Shown here one piece after another: positions 1-64,000 of a DNA stretch of 64,000 nucleotides. Source of the stretch: Rhipicephalus microplus (taxonomy: Eukaryota > Arthropoda > Arachnida > Ixodida > Ixodidae); NCBI RefSeq assembly GCF_043290135.1, contig NC_134705.1, positions 54,963,771 through 55,027,770 on the forward strand, read 5' to 3'. Under the pieces are notes generated by a model. That model was not told the origin of the DNA. It was given only the letters and a program-made list of their open reading frames with translations, and ran no database searches. Both the position numbers and the translations under genes were made by a program. Position 1 is the first letter of the stretch. Every line of letters starts with the position of its first letter.

Positions 1-445
1 ATCGCAACGGCAGCTCCCAAAAGAGATGGCTTACATTTCTGCAATCTCACTGCCTCAATGTGGGCTTGCTCAGAGATAGGCTCATCAGATTACTCCACGA
101 AGAGTATAATTTGTGCTTGGGAAACTGCCTGAAACAGCGATGTTCCTTGAACACCAGTTCAGTCAACTCATGACGTTGCATTGCTTACAACTGGCAGTCG
201 AACGCTAAATTTAAGATGTGTAACAGATCAACCACTCCACAGGTATGTTGAACTATAGAACTACTTGCAGGCCAGCTCCCCAAAAACTTCTGGGAACTTC
301 AAACTGTGCAAGAGATCTCCACTAACCTCCAGGGGCATAAATCCAGAAACATTACAAAGGGGCACAATCACCTTGCTACGGCAGCCATTTGGTTTTAAGG
401 GCGAAGCACCTAACTAGTGCCGTAAGTCGTGCGTCCGCGATGCAT

Positions 446-510
<65 letters not shown>
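446..510. repeat. (GTA)n microsatellite
   Basis: A perfect trinucleotide array of about 21 units. It produces open frames on both strands (poly-Val, poly-Thr) that are not genes. It sits at the start of an interspersed repeat running to about 870. Confidence 0.97.
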
Positions 511-612
511 CACTTCTCGTTTAGCTCTAGGAATGTCCGCTGGATGGTGGTACTTTTGCATGACAAATACATGATGAAAAGATCTCAGATGGCGGTACTT
601 GGAGTGTTGACT

Positions 613-842
613 AGATGGACGGGCAGACGAACAGAAAAACAGATGCACGAACGGACGGACAGAAGAATGGACGCACACACAGACACATGGACAGACGGGC
701 GGACGGCCGAATGGATGCACGGAAAAATGCACTGACAGACACAGGAACGATGCACGGACGGACGCATGGACGGACATAGAGACAGACGTACGCACGCACT
801 GTCACATGGAGGGACGGACGGAAGCGTGGGCGGACTGATTGA
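613..842. repeat. Degenerate GGAC-rich minisatellite
   Basis: An irregular array of GGACG, GGACA and CAGACG words with no fixed longer period. Together with the preceding GTA array and the flanks (about 385-870) it looks like one interspersed repeat rather than unique sequence. The open frames across it on both strands are compositional artefacts. Confidence 0.8.
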
Positions 843-870
843 CGCTTCGCCTCATTCGTCATCGTTCAGT

Positions 871-1779
871 CCGTGGATATGCTGCGTGTTTTTTGCTACC
901 ATTGTAGTTTTTGTTCTTGTTTGAACGAAACTTGAAACAAATGTTCTGAATCAGATCGAAAGAAATGAGGATGGGTTCCCAGCTCGAGTAATTGCACTGT
1001 TATATTTAGTCTCTTGAAGAAGCGATGAAGGGGCCGTTTAAATTTCCATATTCTTACAAAGCTGAGGCACCTCGAACACTGGTACAGGCTACAGAAAACA
1101 GTGTCTCTGAGAACATTCGATGCACTACGCTGACCTGTCAAGTCATTTATATATATAATGTTTGAAAAAGAAGTTTTGTGGTGGGACATTTACAGGGGCT
1201 TGCCCCTCCCCTCCCAGAATGAGCACAACAGAAGTCGGACTCTCCTGACCCTCCCCCCCCCCCCCCCCCCATGATTTCCGCCACGAGTAGCCACACCTCA
1301 GGGCGGACAACTTCAAATAAGTTGGGTAAAGGGCAACTATTCAGGTTGGCGCATGTTGTGATGACATTGTAAACCCCACTGCGCGACAAAAATTAAACTC
1401 TTCAGGAGTTTCTCGGCCTCAAGTCAAATGAAGTACACTTTATGGGAGGCGCTCAGGTAGGTTGACGTCTGTTCAACTTGTTCAAAATGCGTCAATTCAT
1501 TGTGGCAATTGGGCTCAGTCTTTTGGTCAGTTTCGGGCTCAGAGAAGACTGCACAACGTTGTGAGAGGCGCATAATCTAATCACTAGGCAAATAGCAGTA
1601 ATGGAGGATAAAAATTCTCGATGACAGATATCTGCGTGAACCGGGCATGAAATTTAACCAGGCCAAGAATACAACGCTACTTTTCAGAAAAGCACTGACG
1701 GACAGCATGAACACGCGGATGCTCAACCTAAAGAGTTCACCTAAAGCTCACGCTGTAGCGTTCTAAAGCATGTTGATGC
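871..1779. other. No recognised gene; contains C18 tract
   Basis: I see no coding motif or known repeat here. The only notable structure is an uninterrupted run of 18 C at 1253-1270 next to purine/pyrimidine-skewed sequence. Two short minus-strand open frames (896-1189 and 1147-1389) have no recognisable domain. Confidence 0.6.
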
Positions 1780-2170
1780 ACACAATAATGTCGTCGATGT
1801 CAAAGACATTTTGAATTCGTTCTCAGGCTCCACGGTTTCCCAATATTTCTGGCGAGAATGAAATCCTCCGTCCAGCGCAAGGTCTACGGAAACGTGTAGA
1901 ACACTTACAAAGGCTGCAGGGAGTATTTAAAAAGCGTACGGAGAAAATGTTATTCATGCGAACGAAACATCCCATCCCGCTAAAGCCACTGTAAATGCAC
2001 CTATGTCTCTAGTGCTGTCTATGAGAGTGGATTCAGTGCCATGAACATCACAACGACACTGACCAGTTTATGCAGATGTCCGGAAGTGTTGCGAAAGCTA
2101 CTATTCGTTGAAATGACTCGTTCGCCAGAGCAGCTGTTTTACGCTAGACATCTATGTCAACCCGCAGTTG
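1780..2170 (+). pseudogene. hAT-type transposase C-terminal relic
   Basis: A 37-codon stretch at 2005-2115 reads as the conserved dimerisation segment of hAT/ZBED-like transposases: VSSA, then ESGFSAMN, then KLLFVEM, matching the family pattern 'VSTA..ERGFSAMN(R)IKT...LLFVKL'. The family's usual Arg of ERGFS is Ser here. Upstream sequence back to about 1780 looks related but has stops. There is no full open frame, no visible N-terminal BED finger and no terminal inverted repeats, so this is a decayed fragment. The similarity is from memory of the family; the boundaries are approximate. Confidence 0.55.
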
Positions 2171-3159
2171 ATAGGTGAAAGGTTTTGCGGGGCAAACATG
2201 AAAGTGCTGAAGGAAAGGCGAGGAATGCAAATTATAAAAAACGACACTTTATTTTCGTGACGCGTTGTCTTGAACACTTTTGTTTTTGCACTGCATTACT
2301 TTTCTACGTGAGTTTTCAGCAATTCGTCTCAATTGTCGCTGTTTTTCGTAGTTAAAGTCCGGAAAGCACCGTTCTCGTTACATCCGCCACCCTTTCTGAA
2401 AATCACAGGTGTAGACTCAAGACCTACAAGAATTTCGTTATACTGCAGCCAAGTTGCAAAAATATTGGTTATGTCATCTGTGGACAGCAGAAAACTAGGA
2501 TGATCGTCGACAAGACATCTAGAAATGAGGAGAGGGAAGAAGAGGGAAAGAGAGAGAAGTATAAATGAAAGAACCATAAATAAAGACAAAATACGCCACA
2601 ACGCGTTCGCACTGAGAGAAAAACAAAGAAAAATCCGAAGAAAAAGTGAGAAATAGCGAAATCGAGAGAAAGAAAGTGAACAAAGCAAGAACCAGATATT
2701 AATGAGCAGGCTGATAACAAACAGAAAAAAAGGGAGGAGCAAGCCATGCGTTGTAAGTATAGCAATAGAAGTTATTGAAAAGTAAGGGTGAAGAAAAAGG
2801 ATTAGAGTATTTTTCTTGAAGACCGTATATTGCACAATACGATGCAGCAAGGTGTGGGTGAGGAAAGCATGGGTGAGTAGCACAAAAAGGAAGAAGGAGG
2901 TGCCCTGAGTGCCGGTGTCTCCGCAGTGTTCGCCCCATTAGTCGTGCATGGACTGCTTTAGCTAATGGTAGACATCATGGTGAATGCTTACCCAAAAGCA
3001 ATTATGTCTAACAGTAGGGCATTTTGCCTTGTTCATTATTATTACACAAACCTTCTATGAATCACAGATTGGGGTGGTATCGTCGTACGCTAAAGAGCTG
3101 TTGTCGACAAGCATATGGCATTGCGGTCATCGAAGGCACGCCGTTCACACGCGTATTAT
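2171..3159. other. No recognised gene; purine-rich tract
   Basis: The stretch 2520-2720 is strongly purine-rich (GAGAAAGAG words), which opens a long minus-strand frame at 2329-2883 rich in Leu, Phe and Ser. I regard that frame as compositional. Nothing else recognised. Confidence 0.55.
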
Positions 3160-3161
3160 AG

Positions 3162-3189
3162 TTTATTTATTTATTTATTTATTTATTTA
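3162..3189 (-). repeat. (TAAA)n 3' tail of the LINE
   Basis: Seven TTTA units on the plus strand, which is a (TAAA)n tail at the 3' end of the minus-strand LINE. CR1/L2-group elements typically end in short tandem units instead of long poly(A). Confidence 0.8.
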
Positions 3190-3407
3190 CAGGTTCTGCA
3201 GGCCTATACTTAGGCCCAAGCAGGAGGGGCAAAAACAACAAAAAAAAAGTACAATGTCACAGCACTTAATTAGACAACTTATAGTGCACTTGCACAACAG
3301 AGTTACGGCACATAAACAGTGATCAGAACACTCATGCGCAGCAGAAGTCAACTAACTACATTACTCGGGCACTGCGAATACACACCATATGGATACATCA
3401 TTCAGAA

Positions 3408-6140
3408 CTAAACAAAAAAAAGTTTCAAGCTGTTTTCAATATCTTCGGACTGAAAAGCACTTATTGGTAAAGAGTTCCAGTCAGCAATAGTCCTAGGGAA
3501 AAAACTATTTTTAAAAGCAGTGGTACGGGCAAAAACTGGCGCCAATGAATATTTATGCTTATGTCTTGTTTTTCTAGAAGATAGAGGTTTCACACAGTTG
3601 GGCAGACTTGTTGTAACTTTACCGGAAAGAATTTTGTGTAGGAACGTTAACCGATTAATTTTCCTGCGAATTTCCAGTGTTTGGATATCATTTAGTTGCA
3701 TAAGTTGTGTTGGCGAATCATATCTTTTATATTTACTAAATATAAATCTGACAGCCTTCCGTTGAACTTTTTCAATCAAGGCAATATCTTTTTTACATTG
3801 AGGGTCCCAAACAACCGAGGCATATTCAAGTTTTGATCGGATGCAGGTGTTATATGCCAATAATCTAGTCTCCTTCGTTGAGGATTTAAGTTTCCTCTTA
3901 AGAAACCACAGTTTCCTAAGTGCAGCCGTGCATATGCTTGTAATGTGGTCTGACCACGTAAGTGACTTTGTCAAAGTGACTCCTAGATATTTGTATTTTT
4001 CTACGTCTTTGAGTGGGTTATTGCGGAGAAAATAAGTATAAAGGCTGGGAGTTCGTTTTCTTGTTATTCTCAAGAGAACTGTTTTGTCACTATTAAGTTC
4101 CATGCCCCAGTTTTGACACCACTCATCTATACTTGTAAGAGACTGTTGAAGTAATATGTGGTCATTTACACAACATATTTCTTTAAAAACAACACAATCA
4201 TCCGCGAATAATCTGACGGATATGTCCTTATGTACGACATCAACTAAATCATTAATAAAAATTAAGAATAACAAGGGGCCTAACACACTACCTTGTGGCA
4301 CACCAGAAGAAACATTTAGCGAAGAAGAAAAACAACCCCTGACCTCAACAAATTGAGTTCTGTTATTTAAGTACATATGAATCCATTTAACGATACCCGA
4401 AGGTAGCCCAATATTTTCGAGTTTAAACAAAAGTTTTCCATGAGGCACCTTATCAAACGCTTTGCTAAAATCTAAAAAGAACACATCAGTCTGCCCAGAT
4501 ATATCTAGAACCCGTGCGAATTCATGCACTGTAGACACAAGCTGTGTTACCGTAGACATATTTTTTCGGAAACCATGTTGATTAGGCGACAAAATATTAT
4601 TTTCTGATAAAAATGTGTTAATGTAATTTGCAACAACATGCTCTAACATTTTACAGCAGCTACTAGTGATAGAAACAGGACGGTAGTTTGTCAAAGAATA
4701 GCGGTTACCCTTTTTAAAGATCGGCACAACACGAGCTTTACGCCAATCGTCTGGTATCTGACCATATTTGAATGATACATTGAAAAGGGCAGTAAGGAAG
4801 TCAGTGATTTGTTCAGCATAGCGTCGTAGGAATGAATTACCAATGCCGTCAGGGCCTGACGATTTCTTAGGATTAACCTTAAGTAACATTTGTAAAACAC
4901 CTTCACGAGTTATCAGAACATCATCCGTGATTATGGGCATCGGGTCTCGCAGTTCATAATACTGTGGTTCGGAAAAGACGCTCTGAAAGTATTTATTAAA
5001 ATGATCAGCAATTAGTGCCGGATCTGTTATCGTGACCTCATCAACTTGTATTTCAGAAACGCCTTCTTTAGTTTGCTTAATATAGCGCCAAAATTTATCA
5101 GGATCTGTCCTGATGAATTCAGGTAGTGTGTCGTTAAAAAATTGATGCCTAGCCTTGCTAACACTCTCTAATAATTTTTCTTTAAGATCGGAAAAATGTT
5201 GCGTACTAGTCTTGTGTTTTTTTCGTAACCTTTTTATCTTTCTCTTGATCTGTATAATCTCACGGTTTATCCATGGGTTATGTGAACGCCTGCGTATTCT
5301 CCTAAGCGGTACAAAGTTCTTTGTACAGAAGTCCACAATACCACGGAAGCGTTGCCAGGCTCTATCAACATCACTAACAGATGTGGGGAGATGTGTTTCT
5401 AAATAATCAATTACTGCAACATCATCCGCTCGATTGAAATCTCTTACAACACTTTCCACTGGCGTTTTCACTGATTTACAACGTGCATGCCTGTCCCAAA
5501 CAAATGATATTAATCTATGGTCAGAAATACCGGTTTCAACTGTGATAGTCGCTTCGGTAAAGAGTTCCGTTGTAAATAGCAGATCAAGTATCGAACTCCC
5601 CCTTGTGGGGTGTCCTACCATTTGCTCAAGGCCTAGAGAAAACATTATGTCTAAGAGTGTGTCAGCCGAAGAAGAAGTACCATAATTTATATCATCCCAA
5701 TTAATGGCTGGCAGATTGAAGTCACCCGTTAAAATAAGATTTTTGCTTCGTAGACGTAGTAGTTCATCGTACAAACCGCTCATAAAAGAATCATCAGCAT
5801 TAGGACATCGATAAACCGCACAGAGAAAAAATGACATATCAGCAAATGAAAGTTTTAAAAGCAGACTCTCTCTCACTGGAAAACGCTCAGCAATAGTTAC
5901 ATCAATGCCATACTTGATAATGACAGCCACTCCACCGCCCCGATGACCACGATCACATCGAAAAAGTTGGTAGTTCGGCGGAACTATCTCGCTATCGCCA
6001 ATGGCTTCATGTAACCAAGACTCTGTTATCACACAGACATGAGGATCGTGCGTGAGCAAAATATTTTCCAACTTTTCAATTTTATTTGTTATACTCCGTG
6101 CATTGAAGCAAAGCAAACGAAGTTGGTGCTCCCCTAATTG
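3408..6140 (-). CDS. LINE ORF2: AP endonuclease plus reverse transcriptase
   Basis: Encodes the enzyme that nicks target DNA and reverse-transcribes the element's RNA on it. The frame is open from the codon after the ORF1 stop (6140) to 3408, about 910 codons. Counting from the codon at 6116: endonuclease residues include TESW (~31), GDFN (131) and SDH (198-200). Reverse transcriptase motifs are FLDFSKAFDKVPH (~548-559), SGVPQGSVLGP (~604-614) and FADD (637-640). There is no RNase H domain, as usual for CR1/L2. The codon at 6116 is TTG, not ATG, and the first in-frame ATG is codon 94, inside the endonuclease after its catalytic Glu. Initiation there would leave a dead endonuclease. The frame is continuous with ORF1 across one UAG, so I infer expression as an ORF1-ORF2 fusion by readthrough; non-AUG or reinitiated starts are alternatives. 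Confidence 0.92.
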   Translation of the reverse strand, partial: QLGEHQLRLLCFNARSITNKIEKLENILLTHDPHVCVITESWLHEAIGDSEIVPPNYQLFRCDRGHRGGGVAVIIKYGIDVTIAERFPVRESLLLKLSFADMSFFLCAVYRCPNADDSFMSGLYDELLRLRSKNLILTGDFNLPAINWDDINYGTSSSADTLLDIMFSLGLEQMVGHPTRGSSILDLLFTTELFTEATITVETGISDHRLISFVWDRHARCKSVKTPVESVVRDFNRADDVAVIDYLETHLPTSVSDVDRAWQRFRGIVDFCTKNFVPLRRIRRRSHNPWINREIIQIKRKIKRLRKKHKTSTQHFSDLKEKLLESVSKARHQFFNDTLPEFIRTDPDKFWRYIKQTKEGVSEIQVDEVTITDPALIADHFNKYFQSVFSEPQYYELRDPMPIITDDVLITREGVLQMLLKVNPKKSSGPDGIGNSFLRRYAEQITDFLTALFNVSFKYGQIPDDWRKARVVPIFKKGNRYSLTNYRPVSITSSCCKMLEHVVANYINTFLSENNILSPNQHGFRKNMSTVTQLVSTVHEFARVLDISGQTDVFFLDFSKAFDKVPHGKLLFKLENIGLPSGIVKWIHMYLNNRTQFVEVRGCFSSSLNVSSGVPQGSVLGPLLFLIFINDLVDVVHKDISVRLFADDCVVFKEICCVNDHILLQQSLTSIDEWCQNWGMELNSDKTVLLRITRKRTPSLYTYFLRNNPLKDVEKYKYLGVTLTKSLTWSDHITSICTAALRKLWFLKRKLKSSTKETRLLAYNTCIRSKLEYASVVWDPQCKKDIALIEKVQRKAVRFIFSKYKRYDSPTQLMQLNDIQTLEIRRKINRLTFLHKILSGKVTTSLPNCVKPLSSRKTRHKHKYSLAPVFARTTAFKNSFFPRTIADWNSLPISAFQSEDIENSLKLFFV

Positions 6141-6143
6141 CTA
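6135..6143 (-). promoter_or_regulatory. Candidate UAG readthrough site between ORF1 and ORF2
   Basis: On the minus strand ORF1 ends AGC-TAG and is followed immediately by CAA-TTA, with TAG at 6143-6141 and the hexamer at 6140-6135. UAG followed by CARYYA (classically CAAUUA) is the type I leaky-stop context known from tobamoviruses. Frames on both sides are the same: eight sense codons separate the stop from the codon at 6116. Readthrough function is inferred from sequence only. Confidence 0.65.
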
Positions 6144-7598
6144 GCTGGGATTCCCTACGGCACTCTCATGTGACACTTTCCTACGCGCATTAAGCGAGTC
6201 ATCCCAACAGAAAAAGGTGTGATCAATACGAAGCTTATCGTGAACAAGAGCAACCTTGCTACCGCTTTCTCTGTCTGCTTTTGCAGTTGCCCATAGCAGT
6301 TTTCTTTTGCGGAGTGTGTCAGAACAGTAGTCGTTTTGAAGATAAATTTTGGTTCCCTTCAGCTTATGTGCTTGACGCAACACAGCTTGCTTTTCCGTAT
6401 AATCTTGGAAAAAAAGTATAACAGGACGTCTGCTTGATACCGGCTTGCCTAATCTATGAATCCGCGCAATTGTCGTGCATTTCACCCCTAATCGATCATG
6501 AAATATGCCCTTCACTACCTTTTCACGTAGCTCTGCTTCAGATTCACTCCCAGCAGCGCTGATACCAAATACAAGAAGATTATTCCGGCGACTGCGATTC
6601 TCAAGGTCAACCAGCTTGGACTGATGAATATCAATTAACTGCTGAATGGAATCTACAGACTCCTGTATCGATTCGCTCACGCCCTTCTGAGTTTGTAATT
6701 GCTTAACATTTGCTTCTAAGTTATTCAGACGCACTCCAAAGGTGCTTATTAATGATTCTGTTGAGTCTAAACGTGCTCTAAGGCTTACAAGTTCTGCTCG
6801 GATATCAGATTGTCCCTTCAAGAGCTCGTGAAACATTTCATCAACAGTTGGCCCAGGGTTTTGCTCGACATCTCCACACAGCAATAACTTGCAAACAAAA
6901 TAACATTCATATGCAATAATAAAACATGTCTGTGGGCACGGCACAATAAGAAGTACAATTTCGTCTCCAGACCTATGATTTGAAAGAGAAAAACTAACCT
7001 GTACAACGAAAAAGAAGCGTTTCGTTAGCGGCATCTTTCCAGCCGCTTCGCCGTGCCCACTGAAGGTCCAACTGTGTGGCCTGTCTTTAAAAGGGCGATC
7101 CAACGATGACGTCACGGGCATGCAATGTTCCAGAGGGGGCGTATCCAGTATGTCCAAATTCGATGAAGGCACTGGACAGTAGTTAGCAGAGACAGATGTA
7201 ATCGCCGCAACTTCATTCCCGGTAGTGCAAGGTTCCGATGGCCCGGCGAGCATGAAAAACACGGCCTGTACAACGAAAAAGAAGCGTTTCGTTAGCGGCA
7301 TCTTTCCAGCCGCTTCGCCGTGCCCACTGAAGGTCCAACTGTGTGGCCTGTCTTTAAAAGGGCGATCCAACGATGACGTCACGGGCATGCAATGTTCCAG
7401 AGGGGGCGTATCCAGTATGTCCAAATTCGATGAAGGCACTGGACAGTAGTTAGCAGAGACAGATGTAATCGCCGCAACTTCATTCCCGGTAGTGCAAGGT
7501 TCCGATGGCCCGGCGAGCATGAAAAACACGGCCTGTACAACGAAAAAGAAGCGTTTCGTTAGCGGCATCTTTCCAGCCGCTTCGCCGTGCCCACTCAT
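6141..7598 (-). CDS. LINE ORF1: coiled-coil RNA-binding protein with 2A-like motif
   Basis: ORF1 proteins of this type trimerise through a coiled coil and coat the element RNA. The frame is open from an ATG at 7598, but its first ~188 codons are two 267-bp monomers (89 codons each) that are more likely promoter units. The minimal start is the ATG at 7034, giving 297 residues. From that start, residues 1-52 are hydrophobic, GDVEQNPGP lies at 54-62, a heptad-like coiled coil runs from about 70 to 150, and then comes an L1-ORF1-like RNA-binding region (NNLLVFGIS ... RRPVILFFQDY ... KGTKIYLQNDYC). It ends in UAG and continues in frame into ORF2. Which ATG is used cannot be told from sequence alone. 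Confidence 0.82.
   Translation of the reverse strand: MSGHGEAAGKMPLTKRFFFVVQAVFFMLAGPSEPCTTGNEVAAITSVSANYCPVPSSNLDILDTPPLEHCMPVTSSLDRPFKDRPHSWTFSGHGEAAGKMPLTKRFFFVVQAVFFMLAGPSEPCTTGNEVAAITSVSANYCPVPSSNLDILDTPPLEHCMPVTSSLDRPFKDRPHSWTFSGHGEAAGKMPLTKRFFFVVQVSFSLSNHRSGDEIVLLIVPCPQTCFIIAYECYFVCKLLLCGDVEQNPGPTVDEMFHELLKGQSDIRAELVSLRARLDSTESLISTFGVRLNNLEANVKQLQTQKGVSESIQESVDSIQQLIDIHQSKLVDLENRSRRNNLLVFGISAAGSESEAELREKVVKGIFHDRLGVKCTTIARIHRLGKPVSSRRPVILFFQDYTEKQAVLRQAHKLKGTKIYLQNDYCSDTLRKRKLLWATAKADRESGSKVALVHDKLRIDHTFFCWDDSLNARRKVSHESAVGNPS
6849..6875 (-). other. 2A-like ribosome-skipping motif in ORF1
   Basis: Codons for GDVEQNPGP, matching the 2A consensus D-x-E-x-N-P-G-P, preceded by a hydrophobic stretch ending CKLLLC. 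In known 2A sequences the ribosome fails to link the final G-P pair, here between 6852-6854 (Gly) and 6849-6851 (Pro). With the 7034 start this would release a 61-residue hydrophobic leader from the rest of ORF1. Such motifs are known from several APE-type LINEs (for example sea urchin CR1-like elements). Activity here is inferred. Confidence 0.85.
6998..7595 (-). repeat. Tandem 267-bp 5' monomers of the LINE
   Basis: Two full copies (6998-7264 and 7265-7531) that look identical by eye, plus a 64-bp partial copy (7532-7595). Each full copy carries a palindromic TGACGTCA (7107-7114 and 7374-7381), the cAMP-response-element core. Position at the 5' end of a LINE and near-perfect identity resemble promoter monomers of mouse L1. 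The period is a multiple of three, so ORF1 stays open through them. Confidence 0.9.
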
Positions 7599-7644
7599 AG
7601 CATCGTGCGGCAGCGAATCTAGTTAGCTGTCATACAACAGTGAG

Positions 7645-7896
7645 ACCTGGCCTGGTGGTCTAGTGGTAATGGTAATCGACCGCTGACGCGCAATTCATGA
7701 CATCGAGTCATGGCCACGGCGACCACGATTTGTAGAGGGCCCAGAGTGCTTAGATTTACGTTCAAGATGAAGAAGCCCAGGAGGTCAAAATTTCTACGCC
7801 ATCTACTACTGCGTGTCACATAACTTAGTCATCGCTTCGAGACGTTAAACGGTGACGATTATTATTATCATTATTATTATTATTATTATTATTCGT
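7645..7896 (+). mobile_element. Diverged Ruka-like SINE with ATT tail
   Basis: Starts with a tRNA-like A-box (TGGTGGTCTAGTGGTAATGG) and contains the diagnostic body words TTAGATTTACGTTCAAGA, AGGAGGTCAAAATTTC and GAGACGTTAAAC of the SINE seen in better condition at 28750-28987 and 30605-30845. It ends in (ATT)n at 7860-7896. It lies immediately upstream of the minus-strand LINE. Confidence 0.7.
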
Positions 7897-8529
7897 TGGT
7901 AAATACTCCTCAATAGCGTGACGCAAATAGCTCAAGGCAATAAGTGAAAGGTTTCATAACTTGTGAAAGTTATTGAGACTGAAAAAGGTTGTCATATCGT
8001 AGTTTCGGATATATAGGCAGACTCCCGTCCGAACGGCAGACTTACTGTGAAAATTGTTGTTTTTGTTGCTTACAGTAGGAAACGGGCGCTATAGTGGGTA
8101 TGCTCTCAACCTTGATGTGCGAGGTTGGAATAGCATCGCGCGGCAGCGAATCTATTTTTATTGTTTAGCTGCTCGCGAGTTCCTGAGTGCAGTTGTGGGC
8201 TACGTTCTGTGTACGCTCTGTCTTCACTGTCCGCGTGTTATAAGAAAATTGTCGAAGGTCTCTATTGTGCAAGCTGTTCTCCTTAGTTCAAACACAGCAG
8301 CGTCTTGTGCGCGGTGAGTGTTTAATACGTGGAAAGTCTTTCAACAAGTTCATTTTCGTTTTCGGAGAGGTGGTACGCTGCGGGGTTTCACACCAGCCAG
8401 CAGTGACAGCGGCGAACTGCGCCGTATTTGGTCGTAACACACTCGCAAAATAGAAGCCTTGCGATTGCAATTTCGCTTCGGTAGAGTTCTTTTTTTATAC
8501 CGAAGGTGCTGAGGCATGCCAGAAGACCG
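7897..8529. other. No recognised gene
   Basis: I see no coding motif. A short segment at 8128-8160 (TAGCATCGCGCGGCAGCGAA) closely resembles 7598-7620, just outside the 5' end of the LINE, so both belong to a dispersed repeat. Confidence 0.5.
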
Positions 8530-8990
8530 CGGAATTAAGTAACAGCACGGCGAGAAAGGAAGTGGTTTCACCGCATTAAACAGCGAGACATATTGCCTTC
8601 CTTTCCCCTGGCTGTGTTTACCAGATTCACCGGTGCTAGCACAACAAAAGAAATTTGATTAGAGATAAACGGGAAGTCAGCTTACCTTTCCGACAACAGC
8701 GATGGCGCTGTATGGCAGAACTTTCACGCCTGCACTAAACAGCTATGATCACTCCGCTACACATGAGCACAGTACGCAGCGGTTGTTGAGAAGAAACAGA
8801 CACTCCAACAATTGCTGTCATCCTTTTCCTGCCATGACATCCCGTTTTCATATTTACAGTGTCGACACAACGCTTATGCGGCACCAAAAACGCGATCACA
8901 AGTAGACGAGGGAAGTCTGTTTAGCTTTCCGGCTATCACACAATCGTGCTGTTTGGGAAAACCTTCACACCCGCCATCTGCACCCATCCG
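8530..8990. repeat. Diverged tandem duplication, period ~240 bp
   Basis: The words GGGAAGTCAGCTTACCTTTCC ... ACTTTCACGCCTGCAC near 8671-8735 recur in altered form as GGGAAGTCTGTTTAGCTTTCC ... CCTTCACACCCGCC near 8910-8975. Upstream parts (8590 and 8815) also resemble each other weakly. No protein function recognised. Confidence 0.4.
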
Positions 8991-9627
8991 CTTGTAAAAT
9001 ATTTATGACCCTTAATGCATTTGCAAGCTTTTAGTTGATAAAGTGACACAAAACTTGTCGGGTGAACAACGTAGTCATCTTTATGCCGGTGAAGTCCACC
9101 ACGGCCGCAGATAACATCACGTTGAGGTTCAGCGTCTTGAAGCAAGAGGGGGGCTCATGCCGCCACACAGACGCACTTCCTGCGGGTAACGCTATCGCGC
9201 CGGTTCACGCACTTAAGACTATTGCTATCCACAGGTGCACCAACAACCGAAAAAAGCAGATGGCTCAACAGTGTCACTGCAGCCACCGTGAGTGCAGTGA
9301 ACCACGTAGACCGCCAAAATGACGGCATCCTGGAATGACGCTAGCACACCTTGCGGATGACGTCTAGTGAGTACTCCCAGTAGGAAAATACGTTAAGTGT
9401 TGCAAACGTGATTACTACTAGGCATAGAGCCCAGGATAGAAACATAGTAGTGCCGAAGTATTGGAAATAAGATAACGATGTTTCGGAATCACTAAACACA
9501 TTGAGCTTTACCACGAGACATGCATATGCATCTGCGAGTAATCAAAATATTTTTACAAAACTGAGCTTTATCTAACAGAGAACTTTACATGATTATGACC
9601 TTCAGAAGCAAATTTCACGTAATGAAG

Positions 9628-10260
9628 CAATAGCGTTAAAGAGCTTGTTTCGCAGAAACTTCGGCGTCGGCGTTTGTGAGTGAAAATTTATCCTATGCGT
9701 GACTGACAAGTCAATGAAATAAACAATGATAAAATTCAATGAAATAAACAATGGTAAAAATTCCAATGAAATAAAATGATCTGGAGCAGAGTGGCGACCA
9801 AAGCGGGGTTGTTTGGGTCCAACCGTCCAAGAGGAGATCAAACCCAAGTGGTTTCCATGGCGATCTGATGCCCTACCACACGGCCATGCCTCCACTTGCG
9901 GAAATAGTGAAAAGAACTTCTATGCTTAGAAATACAGTGAAAGTAGCTTTCATGCTTCACAAAAAAAAAACGCGCCAAGTATACATGCTTCACAATGCAA
10001 CATGAAGTATGGAAGTAATATTGTGCGGAAGAAGTGTCCATTGCCAACGGGTGTCAAAATAAGTGATTGTCATAATAAATGTGTCAGCTGAAAGCCAGTA
10101 CCCCTCCTACAAAAGGCACACACACACTACTGCACCTATTCCCTTAAGGCCACGTGATAAGATTATAGCAAATTCGAAAACATTTCATGCACTAAGTGTT
10201 AAAGTACGCACTAGGACAGGATGTCCCTATAGCGTTCAACTCCTAAAGGCAAAGCTTTAG
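9628..10260 (+). repeat. Unnamed interspersed repeat, copy 1
   Basis: Begins GCAATAGCGTTAAAGAGC and ends ATAGCGTTCAACTCCTAAAG with GCAAAGCT. The same two ends, about the same distance apart, occur at 32341-33003. The last ~60 bases of the two copies align well by eye; the middles are poorly conserved. No coding capacity seen. It could be a non-autonomous DNA element. Confidence 0.5.
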
Positions 10261-10908
10261 GGTGTCCACTGTTTCAGAAGAACAACGACATTTTACATCC
10301 ACACTCAATGATTTCGGAAATGTTGGGATGGTCTATTTGCTCGGGTTATATGTACTTCTTTCTTATCTACAGTGGCCAGGGAAGGTGTCGTTGTGTGCCC
10401 TGATTTGCGGGAAATGTAGGGGTGATCTGCCGCCACGTCACAAACACCAATGTTTACTTCACATGGAAGCACTGCTGATAGCAACGACTTGAACACAAAC
10501 TCCGGGAAGTAGAAATGAGCATTTTCGATGGGGCAGTCAGCGACGTAGCTTAAGTAATATTTAGCAGCCTTCGCCTCAATGAGGCGATGACGGGTCTCGT
10601 ACGTCTTGTACACATACAGGTAATGAGCTGCAAAGACATATTAAGTTATAAGGTGGCTATCTGAATTGGTAGTTACGAGTGTGACAGCACTGTGGCTATC
10701 ATTCTGCACGAACCTAATTCCGCAATAATGATAAATTTTGCTCATAACCTTAACCACACTTGATGTCATTAATTTCGGCGAAATAAATCTCCAAAATCAT
10801 TACGAGAGAAACTCAAAACTCAAAAACGTGTTAGGTGAGAGAGTACACAAGAAAAAAAAGTCACACCTTCGCCGAAAAAAGAGGAAGCAATGATAGCAAT
10901 AGCAACAA
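10261..10908. other. No recognised gene
   Basis: Short overlapping open frames on both strands (10262-10492 plus, 10305-10613 minus) have no motif I recognise. This is the target DNA upstream of the Penelope-like insertion. Confidence 0.5.
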
Positions 10909-10922
10909 ACTGATAGTAACGC
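10909..10922. repeat. Left copy of 14-bp target-site duplication
   Basis: ACTGATAGTAACGC, repeated exactly at 12840-12853 on the other side of the Penelope-like element. Confidence 0.75.
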
Positions 10923-12839
10923 CTGCGTGTTCTTCTGTCGGACAAAGAAGGATCCTTTGTAGTTATGCCTGAAGGTATGTTCAGTGAAAAAGCAGGTGCG
11001 GCGGTGTGTAAAAACTTTCGCGAAGTGTCGGAGAAGCCGCAGGAGGTAGTAAAAAAAGTGCGCGAGCTCCTACTTCGGGTAAACTTGGAAAAAGTGTGCA
11101 GTGAAGTGAAAAAGATGAAAGGCTCAACTATGGAGACATTCTTTTCAGTGAAAACACACAAACCAGACTTTCCTTTCCGTGCGATCGTGTCGGAGAGAGG
11201 CACTTGGTGTCTTGCGGTGTCTACCTATCTTCAGTCGCAGTTGAGCTCACTGAAAGTGGAGGACCCGTTCATCATTCCGAACTCGTCTACGGTAGTGGAT
11301 TTCCTTAAAGGAAATGTCCATGAGAACACTTCGGGATTTAGCATCGACATAGAAGACTTATATTATTCACTGCCTCATGATGAACTGATGACTAGTGTGA
11401 AAGAGTGCATTGGCAACAATGATGAAATGAAGTTTGTGACCAAGTGCGGCATCTCTGTTCAAAGTTTTTTAGAATTATTGTTCTTTTACATAAAACACAC
11501 GTACGTCGGCTGGAAGGGTAAGAACTTTGTGCAGAGATCAGGGATCTGTATTGGATCCAAAGTGGCTCCAGTACTGAGCAACATTTTTTTAGCCAGAGTT
11601 GACAACGATCTTGTAACTGGCCTTGATGGTTTGGTCCAAAAAGTGTACAGATATGTGGACGACTATTTGCTGTTGATTAATTCAGACAACTTTGATAGAA
11701 GAGTTGATGAAGTGCTCAGTGTGTTTGGTAATAAGGGGCGGGGCTTGACATTCACGCGCGAAGTGCCGAAGAATGGAATGCTGCGTTTTCTGGATTTGCA
11801 GCTGTCATTCCAACAAAAACACGTGTGTTGGATGTTTTCCCCTAGGACCGCGAAGCCGCTTCTTGATTACAGCTCTGGGCACTCTCGCCTAGTAAAAAAT
11901 GGCATTGCCATGACGTGCCTAAAAACGGCGTTGGACAGATCATGCCCACATCTTATGGAGACAAGTTTTTTCGCGCAGGTAGAAAGACTAAGAGACGCGG
12001 CGTTTCCTGATAGTGTCTTAGCTGCTGCTTGCGAAAAAATAAAAAAGTCCATTAAGCAACGGCCTGGGACAGGCCTAGACACGAATGTCCCGCAGGGAAG
12101 AAAAAGTGTGTCAAAAATCCCGTATATCCACTGGCTTTCGCACGGCCTTAAGAGAGTGGCTTCGAGGTATGGGGTGGATCTCGTGTTCTCCGCAGAAAAC
12201 AAGGTGGGCCGCATCTGCTCAGCGGTTGGTAAGAAGACAGGTAGGCCAAAGCAGTGTGAAAAAAGAGGATGTGCCATTAAGCACGTAAGACAGTTCGTTC
12301 CTTGCGCACGTGGTGTTGTATATAGAACACCACTGCCGTGCGGCAAGGCATACATAGGGCAAACTGGTAGATGCCTCAACGTGCGGTTGCGAGAGCACAG
12401 CAGCTCTTTAATAGGAAGGCCGTTCACGCATCTGGCGATGCATTGCAGAGGATGCGGTCAGGGTAACTGTAAGCCGGTATTTGAGCAGACAACTGTAATC
12501 TACAGGCACAGGGGCTCAGCGGAGAGGGAGATTATGGAAGCCCTCTTTATCCAGAGGGAGGGGCCTGATTGCATCAGCCACCCCTCTATCAGTCTGCAGG
12601 AAGGGGAGATAGCCTATCTGCAACGTTACTTATAGGCATGCTGAGCACGTAGTTTTAGTTTTTGGTCGATTCGTTGGGTTAAATTTGATGTCACTGCGGT
12701 ATAAATGGTGTTTCCTGAATAAAATATTCCAGTTGCTAGTAGCGCGTCGTCCCGTGTACTTCTTCTCTGTTGTGTGTCGTTTTTTTTTCGCGCCCCTTAT
12801 CATCATGAACCAGCACCAACTCGCCCAACTTTTTACTTT
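10923..12839 (+). mobile_element. 5'-truncated Penelope-like element
   Basis: A retroelement of about 1.9 kb bounded by exact 14-bp direct repeats. It has a long open frame for reverse transcriptase joined to a GIY-YIG endonuclease and a ~200-bp 3' UTR ending in the sequence before 12840. Homology to the RT N-terminal part starts right at the left boundary (SDKEGSFVVM read upstream of the first ATG), so the insertion is truncated inside the coding region. Full-length elements usually encode about 750-850 residues. Confidence 0.88.
10965..12635 (+). CDS. Penelope-like RT plus GIY-YIG endonuclease (N-terminally truncated)
   Basis: 556 codons with no stop. Reverse transcriptase blocks: SIDIEDLYYSLPHDEL (~126, first catalytic Asp), GICIGSKVAPVLSNIF (~195) and YRYVDDYLLL (~228-237, catalytic DD), then MLRFLDLQL. 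A Cys-rich segment (CEKRGCAIKH) precedes the GIY-YIG endonuclease: GVVYRTPLPCGKAYIGQTGR (~449), RLREH, and HCRGCGQGNC, ending with the family's EIMEALFI Glu. Both enzyme domains look intact, but the RT start is missing and the listed ATG is simply the first Met after the truncation point. The frame is open upstream to the insertion boundary at 10922. It was probably dead on arrival as a retrotransposon, though recent enough to keep its frame. Confidence 0.9.
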   Translation: MPEGMFSEKAGAAVCKNFREVSEKPQEVVKKVRELLLRVNLEKVCSEVKKMKGSTMETFFSVKTHKPDFPFRAIVSERGTWCLAVSTYLQSQLSSLKVEDPFIIPNSSTVVDFLKGNVHENTSGFSIDIEDLYYSLPHDELMTSVKECIGNNDEMKFVTKCGISVQSFLELLFFYIKHTYVGWKGKNFVQRSGICIGSKVAPVLSNIFLARVDNDLVTGLDGLVQKVYRYVDDYLLLINSDNFDRRVDEVLSVFGNKGRGLTFTREVPKNGMLRFLDLQLSFQQKHVCWMFSPRTAKPLLDYSSGHSRLVKNGIAMTCLKTALDRSCPHLMETSFFAQVERLRDAAFPDSVLAAACEKIKKSIKQRPGTGLDTNVPQGRKSVSKIPYIHWLSHGLKRVASRYGVDLVFSAENKVGRICSAVGKKTGRPKQCEKRGCAIKHVRQFVPCARGVVYRTPLPCGKAYIGQTGRCLNVRLREHSSSLIGRPFTHLAMHCRGCGQGNCKPVFEQTTVIYRHRGSAEREIMEALFIQREGPDCISHPSISLQEGEIAYLQRYL

Positions 12840-12853
12840 ACTGATAGTAACGC
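12840..12853. repeat. Right copy of 14-bp target-site duplication
   Basis: Exact copy of 10909-10922. Sequence beyond it differs from sequence beyond the left copy, as expected for a target duplication. Confidence 0.75.
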
Positions 12854-13023
12854 GCAGACTGGTTAGCTGGTCGAAACGTGCCCCGCGTTTTTAACGGGCA
12901 AATTACGTACTAAATGTACTCAGAGGTACAGATGAACGCGAATAAACGCTTCAGTTGTCACTTTACTGTGTCTGAAAAGCGCACTTTTTTCACAAACTGA
13001 GACTGTGCAACGATTCTGTAACT

Positions 13024-13934
13024 TGTTACGTTTGGCCCGGCAATTCGTCTGGGCAGACGCCATTGTGCATAAGCCGGTCTACTGGGGAGGCTCTCAGCTC
13101 CTGGGCGCCTAACCTACCAGACGCTGTCGAAGATTTCTGCAATTACCCAGACCATGCGGCAAGCAACTGCGAGTTCCTGACTTTCAAACGCGGACTTTTT
13201 CTTCGTCCCTTCGAGCAGCAGCGGTGCCTGATGACCTGGGCGACTCATCTGGCGAGGAGGAAGCTGTTGTGACCAGCGCCAGATCTGAAGGGGGAGCGGC
13301 GCTCCTTTTAATCCTCAATCAAGTAGCCGACCGCCCGGCTGCCCATGCCCACCGGGCATTGTCTCTGCTAGCCACAGGATGAGACGTCCTGTCGCCACAA
13401 CGCCGTAAACCGTTCGAGAGAGGACCACAAAGACAGCATCTTCTTTGGAAGAAAACGTGGCGTCCGCCGCAAATCACCCGGCTAATTGAGCGAACAGATC
13501 GGCGGACACTTTGATGTATGCTGTCAGGAGTTTAGGACCTCTCGACTAGCGGCACACACACGACGAGGAAGAGCCCTGCTGGCACCACCTTGCAGTGCAG
13601 TGATCATGACTCAGTATTAGACGTTCACGTGGACCGTGCATGCTCGTCCCCCTCACCTGTTTTGTGCGTGTGATTGGTGTTCCACTCAAAGAGGAGGACC
13701 CCGACAGGGCTTAAAACGACGCCGCAGAGTGCTGGACGGTGCTCTGAACCATGTAACGGTTCAACCACCACGCTCGTGGTTTGTGAACCTCCTAACTTTT
13801 TTTTTGCTGTAACTATGTGCAAATAGTACCATAAACCTGTTTGTTTTTCGTATCCTCTTCTTGTCAGCGTTCGTTTCCTCCACCTGGTTACACCACGCTA
13901 CCACAAAAGACCGGGTAGTCCCGCATTCGCAGCA
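13024..13934 (+). repeat. Left LTR
   Basis: 911 bp, TG...CA. About 90% identical to the right LTR over the first 60 bases by eye, with several small indels further on. This suggests an old insertion. Confidence 0.88.
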
Positions 13935-13936
13935 AC

Positions 13937-13954
13937 TGGTTGGCAGCGGTGGGA
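13937..13954 (+). promoter_or_regulatory. Putative primer-binding site
   Basis: TGGTTGGCAGCGGTGGGA begins two to three bases after the left LTR. PBSs start TGG because they pair with the CCA end of a tRNA. I did not identify the tRNA. Confidence 0.6.
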
Positions 13955-14145
13955 TGCCAACAGCAGCTTCCTCAGGTGACCTTAACAACAGATCGGCAGC
14001 GGTGAGATGAACTTCTCAACGTGGTGCTGTGCTGTGGTGAGTGCTTGGTCTTTGCTTTTACTTCCAAGGCTTCAATTATGTGAGTTTATTAGAAGCTAGA
14101 TTCCGTTTGAAATAGGTCGATTACCGTTTGTGAGTTTTGAGTTGT

Positions 14146-14989
14146 ATGGATCACCTAATTATGTGTGAAATGCAGGACCAAAGTACAACGGCATTCTTGG
14201 CGCGAAAGGCAATGCTAAGCGATGAACTTTTGGCTGTCAGTAAGTATCTAGGCATTGAAGTACAGGAAAAAATGGGCAGGACAGCGATTGTGAGGCTGAT
14301 TTCGCAAAAAGCCAGTGAGGAGGAGATTAAAAACGCGGTATAGATTTTAGAAAAACAGGAAATGAAGGAGCGAGAAAGAGAACGGGAAAACAAGAAGAAA
14401 AGGAAAGAAGGGATATGAGGGAAAGAAAAGAAATGAAAAGAACGAGACAAAGAGAGAGAAGTGGATGGAAAGCCTGAAAGTAAAACAGGAAGAGACAACA
14501 AGATCAATACAGTGCCTTAGATGTTCTTAAGGAAATTCGAGGATCTATGCAGTCGAAGACGATGATGATTTAGAGAGTTATCTAACCTCTTACGAGAACG
14601 TTTGCAGAGAACTAGAGCTTGATGAACACTTTTGGTCTACCGCCTTAATGAGTGTTCTTCCGTGTGACCTAATGGGTAGAATAGGGTACCTTTCCGAGGA
14701 GGAGTTCAATAATTACAATGTAGCTAAGGCAGCTTTACTACGGTGCTTCGGCATCAGAGTTGACAGAAAGCAAATTGAATACAAGCTCACGAACACTCCC
14801 GTGAAGAACGCGCGACGATGGGCTGGTAGTAAAACCAAGCCTGAGAGAGGTCCGTGTGGTTCTTATAGCACAAAGGTGGATAGTAAGCAAAAATGGGAGA
14901 TAGAAAAACGGGAGCGAGGTGAAGAGCGTGAGCGAGCACTCAGCCTAGAGATTGAACTGTCGGAACAAAAAGTCGAGGCAAGGCAGTAG
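14146..14989 (+). pseudogene. Gag of the LTR element, broken
   Basis: Gag builds the particle that packages retrotransposon RNA. Three pieces in order: an N-terminal SAP-like segment (LLAVSKYLGIEVQEKMGRTAIVR) in the frame from the ATG at 14146; a Lys/Glu/Arg-rich linker after an in-frame stop at 14341; and a Gag core from about 14540 (LESYLTSYENVC ... LEEFNNYNVAKAALL-like region around 14690-14760), of the SCAN/Gag helical type (family pattern 'Y..K.aLL.rF'). At least one stop and frame changes separate the pieces. The core ends in an open frame at 14648-14989. It is recognised by pattern; no zinc knuckle seen. Confidence 0.65.
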
Positions 14990-15037
14990 AAGATTCAGCC
15001 ATCCGCAACTGTAGCGCACGACAAGTGCGATAAACAA

Positions 15038-15931
15038 ATGAGTGAGGTGCAGTCCAGAGCTATAGAGAAGGCTAGCACGTGTGAAGAGCGCAGCAGGTTC
15101 GAAGATGAACCAATTGTGAGAGCTGCGAAAGATGCTACTCTAATGAGAGAGGCCACTAAAGGTCAGAGCGAATGCGACGATGTGCTGTGCCAGTTACACA
15201 CTAGCGAAAATGCTACAATAGGTGTAGACAATCTGGCACAGACCTCAAATGTGTTTGTCGCGACGGTGGATCTTGCAGAAAATGTGGAAGTAGTCAAGGA
15301 CACCGGAGAAAGCTCAGTCGAAGCAGCGACAGTAGAGAATGGTATCAGTGCAGCTGCAGACAGCTCTCAGGAATGCGAGCAAGATTTTTTGAAGGGAAGC
15401 AGCTGCATTGTACCTAAGTGTGTTAACCAGTCTGCCAGTCTGGAGGGTGACAACAAAGATGAATTGGTCGAAAATCATTTTGACTGCGCGACTGAGACAG
15501 CTCACAAAAGCTGTGAGAGGGTTCACGAGTGTGAGATGCGATCGGGAGGCTCGAAAACCAGACGCAAAAAGCGGCGCAGACGCGAGAGACGTCGGAGAAT
15601 TGTGAGCGAGACAAAAGTCACTACGCGTGTGGAGGAAAGTTTCAAACATTTGAGCGTAGCAGGCAAAACGAGGCGTTTCGCATCGGCGTCCAAGCTGCTC
15701 TGCATGCGTCCGAGCCGCCGGACGACAAGAAAAAGAAAAGTGGGTTCTCCGCGAATGCATTCCCGTGTAAGTCGTCGGTACTTCAGTTCTATGAACTGCA
15801 CGTTTCAGGGCGCGCGCGAATGCAGGTTCAGTACAGGTAAACCTGCCCGACAAGGTAACACAAACGAGAAATCAAAGTGCCGAAGTAGTAGGGTAGGCCG
15901 CAGGTGGTGCAGAAGCACCCTTGATCTTTAA
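15038..15931 (+). CDS. Hypothetical acidic/Arg-rich protein inside the LTR element
   Basis: 297 codons, function not recognised. The first ~165 residues are acidic and rich in Glu, Ser and Val. A very basic run begins at about residue 173 (TRRKKRRRRERRRR), followed by a Lys/Arg/Ser-rich tail. The basic run looks like a nuclear-localisation or nucleic-acid-binding segment. A second frame at 15921-16169 is similarly basic (KRCRKRLKC, KKRQEK), so the original protein may have continued there before a frameshift. It lies after gag where a Gag tail or accessory protein would be. It has no protease, RT or integrase motifs. Confidence 0.5.
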   Translation: MSEVQSRAIEKASTCEERSRFEDEPIVRAAKDATLMREATKGQSECDDVLCQLHTSENATIGVDNLAQTSNVFVATVDLAENVEVVKDTGESSVEAATVENGISAAADSSQECEQDFLKGSSCIVPKCVNQSASLEGDNKDELVENHFDCATETAHKSCERVHECEMRSGGSKTRRKKRRRRERRRRIVSETKVTTRVEESFKHLSVAGKTRRFASASKLLCMRPSRRTTRKRKVGSPRMHSRVSRRYFSSMNCTFQGARECRFSTGKPARQGNTNEKSKCRSSRVGRRWCRSTLDL

Positions 15932-16169
15932 AGCCACCGATGACGCAACGCGAGGCCAATTTCCTAGTTGTGAGAAAACGGTTGGTCGCAAGCGTTGCCG
16001 TAAAAGATTGAAGTGTACGCGCGTGGCTAAGAAAAGGCAAGAAAAGGTTACCAATCAGCAGGGCGAAAGAAAGAAGGGTAGATCAACGGCCCATTCAACA
16101 AAAGGCTCTTTGTGGCCTACAGTAAAGCACAGATGGCGAAACGGTAGGCTATGGCGCAAGTCCTCATGA

Positions 16170-17900
16170 CGGTATGCGCGGTGAAGATTTAAAAGAGCTT
16201 TTCATGGACGAGAGTGTCGACGTGGTCCTAGAAGAAAGGCCACAATAGCTAAGCACCGCACGGGAGCTAGACCTAAGAGGACACCGTCACTCTTTCCCTT
16301 GCATTGCTCGGGTTACCTCCACCAGATTGACAGAAGCCCGCAGAAATCGTGAAGGAGGCGTGACTGCGCTGTTCAGCTTGTAGGACGTGCACGTTGTGGT
16401 GCCGGGTGTTCTGAAAATCCGCCAAAACCTCGACCGCCACGTGTGTGATTGAAGTGAGGGACTACTATAAGCTGGAGGGTCGGACAAAGGAAATGTGCTT
16501 AGAAGCATGTTTGTTTGCTTATTTTTGGTTTTAAAGTAGTATTCTTTTGTCATCTTCCCGGCTAGTTCAAGTAGCAGCAGTTTTTCTCTTCTAGATTTTT
16601 TAAAAGCATTGTAAGTGTTTTTAGTTGAGCTGTTATGCGGAAGCAGTGGCCCGCATCAGTTTTCCGACTGCGTGAAATCAGTTTTTATCGAGATGAAAGC
16701 TTGTAGGTTGTAATTGAAGATTTGAGCGTCCCGCTAGTTTGAAAGCGTGGTAACGTTGGTCGAGCAGAGCCGAGTGTGTATGCTTCGTGCCATTTGTTTG
16801 TGTAGTGCAAATTTGTATACCGGGTTAAAAAATAATCAGCATTGTTTTAGAATAAAACCAAATGTGATTTTTGAAATGGTCATGTTTTAGAATCATTCGG
16901 TACCGGGTTTTTAGCGTAAAACTTTTGCAGGTTTTGTTACGCGCTCCTCTGTTTGTTTCTTGAGAAAATTAACGTTCAGATGAGTTTTTAAGGATACCTA
17001 GGTAGAAGGGATATCGCCTATGGTTAGGTGCGTGTTGATATGCTAGCGCTCTTTGGATGAGAGTATGATGTCGAGCTAGAGCGCATAACAAAATCCTGGG
17101 CGTTCTTTAAAAACATGGGCTAGCATGAGGCTACATTCAGTGAACGAGCGCGCTTGTATGTGAGGGTTATTTCCCTTAGTTAATTCATTATGTGCTCAGG
17201 GATCAGGTGATTTCTTCAGCTGAGCGTTATGTTATACCGAACGTTGAGATTAGGGATGCGTTTTAAGAATTTACGCAGTTCAATCTGACGTGAGAGAGTT
17301 TTGTTGGCGTCGGGGTGTCATAGAAGTAGGTAATCTCGACTACGCCTTTCAAGTATGTAACGAAAGAATAAACAATGCGCCCAGACAACTTGTCTATAGG
17401 GTCTGGCAGCATTCGTGTGAGACCTTCGTATTTGGTTGTGTTTCATAAAATTAGTCATGAAGTTAAAGGTACGCCCGTCAGATCAAAGTCTTGAACCACG
17501 TGTTTTTTTCCTTACGATCGTTTTTAACTTTGCTAATAACCTACCGGGAAACTTCTAACTCATAGAGTGCAAAGCCCTAATTGTAGACCTGTCGCCGCTC
17601 AGGTTTCATCAGGACAGGAGTAATAGTACCGGAACTACTTTGTGACCAAAATTAATCCTAATCACCAAAAAAGATTAATTTGGTAACATCACCTCACAAA
17701 CAAATTTAAATTTTGTCCGCTTATATATCAATAAACAGCACCCAATAGGCTAATCAGAGGCTCAACTCCGTACTCTCTAGACTCTTAATTAATGGGGTAA
17801 TCAGCAGAAATCTCATTTCATTAAAACATTTTTATGAAAACAACCACAAACTTGACTGATACACCGCTCAAACCTACAATTAGAACATAACAATCCGGGT
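16170..17900. other. Interior of LTR element, no coding motif
   Basis: No open frame over 90 codons and no RT, integrase or env motif on either strand. It ends at the RTE insertion point. Confidence 0.55.
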
Positions 17901-17973
17901 GCGGCGATGGCATAGTGGCTAGAGCATCCGCCTCGCATGCAAGAGGTCCATGGTTCAAATCCCGGTGCCGCGC
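17901..17973 (+). promoter_or_regulatory. tRNA-like head (Pol III A and B boxes)
   Basis: Ends GCGGC ... GCCGC can pair like an acceptor stem. A-box-like TGGCATAGTGGCTAGAGCAT is followed by B box GGTTCAAATCC at 17952-17962 (consensus GGTTCRANYCC). An anticodon-arm-like CCTCGCATGCAAGAGG lies between, resembling tRNA-Ala. It is fused to the RTE 5' end, so it is probably a captured tRNA-derived promoter or SINE head and not a tRNA gene. Confidence 0.65.
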
Positions 17974-18085
17974 AGTTCCCAACCGGAAAAAAAAATCCGC
18001 GTGTTGATGGAACTGCATTAGGAGGCCTGAGGTGCGGCCTCACCGGTAATCACCGCCGGGAACGCACTCCCTCACCAGAGAAGGA

Positions 18086-20890
18086 TTGGCCACCCTGGTG
18101 CAGTATCTGGCCACTACCTCCCAGATGCATACGTCAAATAGCTCACGGCCCTCAGTTCCCAGCAGCTGCGAAGTAACTGACCATGGCGGCGGTCAGATCT
18201 GCAACCCAGCAGAGGGTGCTAAGAATCTCTGGACTACAGGCCGCCTTTGCAACCTGAACTTGGCAACATTTAACGCTAGAACCTTATCTAGTGAGGAAAG
18301 TCTAGCTGTACTACTTGAAGAGCTAGAGGTTGTTAAATGGGATATAATATGGCTCTGTGATGTTAGGAGGACAGATGAGGCCTATACTGTGCTACCGAAT
18401 GGGCACGTCCTTTGCTATCGAGGCCTGGCAGACAGAAGAGAACTGGGAGTGGGGCTCCTAATTCACAGAAACATAGCTGGCAACATAGAGGAATACTATA
18501 GCAATAATGAAATAGTGGTAGGTATTGTAATTAAACTGAATAAAAGATACAAGATGAACGTAGTACAGGCCCACGCACCTACATCCAGCCATGATGACGC
18601 TTCAGTTGAAAGCTTCTATGAAGACGTGGAATCGGCAATGAGTAAGGTAAAAACATAGTATACTATAGTGATGGGCGACTTTAATGCAAAGGTAGGGAAG
18701 AAGCAGGCTGCAGACCAGGCAGTAGGAGATTATGGCATCGGCACTAAAAACGCCAGAGGAGAACTACTAGTAGAATTCGCAGAACGCAAAAATTTGCGGA
18801 TTTTGAATACTTCCTACCGAAAACAAGAAAACCGCAAGGGGAGATGGAGGAGCCCTAATGGCGGAAATAAGAACGAAATATACTTTATAATGACTGCACA
18901 CCCAGGAATCGTGCAGGATGTGGAAGTGCTTGGCAAGGTACAATGCAGTGACCATACAATGGTACTGTCTCGAATTCGCTTAGACTTGAAAAAGGAACGA
19001 CAAAAACTGACACGCAAGAAGCCAATCAATGAGTTATTACTGAGAGGGAAAGTACAGGAATTCAGAGTGTCGCTGCAGAACAGGTACTCGGCTCTCATTG
19101 AGGGAAGCAACGTTAGCGTTGACGCAATGAATGGTGATCTGACGAGCATCATTACGGAGTGTGCAGTGGAAGTTGGAGGCAGGGTAGTTTGACAGGACAC
19201 TGGCAAGCTTTCCCAGGAAGCGAAGAACCTAATTAAGAAGCGTCAAAACATGAAAGTGTCAAGTACAACAGACAAAATAGAACTGGCAGAGCTTTCAAAG
19301 TTGATTAATAGGCGTAAAGTATGCGATGTAAGAAGGTATAACATGGAGAGAATTGAACACGCTCTGAAAAACGAAAGAAGCATCAAAGCAGTGAAGAGGA
19401 AACTTGGGATAGGCAAAAATTGTATGTATGCACTAAGGGACAAAGAAGTCAAAATAACTACAAATGAGGATAGGATCGTTAAAATAGCGGAGGAGTTTTA
19501 CAGAGACCTATAGAGTAGCCGGGACAGCCCCAAACTTAATAATATAGGAACAAGCAGTAACTCAGATGACACCCTACCAGTAAGAATAGAAGAAGTTAGA
19601 GAAGCCTTAGAGAGCATGCAAAGAGGCAAAGCTGCTGGTGAGGATCAGGTAACATCAGATCTACTGAAAGATGGAGGACAGATTGTGTTGGAAAATTTAG
19701 CCATTCTGTTTACGAGGTGCTTGCTGAGGGTAAGAGTACCAGAGTCTTGGAATAATGCTAACATCATCCTAATACATAAAAAAAGAGTTGACAGGGACTT
19801 GAACTACAGGCTGATCAGCTTGCTCTCTGTAGTATACAAGCTATTTACAAAGGTAATTGCTAACAGAGGAAAGAAAACATTAGAATTCTATCAACCAAAG
19901 GAACAAGCAGGATTTTGAACAGGCTACTTAACAATTGACCACATTCATACTATCAATCAGGTAATAGAGAAATGCTCAGAGTATAACGAATCACTATACA
20001 TAGCCTTCGTAGATTACGAGAAGGCGTTTGATTCAGTAGAAATATCAGTCGTCATGCAGACACTGCGGAATCAGAGCGTAGATGAAGTATATATAAACAT
20101 TCTGGAAGAAATCTACAGGGGTTCAACTGCTACAATAGTGCTTCATAAAGAAAGCAACAGAATACCAATCAAGAAAGGTGTAAAGGCAGGGGGACACAAT
20201 CTCCACAATGCTATTTACCGCGTGCTTACAGGAGGTTTTCAGAAGCCTCGAATGCGAACAGTTAGGGATAAGAGTTAATGGAGAATACTTTAGTAACCTG
20301 CGCTTCGCCGATGACATTGCATTGCTGAGTAACTCAGGGTGTGAATTGCAACTCATGATTACGGAGTTACACAAGGAGAGCAGAAAGGTGGGTCCTAAAA
20401 TTAATCTGCAGCAAACGAAAGTAATGTACAAACACCTCGGAGAGGAGCAGCGCTTCGAAATAGGTAATAGTGCCCTTGAGGTTGTAAAAGACTATGTCTA
20501 CTTAGGGCAGGTAATAACCACAGAGCCTTAGCACGAGATTGAAGTAACTAGAAGAATAAGAATGGGGTGGAGTACATTCGGCAAGCACTCTCAAATTATG
20601 ACAGGTAGATTGCCACTATCCCTCAAGAAGAAGGTATACAACAGCTGTATCTTTGATGTACTTAGCTACGGAGCAGAAACCTGGAGACTTACAAAGAGGG
20701 TTCAGCTTAAATTGAGGACGACGCAGCGAGCAATGGAATGAAGAATGGTAGGTGTAACCTTAAGGGTCAAGAAGAGAGCAGAGTGGATTAGGGGACAAAC
20801 GGGTGTTAAGGATATCATAGTTGAAATAAAGAAGAGGAATTGGACATGGGCCGGGCATGTAGCGCGTAGACAGGATAACCGCTGGTCATT
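18086..20890 (+). pseudogene. RTE endonuclease-reverse transcriptase, broken
   Basis: Endonuclease start LATFNARTLSSEES and body to GVGLLIHRN in the frame ending at a stop near 18656. The next frame opens with MMGDFNAKVG (18668), the catalytic GDFN block, and reaches CSDHTMVLSRIRLDL. RT pieces follow in several frames: GKAAGEDQVTSDLLKDGG (~19625), FVDYEKAFDSVE (~20008-20043), RFADDIALLSN (~20300-20335) and VKDYVYLGQVIT (~20486-20518). At least five interruptions. The usual RT block 'GVRQGD.ISP' is altered to GVKAGGHNLH. No functional protein can be made. Confidence 0.82.
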
Positions 20891-21086
20891 AAGGGTAACT
20901 AACTGAATTCCCAGAGAAGGGAAGCGGGTTAGGGGGAGACAGAAGGTTAGGTGGGTAGACGAGATTAACGAGTTTGCGGGTATAAATTGGCAGCAGCAAG
21001 CACAGGACCGGGCTAACTGGCGGAACATGGGAGAGGCCTTTGTCCTGCAGTGGACGTAGTCAGGCTGTTGCTGATGATGATGATGA

Positions 21087-21542
21087 AAGGTAAGTTACCA
21101 CTTAACAGTGCGGGTGGTAGGAGAAAGCTAGTTTTGTAAGAATGGAATTACGGTTATATGGGGCCAAACTGTGTTTGCCTTGTGTGCTTTTCTGGTACGG
21201 CAAATCGTTCAATCTTTGGTAAGCATCTCCACGTCCTTGATTGTTGAAACTTCGGCGGCACCAAATTGTCTCAAAGTTTTAGCGTACAGGTTTTTCATTT
21301 GCTTGTGTTTCTCTAGAATCCTGGAGGGTTTTAAGCGGGTCCAATGTGCTTGACTGCAGTATGGTATTGTGTTGTGTGGTTCGCCTTGGTGTTTTCGATC
21401 ATTGTGAGCTGGTTTGGAAGTTGGTTACGAGTTCACAGCTTGAGGGTCAAAACCAGGCCATCGTCCTCGTCACCAGCCATTCTCTTCGTGCCCAGCGGTT
21501 GGGAGAGCTGGCCAGCCGAGATTTTCCGGGCGGCGGAGGAGC
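21087..21542. other. 3' interior of LTR element
   Basis: No gene seen. The last bases before the right LTR (GGGCGGCGGAGGAGC) are purine-rich and sit where a polypurine tract belongs. Confidence 0.5.
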
Positions 21543-22450
21543 TGTTACGTTTGGCCCGGCAATTCGTCTATACAGACGCCATTGTGCAAAAGCGGCTCTA
21601 CTGGGGAGGTTCTGAGCCCCTTCGGCGCCTAGACTGCCGGACGCTGTCGAAGATTTCGGCAATTACCCAGACCATGCGGCAAGCAACCGCGAGTTCTTGA
21701 CTTTGAAATGAGAACCCTTTTGTCGTCCCTTTGAGCAGCAGCGGTGCCTGATGACCTCGGCGACTCATCTGGCGAGGAGCAAGCTGTTGTGACCGGTGCC
21801 AGAGTTGACAGAGGAGTGGCGCTCCTTTTAATCCTTAATCAAGTAGCCTACCAGCCGGCTGTCCATGCTCACCAGGCATTGTCCCTTCTAGCTGGAGGAT
21901 GAGACGTCGTGTCTTCATGACGCTATAAACCATTCGAGAGAGGACAACAAAGACAGCATCTTTCTTGGAAGAGACCATTGCGGCCGCCGCAAATCGCCCC
22001 TCTAATTGAGCGAACAGATCGACGGACCCTTTGATGTATGCTGTCAGGAGCTTGGGACCTCTCGACTAGCGGCACACACTCGACGAGGAAGAGCCCCGCT
22101 GGCGCCACCTTGCAGTGCAGTGATCACGACTCAATATTGGACGTTCACGTGGACCGTGCATGCTCGTCTCCCTCACCTGTTTGCGTGTGATTGGTGTTCC
22201 ACTCAAAGAGGAGGAGCCCGACAGGGCTTAAAGCGACGCCGCAGAGTGCTGGACGGTGGTCTGAAACATGTAACTGTTCAACCACCACGCTCGTGGTTTG
22301 TGAACCTCTTGACCTTTTTTTGCTGTAGACATCTGTAAATAGTGCCCTAAACCTGTTTGTTTTTCGTATCCTCTTCTTCTCAGCGTTTGTTTCCTCCACC
22401 CGGTTACACCACGCTACCACAAGAGACCGGGTAGACCCCCCTTCGCAACA
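21543..22450 (+). repeat. Right LTR
   Basis: 908 bp, colinear with the left LTR. It is followed by AACT, the right copy of the 4-bp target duplication. The open frames inside it on both strands are also present in the left LTR in mutated form and are not conserved as protein. Confidence 0.88.
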
Positions 22451-22487
22451 AACTACAAAAGCATAGCATCTTTGGAAGCCCAAGGCT

Positions 22488-22560
22488 GGCGGTGGCACAG
22501 TGGCTAACGCCTAGCACTCCCACTTTAGAGGTCAAGTGTTCGAATCCGCGCTCTGGAGTT
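22488..22560 (+). mobile_element. tRNA-derived SINE head
   Basis: A-box-like GGTGGCACAGTGGCTAACGC and B-box-like GTGTTCGAATCC at tRNA spacing, followed by a T-rich stretch. It lies in the ~150 bp between the LTR element and the Gypsy element. Confidence 0.5.
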
Positions 22561-22600
22561 TTTTTATCTGATTTAAAATGTTTTTCACGTTTTTGTATAT

Positions 22601-22784
22601 ATCGATGCGTCTATGAAACTGTCGATTTGGCACAAGCACTGAAATTACACCCAAAGGAGGTAGACGACAATGTGTTTGTTGTGGGTTGTACTCAAGAGCT
22701 TCCCCGTCGGCCTGCATGACTGTGCGCTCTGTAGAGCGTTAGCAAGGTCCGCTACATGTCGGTGAATGAATTTTCCCCGTAACA
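22601..22784 (+). repeat. Left LTR of Gypsy element
   Basis: Shares with 27621-27800 words such as TTGTTGTGGGTTG, AGCGTT and CCGTAACA at matching spacing. The start is less certain than the end (CGTAACA at 22784). Confidence 0.75.
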
Positions 22785-22866
22785 TCTTTTTGGTGGAAGG
22801 TGTGGGGTCTTCACACAACCCAGCTCTGGAACACTGCAGTGGACGCCTCCTTTGTCCAGCCGCAAT

Positions 22867-23430
22867 GCCTGAAACCGGCACCCAGTCCTCGCAGTCTCCG
22901 CCGGCTCCGTGATTTATTATCGCCCCCTCCCCATCCGCTCGACCCTGGCACGTTTTCTGGTACTGAAAGCACGGACGTCAAAAGAATGGGTCACATGTAT
23001 GGCCAGCAAGTATTACAGGTGAGACGAGACGCTTATGCATCCAAATATTCTTTTCTTCCTACGGGGTAGAAAACGCACCTGGTATGATATGCATGAAGAA
23101 AAAATTGACCAGCTGGGACGTGTGCAAGCAGAAGCTTTTTTGACTTGTTCGATCGGTCAGTTGCACGTCAGATAGCAGCCAGGCAGGAACTTTCGTCGCG
23201 TGTCCAATCATCGACGGAGTCGTACATCGCACACATTCAAGGCGCACTGGCACTGTGCCAGAAGACTGAAAAAGACATGACGGAGGCGCATAAGATTACC
23301 AACGTGGTGAAAGGCATTGCTCACGATGCTTTTAACATACTGATGTGTAAGACCTGCAACCCTGAAGAATTATTTATATCTGAATGTCGAAGATTTTAGC
23401 AGGCTAAAAGCAGGCGAATAACCCATCACT
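22867..23430 (+). pseudogene. Gypsy gag, broken
   Basis: An ATG at 22867 opens a frame interrupted by several stops. The clearest Gag block is in the frame 23145-23399: ARQELSSRVQSSTESYIAHI, MTEAHKITNVVKGIAHDAFN and ISECRRF, the tick/arthropod Gypsy Gag pattern 'S..Y...l..lc...M.E..K...l.kGi..d.f' ending ECRRFE. The same pattern is intact at 63179-63900 in another element. Confidence 0.7.
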
Positions 23431-24141
23431 TCACTAGGCTTTCGAAAACCGCTGCGATTCATCTGCGAAGATTCTGTGACGCCCCGTCCACTTGCATCTT
23501 CTCCCAATATCGCAAGGAGTGTTCGCCAGGAGCTGGAGGCTACGACACTTCCTTCCTTTCAGCCCCTTGCGCAAGACAATTGCCAACACTCTCGCCTATT
23601 TAAGCCATCATACGTCAGTAGTTTGCCAACCTGGGCGCACAGTTTCTCAGCTCGGCAGGCACACTCCGCAGCCCATGAGCACTCCTCTTCTCAGCGCTGC
23701 ACACCACGATGCTCCACTTGTCACTATGGCAGCTTGAGATCCTTGGTTTCCACCACGCTACCGAAATTTATCTGACTAGCGCACGCCAGGCGATGAACCC
23801 ATCTGATTCTTTTGCTGTCGTGTGGGGCACATCTGCCGCTTTTGCCGCAAATGAAGGTATTCCCGGCCAAGCATTTCTAATGACCACCGTTAGGTTCATG
23901 GACATTATTCGAAACGTGCTTTTCCGGCAGACCATCTTCAAAACCCTTCACTTCGCCGTTCATCTCCAGGCTTCGAAACTTCCTACACTGACGTCGTTGC
24001 CCAGAAAAACTGGTCTAGCCGCTCGCCGTCCCCTCAGGGTCGCCCGTCACGCTCCCCTTAACGCCACTACTCTCCGTCACTGGCTTATTGTGGTCATCCT
24101 CCGGGAAACTCACGAGTGCAGCTCCTTGAGGTGGTGCTGCG

Positions 24142-27100
24142 TTGACAACTCAGACCAAGAACTCTCAACCGGCTACAAAGTACAATCGCAATTTACGTCG
24201 CGTTTTGCTTGATGGCCTTGACATTACTGCTCTAATCGACACTGGTGCCGAAATATCTGTTATGAGTTCTGCGTTTCGATCTTGCCTGAAAAAGGTTCTC
24301 ACACCTGTTATGTTCGCTACTGTTCGAGTGGCCAACGGAAGCCACCCATCGGTGCTTGGCATGTGCCCTGCACTTGTTACTGTTGCCCATCACCACAGTT
24401 CCGTTTTCTTCGCAGTCCTTGATGCTTTCCTACACAACGTCATCCTTATAATTGACTTTCTAACTGACCACTCCGCCCTCGTCGAGTGTTCTAGTGGCAT
24501 TTCACGACTTGAGTTGCCTTTGTACACCGATTTCAATCCGCCAAGTCGCACTCGACTAAGATCCGTGAAGTTTCTACAGCTACCGCCCTGCTATGTACGT
24601 TCCTATGTCCCATTTTTATTCGTTCTTAATGGAGACTATCTGGTAGCTTCCCTATTTGGTTCGGCCCTTACGCACCACATCACACTACCACATACTATAG
24701 TGGTTGTTCCTAACAACACGACGCTGCTTCCTCTTCTGAACTTTTCTTCGTCGAATCAAGTTCTTCCTCAAGGCATCACTTTAGCCGAATTTTCCACCCT
24801 GGATGAATGTTGTACTTTTACGTTCTCCCCTGACACTAAGACCATGGCAAAAGCTGTCGTCACTCTGCTATATAAGGCGTTTCTGGAGAAAAGGATGTCC
24901 GACGACCTCTTACCTCCCCAAGCTGCAGTGCTCCGGGATGTTCTGTTTTCTTACCTGGATATCTTTAACGTCCAAGACTGTCCCCTAAGCCACACAAGCG
25001 CCGCATCCCACCACATCGACACGACGGCGCCAGTCCACCCCACAAACGCCCTTACCGCCTGTCTCATGCTGAGAAAAAGTTATTCAAAGGGAGGTCGAAA
25101 AAATGCTCATCCAAGACGTCATCGAGCCTTCATTGAGTCTTTGGGTATTCCCCGCTGTCTTAGTTGAAAAAGAGGACAACAGCTGCCGCTTTTGCGATGA
25201 CTATTGCCACCTGAATCGGGTCATCAAGAAGGACGTTTATCCTCTGCCCCGAATTGATGACGCGCTCGACTGCCTTCATGGTGCCATATATTTTTCTTCC
25301 CTTGACCTTCGATCTGGATACTGGCAAATTTCGGTCGACGACCACGACCGCGAGAAAGCAGCATTCATCAGACCTTACGGCCTTTACCAATTTAAGGTCA
25401 TGCCTTTTAGGTTGTGCAATGCTGCAGCTACATTGAACGTATGATGGACTCTCTTCTCCGCGGTTTCAAATGGTCAACCTGCCTTTGCTATATGGATGTT
25501 GTAATCGTTTTCTCGCCTTGTTCGAGAGCCACCTAACACGTCGGTCGGCAATTCTTGACGTTTTTTTATAGCGCTAGCCTTCAACTCACTTAGTCAAAAT
25601 GCTCATTTAGACGATGGCAGATTAAACAGTTCAGCCACCTTACTGACGCCACTGGTGTCCAACCCGACCTGACAAAGTCCGTGCAGTCTGCGAATTCCCG
25701 GCTACGCCTTCTAGAGAAAAAGTTCGAAGTTTTATTGGGCTCTGTTCGTACTTCCGCCACTTTATGATCAACTTCACGGATATTGCTACGCCCCTCAAAG
25801 ATCTCAAAAGTAATGTGGCCTTTTCTTGGGGTGAGAACCAAGCACATTCCTTCGCATCACTGATTACCACCCCCCCCCCAACACTATCTGTGTTGGCTTA
25901 TTTTGATCCAGCCACTCGAACAGAGCTTTGCACCGACGCATGCAGCCATAGCATTGGTGCTATACTCGCTCCGATACAAAATGGCACCAACCGTGTGATA
26001 GCCTTAGCTAGTCGCCTTCTGTATCAAGCGTAAAAAATAGTTTCATCACTGAGCGGGAATTTTTAGCCTTAGTCTGGGCATAGCGAAATTCCGCGCGTAC
26101 TTATACGAACGTCTGCCCACCGTCATGACGAATCGTCATGCACTTTGCTGCCTGTCAAACTCTACGGGAAGCTTCGGCCAATGAACCCTACGATTACAGA
26201 AGTACAAGTTCTCGATTGTGTACAAATCTGGGAAACTGCAAAACGATGATGACTGTTTATCCCGACACCCCGTTGATTCATCTAATTCCACCAATTCGGA
26301 ATCCGATGCCTGCGTTTTACTCATCACTGACTTTGTGCACGTGGCGAAAGAAGAGCGCCGAGACCCAACACTGCTCTCTATCATTGGCCACCTTCAATCG
26401 CACCATACTAACCATTCACTTGGCAGATTCCTGCCCCAAGACAACATTTTGTATCGCTGCAACTTACACCCCAACGGCGAGAAACTTGTACTGATTGTAC
26501 CACATCATCTGCGCAAGAATGTTGTGCAAAAATTTCATGACGTCTCAACTTCAGGACATTTAGTCGTCTCCAGAACCTACGACCGTGTCCGACTACGGGT
26601 ATTTTGGAATGGTCTTTATCACTCCATTCGCCATCACGTTGCATCTTGCGATCTCTACCAGCGTTGAAAGAAGCCTTCTACTCCCGATACCGGCCTGCTT
26701 CAGCCTATTGAAGTTCCAGTCGAGCTGTTTTATCTGGTGAGGTTGGACTTGCTAGGTCCCTTTCCCACTTTATCAACTGAAAATAAATGTATTGCAGTTG
26801 TCACAGATTATGCCACTTGCTATGAAGCACTAGTGCGCTACAAACCACCTACACGACTGACGTTGCCTTCTTCCTGCTCTACAACATCATTGTACAGCAT
26901 GGCGGTCTGTTCCACTTTTCCACCGACCATGGTCGCTACTTTTTATCTCGTATGGTTGATTTCCAACTTCGATATTTCGCTATTCATCACAACTTCACCA
27001 CATCTTACCACCCTCAGACTAACGGCCTCACGGAGCGCCTCAACCACATATTGACAGACATGCTTTCTATGTATGTATTTACCGACAACATTGATTGGGG

Positions 27101-27600
27101 CATAGCTCTGGCGTTCGTCACTTTCGCCTATTATTCGTCGCGTCATGAAGGAGCCGGCTACTCACCATTTTATCTACTTTTCGAACGTCATTCATTATTG
27201 CCCTTCGGCACCTTGCTTTCATCTGACCAACCATCCTCCACTTCGTACGCTGAGGATGTCATCCCTCAGGGACTCATGGTACGCTCGGTAGCCCGCGCTC
27301 CGTTTTCTTCGTCGTAGACAGCACAGAAGTTTTTTTACGACCACCGACATAGCGTTGCCGTTTTTTGTTTTTTTTGCGGGATTTCTTATTCTATGGCTCC
27401 CATCTTGACGTGTTGGCCTATGAGGGAAACTACTGTCATGATACGTCAGGCCCTACCACGTCCTTCGTCAGGTAACACCTGTCACCTATGAAATTTCCGC
27501 GACCACAAACTCGTTGCATGCTACACCTACAACGGAAGTAGTGCACGTTTCTCGTCTTAAGCCCTACAATTCCGACTCGCTCATTTAACAGTCACCGAGA
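24142..27600 (+). pseudogene. Gypsy pol (protease-RT-RNase H-integrase), broken
   Basis: Protease: ALIDTGAEISVMS at ~24220 (active-site DTG). RT: VEKEDNSCRFCDDYCHLN, then DLRSGYWQI and FKVMPFRLCNAAAT at 25103-25430. Just after, the catalytic box reads YMDV instead of YLDD (~25490). RNase H: LCTDACSHSIGAIL at ~25928. Integrase: zinc-finger region and FHDVSTSGHLVVSRTYDRVR (~26535), LDLLGPFPTL (~26740), TTSYHPQTNGLTERLN (~27000) and a C-terminal VTYEIS segment (~27483). Stops and frameshifts split it into at least seven frames, so it is inactive. Confidence 0.85.
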
Positions 27601-27620
27601 CAGTGCTTTACCGGCCGGGG

Positions 27621-27800
27621 TGATGAAACGTGTATGGAACTGTCGCTCCGTCGCAAACACTGAAATGACACTCAAAAGGCAGAAGGCGACAAGGTGCTTG
27701 TTGTGGGTTGGACTCTCGAGCATTCCCATTGGCCTGCGCGACTGCTCTCTCTACAGCGTTCGCAAGACCTGCTGTCGACAAATAAATCTCTCCCGTAACA
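27621..27800 (+). repeat. Right LTR of Gypsy element
   Basis: Starts TGATGAAACG after a G-rich tract and ends TCCCGTAACA. Contains AATAAA at 27781-27786, a likely polyadenylation signal for the element. Confidence 0.78.
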
Positions 27801-28465
27801 ATGTAGATATGTATATAAATGCGTTGAGTGACGGCAATACCCACGTCAACGCTGACGCCGGCAGTGAAATTCAGGTGAGGGTGTACGTATAACTGCTGCC
27901 GCAATAAAAAAACGCCAGGCCTGTGCCGAAGGCGCAGCACAGTCACAGCAATAGCTAGAAGAGTGGCCTTTCAGAAACTTTTCTGAACACGACTTAAGTA
28001 ACAGCTGCAAGGGCACTTGCTTGATACCCACTATGACATTATAATTAAAATATTTGGGTAGTAGGCCACCCTTCGCTAAGCTAGTTTTCATTCTTCCTAG
28101 AAACGAGGTATTGCCTAAAAAGTTGCAACGAAGAGTAAGCCAATTGTTCATTCAAAGGCTGAAGACGATGAGGAATTCTGCCTGAAGTCGGTATGCGACA
28201 CAGCTAACAGGTGAACAAGAAGATGCTTTTGTAATGAATTGGAGCATTGAACGATCCACTCGTTACGCTATTCACATTGTGCGATGTTTGGTTGTTCTAT
28301 CGCTGTTTTAAAACGCTTTATAAGTCGTATTAGCACGATTGTTTTCCCGACATTAAACCTGCCTAAGGCAAGCTTGCCAGCAAGTCACAAGCACCGGTAT
28401 GAAGTATGTTGTGTGTAGTTCACTTTAACTAGTGATGACTTCATGCATTAAAGAAAAAGAAACCA
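27801..28465. other. No recognised gene
   Basis: No coding motif or repeat recognised on either strand. Confidence 0.5.
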
Positions 28466-28466
28466 G

Positions 28467-28640
28467 CGTGGCTCAGTGGTAGAATACTGAGGCTGGCACC
28501 CAGCGACCCAAGTTCGAGCCGCACTGTGTCATCGGGACCAAGTCATTTTTCCCTATTTTGTGTGATGTGGTTATGAACACTTGCAGCGGACAACTACGGC
28601 ACCATGCATGACCCGAGTTGTGATCTCATAACAGCTTTCG
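28467..28640 (+). mobile_element. tRNA-derived SINE, family B, copy 1
   Basis: tRNA-like head GTGGCTCAGTGGTAGAAT and AGTTCGAGCCGC, followed by a body with GACCCGAGTTGTGATCTCATAACA. The head-body order and the tail words match 41300-41480, so this is a second SINE family distinct from the Ruka-like one. Confidence 0.6.
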
Positions 28641-28749
28641 CTGGAAACATACTTAACAGACTCGATAATCCAAGTGAGCTCGTGTTTTGGCACACGAGCT
28701 AAAGTAGTGTCCATGATGGATTCTTCGAATATAAATAACCCTAAAAAAG

Positions 28750-28987
28750 GGTTGATTGATAAGTGGGGTTTAACGTCCCAAAACCACCATATGATTATGA
28801 GAGACGCCGTAGTGGAGGGCTCCGGAAATTTCGACCACCTGGGGTTCTTTAACGTGCACCCAAATCTGAGCACACGGGCCTACAACATTTCCGCCTCCAT
28901 CGGAAATGCAGCCGCCGCAGCCGGGATTCGATCCCGCAACCTGCGGGTCAGCAGCCGAGTACCTTAGCCACTAGACCACCGCGGCGG
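28750..28987 (-). mobile_element. Ruka-like SINE
   Basis: Minus-strand order: tRNA-like head (GCGGTGGTCTAGTGGCTAAG, then B-box-like GGGATCGAATCCCGG), then CATTTCCGATGGAGG, then CAGATTTGGGTGCACGTTAA, then GGTTTTGGGACGTTAAACCC. Matches what I remember of the Ruka SINE described from Rhipicephalus. Largely complete. The minus-strand end reads ATCAATCAACC. Confidence 0.8.
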
Positions 28988-30330
28988 GGCTCTAAAAAAG
29001 GGTAAACCCTCATAAGTTATATGGTAATCACTTATGAACAACTCAACATAATAACGTAACTATTGTGCCTTGCTTATCAAAATCGCATGAGTATGCGCCA
29101 GTGAGGACCCACCGTGGTGGCACGAGCAGCGCGAGAGGCACAGAGCTGTGACTCAGAAGTGATGATGATGACTGATGATGATGATGAAGAAGGCGCTAAA
29201 ACCTCCTGAATAGCCCTACAAAGAGTGATAGCACTGCTGTCCTGCCTGTCCGTCCATTTCTCTGTGTCTGTCTGTCGGTCTATTCGTCCCGAAAGAACCT
29301 CGATCCTAAAACCACTAACGCCACGTAGTGATTTCACGTCCAAGGACTTATACACACATACTATTCGATTGAGTAATTTCTAAACTAGAGGTGACTACAT
29401 ACATACTCCGTGTAAGATATTACATACAAACGGAGAAAGATAAGACCCACATCTACCACCCCAGCACGGGGTCGGACGTGAGTGCCAGAAGAAAGCGGTA
29501 GTAGCAAAGGCTGGTCGCCGAGTCGAGGACGACACTCCTAGTTTAAGTGTGGCGGCATCACGAGGGCAAGACTCGTCTTTGCCCACAAGATCAAAGCAAA
29601 CCGTGAAATTTGCCCACCCACTGATGTTAGTAGAGTACTAAGGCTATGTGGCATGGCAAACTACATTGCCAGGTTTTCCCCCTCGCCTCGTGTTACTAAG
29701 ATAGTCGTCCACCAGAAATTTCAATAAAATCTTTTCGCTTTTATTCACCCAAAGGAGCTTCGTTCTTAAAAGTTTTCAAGGCACCAAACCGATAGTTTTA
29801 AATAGGATCCCCTGCCTCAGTGCGCTGCGTTAGACCACTGAGCCACATGCCACGCGTGCACATAAATAATAATGGTTAGCAATTGGAAACACGTTTACCA
29901 ATGACGGTATGCAGATCTTGCAGGAGCTTGAGAGTTTTTTCTTGCACTCAACGCTCATACATTTTTCTTGAGTTAAAGATGCATTTGAGACACGCACAAA
30001 AAGGGGCCCCTTTCTTTAAAAACTTGTTCTTTGAAATGAAAACCTAAATATAAAGGTAATAATTACACCAACTTAATAACGTATGCTGTTGGGCTAGTTG
30101 GTGTTCAGCTGTGTAGAACATCGTTGGCACAAGCTTGAAAGAAGATGAAAGAAGAGGCACGAGAAAGTGCACACTGGAAACTGATTTTTATTACGCCGAA
30201 GCTCATTTTCTGAAACCCTCACGCATGCGTACACCACAAGAAAAGCACAAACTATTATCACAACCTATCAGATAACAAACAAATTCCTTATCATACATTG
30301 ACAGGAATGGGACATCGATACATTGTTCAC
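28988..30330. other. No recognised gene; GAT repeats and a tRNA-like fragment
   Basis: Short GATGAT run at 29158-29190. A minus-strand A-box-like GTGGCTCAGTGGTCTAACGC at 29829-29848 suggests a SINE head fragment without a clear B box. The rest shows nothing I recognise. Confidence 0.45.
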
Positions 30331-30575
30331 CAAATTGCTTAATGTGCTGTCAGCATCAAATGAAACTCGAACAGCGGCAAGCCTTTGCGATAGTGTAGTG
30401 CGTGCCGTCCAGTTATCACAATTGACAGGCACGGGCATCCTGTTCAGCAGCTTTGCGCATATATGCGTGCCTGTTCGTTGTGACAAATGGACGGCGTGCA
30501 CTGTACCATGGCGAAGGTTTGCCGCTGTTCGGGTTTCATTTGACGTTGATAGTACACCGTCTCTGCCAATTCACG
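30331..30575. repeat. Long inverted repeat (foldback or MITE-like)
   Basis: Left arm 30331-30433 and right arm 30476-30575 are reverse complements with moderate divergence (for example AAATGAAACTCGAACAGCGG against CCGCTGTTCGGGTTTCATTT). The innermost pair is an exact ACAGGCACG/CGTGCCTGT. The loop is about 42 bp. No coding sequence. Confidence 0.8.
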
Positions 30576-30604
30576 TGCAACTTAGCCTTTGCTTCTTCGC
30601 AAGA

Positions 30605-30845
30605 TAATGCCCCGCCGCGTTGGTCTAGTGGCCAAGGTTCTGGGCTACGGACCCGCGGGTCACGGGATAAAATCACGGCGGCGGCGGCTGCATTTTCGAT
30701 GGAGGCGAAAATGCAGTAGGCCCGTGTGCTCAGATTTGGGTGCACGGTAAAGAACCCCAGGTGGTTGTGAATTCCAGTGCCCTCTACTACGGCGTCTCTC
30801 ATATTCATATGATGGTTTCGGTACGCTCAACCCCACATATCAATC
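30605..30845 (+). mobile_element. Ruka-like SINE
   Basis: Same family as 28750-28987, in plus orientation: GTTGGTCTAGTGGCCAAGG head, decayed B box, TTTTCGATGGAGGCGAAAAT, CAGATTTGGGTGCACGGTAA and CTACTACGGCGTCTCTCAT, ending near CAACCCCACATATCAATC. Confidence 0.8.
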
Positions 30846-30854
30846 ATTATTTCA

Positions 30855-31103
30855 TTAGATTCTTGTGCTGTTCAGTAAAGGTTCACACGAGCACTCACTG
30901 TGATGCGGCCAATGCGAACCCCTGCCGCTTCTCATTGACAGCGCATGCTCTTTTAGATGGTCATTTATACATCGGCAGAACTGGTCAATGTACACCTTGC
31001 CATAACTGAGCAAGATCATGTAGACAACACCCACTGAAGATTTTAAAACACTTCTTTTCGTGCTTTTTTTTTTTGCAAAATCGGCACTTGGTGCTTCACA
31101 CAA
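30855..31103 (-). pseudogene. Penelope-like GIY-YIG endonuclease relic
   Basis: 82 codons containing GVVYMILLSYGKVYIDQFCR, the GIY-YIG core with the usual 'GVVYxxPLxCGKxYIGQTGRC' changed at several conserved places (IGQ to IDQ, Cys to Tyr). Followed by HLKEHA and HHSECSCEPLL, where the family has a Cys/His cluster. No RT part is adjacent, so this is a small 3' fragment, unlike the fuller copy at 10923-12839. Confidence 0.75.
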
Positions 31104-31418
31104 ACTAGCACAATTACGCGAAAGCCACTGATGTGCCGAGAAGGCGACAGGGAATTCAAAATGAGAGGCCAGGTTCTTTAACGAATGAGCCAGTCTGTGT
31201 ACATAAGAACGGACAACAGGGTGCTCTTTCTGTGTTTTTACGTTGTATCTGAATTGCTATTGGCATCATGTAAAAAGTGCCTCAATAAAGTTTCACGTAC
31301 TAACGTTACGACGTTACACCAAGGAAGGAAAACTTGCAGACACGAGCCTGGATAATTGCACATAAAGTTTTTTCAAGAACATGGTGGTGAAAAGGGCCAT
31401 TGCTAGCTGTAACCTATT
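31104..31418. other. No recognised gene
   Basis: Nothing recognised; may include the decayed upstream part of the minus-strand Penelope fragment. Confidence 0.4.
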
Positions 31419-31600
31419 GTTGGCTCTTAAGTGGTCTTGCCGTGACGTTCTTGAAGAAATTACGAAGGCGAAAATATCCAGGCTCATGTATCCGGGTTTT
31501 ACATCTATAGTTGGCTCTTCAGCGGTCTTACCGCGACGTTCTCGAGGAAATTACCAAGGCGAAAATATCCAGGCTCATGTATCCGGGTTTTACACAATGT
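31419..31600. repeat. Tandem duplication, period 91 bp
   Basis: Two units starting TTGGCTCTTA (31420) and TTGGCTCTTC (31511). Both contain GGCGAAAATATCCAGGCTCA and TGTATCCGGGTTTTACA. About 90% identical by eye. Confidence 0.85.
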
Positions 31601-32332
31601 TTTACACAATTACAATCACATCTTGCGGCAGAAACTACCGCATGACAGCAGACGTAAGGGCTTTATTTAGTAACCCACAATTCAAAAGAAAAAAATCTAA
31701 GAGCCTTGTTTTCCGTGTTGTCGCCACTTGAGGCGCATTGCACGAACATGAAGGCGAAACAACTCAGATATTAATCAGTTCACAATTTTCCTGTGTATAC
31801 ATCCGGTCATGGTCTTTTTCGGCTGCTCTTTTTCGCGCTTCAGCAGGAAGCTGAATGTATCGAGATGCTCACCGACCTTCGTGCCCACTTCCAAACTCTT
31901 GCTATTGCGTTAACTTCTTCACCCTTACGACGAAACTCGCATTTTTTTCTTTCACATGAAAGTGTTTTGGGCCCGCAACCACCAAGATTTCACTGTCAGT
32001 TCTGCGTTATATATATAGCATTGGTGTAATACGCACAAATGAGGAAAACACTTTCCCACGGGGAATCGAACCTATGACCACGCCGTTCACGCCGATACGT
32101 GCCCAAGGCTGTACTGACTACGCCACTGGTGTACTTCGCTATTGTTGGCTCAAAACTCCACAAACACCCTTTATGTCTTTAGCGCATTTCCGCGTAGGCT
32201 GCTCCCTATTGATGAGGTAAAGCACGGCTGTGCCCCCGTCTGTGAGCACTGCAGTTAGGTACTGCGTCATGACACTACCGAGCACCTATGCGGAGCGATG
32301 ACACAGTTATGCGTCTCTAGGTCAAGGAGAGA
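31601..32332. other. No recognised gene; minus-strand tRNA-like SINE head
   Basis: At 32045-32125 the minus strand reads GTGGCGTAGTCAGTACAGCC followed by B box AGGTTCGATTCCCCG at tRNA spacing. The flanks are unrecognised. TATATATA at 32010. Confidence 0.45.
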
Positions 32333-33010
32333 TCTTTAACGCAATAGCGTTAAAGAGCTCGTGCCGCAGAAAACCCGCCACCGGCGTCGGCCCCGTGGGT
32401 GTTGATCAAAATATCGTCTGTGCGTCTGTGACCAAAACATCAAGTTACCGAGATCGCCACGGGAGGCCACTCTATAGTTGTCCACGCATAGGTGCAAGCG
32501 CATTCACACTAGAATTGCTGCGCATTCGAAAAAAAAGAGACAAGAAAGTACTCAGTGTCTCGAGGCGCGGTAGTTTCTTTGCCCTGCCACCCCTCCCTGC
32601 TTAGCTTCCAGAACTTCCGTCGGGACGAGAGAAGAAGCAATGCTAGTGCATCATGCGACAAAGCTTTGCAAATCGAATCCACTCGCATTGGACGGACTCT
32701 TAAAATTTTTGCGGTGTTGAATTCATGAGGCAATACGCTCTTCTAGTGAAGTCATTCCTTGGTCACCTGACAAAAAATGTTTCAGGACCCCTTTAACGCA
32801 TTTTCTTCGACGGATGTCACGACGAAAACGAGCCCATTCAGCGATAATAGTGTGAGCTGGTCCAATCTACTGTGTGCATGTTTGTGTGCGTGCACCTGTA
32901 TGTAACAAAACATATTATAAGTATGCAATTAGCGGTTGAAGGGTGCACTGGGGGCTGGATTTGGCTATTGCGTTCAACTCTTAAAGGTGAAGCTACCGCC
33001 GATGAGGCAC
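32333..33010 (+). repeat. Unnamed interspersed repeat, copy 2
   Basis: Starts with a perfect 9-bp inverted repeat, CTTTAACGC-AATA-GCGTTAAAG (32334-32355), and ends GGCTATTGCGTTCAACTC with TTAAAGGTGAAGC. Both ends match copy 1 at 9628-10260. Internal sequence is poorly conserved between the copies. Confidence 0.5.
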
Positions 33011-34554
33011 CCTAAGACGATGTTTCGTTCTTTGCCTTTTCACTTGGTTTTAGCGTTTCATAGCTTCTTGTTGGACGAGTTTAACTTCCACAATCACCAA
33101 TTCTGATTTTACGCAGCCGTCTGCTTGGGTGCAATAGCACCGACTAAGAAATGTGCTGCGATAATTGCCGCAGAAAGCCAACGATTATAGCGGAGGAGGT
33201 CGTGCCTTTGTGGAGCTCCACAGAGGCCGAAGGGAAGCGCAACGCTTTCACTATTTCGCGACTCAACCAACGAACATCTGCCGGCCGTGCTGCTGAAGGG
33301 CTGCCCAAACGGTTAAACCCAACCGGTTAAAGCATGACTATTTTAACAATGAACGTCATCTAAATATTAGCTTTCGGCGCTTGCCTCACGCTCGCGAGTG
33401 GAGCGCAGCGGTGAGTTCCAAGTTCGCGACACGCTAGAGAGCTAACCAGCTTCGCTGTTCTTTCACTGGTCACATTCATTTCGACGTCAGTTATTTAAAC
33501 TTGTCGAATTAGTCAATAAAGGAAAAACTACGTAGCGGTGCACTCTATGTATTTGCAAACATAAAGAATTTGGTGGCGACACGCTGTTTTTTGTGCGATA
33601 GCTTGAAAGAAATCTGTGCCGAAATCTCGGCGTCGTTGGTAGTGAGGGAAACATAAACGTTGGTTGCGAGCAGAAATAGTGGATTGTTCAAAGAAAAATA
33701 AGAAAATTTTATCATCACGGTGAGAAATGAACGCAAGAGGTCTACGTAGGAAGCAGGTGGTCCACCACGCCGTCAAACCCTAACGCGAGAGTAATTTAAA
33801 AACAAACAAATAAAGGCTACATGTATGCTTCCCGGTGTGAAGAGTGTCAATAGCTAAGTAATATTGCATATCACAATGACCGAATCACACTAGTCGTAAA
33901 AAAGCACGATTTATGCATGAGTAATTGTTTCAAATGTCTACAATTTACTAAGGTGACATGAATAAAGAAATGTCATGATCAACAACAGCACCAACACCGT
34001 ATGCAGCTGAGTAGGTGCTCGCGTTACCTTAACGGCGCGCGAAGGGTGCCTCGACAACTAGCAAAAGCAAGAAAAATGTCCTAAAGGCCATTTCGGAGCT
34101 GTTCTTTAAGGATGCCATTCAAGGATTGGGGCGTACCCAGGGGCGCATCAAATGCTAACACACCCTATGATTCCTCGCTCATATTTTTTTTATTTTTAAA
34201 TGCGCCACGCGTAAAATACGGAAACATACATTTTTCCTCTCTGTTACTGAAGGAAACATCTGAGCACACTACTATTTGAAAGGTCCACTTTACAAGCCCA
34301 AATATATGCCTCACCCTAAGCAAAGGTTGAAGTGCCTACCATAAGGCAAAACCAAGCTAGTGGTCAAAAAGGCGAGAGAAACAAAGTCCTATTACGCAGT
34401 CGCGTTCTAACCTTGCAGGCGATTCTTATGCATACAATTTTTCATTGACGGCTTTAAAAAATTGCCCTAAAAGACATCCAAACCATGCCGCCTTGAAAGG
34501 CGAGACAGTAGTTTTTTTTTTCTAGTGACGAGCTGGCTGGCCAGCTTTGAGCCG
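33011..34554. other. No recognised gene
   Basis: No open frame over 82 codons, no motif and no repeat recognised on either strand. Confidence 0.5.
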
Positions 34555-34725
34555 TCCGGCAAGCTGAAGATGCCGCCCGGATGCAAGGACTTCAAGCTGT
34601 CACCTGAGGCACCGCTAACATAATCGACGGAGAGTGAGAAGGGACAGGGGTTAATCCCCCCTTCCCTCACCTCGCCCGGTAAAACTGCCGGACTCTAAAT
34701 AAAACCTACTCGTTCATTCAATCGT
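34555..34725 (+). repeat. Possible LINE 3' end
   Basis: Ends AAATAAAACCTACTCGTTCATTCA, with an AATAAA signal followed by ATTC-type units. I associate this with 3' ends of I/Jockey-like elements in ticks from memory. No coding part attached. Confidence 0.3.
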
Positions 34726-34764
34726 CTTCACTACCATTCCTACAAGCGCTATCTACTGCTCGCC

Positions 34765-37400
34765 ACATTATCATCATCATCAGCCTGACCACGCCCATTG
34801 CAGTGCAAAGGCCTCTTCCATGACCAGCTAATAAATACGGCCTTGTGCTTTCTGCTGCCACGTTATACCTGCGAACCTCTTAAACTCATCGGTCCACCTA
34901 ACGTTCTGTCTCCCCTTCGTGTGTTTGCCTTCTCTGAGAACCCAGCCAGTTACGCTTAATGACCACCGGTTATCCTGCCTCTGTGCTACGTGTCTTGGCC
35001 ATGTTCATTTCTTCCTCTTGATTTCAACTTTGATATTCTTAATGCCGGTTTCTTCCCTGACGCACTCTCTCTCTCTCTTCTTGTCTCTTAATGTTACGCC
35101 TGTCATATTCTTTTCCATCGCTCAATGCGTCGTTCCTAATTTAAGCTGAGACCTCTTTGTAAGCCAGCAGGTTTCTGTTCTTTAGGTAAGTACCGACAAG
35201 AAACACCTGGTATATACTGCCCTTTCTATGGTTCGTGGCAGACAACCATAGATGACTAGACAATTCCTTCTGATTATGATCTACCCTATCCTTATTATTC
35301 TAGCTATTTCAATCTCGTGGTTCGGCATCACGGTTACTAGCTGTCCATAAGCAGACATATTCTTTTGTCACTCCCACCATCTCTCCACCTATCGCAAAGT
35401 GCTGTTTTTTGCCGAGACTGTTGCCCATTACTTTAGCTTGGTGGATGCAAATTTCCAGACCTACCTTTCTGCTTTCCGTGTCCAGTTCAGTAATAATGAG
35501 GTATAATTTGTGTCTTTGTTACTCATCAAGGTAATGACATCAGTGAATTGCAGGTTACTAAGATACTTTCGGTTATATCTTATCCCCAACTCTTCCTTGT
35601 ATAGGACCCTGAATACCTCAAGTAAACACGCGCTGATTAGCAATGGAGAGATCATGTCTCCATGCTTTGAAGTGTTCTTTATTGGAATCATGGCGTTTTT
35701 TATGGACAACTATGGCGACTGGACATCGACTCTACATTTCTTCCAATATGTCTATGTAGGGTTCGTCGATCCCTTGACTCCGTGTCGCCTAGGATGCTGA
35801 TGTCTCGACTGAATCAAACGTCTTCTCGTAATCCATGACGCCTGTGTATAGGGGTTAGTTGTAATCCGCGCATTTCACTAATATCCGACTGATAGCATAA
35901 TATGGTATATTGTGGAGTAACCTGTGCAAAATCCTGCTTGATCGTTTTACACCATTCTAATGTGGTGTAATTCTATAATTTATTACTTTTGTAAGTAGTT
36001 TTTAGAGAACAGAAGTAAAGCGGATCAACCTATAATTTTTCAGGTCCTTGACGTCTCCTTCTTTTCTGAATAACTATGATGTTGGCGTTTTTTAAGATTC
36101 TGGTACCCTTCCCGTCAAGAGTAACCTTGTATATAAAGTGACCAGTTTTTTGTACCACAGTTTTCGCGCCATCACCAGCAGCTTTGACTATTTGTATTCT
36201 TTATAGGGCTTTCTTTAATTATCCTGTCATGACTAGTAAAATGTCGAATTCTTCCGCAATAATATTGGTTCTCACGTTATCATCCTGGTTGTTTTAGCTT
36301 CGGCACAGCTCTCTGTAGAACTCCTCCGCCACCTCTACTGTCCTATCCCTATGACTGATGGCATTATTTTTCTTGTTCATTATTGCGTATATTCAATTTT
36401 TTCCCATGCACAAGTTTGCGTTCTTAACTTTCAGGCTTCTGCCGCTTTTTACTGCCTGTTCAATTCTTTCTATGCTTTACCTCTTGACGTCGGCTACCTT
36501 ACGTTCATTGATTAACTTCGAAAGCTACACTTGCTCTATTTTTGCATTTGAGGCTTTCATGGTTTCTCGTCTCTTGATGAGAATTTTCGTCTCTGGAGAT
36601 AGTTTTCCAGTATCCAGCCCCGTGGCTGTACATCTGACTTCAATTGCACACTCTTTGCTACTAAGACTGTCGTTCATTGTGAGAACGCTAACGTCGGTTA
36701 TCTCGTTTAGTGCTGCGGATCTATTCTGAAGTGGAACTCTGAATTCTTGTACTTTTCGTGTCACCACCAGTTCATCAATTCACTTCTTGTGGATCAGATT
36801 TTGTCTTTGATTTTTGAAATATAGGTGAATACGAGCTCTTACCATCCTATAGTCAGTGCATCCGATCTTGCCAACTACTTCTACATTCAGTACGATGCAT
36901 GAGCTTGTGCACAGATGTCTGTTTCATTTTTAGTTTTGCCATTAGGGCTTCGCCGCGTCCACATACAGTTAGCTCACCTTCCGAAGATGGTATTAAAAAT
37001 CTTTAATATATTACATTTCGCAAACTATACTAATAACTCCTCTCTTGAATTTCTAGAACGAATGACATATTCTCTCACTGAATGGTCTCCGGCCTGTTTT
37101 TTACATACTTTGGCAATAAAGTTCGAATCAGAATAGTATATTATGCCGTTACGTTTCAGTAACTCATTCTACGCCTTCATAGAAGCGTTCAACCAAATGA
37201 TTATCTTGGCTCAATATAGGTGCATAGGCCGACACCACTTTCATCTCCTTCTTTTTGTTAAACTAAATCATTACACTTGCTATCCTCGCACTGATAGTAT
37301 AGTACACCTATATGTTGCCAGAAATACTTTTGTGTATAAGAAACCCACCCCTTTTATTTTTGTGAGCAATTTCAAGGTATTTCCCCCATCGTAGACGTCG
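34765..37400 (-). mobile_element. RTE/BovB-type LINE, 5'-truncated relic
   Basis: The plus strand begins TCATCATCATCAGCCTGACC ... GCAAAGGCCTCTTCCAT, the reverse complement of the RTE 3' end at 21030-21086. Homology to the 17901-21086 copy can be followed to about 37400, reaching the part of the endonuclease around 'GLLIH' but not the tRNA-like head, so it is truncated there. Older and more diverged than the other copy. Confidence 0.75.
35461..37350 (-). pseudogene. RTE endonuclease-RT relic
   Basis: Recognisable pieces are the RT block YLSNLQFTDVITLMSNK (35461-35709, where the catalytic FADD is changed to FTDV), VQEFRVPLQNR (36525-36767), and in-order endonuclease segments up to ~37350 such as a YAPILSQDN-like piece where the other copy reads AHAPTSSHDD. 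Numerous stops. It cannot encode an active enzyme. Confidence 0.65.
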
Positions 37401-37639
37401 CACACATTGAAGGGCTGCCTTGAAATCACAGAGTTAAACCAACTTGCTTGGAGATATTCTTAAAACAAACTTATTTGTGGCTAGAAGGGCCGGAAGATCG
37501 CAGTAATTGCTTTTGTGACGTGTAAAGTTTAGAACTTGACGGTGATTGACCCCAAAGGCACCCGTCAAACTTCCTGAGACTGAACTACCATCATATCGTG
37601 TCTCAAATCAATAAAACCTGTCATCGCACCACTAACCAG

Positions 37640-38365
37640 CGGTATGACGATCGTTCAAAGGCTACCGGGTCCCAGTGGCATCCGTGACAACCACCTCGTC
37701 GACAGCGCTGCCCTATATGCCCGCTACGGAGCGCCCACACTGCTCATACTCCTGTCAAGGGTCAACGCCGCAAGCGAACGTCACCACACCGCGCATAAAC
37801 CACAATTATGCAATGCTATCTTCCACTGACCTGTACGCAACTCCCATAAAACCTCGGTTTATTACTCCAATTAAAGCTGCCATCAAAAGCTTTGACGTGA
37901 CGCTACAATGCTGTGTTGAGTGTGGGTCAGCGTTGCCTTTACCAATTCATCAAGTTATCGCATTGGTACGACTCACTCCTCCAACTGTGATAACTTCCGT
38001 TGTCTAGAAACTCTCGACCATGTCCTGTGCCATTGTCCAGATCATATGACTCTTCAGTGTACCTTGAAGAGACTAGATGATCGACCCTATACGCTGCAGA
38101 AGATATTGGGTGCGAGGACGTCAAGTAGATCGGCCCAGAAAGCCGCACGGGCCCTATCACGATTCTTGAGGGCAGCATCACTAGGTGGCCTCCTGGGAGA
38201 ACCACACTGTGTGTGATGTGTGTGTGTGCTATGTGTAATATGTATATATTCATCTCTCTCTCTTTTACTCCTTCTTTCATCGTTCCCCACATGTAGGGTT
38301 GCAAACTTGACTTAGTGTAGTTAAGCTCCCTATCTTTTTGATATTTGTTCTCTCTCTCTCTCTCA
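37640..38365 (+). mobile_element. 3' end of an I/Jockey-like LINE (RNase H and Cys cluster)
   Basis: LPGPSGIRDNHLVDSAALYA near 37660 corresponds to the end of a retroelement RNase H domain ('WxPGHSGIxGNExAD'). The segment 37920-38216 carries TLDHVLCHCPDHMTLQ and LDDRPYTLQKILG, the C-terminal Cys/His cluster and tail typical of tick I/Jockey-like elements. The 3' UTR ends in TG- and TC-rich runs (to ~38365) with CCCCACATGTAGGGTTGCAA. Frames are broken and only the last ~700 bp is present. Confidence 0.65.
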
Positions 38366-39186
38366 AATCTATCGTAGCCTAGAACGTGTCCGTTCTTAAG
38401 TACTGCATAAGCCTCACTGGTCCTCCTAAGTTTGCTGAACCCTATTACATCTCAACACCCATCCTCTAATTTCTCGAATACCGCAGCCTATACACGTGAA
38501 ATACCGTTGCTACGCGACAAACCAGGAGACATATTGCTCTTTTTTACTACATGTTGCTGCCTGCGCATTGGCAAACGCCGAAATTGTAGTAAAGCAAGTT
38601 AATCACGCACGATAGTCATAAGCGACAAAACAAAACAGTGCGCACCATATTACTGTTTTATACAGGCCAATCGAAAGCCAATTTCATTCATTGAACTACT
38701 TTGCGTAGAACACAAGGGGATGAAGAAAGGAGAAACGTGAATGAGCGTTGGTGTTTTCTCTGCTGAAATCGCTCATATCACGTTGCGTAATAAACAAACT
38801 TTTTCCCAAAAAGAATTAGCTCTTAATTTGCGCTTGTTCGTATATCTTCCTTCTTCATTCTCACGTCTTCCGCCTAACGTACTTCCATGAGTTAATTCCA
38901 ACTAGGGAGGCTAGCAGTGTTGCTTGAGCCTATTTCATTTTCACTGCCCATGAACAAAAGAGATGGTGTCACGAACAATGCCGCTGAGACGAAGGCAGCA
39001 CTGAAAGATAACTTTACTTCAAAGCTTAGGCGCATTTTATCTACTGGCTGGAGAAATCTGGGGATGAAGTGGTGGTGGCCCGACCATTTCTCAACAAAAC
39101 AGAGCAGATAAGTGATGCTCTGCGTGCTACTGTGCATGAAGCTTTGAAGCTTGAAACACACCTTCTTTTCTAGCCGTTGCGACTAG
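38366..39186. other. No recognised gene
   Basis: Short opposing open frames at 38892-39161 (minus) and 38917-39111 (plus) show no motif. Confidence 0.45.
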
Positions 39187-39420
39187 ATTTCATTATCATC
39201 ATCACCTTCATCACCATCATCAGCCTAACTGTGCCAACTGCTGTAAAGGCATCTGCCATGTTCGCCTGTCAACCCGGTCATCCGCTTTGCGCTGCCACGT
39301 TATACCTGAACACTTCTTAATTTAATCTACCCACTTCATTTTCTGTCTGCCTCTCGCGCATTTGCTTTCTCTTGCAAGAGAGTCACTTACCCTTAATTAC
39401 CAGACTTCAAGCCTCCCTGC
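39187..39420 (-). mobile_element. RTE 3'-end fragment
   Basis: TCATTATCATCATCACC ... CATCATCAGCCTAAC, AAAGGCATCTGCCATG and CTGCCACGTTATACCTGAAC match the first bases of the RTE relic at 34765 onward in the same (minus) orientation. Only the last ~230 bp of the element. Confidence 0.7.
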
Positions 39421-41299
39421 GGTCTAATTGTAACGGTGTTTCAAGCACTGGAGTGGCTATGTAAAGTACTATCTTGCCGGTCTCCTTTCGAGGCCACATT
39501 ACATTCCAGCCGCCAGGGAAAGCGATGTAGAGCGCAAGCGACTCTTCATGAATAAATGGCTGGGTTTTACTGTGAACCCGGCAGCAGACCAGCAAGACAA
39601 TATATTAAGGGGACAGCCCTATACCCGTCAGGTGTTTTAAGTGAAGCTTGTGTACCTTTTCCACCATACCTACAGGAGCTGCTGTAACTATTTCAATATT
39701 ATTGGGATGATGACACGTTCTCCTTCTTAGTAAAGCAGATTTAGCAGCGAAGATCTTATAGCTGATTATTTGAATTTGTTCTTTCATATACCTAAATATT
39801 ATTTATTATTAGCTATTAATTTCGCGTTGCAGAAGAGTACTTCCTCACACAACAACAATTCTGTTTCATGATATTCCATATTACATTATCTAAATACTGG
39901 CTGAACTCTATATTTCGAGATATTGAGGTCGAAGAGAAAAAGAAACTTTGTTTTTAATACTTTATTTGTAACAAAAAAAAATGTGGAAAAGAGTAGGCGT
40001 CACCAAGTAACTGTGACAAAAACACTTTTGCTTACTTTATACTTCAAAGAAAAAACATATGTACAAGTTTATTCTGAGGTAAACGCATTTAACGTTTAAA
40101 ATCGGCACCATTTCAAGAGTACAACGAGATAGAAGCGAATCGACAGACCCACTCAATAGATACCCGCCAGATACTCATCCCTCATATCATTTTTTTTGTG
40201 TGTTCAATCGTCGTGCCTGGCTAGCCTCATTTGTCACCGGCTATGCAGCCGTGTCAACCCAGTACTGTCGACGCAGTTCGAGGGAGCGTAGGCCCTGCAT
40301 TGTGCAGCGCCTCGGCGAAATTTCAAAACACTTCAGCACACACACACGGGTTATTTCACCTGCAATTAAAGTAAACACAGCATCAAGAGGAAAACTTTAA
40401 GAAAGCTTCCATACGGCATTCCGATTAATTGTTATAGTTTCGAGTTCTCCCACGGAAGCATTTCGCAAGTATTCTTGATGAGCTAGTTCATGGTAGTTTG
40501 GCAAAACAGCTTCATTAAGAGATGCTGGAAGATGCTTTTTATGAATGAATGGTTCACAATACACCTGGTTTTGTTCAGTTTAAACCAAGTATCGGCGTCC
40601 GACGCCGTCGAGCAAAGGCCGTCAGATTTATTGGTATAGTTTGGTGCCATGTGGAAATATGTGTACCGGACAACTTTTCGCATGTCCTTCAACCTAGGTT
40701 TATTTCTTAATAGCCCTACTATAACAGTTTTGGTACTTGCTAATGAAGACACCTTTTAGACGTCCCCAGGGAGATATAATTTTTTAAAGCTTCAAGCATC
40801 TGCTATTTCTCTTTTGTGAAGTTTTGGGCCCATTGTTTTCCAAATGTGCAAAATGCAATTTATCTTGCAAGCTATAACTTCTCCATTGGGCTATGATACT
40901 TAAGCTGCAAGGAATCTCTTGCTACCTAAGAATTAGGCCATGGCAGGCCACCACACAAGTATCGAAATATGTCACCTTTAGAGAAAAAATTTTACTAGGA
41001 CACACAAACACCTGACTCTGGTTCAAAAAAGGCTGCAGATTTCAAATAACGCTTTTTTGCTTACCTTGTCGCTTCAAAAAAGCATATCAAGGTTTGTCGA
41101 GGTATTAGGAACTAATTATTGTTATTCTTAATGGTTAGAAAGGGCAGAAAGGCTGCATGCTATGAAAGAATTTATAGTGTGATTTTCTTCAGCATTGCTT
41201 GACGCCCGCGGCGCCATTCTTTCTGTCACGCTTGTTGTGTATTGTGGTATGTTTATCTTGTCCCTATGTGTGTGACGTCTCACCAAAAAAAAAAAAACG
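39421..41299. other. No recognised gene
   Basis: AT-rich. Minus-strand open frames at 39407-39595, 39605-39787 and 40483-40752 have no domain I recognise. The last contains an uninterrupted 89 codons and is the best non-repeat candidate here, but there is no supporting evidence. Confidence 0.45.
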
Positions 41300-41490
41300 G
41301 CTTCGCTCTGTGGTAAAATGGCACGCAGAGGACTCTGATGTGAATTCGATTGTGCCCTTCAAGTTTTTTATTTACTAAGCTTTTTTTTGTTATGTTGTGC
41401 AAGAATGCCTATAAATTGTAGTGGTGGCGGTGGCGGGCAACTCTTGCGCACGCGACCCTTGTTGTGATCTCATAACAAGTTTTATTTTAA
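41300..41490 (+). mobile_element. tRNA-derived SINE, family B, copy 2
   Basis: Decayed tRNA-like head (GCTCTGTGGTAAAATGGCAC, GAATTCGATTG) and the same tail words as 28467-28640: GACCCTTGTTGTGATCTCAT then AACAAG. Flanked by A-rich runs at 41285 and 41492. Confidence 0.55.
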
Positions 41491-41864
41491 CAAAAAAAAA
41501 ATAAAAAGCGTTTGCTACTGGTAGGTAGTGAGATTTAGAGAAGTACCTGTAGCCTATAGTGACCTTCCTAAATGTAGTATGCATATGTGAAACGTAAACT
41601 GCACTCTTCAGTTTTCGTAAAGACTGAACGCACGCGATACTATTTTCAAAGATCTGTTGATAATATTATAACAAATATTTGGAATAGGTGCTATGTTATG
41701 GCTGGACTTCAAAATGACACACTTGCTCAGCATTTCGTTTAGTGCGACACCTGGTTCTCTACTACACTTATGCTATAAAATATTGTATGCACATCGCTTG
41801 CATAGCGGTGGATTCTTAGATTTCATGGCACCTGCATGAGGTTTTCCCGAAATCGTTTACAGCG

Positions 41865-41935
41865 CTGCCGTTGCTTTGTGGTAAAACAGATTACTGCCAC
41901 GTGGACAGCCTAGGTTTCGCACCATCTCAGACCAG
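41865..41935 (+). mobile_element. tRNA-like SINE head
   Basis: GTTGCTTTGTGGTAAAACAG and TAGGTTTCGCACC at tRNA spacing resemble the family B head. No body identified. Confidence 0.35.
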
Positions 41936-42284
41936 CGGTTTCTTTTCTATAATTGCATCCACCTCATTTTAGGTTCTGAAAGGACGCCGATTATGCGCTC
42001 AAGAGCCAAAAGGCCAACTCCAAAAAAAAAAAAAAAGACGCCGACGAGGATACGATAATTCCTTCGTTATATCTGCTGTCTTCTGACATTATCGCACTAA
42101 AATTATGAGCGTACGATTCTCCACGTGGATAATACACGTTTGATATATCTGGGTTTTTATGAGCCAAACACACAATATGATTATGCAACGCGATGCTGCG
42201 AAAATTTCGACAATCTTGTTTTCTTCATAACGTGCACATACACTACGTGGGCGAATTTCGGCACTTCACCTTCATCGATATGCC

Positions 42285-42360
42285 ACCACCGCGGCCAGGA
42301 TCGAAATCGTGATTTTCTGGTCAGTGGCCGAGTACCGTTATCTTTATGGCGCAGTGGCGG
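42285..42360 (-). mobile_element. Ruka-like SINE fragment
   Basis: The minus strand reads CGGTACTCGGCCACTGACC, then a B-box-like TTTCGATCCTGGCCGCGG, as in the head of the SINE at 28750-28987. Only the head is evident. Confidence 0.45.
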
Positions 42361-42419
42361 TGAATATGCGCCCTTACAATAATGGCCATCATATATTATA
42401 TACTACTACATGTATTATC

Positions 42420-42423
<4 letters not shown>

Positions 42424-42513
<90 letters not shown>
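42424..42513. repeat. (TA)n microsatellite
   Basis: About 45 uninterrupted TA units. The poly-(Tyr-Ile) open frames across it are artefacts. Confidence 0.97.
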
Positions 42514-42515
<2 letters not shown>

Positions 42516-43757
42516 CATATGAATGCCCTAAAGATGCAGCCTTTACTGGGGGCACGATTCGTACGACATCTACTTTCAGCAAGCACTCCTGAAAATTCCC
42601 ATCTGTTCCTTGCTAACTCACGTTGTTTTCAACACGAGTTGTTTAAATGATGCCAAAGTTGTCCTGTTTTCAAAACAAATAACTAAAGCTTTTGCTATGA
42701 TTCGGCTGAAACTATGCTACTCTTGGTCAAATTTACCAAACTAGCATAGTGACTTTACGAAAGTAAGCTTTTGTGAAGACCTTTTTTTTGAATGCGACTT
42801 AGAATGCGAATAAAGCTCAATAGTGGCAGCCGGAAAATTGTGTTCTTCGATTAGAGTATAAAAAAAAGGTTGAGACCAACCTGTTTCGGGGTCGCTGCTT
42901 TACGGAAGCTGCGCCTCTTACGACGCGGATCGAGTGCCGTTTAGGCGCGCTTAGGAATCGCATTTATTTACGACTTACCGCCAGTTTCCTATGTTCGTTA
43001 TTTTTAATAACTCTCTTTACTTCGGCACATTTCCTCCGCGTCTGTTATTGCACACTGGCTGTTCATATTTTGCGAATATCGCTTGATCATGTGTGGCCAT
43101 TTGTGCAGGAAATGCGTGCAAGTGAAACTCCACGTGTTACTATTGTTATTGTGAAAACCAAAACAAAAAACGCCTTGACGCAGACTTGTTTTTTTTAGAC
43201 ATCCGCCTCAACCGTGGATTAAAAAGGCGTGAAGGCACGACACCAGTGCGTGAAATATGGCATAGTATATTCGCTGAGCATACTATGGGCTTTCACAAAT
43301 TGTGTGAAAAACTCATTGTTGAATGCAATACATGTGCAGCACGATTACACCAGGGCACGCAACATATATCTGCAAGTGAAACCGAATCAGTTTCGTAATG
43401 AGGTACAATGCAATAACTTTGGTAGGAGGAGAATACACTTATTATCCGTGCACGCCTGTTGTTATGCCAGCGGCAACATTGATCTGGCTTCTTATTCAGT
43501 TGCCAGCAGTTTTTCATTTCAGGTAGGTGGTGGCCATGGCCGTGTCAGGGGTCCACTACATGGTTTCCGCTGGTACTTCAGGTTCAGTTTTTATAGCTAT
43601 TCTTAACACTGATCTTGTGGAGATTGGTGACAGCCCACGGCAACAAGTTTTTGCACACATCCATATAACCAGTTGAAAACGGCGTCGAGGTACAATAATG
43701 TACTTCAATTAGGTAAATTAGAAGGCCACGGTCTTAAAAATTGGTTTGCAATTGTTT
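42514..43757. other. No recognised gene
   Basis: Open frames at 43186-43398 and 43229-43606 (plus) overlap in different frames and lack motifs. Confidence 0.45.
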
Positions 43758-44457
43758 CAGTCTTCCTGCTTATTCCCGTGTTCGGCTGCGGTGAGTGGAC
43801 ACATAAGCTATCCTTCGTAGTCTGTTACACCGCCTAATATCACTGTATTTTCAGAAAATCTCGTCCTTTTTCTTTAGCCCGTTCTGTGGGAAGGCCCGGG
43901 AAAGTTAATCTCAGGCGAAAGCGTCAGCTGCCTTAGTTCTCAGCATGAATGCGTGCTTTCAAAGTGGTTGGTTTCTCAACATTGAGGCACAATCTGCTTC
44001 GGGCGAGAGGTGCCATGCTTAATAAACTGATTTACTTATTTCGAGAACAGGTTGAAAATAAATTTAGTGTTTACAGATCTATATCTTAAACTTGCAAGAA
44101 AAAAAAACAGTCTTCCTGCTTATTCCCGTGTTCGGCTGCGGTGAGTGGACACATAAGCTATCCTTCGTAGTCTGTTACACAGCCTAACATCACTGTATTT
44201 TCAGAAAATCTCGTCCTTTTTCTTTAGCCCGTTCTGTGGGAAAGCCCGGGGAAGTTGATCTCAGGCGAAAGCATCAGCTGCCTCAGTTCTCAGCATGAAT
44301 GCGTGCTTTCAAAGTGGTTGGTTTCTCAACATTGAGGCACAATCTGCTTCGTGCGAGAGGTGCCATGCTTATTAAACTGATTTACTTATTTCGAGAACAG
44401 GTTGAAAATAAATTTAGTGCTTACAGATCAATATTTTAAACTTGCAAGAAAAAAAAC
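43758..44457. repeat. Tandem duplication, period 350 bp
   Basis: Two units, 43758-44107 and 44108-44457, each starting CAGTCTTCCTGCTTATTCCC and ending in an A-run. About 97% identical by eye, differing at scattered single bases. No open frame of note. High identity suggests a recent event. Confidence 0.95.
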
Positions 44458-44839
44458 CTTTTGAATAACAAAATTAACAAACCCCCAAAAGAAACTTACA
44501 CAGCTGTAGCTAAGGGAAATGATTTAAGCTCTACCTACCGCTCCATTCCTTTAAACTCTTGCAGAAAGCTGGCTACAACGATGAAAATGCTCCTGTGGAC
44601 AGAAGCGAAAATGGGTGCATCAAATGAAAGAATTATTGTAAGTGTCAAAATCAAGTGCAACTTCCGTAGGGGTTTTCGTAGAAGTATTTTCCTTTGCATT
44701 TTAAATTTTCGTTACGTCAAAAAGAAGTGATTCAGTGATTCACTCTCACTAAAGAAATAAATGTGACTGGGCCAGACATGACCTTTGAAGGTGAAAATTC
44801 AGTGGGGGGCTGTACAGTGTAGCCTGGTAAGTACTGTTT

Positions 44840-46100
44840 TTTGCTTCCCACATGAACTTTACCTGCTTTTCTAAGGACACTATAGATGCAGGGATGGGCA
44901 CAGACAAAACAGTACGATCAATGAATTATTGCTTGAGCGTCCGCATATTCATTCAGTAATAAACCTCTATGACATGGTACCCACACTAGTGAAACGAGAT
45001 ACACATGTCTTGGAATGAGCAAACCGATAATTTAGGTGTGCTTAAGTCACAACAGACGGAGAGGGAGGGAGTCTGTTAGAATAACCTCTGCTGGCATACG
45101 CTGTTGTAATTCACGGAATGCTAGGACTAATACCAACAGTTCAGCCTGATAAATAGGAAAAAAGTCTGGAAACTGAGTTGAGAAGATCTAATATATAAAA
45201 ATCTTTTTCGGACTCCTTCCTTTTTTTTACGAACAGAAGCACCAGTTGCTATCACAGTGTTTGCTTCCAAATGTTTGCTTTCAATGATCTTCCAAAATGT
45301 CACTTTTATGTTGATAACTTTTAGCGTTATTCTCTAAATACTAATTTTTGCTTCCGCAGTGCTGAGTAGAAAAATGACCCAGTGGTAAACTTTTAATAGG
45401 TGCAAAAGCTTCTGTGTAAAAATGAATTAGAGGCAACTTAGTCTAGGTCATCGGAGGTCAGACGAAAAAGGTCTGCTTTTTCAATGAAGGTGTATTAGGA
45501 CCTCCTCTGTCGGCAAGCATATATTTTTAGGATTGTTCATAATGACAGAATATAGTTATATATTTTGTGGAGAAAAACGAGGCATGTATCTACTTATTGA
45601 CTAATGCTTGGAAAAAATTTATGTAGCCCGAGGCATAAGCGCGACGTTTCATGTTTTAAGAGAACCAGTGATTGAACTTGCTAAGCTGGAGCCCCTGACA
45701 AAAAAAAAAAGAGAAACGTAGCTGAATTCTAATATCGGTGAATTGTACATGCCATAAACTATGACGAGCAATTCCTTGTGCAAAGGACTACGCTTGTTGC
45801 TGAGCCTACGCAGCATCCTTACTGCGCGTGCCCCTTTATAGTACTTATACTTTCGATATGGGGACTCTAGTTAGGGTTTCGTTGTGGGTTATTCCTAAAT
45901 CTCCTAAAGGCTCAACCTAAGTGATAAAACCTTCTCGGTACAGCAGTGGTTATTGCACTGGGACATTTTGTGCAGAAAATACGAGAGCGCTCTCGTTAAT
46001 ACTCACTGTTAAGTGAACTTCTTCAGCCATTATTTCATGTTAACCATTAAGCCTGTAGAATTCGGTAAAGTGTGTTAATGTCAGCTGATATAGGGTAAAA
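44840..46100 (-). pseudogene. LINE relic with RNase H motifs
   Basis: Reading the minus strand from high to low coordinates: a post-RT region around 46050-45950 (VHLTVSINESALVFSAQ), then an RNase H start around 45250 (IATGASV where the family has 'YTDGS'), YQAELLVLVLAFREL and EVILTDS around 45150-45060, and LLNEYADAQ near 44960. These are the three acidic blocks of a retroelement RNase H in the right order, with frameshifts between. Probably I/Jockey-like. No intact frame. Confidence 0.5.
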
Positions 46101-47299
46101 TACAATGCCACGACATGCACATACACCTGGACATCTTGTTTTGTGGGAGTAGTGCACAGTAGTTTATTAAATAACAAGAGTCATATTACTCATCCTTGCA
46201 GGAGAGCTCGTAATTGGCTATATTTTGAAGAATTCACACACGATGTCAAGCAATAAAACTCTCCAATATTTAGGAATGCAGCAACCTGTGTTACCAATTA
46301 CTGTTGCAGTCTTAAATGCTGAAGCGAATGTAACAATTTCACATGCACCAAACGTCGTATGAATTTTTATGGCTAAGATTACTATAGCAGAATATTGTTT
46401 TTTGGTAGCGGGCAGTCTGTATTCCACTTTCTAGGACAACGTGCGCACACCAAATCGAGTAACTACGCCTGAATTCAGTTTAACATCGACTCAGTGTTAC
46501 TTTTGCCGACAGCCAGCGATCTACTCGGCTATGTAAAACTCGTTCGTTGAGTTGTACTGGATTCTAAGTGACTGCTATAGGCTTAATATTATCTAATGTT
46601 AACCCAGCGCTTGATTTCCTGAATAACGGAATCGCTTTTTCAACTCCCAAATCCGACAGGATCCGACAATTTCTGATGAAGTTATCAGCAAAATAAGTAT
46701 GTCAAGGCATTAAACGTGATGTACTGTTCCACCTCAAAAGATGTTAGGAGATCACAACGGTCGCATGCGCCGTAGTTTTCCGACTTCACTGCCAGTGTCC
46801 ATAACCACTATTTCACAAAATAAGGATAAAAATCTTACTATTGAAAACCACCAAAAACACGGTGGAATTCGAACTGAGACGCACTTCGTGCCACCCCACT
46901 GCTCCACCAGTGAGTCAAGCCTGTGATGGTTTTTAATGCATGAAAATAATGCCATCAAGTGTCAAATACTCTTACACAATTCGTCATTTCAAAATTATGC
47001 TGATTCGCACATGTGGAAGACACAAATTCACGCAGTGCAACCAATTTTCAAACGTCTGGTAAAGAAACACGCGCGTCCAGAATCCAAGCCACTCCAGAAG
47101 CGTGTTGAAAGTCTCAATAACACTACCTACATCAGCAGCTTCTCCTTGAAGAATAGACCTTCTAAGCTAGGTGGTTAAGCATGTCTGTCAATCATTCACC
47201 TCCTCTGTAATGAATAAATACCCAATAACAGTATAAGTAGTATAATGCGTCATTGTTTATGGTCTTTTTTAACGGTAGATTCTTAACACTATGTGTTGT
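46101..47299. other. No recognised gene; minus-strand tRNA-like SINE head
   Basis: At 46850-46925 the minus strand has GACTCACTGGTGGAGCAGTG and CAGTTCGAATTCCACC at tRNA spacing. Other open frames here show no motif. Confidence 0.4.
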
Positions 47300-47660
47300 G
47301 ATTAAAAACTTTTTTTGATGGTTCTCTTGTGAATGTTGTTCATCACGCCAATCAACAGAACAATGCTCGATTGTGTCAGGTTTGTTGCACAGCCTGCAAT
47401 TAAGAGACAAGGACCACATATACCTTTTTTTGTGAAGCGCGTCTTTACAGGTAATATGGGGGTGAGTAGCCTAAACACAAGTGTTTTCGCCGCTGGTAAT
47501 ATACACATTTACGTGCGTGGTAGAACACGTAATGACCACTTTGAAATAAGTATTGCATTTGGTAAACAGACTCACCGTTTGGAATTCCCTTCCAAACTGA
47601 CCCTAGGCAGTTTTTGTAAAGGCAAGGATTTCGCATTAATATATGCAATAAAACATTTTA
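47300..47660 (-). pseudogene. Possible LINE C-terminal Cys/His cluster relic
   Basis: The minus-strand frame ending at 47192 has LNCRLCNKPDTIEHCSVDW, resembling the 'CxxC...ETxEHxLxxC' cluster at the C terminus of several LINE families. Upstream frames are broken. Weak; could be chance. Confidence 0.3.
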
Positions 47661-48059
47661 GTACAACCAAGAAATAACCAGACCGCACACTATGCGAAAT
47701 ACTTACCTAGTGGGTCATCAAATGTACTAACTTATTGGTGAAGCTACAGGCCCGATTCTTCATCGCAGTCAGCCACAGCGACAAAATATTGCACAAAATT
47801 ATTTACAGTGACGTGGCAGATACCATGCTTCTTTGAATAATGAAAGGACGGCATAGTGAATGTATGCATACTCCGTAAAAATTTATGGCGTAGTGGGCAT
47901 CCTACCATTGTGGTTAAAGGCGTTTGCCAAACACTGTATTAAAAGTGGTCTTGAATGACCGCTCTTTCAGCTTTTGCTATGAATGTGCTGCGCGTTTCGC
48001 GCAGGCCCTATAGTTATTCAAGTGCGAAGTATTTCTTTGCACACTGCAAGCACTCTTGA
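47661..48059. other. No recognised gene
   Basis: Nothing recognised before the tetranucleotide array. Confidence 0.5.
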
Positions 48060-48411
<352 letters not shown>

Positions 48412-48412
<1 letters not shown>

Positions 48413-49329
48413 GCGTACGACTTTGTGTTCTTATGATGAGCCCTTAACTTGGGGTAGACAAAAATTAGCACGGCTAGGCAAGATGGTTTCACAAATACGA
48501 CGCGCTGGTCAAGACATTATTATTGTCACAATTTTGTCGCGTTCGTTGCCAAACACTTTCTATAAAACAGTGGCGCATACCCGGGGGCGCGTGTTGATTT
48601 ACCTTTGGTATGCGGGTATGTGCCGCACGTGATAGACATTTTATATCTACGAAGAGCAAGAACACACAAGGGTAATTTCGAAGCTTGAGTAAAAAAAAAA
48701 TGAGCAAAGGCAGCGTTGACTGAATGAATGCGAAAAACAAATGTCAGTGTCCCAACAAGAATCGAACCCTGTCATTTTGCATCGCCATCAAATATTGCAC
48801 CACACAGTCTCGTCAGGTTTCAGAATCACTTGGCAAACAGACCGTTGTGTTTGTGAAACGTCGATTCTGGTTGCTCTACTGGTCCTAAACTTTTATAAAA
48901 TTACATATGTTCTCCTATAATACAGTCGCCATGTCAAATTCAGGTCAATTTTAGTTAGGCACCTTCCGCTGAGGTTGACTTGTGTAGCAGTGTGGAGGGC
49001 TACCACCCTTGTGAGACCCAGGGCAGACAGCGGGGCTTCATAGCAGCTTACCGCTTCTTTTGTCGCTTATATATATGCTGTTCGCATCGTTACGCAACTG
49101 CGAGCAACTGCTAATATAAATCATTTGTGGCTGTTTACCATGTGTGTGAGTGTGTGTGTGTTGATCGCTACATATATTCAAGGCTCACCCAAAAAAGAAA
49201 TTAAAACAAATTCATCTTGCTTCTGCATGCTTTGCGTAACATCGATTCTCAAGCTACGTTGGATCTGCCATTTTTAATATGGACATCGTTATAACATAGA
49301 ACCAGGATTGAAATCACGCAGGGTTCTTA
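48412..49329. other. No recognised gene; minus-strand tRNA-like head
   Basis: At 48757-48815 the minus strand reads TGTGTGGTGCAATATTTGAT and a B-box-like GGGTTCGATTCTTG. The rest is unrecognised. Confidence 0.4.
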
Positions 49330-49860
49330 ACATTTTCTACTTCTACAGATCACAAATGTCTCGAGTTCCAAACATGTATATGTCCGGTAGGGGTTTCTTT
49401 ATCGCTTCTCTAAGAATTTCTAGGACTTTCTTTGAAATACTCCTTTTCTGAAATATTGAACAAGCTTGTTGGGAATCGATGAGCATTATCCCTTCCTGCC
49501 TGCATGTTGAGTTCACCAGAGCTCTTGTCGGTTCCTCTGCTCTATCAATCTATTTTCTTACTAACTTCTCCATCATTCACTTTTTACCCTGGCAGTTGAC
49601 GACGCCAGTGGCACGGCTGGTATTTCTGAGTATCTCGCAACTAGAAAACATTGGTGTGTCGAGCGTCATGGTCTGTTTTGGGAGCCTTGCTGAGAACCTT
49701 GCGTGACGGTTTGTATGGAGTTTGCGGGAGCTTTGCTTTTCTGGATTTCATACTACCTTGATGTTGAGTTTGAATACATTGCTTAAAATGCACGCTAAAT
49801 AAATGCGTTTTCTGCTGGTGTCCGACATCTCCATTTTTCTCGTCAGAGATCTGCAAAGAA
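49330..49860 (-). pseudogene. I-type LINE RNase H relic
   Basis: The minus strand around 49500-49390 reads IMLIDSQQACSIFQKRSISK then KVLEILREA, matching the tick I-clade RNase H pattern 'IxxDSQxACRxFxxGxISxxALxIL'. Upstream, SRKVLSKAPKTD and DARHTNVF (49720-49640) sit where this family has the linker between RT and RNase H. Separated by frameshifts. More of the element may extend to ~50600 but I could not recognise it. Confidence 0.5.
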
Positions 49861-50710
49861 TGAATATGTCAGAATCTTCGTAGAGAAAGCTTGAGATGTA
49901 GGATTTGGATCAAACATCTACGAGCATCACACAGTTGTAGCAGGTGGCAGTTGGTGGCTGAATGTTCAGTGGTAGATCAAGTTTAGTTGGCGTGCTTTTG
50001 TACATATGATGTTATCACTTTAATTCATTGCTGGAGGTTTTGGTAGTTTGTATGGGATCTTCTTTTAGAAAGACAATTCAGTCCACTACTTTCAGCTAAC
50101 CGATTTTCACTGGTTCCCTTGTGTTGGAGACTTACGTCTGAACCAACTGGTATTGAATCCCAATGTTTCGCCTTGCTTTGTTAATACTACCTGGTGTATT
50201 CTCGCTGTGAGGTTGAGATCCGGATCAGTGGCCAATAACACACTGATTGCTATTTTCAGATAGGTCTGCGAACCTATCCATTACGTGAGTTCATGGTTTT
50301 GTGCTGAATCGTAGGCATTCCTGCCTTGAGCACTTTTTGATAACCTAAAGCATTATGACATAAGTAAGGGTCCTTAAAAAAATATTTCAGTTTTCTGGCG
50401 TACTCCTTCTTCGCGGAATAGCGTCGAGCCATTTTCTGCGTGGGAAGAATCTCAGCGAAGTTTCTATCTGTAGCATTGTTAATAGGGTAGTGTCCTTAAG
50501 CTAGTATAATATGTCTTTAAATTGCAGAGTGGTTCCTTAGTTCAGCTATATGTAGGTTTTCCATTTCTTCAATCCACATTTGTCTGTATTTTGTTGGGTA
50601 TTAAAGTCGGGGTCCTAGTTGTGCCCAATTCCTTCCTTTAGAGCTGATGCTTCTGCAAAAATATATTGTGTTAGCAATTATATGTGGATACTCTAGACTT
50701 AATTTCGCCG
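49861..50710. other. No recognised gene
   Basis: Possibly decayed upstream parts of the minus-strand LINE relic; no motif I can defend. Confidence 0.4.
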
Positions 50711-50711
50711 T

Positions 50712-50713
<2 letters not shown>

Positions 50714-50801
<88 letters not shown>
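50714..50801. repeat. (TA)n microsatellite
   Basis: About 44 uninterrupted TA units. Confidence 0.97.
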
Positions 50802-50803
<2 letters not shown>

Positions 50804-50887
50804 CGCCACCTTGGTTGGCTACAGATGGTGCCGACTGACACTTCCACGTTTAAATTTACATATAAACCCAAAATGTAGCTGCGGCAA

Positions 50888-50962
50888 TAGCCGCAGTGAT
50901 AGCTCAGTGGTAGATCATCGAACGCGTTATTGAGAGGTCGTAGGTTCGATTCCTGCTTACAG
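50888..50962 (+). mobile_element. tRNA-derived SINE head
   Basis: A-box GATAGCTCAGTGGTAGATCA and a perfect B box GGTTCGATTCC at tRNA spacing. The D-stem is mismatched and the acceptor ends do not pair well, so I call it a SINE head and not a tRNA gene. The anticodon-loop region (GCGTTATT) hints at tRNA-Asn ancestry. Confidence 0.55.
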
Positions 50963-53699
50963 ACAGTTATTGTTTCACCAACTTTTCTTTCTTATTTACT
51001 TTACATTGTTTCTAATACCTTACCCTATTCATTTGTTAACATTATTGTCTGTTAGATCTCATTGATAGTGTGTCAAAACACAAAAAAGCGAGCCCTTAGG
51101 TATGCACTTCTTTCCCCCCCCCCCCACCCACACAAATATATTTATATAAATAAATATATATATATATATATATGAAGACACAGATAGCGGCATCCACGAC
51201 AGAGTCAAAGCTCTATAGCGCAATCGAATGTTGAATGGCTATGTTCTCATGCTCCCCTTGATTACTGACTTCACTGCCAGACCTAAAATACTTCGTTTAA
51301 GCATGAATAAAATATTCAATGGAGAATCAGCGCTGATGTCATCAGTTTTTTTTTGTTCCTTGTATGTTGCGCGCTTAACAGGTAGCCGAAAAAAGACTCT
51401 ATAATAACTCACTCAAATCACCACACTCTACCATGATCCCCTCTCATAGTGCCAAGTCCAAGATGAAATTCACATTTAGTGCTTTTCTATCAAAAAGTCC
51501 TATTTCCATTATTATGCTACTATAATAGACGAGAACCTCGACTCTAAAACGTCACAAAAACTGTTCTGCACAGAAACCATAAAGTACAGGGCATTAGTGA
51601 AAGAAGAATATTATTTCAGAAAGGAGTTCGCGAGACTGGCTCACAAATTTATATGTTCCTTAAAGTACTGAGTATTCTAGTAATTGCACACTCGCTGAAT
51701 GTAAAAAAAGAATGACATGAACAACAGCTGGCTGGCCTTGAAAGACATGCTATTTTTGTTAATTGGTAACGCAGATCCCTTTTATAATTTCAGGAAGCAG
51801 TGGTAGAACCTGAAATATTTGCATAGGAAGGTGAGCGAGCTGGGAAAGTAACATGTTCGGGTGAGCGTAGAAAGGAATGAATACGAAGGACGAGTAAACA
51901 GATGGCACGAGCACTCGTGTCACCAGTTTCTTCATTCACCCGAGCGCCATATGTTGAAAGTGTCCCTGACTGCTTCCGTTTGTCACCACGTGCGCTCCTG
52001 CTGCTAATACTGCTAACTTCAGTTTCGCCTAATCACTAGTAGCCTTCACGAACATTGAAAGCAATGCACTCTTCTTTCAAGGAAATGCGCAAATGCGTAG
52101 GTACATCCGCACTGCTGCCGACTGAGGCATTTGTTATGGCCGATTAGTTGGCTCGGGATCGGTATAGTTTGAATGCTCAAGGCCCATTGATCACAACACC
52201 ATGATAGTCTCTGAAGAAAGCGGAAATCCCCTGCAGCTGCTTTTCGCGTAAAGGAACCACGTATAACCTATTTCAGAGCCTTCTCGCAGCTTTGGACTTA
52301 CCGATACACGGGTCTACGGAAAATGTGTTCGACCTCGTAAAGATCACGTGGGCTAAAGCCGAGCACGTCAAAGGAAATCACGCACAATGAATTTAGCGTG
52401 TAATATATTATCGTCTACACAATCGTTAAGGATCACAGCGAACCTTTCACTACCATTAAAGCAGGTAGTGCTGTGCGTATATATTAACACATTAACGATC
52501 GAAAATTACCATTAGGTATAGTTCAACATTCGCTAGCTATAAACGAAAAAAAAAAGATCCTTATACTTCTGAACCCACGTATACTGAATAATGTGACACG
52601 AATTGCAAGAAAGTCCGATTCAAATTATGAAAAGAACAAGAAGTGACCTTACATCTCAAGAAAAAAGGTGCCTCAAAATTTTAAAATAACGTTAGCGCTT
52701 CGGCTAACCTTATCATCACTTTTAACCTATAAATTTGACGACGTTATCTATATCAAGGAAGTAGCGAGCATTGGGCTTCTACACTAGCACTTGCTGCAAT
52801 TTTTATGATGAATTTAACAACGCTCTTTACTGTCATGCCCATGTTTTGCGGTGTAGATGCTTTCACTCTACTGATCCAAAGCCAAAGAGCAGCGCAAGTG
52901 GACTCTGGCGTTCGGGGACGTTCCTCATTGAGCAAAAAAAAATAGCATGAGGAAGAGCTAAGGGTCATTGACATAACTTGTGCTGCTCTTGTGTAGGAGG
53001 TTTTCGAAAGCGTGAGTTATTTGCATTCAGTGTGGAACCCATTGTGGTCTCCTGTCGATAATTTTATCGTCGAACTTGTGAGGCATTCGTTAGAGAAGTT
53101 GCGCAGATAAAGCCATCAGTGGTCATAGATAAGTCATAGTGAGTACCAAGAACTATCGTTGTCTTGGTCTTTCACTGGCGCTGATATCTATGCCCCTTGA
53201 ATACTACTTATAAGAAATATATTGTAGGAAAACGGTGATTTCTTCTAGTTGGTAACAGTTCATTTTCAACGCGAATAGTCACTAATCACTCCTCGCGATA
53301 AAGGAATTAGTTTGGTGGGTCATAGTGTGGTTCAGTCTGTCAACTGTTTACAGTTTGGCGGTCATGACATCGGTTGTCTGTAGTATATTCAAGAGGGTCA
53401 GTGTTGATGAAAGAACGTGATTGACGCAAGATCTATTAAAATAATTCATATCTACACAGAAGCTTTCTTGAGAAAGTTGAAACAGAGGAGGAAACGCGAA
53501 GCCACACTGACGTTCCAGGCATATATAAAGGAGGAGGAAAGAATCATATTGATCCATGGAGACTCTGGCGTACTTGGTCTTCTACGTTAAAGAAACGCGC
53601 AGGTTTCTACTTTCCTTGACTAAAGTAGACAATTCAGGTAGATGAATGAGTTCTGAGGAATGTCCGCAATAACACGATCAATATTCACAGATAAAGAAA
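50963..53699. other. No recognised gene
   Basis: AT-rich, with a C-rich run at 51114-51126, a short TA run at 51151-51173 and no defensible coding motif. A TATATAAAGGAGGAGG word at 53521 could be a core-promoter-like sequence but has no associated gene. Confidence 0.45.
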
Positions 53700-54185
53700 C
53701 TTCGCAGCCCTAAAGAAGAAGAGAAAGAGTTTTCTCCTAGGCTGCATGGCACCTTTCTAAGTGTATATAGCAAAAGGCAACGAGCCTGCTAGTTGGCGCT
53801 GGACTCGTATAGGGACAGCATGTCACCCAGTGTGTGCTTTAAGCAAGACGTTTCGTTCATTTGGGTATGTTATAAGCTCGTCTGACCCACAAGGCCGCAT
53901 TCAAAAAGTGCTTTCACTGCTTCAGATCGAAATGTAGGACAGCTGTCGTTGAGCAGCTCACGTGGCGCACAGTAGCGGAGATGAAGTTTAAGAAAGAGGA
54001 ATACGCTGACATCACGTAAAGTGCCTTCTGGATGCGTGGTAGCTGCGGCATACCGTTCCAGGTGTTCAGTAAAAAAAAAATGACTCAATAGTTTTCATAA
54101 GGTGTGTTACGGACAGGGAAATAGCCTACAGATCAATTTCGCCACAATGAAAATACCGGCATGGGCAAAGCAATGTCTTCAGTGG
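53700..54185 (-). pseudogene. Ty3/Gypsy integrase relic
   Basis: The minus-strand frame 53870-54088 contains EHLERYAAATTHPEGTLRDV, LRYCAPRELLNDSCPTFRSE and ECGLVGQT, the integrase core pattern 'DHLTRYAxT....GxPxxLlSDxGxxF'. The catalytic 'SDRG' Asp-Gly is altered to NDSC, although the Asp is kept. Downstream (53850-53800) a broken frame gives MNETSCLK and HTLGDMLSLY, matching '...TNGLTER.NHTLGDMLsMY'. Upstream, GEIDL near 54130 fits 'vGIDLlGPFP'. Only the integrase portion is left. It is in the opposite orientation to the other Gypsy elements of the window. Confidence 0.7.
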
Positions 54186-54838
54186 CGCAGATATTATGTG
54201 CATTGAGTTACTACGCATTTGCTGCGGCGATCTAAAACGTACGTAATATTGAATATAGTGCTACATTCCAAGCCGACAATACCGTGCTGAAAGCACCACG
54301 GTAATGCCGTTGTGGAATCTGGTGGTGCATTTTCTGATGAATCCACCACCGTATACGCCATGCATATTGTGCGTTTACAGTTTGAAAGCGTTCGGCAGGC
54401 TAATCGACACGATCAAAGATACGGGGTGGCACGTCGCCTCCGCTTCGCCTTTCAGTTTTCTGACATATTACTGCGCTAAACAATCAGTTAGTGAATTTCA
54501 AGGTGAACAATTGTGTTGTCCGTGATCTCCGACACCAACGTAGGTCTCACCGATCGGCCCGCCGTCCGCAATCTCCTCGTGCAGTAGATCTTATGGTGCC
54601 ATGTATTGGCGCCCAGTCTTCCGAACCATTCGACCGTGCCCGCCATCACTCCCATCTCTTCTTTTTTCGGTCGCTCCGGTGTAGTGAGTGCTCCTTCTTC
54701 TTTATCTTTCTACTTTTTTTATCCACTTCTCTCTCGCCTTACCAAAAGCTTAGCCACGTCTGCAGATCAGACACACGGAAATTAGCTGTCTTTTTTTATT
54801 TTTGAGGCACCACTTACTCATTACTGCGGGACCTCTGA
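54186..54838. other. No recognised gene
   Basis: Pyrimidine-rich around 54650-54800. No motif recognised. Confidence 0.45.
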
Positions 54839-54925
54839 AGGCACCCCGAAATTTCCGGAGCCCTCCACTACGGCATCTTTCATACTCATATAGTGGTTTT
54901 GGGACGTTAAACCCCACATATCATC
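54839..54925 (+). mobile_element. Ruka-like SINE 3' fragment
   Basis: CCGAAATTTCCGGAGCCCTC, CTACGGCATCTTTCATACTC and GTGGTTTTGGGACGTTAAAC are the body and 3' end of the SINE. The tRNA-like head is missing. Confidence 0.78.
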
Positions 54926-56123
54926 TTCATCATCAACAGGCACCTGCAATGAAGACATACACACAGGCCACGCTTTAAAAAGCCGCTATCATCAGGCTCG
55001 CGAAATACAAAAAAGAGCACAATATTCTTTCCTGATATTTTTCGTCCTTCTTTGCGCACTACTGTGACGTCGACAAGAGTTCCCGTGACGTCTACAGCAT
55101 ACGTGCTCTCGATCGTTGATATCCGCAAAATATCACATGTTATTTGTCTTCTGCAGTGACTGCTTCACCATGCAGCCACCCATCCGATCTTCTTTGTTTC
55201 ACATGAATAGCTTGCTCAATGAACCAATCAAACTTCATTTCTTGAGCTTGCAAGTGCGCAAGCGGCGATAACAGCGTGCAGCAGAGAAGCACAAAATCCT
55301 GATATGCTCTATCGCTTAGTGCTGATATTGTTCACGTGCATTCTAAAACTAAAGGGCGAGGAGAATGAATCAGGTATATGAAGGAGAAGAGAAAATCACC
55401 CCCTTGTCTTTAAACGCGGGATGGTGAGTGGCTCTTTAAAAGTTAGGTGCTGACACTCGCCGCTCCGCGTAAGGAGAGGGCGCGGGCAGATGGTGTTCAC
55501 CGTTTACCTTGAGCTACGAGTGGTTTCCGTCGCGCTAGTGCAGATGGCGATACTGTATGACACGCCAGGGATTCGTGTGGCGCTCATTGTCGTTAAAATT
55601 AACGCGCGCAAGAGCGTCTTCCCTAAAACTTTGTGTGCGTGGGATATTGAGATTTAGAAATGCTTTGTCCTGTGCCTGTGACCAATACTAGCGCATTTGA
55701 TTTGCTTATTCGCAGTTTGTCAATCATTGCGCGTATAGATCGACGCTGCATATGACTCCGAGTACGCGTGAGCGGCCTTGTTACTGGTTTCACCTCGAAA
55801 TGGGCAAGTGGTGTTTTGTCCCGAATTAGAAGCCGGTGTATTGGAAGATTGTTTAAAGCGTGCGTCGCTTTCCAAGGCTCCGCGCAAACCAGAGCGCTTG
55901 GATAAGGGGTGACGGGCAATTCCGAGAGATGATAAAGCCTTGCCAGCTACTAAACATGTGAGCGCGAAGCATTACCCGGAAAAAGTGATTTCTGCCACTT
56001 ATCATGCAGAATACAAGGAAAACGACCTCTTGCACGCACTCAAGAAACCTGCACTCACTTCAGATGCTGTGCCTGCCATTTTAGTGGGGTTATCGAAAGG
56101 CATGACCGTACAACAAAAAACGA
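54926..56123. other. No recognised gene
   Basis: A GC-richer stretch at 55430-55620 stands out from the AT-rich surroundings. Open frames at 55623-55919 (minus) and 55940-56218 (plus) carry no motif. Confidence 0.4.
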
Positions 56124-56440
56124 GGGGCCGGATTCACAAAACTCACTTACGAAAAAATGTTCCCGCAGGAGAGATTTTGTTGCGTAAGTCGATTCACGAA
56201 ACGAAGAAAACGTCGTAAGAGGCCATCGTTGTCACATCGGCCGCTGCAACAAAGCAGGCTGTGACTGCCCGGGAACATGGCAGCGATTGTGATGCAGCTG
56301 CTATATTTGCTTACGTCACCGAAAAAGTGCTCGTAAGTGAATTCACAAAGCAACACTTTGCGTGAGAACAGCCTGGCTACAAAAAAATTCCAAGAGTGGT
56401 TCGGACCACTCTTACGAACAGTGTGGCTGCTTAGAAATTG
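56124..56440 (+). repeat. Possible PIF/Harbinger 5' terminal region
   Basis: Starts GGGGCCGGATTCACAAAACT, of the type seen at PIF/Harbinger ends, followed by variants of the same word (CGTAAGTCGATTCACGAAAC, CGTAAGTGAATTCACAAAGC) within 230 bp that look like subterminal repeats. A Harbinger transposase relic lies 2.4 kb downstream in matching orientation. The matching right end was not found. Confidence 0.35.
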
Positions 56441-57697
56441 CAACCGCGGCAGGATACATGGGTACCATGGCTGATTTTGAGTTTATTGATGGTCATTTAC
56501 GGCTGCCTGATTATTGCTGGTGCGTTTTGGTTTATTCCGGTGCTTTGAGTTCATTTGTTTTTTTCCCTCGGATGCAATGGACAGCATTGGCAATTAAAAT
56601 CATTCAGTAAGGTTGGCAGTGTGGTAATTTAAGAATTATATTTGGTGTCAGGAGCATAAAATGCAAAGACATGTGGTTGGATGAAAACCAAAGTGCGGTG
56701 CGAATGGTTGGTGAACTCGAAAGCAGCGCAGTATATGGTCAAAATGTCTTGTTATGTTGTTGTGGCGCGTTCCACATCTTCCAATAAATTGTACAAGTTG
56801 TGATGTCTGCCTGATTGGTCGAGATTACCACCAAAAAGGTTAAGAAGAGCACACCACCTTTATGCTATTAGATATTGGAGTGAGAGGGACTTTTTAGTTA
56901 CCCATTCATAAAGCCTATCCTGTAGTTACATTCTCATATACCTCGATTGGATATAACTGTCCAATGAACACAATCTGTGAAATACAGCTGTCGATGCACT
57001 TTTGGACGATCTGGAAGGGGTGCGTACTTTGCAAATGAAAGCGTATTAGGAGTGTTCGTGAGTATACGCATAAAACTGCAAACAAATGAAGCTTTTCCGC
57101 GTTAACTCTTTGAAAACTGAAGTTGGATGCGTCAGTATGACAAGCAGTCAGAATAAAACCAACCACCTTAGTAAAGTCAAATGACACCGGAAATATGCAA
57201 AGCCTCACAATTCTCGAGCAAACCTTGGCTGAACTTGTCCCTTCGGCTAATAAAAATCATTTAACGTGGCGTAAGAATATTTGTAAAATGTGGTGCCAGA
57301 CACTGACACGGGTTTTGTGTGAATCGGAGACCACTTGTCCTGGAAATCATTTCGCGACGACGGTGAAACAGCCGAAATTCCCCATGCGTGCTCCCATCGA
57401 AGCAGACGACAAACGGGAGCAGACGACAGCCTGGTCGTGAGGCGCAGCTTGTGATTGGTTGACAAGCGGTACTCTCAACATCAGTCCAGTTCGTGTCGTT
57501 GCAAAACACTTCTTTCATCAGGCATTCTTGTCCTGTTCATCATATCTTCTCCCTCACACATAAGAGCATATTTTGTCTTGGTCGGAAAATTGCTCGAGTG
57601 CTTTTTCCAAGTTATTTTAGCGCCCACTCCTGCTGCACAGCTTCTAAGAACAACATGGCGACCTAAACAAGTGCGGGGGTCATTCCCGTGGACACCA
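56441..57697. other. No recognised gene
   Basis: An ATG at 56469 opens a short frame (MADFEFIDGHL) that could be a first exon of the downstream Harbinger gene, but this is a guess. Otherwise nothing recognised. Confidence 0.35.
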
Positions 57698-58403
57698 GTC
57701 GCTGTATTGTGGAGTCCGTTGCCCTTACGGATTGTGCAGGTCGTGTGAAAACCGACGGCACTGTCTTTCGGTCAACGGTGAAACGGGAAATGTGTGCCTC
57801 CACCTGTTTGTGGAGAGGAATAAGGCGCCAGCGCTCGTCGTAGCCGACTGATTTACGGGGCCTTAAAAGATGCTTTAAAGTGTGTTTGAATATCGCTGAC
57901 ATCACCATCCGTTCGCATCGCCTTCCGGAGTAATTTGTTTATCTGGCATAGAAATGCTTTAGTCACGTAACTTGAATTATCCTGAAGAGTTGCTGCAACT
58001 CATAAGCGAGGCTGTATATTGGATTCTGGTTTGAGGAATGCACTTTTATTGTCGCTGTATTGTGGGCTCCGTTGCTTTGGGAATTCCGTTGCGCCTTTGG
58101 GGCGTCGAAGTTGTGTGAAAACTGACGGCATGGTCTCTCGGTGTGCGGTGGAACGTGAAACGCCTGCTCTGGCGTGTTTGTGGAGAGGAAATAGGCGCCA
58201 GTACATCGTCGTAACCGACTTCTTTACGAAGCCGTTATGGTGTGTTTGAAGACCGCTGAGCGCACGTACGCATCGCCTTCTGGAGTACTTTGTTCAGGTG
58301 CAGTGTGATATCTGGCATCGAAATCGCTTGGGCAAGTTCCTTGACTGATTATGAAAAGTGGCTGTAACTCCTAAGTGACTCTGTTTATTTAATTCCGGCT
58401 TCA
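57698..58403. repeat. Diverged tandem duplication, period ~353 bp
   Basis: Units start GTCGCTGTATTGTGGAGTCC (57698) and GTCGCTGTATTGTGGGCTCC (58051) and share GTGTGAAAAC, TGTTTGTGGAGAGGAA and CGCATCGCCTTC at matching spacing. About 80% identical by eye. A third unit may start near 58404 (GTGCTTTTATTG). Confidence 0.8.
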
Positions 58404-58839
58404 TCATTGTGCTTTTATTGTTTTTTACTTGTACTCGAAGAAAGCGCTTTTTTTTTGATAGAGCAGCGAAGCTCATTGGAACGCTGGTTCTGTACTAACA
58501 CATCCAAGGCTTGTGCGGAGGCTGTGGTTGTGTGACTGCAGGTCAATAGCTCAACGGTGTTTACGGCTGCGTGTCTTCAGACTAGTGATTGCAGGTTTTT
58601 ATTGCTACAATGTTGCCGAAATGCATTATGCGAACTACAAAGATTCGACGTAGCTTTTTGGATCAACTCTTTGGTTCTCTGGTTGCTATGGTAATCCCAG
58701 CATCGCATTGGGCGGAACCGGAAGTCACAAATCTGTGTTCTGCTATAACTATGGATGTATCGGCAGCTATTACCCTTGAGTTATGCTACCCAAACCATGG
58801 AGTACCTTCTGGCAGCCATCGCTCGTCAGCGGTAACCTT

Positions 58840-59967
58840 CGCTCCGGAGAGAGCACACCTTCCACAGGCGCCTAGCCTTGGACGATGTTCCAGACCAGCA
58901 CCTGCATTACTACAGGTTCCGAGGGAACATATTCGGACCCTTTGTACGACACTAGAGCCTCGACTGCCGCGGCCTATGGCGTGGTCTCGCGCCTAACCGG
59001 TGGACGCGCAAGTGTTGCACGCTTTGCGTCTTTACGCAAGCGGCAGTTTTCTGTCTACGTTAGGGGACACGATTGGCGTGAGCTAATCGAGTGCGTCGCG
59101 CATTGTGGCACAAGTAACAGACGCCCTGTGCTCGCTGGCTGCGGAGCACATACGCATCCAGGCGACACTGTGGGCTGCTACTGCTACCGCCATCAGTGAG
59201 TTGAACTTTGTCAACTTATTTTGTTGCAAGACGTGTAGTGTCATGGCGACTACAGTGTTTTGTTAGTGCGGCAGACTTAATGTTAACCATTGTATATCTC
59301 TTCAAAGCTACCACGCATCTTGGTACCGTAATAATTTGCAGAGTATCCTGCTACACGAGGGAGAAGTTTCTACAGCTTACATTGTTGCGCAATGTTTTGT
59401 TGTTTTCCATAAGCACAGTTTTTCAAGTTTAATTGGATCCTTTCTATTCACTAAGAAGTGTCACAGTCTAGCGGAAATTTAGGTAGTTAACATTCCTGGA
59501 CTCATGTAGTTTTTACAAATTCTCTTTATTTTAGGTCAATAGTCGCATGCAACGTTATTCTTGTGGCGGCATCAATACGTCACCAGAATGCACGGTTATG
59601 CAGCAAAATTTTTATTTCATTATCACTCACTGCCTTTCTCGCCATCTTGAGAACTTAATCATTTGTGAGATGTCTCAGCTTACTTCTTTACGAAATATAC
59701 CGACATGCAGAGCTTGTGAGGTATTTCAGGTATTTCACAGTGTTTCAAGGTGCTCAAATGTCTTAGGTGGCCTTGACGAAATGATGTCATTACCTTACTG
59801 GCTAATATGTCTTAGCAGCACTTCCAATTGCTGTTAATTCATGTTCTTTTCAGACTTTTCGCAGATAGCCGGGTTCCCCAAGGTCCTTGGATGCATTGAT
59901 GGCACTCATGTGCAAATCAAGCCTCGATACGACCAGGAACCCAAAAGGCCTGTACACAATCAATGTA
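58840..59967 (+). pseudogene. PIF/Harbinger transposase relic, 5' part with introns
   Basis: A DDE transposase of the PIF/Harbinger superfamily. The N-terminal exon around 58871-59196 reads LALDDVPDQHLHYYRFR, then a segment with LAAEHIRIQATLWAATATA near 59130-59195, the usual N-terminal helix region, ending at a splice-donor-like CATCA/GTGAGT. Further pieces are VFQVFHSVSRC near 59733, an acceptor-like TTCTTTTCAG at 59843-59852, and the catalytic start IAGFPKVLGCIDGTHVQIKP (59865-59925; the Asp of CIDGTH is the first catalytic residue). Reading frames shift near 59935. The gene is cut at TA 59966-59967 by the Tc1 element and resumes at 62495. Confidence 0.65.
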
Positions 59968-60008
59968 CAGTCGGGTGCGATTTGAAGGTTATCACGCGAG
60001 CGTCGACC
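59968..60008 (+). repeat. Left terminal inverted repeat of Tc1 element
   Basis: Reads CAGTCGGGTGCGAT then TTGAAGGTTATCACGCGAG inward. Pairs with 62454-62494. Confidence 0.85.
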
Positions 60009-60389
60009 GGCCAAGCATCCAGAGGTCCTAGCGGAACGTTTCGGAAGAATAAAAACCAAGATTTCGCTTTCTTGTCTCCCTTGTTGGCTGTACTTTGCTA
60101 CGACAATCACCCCGTTGACGAACTCGTACCCCCCTTTCTCTCTATTTTAAGTGTTCTATTCGTTGCGATCAAGCGTAACTTTGTAGGCTATTATCTTTCC
60201 TCACGACAACAACGTTGGTGGGAAAGCTCTTGTCAACCTTCATTTGCGTTACGTGCTTTGTTGCGCAAAATATAAGCATCGCATCGTAATACTGACTTCA
60301 CCAGCCAATAGAATTGTGCGAAACGTTTTCGCACATCTGTGTCAATGCTTCAATGCTGGATGTGACCCCAGACCACATCTGGCAAGAAA

Positions 60390-61729
60390 ATGCCTCGACG
60401 GCTTACATTAGAGGAACGCCGTGAAATTATTTCTTTGGAAAGGTTTATGTCCCAGCGAGAGATTTTCCGTAAGCTGAACCGGCCACAGAAGACACTCAAC
60501 CGCATTCTTCGAGCATTTTACCAGGAAAACCGCTTGGAAGATGCACCACGCCGAAAGAGGCCTAGAAAAACAACTGAGGAGGAAGATGCCTTGATAATAG
60601 CTGCCATGGTCAAAGACCCTTTCTCGACAACAAAGAAAATTAAAGAAGAGCTTGGCCTTTCCCTCAGTCTTTCGGCTATCCGAAGAAGACTTCGTGCTGC
60701 CGGTCTGAAAAGCCACGTGGTGGCTAGAAATCGCTTTTAACCAGTGAACATCGAAAGAAACGTTTGAACTTCGTGCGTGAGCACGAACATTCTAGGGCGG
60801 AAGACTGGCAGCAGGTCATATTCAGTGATGAATCGACGTTCATCTCTTGCTGGAACCAGAGACTTCGTGTTTGGAGAGCCCGTGGCAGCCGGTGAGGTTT
60901 ATTATGCCTGTGTATCATTAGACATAGACAGCGGTTCGGCACTGCTCTTAGGTTTAGGAGCATACTCATAATCATCATAATCCGCAGCAGCATCACCCTG
61001 ACTAACTTAACTGCAGCAAAGGTCTCTCCCATACTACTGTAGATAACCCAGTCCTGTTGCCGGCCATGGTCCCGTAATTTACTCGAGCTTCTTAATCTCA
61101 TTTGTCGAACTGATTTTCTGCCTTGCCAAGCTGTACTTGCCTTTTCTTGGAATCCACTCTGCTACAATTAATTACAATTGATTATCCTTCCCTCTCATTT
61201 CATTTTCAGCCCACTTCCCCATTTCGACTGGTCAGTAACTCACGTTTTTCTCTGACCCACTATGCCATTTTTGTGGCTCGACAAAAGGGTTTTTGCATAG
61301 TTACAACGCTGTGAATGTGGTTCGCAGAAAACGGATTTATCGCTCGTATTGCAGGTACGCAGTGTCGGTGCAAGCGGGCGTGTATTGGTCAACGTCTGCG
61401 GCGCAATAACATATGCTGGTCTGGGTCCGCTCTTCCGCATCCCCGGAAGACTTACGGCTGAAGTCTACGATGAGATCATCAACGACGTTCTCCTATCTTT
61501 CGCCATTAATGGAACATTTCCTCACGGATGCGTTTATTTCCAACACGGTGGCTGCACTGTTCACAACGCATCCACAGTACAAGAAAATTTAAATGCTTCT
61601 GGCATGGCACAGCTCTTCTGGCCTCCTAAAAGCCCTGCTCTCAATATCATCGAGAATGTTTGGGCACTAATGAAGGCAAGATTGTCTCGCGCCAATTTGA
61701 CAAACAATGACGCAGACACTTTGTGAAAA
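60390..61729 (+). pseudogene. Tc1-like transposase, frameshifted and split
   Basis: Cuts and pastes the transposon. The N-terminal helix-turn-helix part is intact at 60390-60740 (MPRRLTLEERREIISLERF, LGLSLSLSAIRRRLRAAGLK). A frameshift near 60733 precedes a second frame with HRKKRLNFVREHE, WQQVIFSDEST (first catalytic Asp) and RLRVWRARGS. After the inserted RTE fragment the protein resumes at ~61355: ASGRVLVNVCGAITYAGLGP, YFQHGGCTVHNAS, and FWPPKSPALNIIENVW (catalytic Glu). In the middle block the usual catalytic Asp of 'QDGxxxH' is His, so it would be inactive even without the breaks. Confidence 0.85.
60925..61345 (-). mobile_element. RTE-type 3' fragment inside the Tc1 transposase
   Basis: ATAATCATCATAATCCGC ... 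CACCCTGACTAACTTAACTG, CAAAGGTCTCTCCCATACTA and CTTCTTAATCTCATTTG follow the reverse-complement pattern of RTE 3' ends at 34765 and 39187, but from a different subfamily (ends with TGGAATCCACTCTGCTAC). It interrupts the transposase between the RVWRARGS and ASGRV blocks. Boundaries approximate. Confidence 0.6.
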
Positions 61730-62453
61730 GATGTTGAGATATAGTGAAATGCTCTCAGCCAAGACCCTGATTTGTTGAAATCTCTGTTTGCTTCTATCCC
61801 GAAAAGGCTAAACGACGTGAAGGAGAGCTCGGACGGCGCATAGAAGTATTGATTAAGTTGTAAGCACTAAATGTACTGTAACAGTGAGTTTAGAGAGACC
61901 CCTGAGTTTTTTCCTCTCCTATAAAAAAATATTGGATATTATTTCTGTTGTGTCTGCGAAAAACATCTAATTTTCAGATGTTCTTTTGTTATGATATAAG
62001 GTAAGTCATGCTCTCTCGTCCGAAAATTGCGCTGCTTTGAGTCCCTCGAACTTCTCGACGACCATGAACCACAAATAAATCAAGTTTCAAACAATCCTTC
62101 TTTCTATTTTTTTGTCAAATACGCGACTCTGCAAAACAAAAAGCAAAATTGAAACTGAAGAGAGCCCGCACCTTATATAGTCATCACGGGCAGTGTTCGC
62201 CATGGCAGCAGTCACGTAATGCACACGCTAGATGCAGCCTTCATGCCGTCCGATTACTGATAATAGCGAAGAATGCGTTGCATAAAATACCATCCCCTTC
62301 TATTATCGGTAGCCAGTAAAGAAAAAAATTAAAACCCTTCTTCGAACGCGAGTGACCGCAGCTTCAGGAACAGCGAAAAGGGTGAGGGAACCTTGCCTAC
62401 TGCTTCCCTCTCTTGAAAAAAGAATTATGGGCCGTGGCGCTGTTCTCGTTCTT
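61730..62453. other. Tc1 element 3' interior
   Basis: No gene seen. TATAAAAAAATATTGGATATT at 61920 and a plus-strand open frame from 62352 that runs through the terminal repeat are not coding in my view. Confidence 0.5.
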
Positions 62454-62494
62454 GGTAGACACTCGCGCGATAACCTTCATATCGCACCCGACTG
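62454..62494 (-). repeat. Right terminal inverted repeat of Tc1 element
   Basis: Reverse complement of the left repeat with about 4 differences, ending CGACTG followed by TA. Confidence 0.85.
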
Positions 62495-62610
62495 TACAAG
62501 CGATCGGCGATGCTCAGGGTGCCATTACCCAGCTGATATCGAGGTGCGACCACGACAGCTTTATCTGGGCCGACTGTGACCTTCGAAGATGCTTTCAGAG
62601 ACGGGAATGA
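62495..62610 (+). pseudogene. PIF/Harbinger transposase relic, 3' part
   Basis: Immediately after the Tc1 right end, VQAIGDAQGAITQLISRCD and HDSFIWADCDLRRCFQRRE match the Harbinger block 'VQavcD..g.it.v.a..PGs.HDS....S.l...f'. The second catalytic Asp region (HDS) is kept, but the usual 'PGS' before it is missing. Continues the sequence interrupted at 59967. Confidence 0.7.
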
Positions 62611-62868
62611 CCTGACGGCTGGTTACTAGGAAATTTCTTTTGTAAGATATACTTGCAAAAATAGGAAAGCAATCCGTGTGCTTGCCTTCTGAACTTTTTT
62701 TAAATGTTTTGATAGTAGCTGTTTTGCAGTATTCTCACACAAGTGTGTAAATTGTACTGTCGTTATCAACTATACCAGACAAGGACAAATATTTACGCAG
62801 TGACTGCTCCAGTTTAATTTAATATGAACAGGAATGACAAGCTTTAGCTGCTGAAACTTTACGGTTTC
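62611..62868. other. No recognised gene
   Basis: Nothing recognised between the Harbinger relic and the LTR. Confidence 0.45.
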
Positions 62869-63077
62869 TGTTGTCCACCGCGGTGCTTGCAAGCCTTTCT
62901 CTATATATTGAAACGAAAATGCTCAAGCTTACGGGGCGCGGAAGAAGAAGAAGGGTAGTGGAGCTGCGCCTGGACTGTGTGGTTGCGGGGAAGCGTTCTA
63001 GGCCTGTCTCAGAAGTACGCTGCTATTTCACAACGCCATTTCACCTCATCTGTAAATAAACACAGTCACTCGGGACA
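62869..63077 (+). repeat. Putative 5' LTR of a Gypsy element
   Basis: Begins TGTTGTCC and ends CGGGACA, 209 bp, with TATATA at ~62903 and AATAAA at ~63054 in the expected order. PBS-like TGGTGGAAGTTTCCGGGTAA follows at 63081. The second LTR lies outside the window, so the start is a guess. Confidence 0.55.
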
Positions 63078-63178
63078 GTTTGGTGGAAGTTTCCGGGTAA
63101 ATCCATCTGGACGACTTAGCTCTACCGATTTTGCGACGGAGCAGACGCTTGGCAGGCTTGCTACCGCAGCTACCAGAC

Positions 63179-63922
63179 ATGGAGGACGCGGGAGCAGGCC
63201 ATAACAACCTCGTTGCTGACGAGCAACACGATCACCCGCCAGGACAAGATCGCTGTGGCATGCCGGAACGTCAGCCGAGGACCTTTTCGGGGCAGCCGGA
63301 TGACGATGTTGACGACTGGCTCAAGCAATACCAAAGAGTGAGTCGCAGCAACCGCTGGAGCACTGCTAAGCAGCTCGAGAACGTGGTGTTTTTTCTCGTC
63401 GGCACCGCGTCTCTTTGGTTCGACAACCATGAGAGTGCATTGACCACATGGGACATTTTCGTGGACGAGCTGAAGAGATGTTTTGGTGACTCAACAACTA
63501 AGGTCAAGCAGGCCGAGCAACCGCTTTCACGCAGAGCTCAGTTACCTGGCGAAACATGCACCACCTACATCGAGGCCGTCTTGAAGCTTTGCAGAATCGT
63601 GAGTGCGACCATGTGTGACGAAGATAAGGTAGGTCATCCGCTCAAGGGAATGGCGGAAGACGTGTACAATTTCCTTATCACTAAGGAAGACTTACACACA
63701 CCTTCCGACCTAAGGAGACACTGCCGAGCGTTTGAAGCACTAAAGAGGAGGAGAGTCCTACCGAAATTCGGACGTCTTGAGAATGTGCCCACGATTGCAA
63801 GTGTCAACCTTCCATCGCAGGACGACATCTCTTCTCTTATAAGACGAGTGGTTAAGGAAGAACTTGCTCAACTGCAAGCTGTGGACACCGCTGGTGTCTG
63901 CCATCAGTGTGCATATATGTAT

Positions 63923-64000
<78 letters not shown>
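63179..64000 (+). CDS. Gypsy Gag, partial, running into a TA array
   Basis: An ATG at 63179 opens a frame with no stop up to the window end. About 240 codons are Gag-like: RTFSGQPDDDVDDWLKQYQR, TASLWFDNHES, FVDELKRCFGDS, TYIEAVLKLCRIVSATMCDE, DKVGHPLKGMAEDVYNFLI and HCRAFEALKRRR, the Ty3/Gypsy Gag pattern also seen broken at 22867-23430. From about 63905 the codons come from a (TA)n array (Tyr-Ile repeats) that begins right after VDTAGVCHQC, where a linker to the zinc knuckle would start. Whether gag resumes beyond the array is not visible. The start was chosen because it directly follows the LTR, primer-binding site and leader. Confidence 0.8.
63908..64000. repeat. (TA)n microsatellite at window end
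   Basis: TATATGTATATACATACA then uninterrupted TA units to the last base; it continues beyond the window. Lies inside the Gag frame. Confidence 0.95.

Follow-up and report, generated by a model that had tools for sequence, protein, structure and literature searches.

A full-length LINE on the minus strand of the window (the whole 64,000-nucleotide stretch of Rhipicephalus microplus DNA that was analysed) carries its ORF1 and ORF2 in one frame with a single stop codon between them, and ORF2 is probably produced as an ORF1-ORF2 fusion through programmed readthrough of that stop codon. The element runs from ~7595 to 3162, and its junction reads AAT CCC AGC TAG CAA TTA GGG GAG on the minus strand. 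The open frame of ORF1 spans 7622-6144 and that of ORF2 spans 6140-3411 (910 aa). A preliminary description of this DNA had pointed to a UAG at the end of ORF1, to a CAA UUA directly behind it, to an ORF2 in the same frame and to a UUG codon at 6116. We found all four: the UAG occupies 6143-6141 and the hexamer 6140-6135 of the minus strand, only one stop separates the two frames, and the codon at 6116 is TTG, which is ORF2 codon 9. The same description had ORF2 starting without an AUG. This part stands, as the earliest in-frame ATG, at 5837, falls beyond EN residues N13 and E40, putatively catalytic as in L1 EN; its numbering, however, is amended here, because codon 94 counts from the UUG whereas the same ATG is codon 102 when counted from the start of ORF2. 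The features of the element are listed below; the 2A core, the stop codon, the hexamer and the 3' tail were read directly from the sequence.

6998..7595, minus strand: tandem 5' monomers, two perfect 267-bp copies and a 64-bp partial copy (repeat families D1 and D2 at 100% identity)
6144..7034, minus strand: ORF1, 297 aa counted from the ATG of the last monomer, the putative start (open frame 7622-6144)
6849..6875, minus strand: 2A (StopGo) core GDVEQNPGP, inside ORF1
6141..6143, minus strand: ORF1 stop UAG, the proposed leaky stop (UAG in 40/40 scored family copies)
6135..6140, minus strand: CAAUUA, which fits the type I hexamer CARYYA (CAATTA in 39/40 copies, CAATCA in 1/40)
3408..6140, minus strand: ORF2, 910 aa plus stop, in the same frame as ORF1 and without an AUG before codon 102
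3162..3188, minus strand: 3' tail of AAAT repeats

The ORF2 protein matches the Pfam domains Exo_endo_phos (residues 12-208, E = 1e-9), Exo_endo_phos_2 (E = 2e-11) and RVT_1 (residues 476-723, E = 4e-39), and in a profile search it matches LINE-1 ORF2p (E = 1.7e-52). RVT_1 and an APE endonuclease thus both lie in ORF2, as in APE-type LINEs. The element probably belongs to the CR1/L2 group, a name based on similarity and on the type of ORF1 rather than on a tree. It has the look of an active element and may well be one. Within the window, we found no further copies of the family beyond the element's own monomers, and Rfam at the gathering threshold returned only a tRNA, located elsewhere in the window. 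Scans of viral contigs with ORF2 and with an ORF2 alignment confirmed no relatives.

The 5' monomers are themselves open reading and in frame with ORF1 (the frame is open to 7622), and in-frame repeats of 78-107 aa begin seven database ORF1 proteins (P0123, P0124, P0125, P0143, P0144, P0146 and P0157). ORF1 encodes, in order, a short hydrophobic leader, a 2A peptide, a long coiled coil, an RRM and a C-terminal domain of the LINE-1 ORF1p type. A profile of 29 sequences, comprising the window and 28 of 63 database ORF1 matches, matched human L1 ORF1p (2ykp, E = 2.4e-9), while the protein from the window, searched by itself, had no match among Pfam LINE ORF1 families. An AlphaFold model of ORF1 had a mean pLDDT of 85, and its eight best PDB matches in Foldseek were all human L1 ORF1p. 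ORF1 is therefore predicted, by profile and by modelled fold, to be of type II (L1-like), with a coiled coil, an RRM and a CTD. Its GDVEQNPGP carries the 2A/StopGo motif D(V/I)ExNPGP in frame, and the G-D and N-P-G-P columns were invariant across the 29 aligned sequences. NPGP was present in 47 of the 63 database matches, partial ones included; many of the 16 without it are short, but the motif is altered in P0142 and P0163 and absent from P0132 and P0167. The named sources among the 63 were Rhipicephalus, Amblyomma, Dermacentor, Ixodes, Haemaphysalis and Ornithodoros, with many others unnamed.

We next consider the stop codon context. The hexamer motif alone means little, because TAGCARYYA occurs in the window about as often as expected (7 matches versus 5.1). 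Base composition gives p ~0.00055 for UAG CARYYA at one pre-specified stop codon, a value that counts neither the shared frame nor the missing AUG. No RNA structure around or downstream of the stop was significant (z = -1.45, 0.00 and -1.89). UAG CAR YYA is given as the type I readthrough consensus, with tobacco mosaic virus as the example (PMC3542737), and this signal together with an in-frame downstream ORF was present in the window and in all 40 scored family copies. In human cells, CARYYA (as CAAUUA, in the OPRL1 context) is reported to yield ~15% readthrough after UGA; with CARYYA, UAG behaved similarly to UGA, both far above UAA, and UGA-CUAG drove readthrough more strongly than CARYYA did there (PMC4132726). 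A C after UGA is likewise reported to favour near-cognate decoding; counting against our proposal, the same source gives only 0.4% readthrough for UAG in one human context (PMC12233894).

The 3.26 Gb tick genome containing the window was searched with a 501-base junction query, and 40 of 147 candidates were scored (family F1). These 40 are the best of the 147 and mutually non-independent, and they are biased towards intact copies because the junction itself served as the query and scoring was limited to top matches. UAG and a same-frame ORF2 were found in 40/40, with CAATTA in 39 and CAATCA, still a CARYYA, in the remaining one. Five copies, including the window's own (L020), matched the window without a difference across 1203 bases spanning the junction, indicating that the family is young. 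Beside the stop, 39 copies (L046 was excluded as misaligned) held 31 distinct single-base variants, 14 synonymous, 17 non-synonymous and none nonsense, where a synonymous share of about 25% was expected. This pattern weakly suggests coding constraint on both sides of the stop.

Five extra families were reached in this genome via ORF1 relatives, which brings the number to at least six (F1-F6), or at least seven with F4b; one tick genome was searched, and relatives in other ticks are known as proteins alone. F2, the type of P0157 (a Rhipicephalus microplus protein with a 100% match in the genome), reads TGA CGCCAA at 6 and TGA CGCAAA at 24 of the 30 loci examined, from 87 matches. F3 reads TGA CAGGCA in 11/11 loci fetched, of 13 at 45% identity. 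The remaining families read TAG CTTTCA (F4, P0123 type, 5/5, and likewise 3/3 in its 86-89% subfamily F4b), TAG CTATGC (F5, P0008 type, 13/13) and TAG CCACTC (F6, 5/5); the 26 places of F4, F4b, F5 and F6 were hand-picked over the identity classes of 93 matches. Altogether, 107/107 copies examined in the six families have an ORF2 that shares the frame of ORF1 and a UAG or UGA stop with C as the following base. Copies were taken from the best-scoring matches, and their counts within a family are not independent; no fetched copy was dropped, and decayed ones were kept (L121 has further stops).

The ORF2 proteins of the six families share 36-67% identity over their first 79 codons, and their junctions have therefore had time to diverge. 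The codon 3' of the stop varies by family (CAA, CGC, CAG, CTT, CTA and CCA) yet always begins with C, so that the C was kept and the amino acid was not. With C at 18.6% of first codon positions (773 codons), its occurrence after the stop in all six families has a chance of 4e-5, and frame 0 in all six a chance of 0.0014, shared ancestry not being removed from either value. The linker from the stop to the NxRS motif of EN measures 12, 13 or 14 whole codons in family representatives, hence insertions and deletions there kept the frame. In F1, F2, F3, F5 and F6, the AUG closest to the stop on its 3' side lies in another frame. Among the representatives, F4 is alone in having an AUG in frame upstream of the EN Asn, at codon 11, where F4b has Val. 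Same-frame coding past the stop, a conserved stop and, F4 excepted, the lack of an independent start are what programmed readthrough leads one to expect of the sequence. A sense codon at the stop position was sought in the 107 copies examined and found in none, as was an ORF2 in a different frame, and no ORF2 AUG is common to the six families. These outcomes support the fusion by readthrough that the preliminary description had put forward. Conservation of the hexamer held within F1 (CARYYA in 40/40) but not across the related elements, as the five other families carry other hexamers. The canonical type I hexamer is confined to F1; CAGGCA in F3 agrees with CARNBA, a motif from yeast, and UAG CUU, UAG CUA, UAG CCA and UGA CGC are simply stop-C. 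On these sequences, the general feature across the six families is a stop-C (UAG or UGA) with a shared frame, and the tobamovirus-type hexamer is a feature of F1 alone.

We also searched protein databases with the read-through junction. Ten matches were obtained among 3268 scored candidates, and none of the ten spans both ORFs. Database relatives have ORF2 starts predicted at scattered positions. A shared ORF2 AUG was rejected. Neither of the two checkable database starts is AUG-conserved: at the predicted start of P0008, F5 copies have V (L111 has A), and at that of P0006, F4 has V. Two single-ORF relatives, P0020 and P0022, hold 2A, PHD and EN-RT in one uninterrupted frame.

The last two proteins bear on the possibility that the UAG reflects a chance mutation or misassembly in one copy of an element with a single ORF, since they show distant relatives with an N-terminal region and EN-RT in one ORF. 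This reading is refuted by UAG in 40/40 F1 copies and by a stop at the same place in 107/107 copies of six families, and there was no fused protein among the ten junction matches; we give it practically no credence. Ribosomal frameshifting is, in our view, just as improbable as a means of joining ORF1 and ORF2 here. It does draw on three distant loci (L001, L003 and L005) in which ORF2 lies in the -1 frame, two of the three overlaps carrying canonical slippery sites (U UUU UUA and G GGA AAC). In the tick families, however, the two ORFs share frame 0 and a frameshift would take ribosomes out of the ORF2 frame; for these families frameshifting is refuted.

Termination-reinitiation is a more serious, albeit unlikely, alternative. 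Ribosomes that terminate after ORF1 would remain bound to the mRNA and begin ORF2 just downstream at a near-cognate codon other than AUG, for example UUG codon 9; reinitiation coupled to a stop has been described for SART1 and suggested for L1 (PMC5972666). Near-cognate codons are indeed present (TTG at 6116), and the in-frame AUG at codon 11 of F4 could serve, although subfamily F4b is without it. Nevertheless, reinitiation requires no shared frame, no whole-codon linkers and no post-stop C, all of which the six families have, and the scatter of predicted starts among database relatives also speaks against it. Internal initiation of ORF2 at a non-AUG codon, through an IRES or leaky scanning and independent of ORF1, would suit the AUG-less start, an indirect point in its favour. 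It predicts neither the shared frame nor the stop-C across families, and folding near the stop was not significant; we regard it as very improbable.

Under programmed readthrough of the ORF1 stop, ribosomes would translate the leader and then undergo StopGo at the 2A peptide. The L1-type ORF1 protein would be made next, with most ribosomes stopping at UAG. The CAAUUA context would allow a near-cognate tRNA to decode a minority of the UAGs, and elongation would consequently proceed straight into ORF2. An upstream 2A and a leaky stop would then give two recoding events in series on one mRNA. We infer the readthrough itself, its rate and the amino acid inserted from what the junctions display, namely a single stop, a shared frame, an AUG-less start and the persistence of stop, frame and C.

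MuLV expresses gag-pol via stop readthrough. The LTR element Tca2 of Candida is reported to do the same (PMC2194720). The LINE described here resembles both in that a single stop separates a structural or RNA-binding ORF from a polymerase ORF of the same frame; by contrast, it is a non-LTR element with an APE endonuclease, an L1-type ORF1 rather than Gag and no significant downstream structure. With the type I readthrough of tobacco mosaic virus it shares UAG CAA UUA and an in-frame downstream polymerase ORF (PMC3542737), whereas here the signal sits in an animal LINE, F1 retains the hexamer, and five related families share only stop-C. Type II ORF1 is known in the CR1 and L2 clades (PMC4120745). 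LINEs of the CR1/L2 group are alike in their L1-type ORF1 (coiled coil, RRM and CTD), APE endonuclease and reverse transcriptase, and the present element differs in an ORF2 that lies in frame behind a stop with an AUG-less start, and in a 2A near the ORF1 N-terminus. 2A/StopGo sequences in non-LTR elements are reportedly the subject of work by Odon et al. in 2013; GDVExNPGP near the ORF1 N-terminus is common to those elements and this one, but here another proposed recoding site, the leaky stop, follows the 2A.

It has long been asked how LINEs translate their second ORF, and for SART1 and L1 the answer has been reinitiation, described in the former and proposed in the latter. Unconventional reinitiation is the account given for L1 ORF2, and stop-start reinitiation that for SART1 (PMC5972666). 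In SART1, as here, ORF2 translation is tied to ORF1 termination; there, however, the stop and start overlap (UAAUG), whereas the present junction is without an AUG and the frame is shared (PMC5972666). Among the literature matches listed, whose coverage is incomplete and leaves novelty unproven, we found no account of stop readthrough between LINE ORF1 and ORF2. If true, readthrough would be an unusual way for LINEs to make their endonuclease and reverse transcriptase, and non-LTR elements would also have arrived at the retroviral gag-pol solution. ORF2p could join the RNP attached to an ORF1 subunit as its extension, and the ORF1:ORF2 ratio would be directly measurable in a reporter. One survey reports no abundant host-gene readthrough in the species it tested outside Pancrustacea, and names one arachnid in an earlier test (PMC5100048). 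Since abundant host readthrough is not known from arthropods outside Pancrustacea, the case is all the more informative.

Lastly, we are somewhat inclined to a broader view, in which a wide CR1-like group of LINEs follows gag-pol logic and makes its endonuclease and reverse transcriptase only as a recoded extension of ORF1. Recoding would occur by leaky UAG/UGA-C in ticks (UGA CUAG in L004) or by -1 frameshifting (U UUU UUA, G GGA AAC) in others; in ticks it would follow 2A StopGo, giving two recoding events in series with the ORF1:ORF2 ratio set by readthrough. Distant junctions were obtained by scanning genome records of bacteria and archaea. Of the 17 loci recovered, several are LINEs that lie in MAG contigs and are evidently eukaryotic in origin. 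Six loci, the nearest ones (L001-L006), represent five junctions, L002 and L006 being one family. In L004, 362 open codons lead up to UGA CUAG, and the ORF2 that continues in the same frame lacks a Met upstream of the endonuclease motif; L002/L006 has UGA CAAACC, again with ORF2 in the same frame. In the other three, ORF2 is in the -1 frame: the overlap is 34 nt with U UUU UUA in L001, 28 nt with G GGA AAC in L003, which also has no Met before the endonuclease motif, and 40 nt in L005, with no canonical slippery site in the overlap. The chance of a canonical heptamer in an overlap of the given length is 0.04 for L001 and 0.016 for L003. Frame 0 was thus found in 2/5 distant junctions and -1 in 3/5, so that frame 0 is not universal, and canonical recoding signals were found in 3/5. 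L001 has an in-frame ATG before the endonuclease and therefore need not frameshift. At still more distant loci, L010 has several stops and an AUG at the endonuclease start, and L007 has an AUG there.

At the ORF1/ORF2 junction of F5, one of six related LINE families in the tick genome with both ORFs in a shared frame, the copies (L107-L118 and L124) read TAG CTATG. The AUG, two bases past the stop, is out of frame, and therefore reinitiation at this codon would land in the wrong frame.

We also inspected more distant LINE loci. Short ORF1/ORF2 overlaps, with ORF2 in the -1 frame, carried canonical slippery heptamers in L001 (overlap at 459-492, U UUU UUA) and L003 (overlap at 1601-1628, G GGA AAC). 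In L004 (1088-1096), UGA CUAG lies between ORF1 and an in-frame ORF2 that lacks an early AUG; in human genes, UGA CUAG is a strongly leaky stop (PMC4132726). The contigs of L001-L006 are probably contaminated or mis-binned, because these records, labelled bacterial or archaeal MAGs, contain eukaryotic-looking LINE sequence.

Within ORF1 of the window LINE, we noted a predicted translational motif.

6849-6875, minus strand: predicted 2A/StopGo core, GDVEQNPGP

NPGP is unvarying across the 29 aligned ORF1 sequences, and is present in 47 of the 63 ORF1 hits when all hits are counted.

Further upstream, the LINE begins with repeats.

6998-7595, minus strand: 5' tandem monomers that share an open reading frame with ORF1

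Seven database ORF1 proteins (P0123, P0124, P0125, P0143, P0144, P0146 and P0157) likewise begin with in-frame repeats, of 78-107 aa. By eye, each monomer of the window LINE contains a pyrimidine tract and CAG, and GTTAGT follows the last monomer; these elements resemble splice sites.

Two other elements were noted in the window.

10920-12635, plus strand: open frame of 571 aa, which by eye we take to be Penelope-like, with reverse transcriptase and GIY-YIG domains
19496-20684, plus strand: reverse transcriptase fragment of another LINE, 22-29% identical to the window LINE's group
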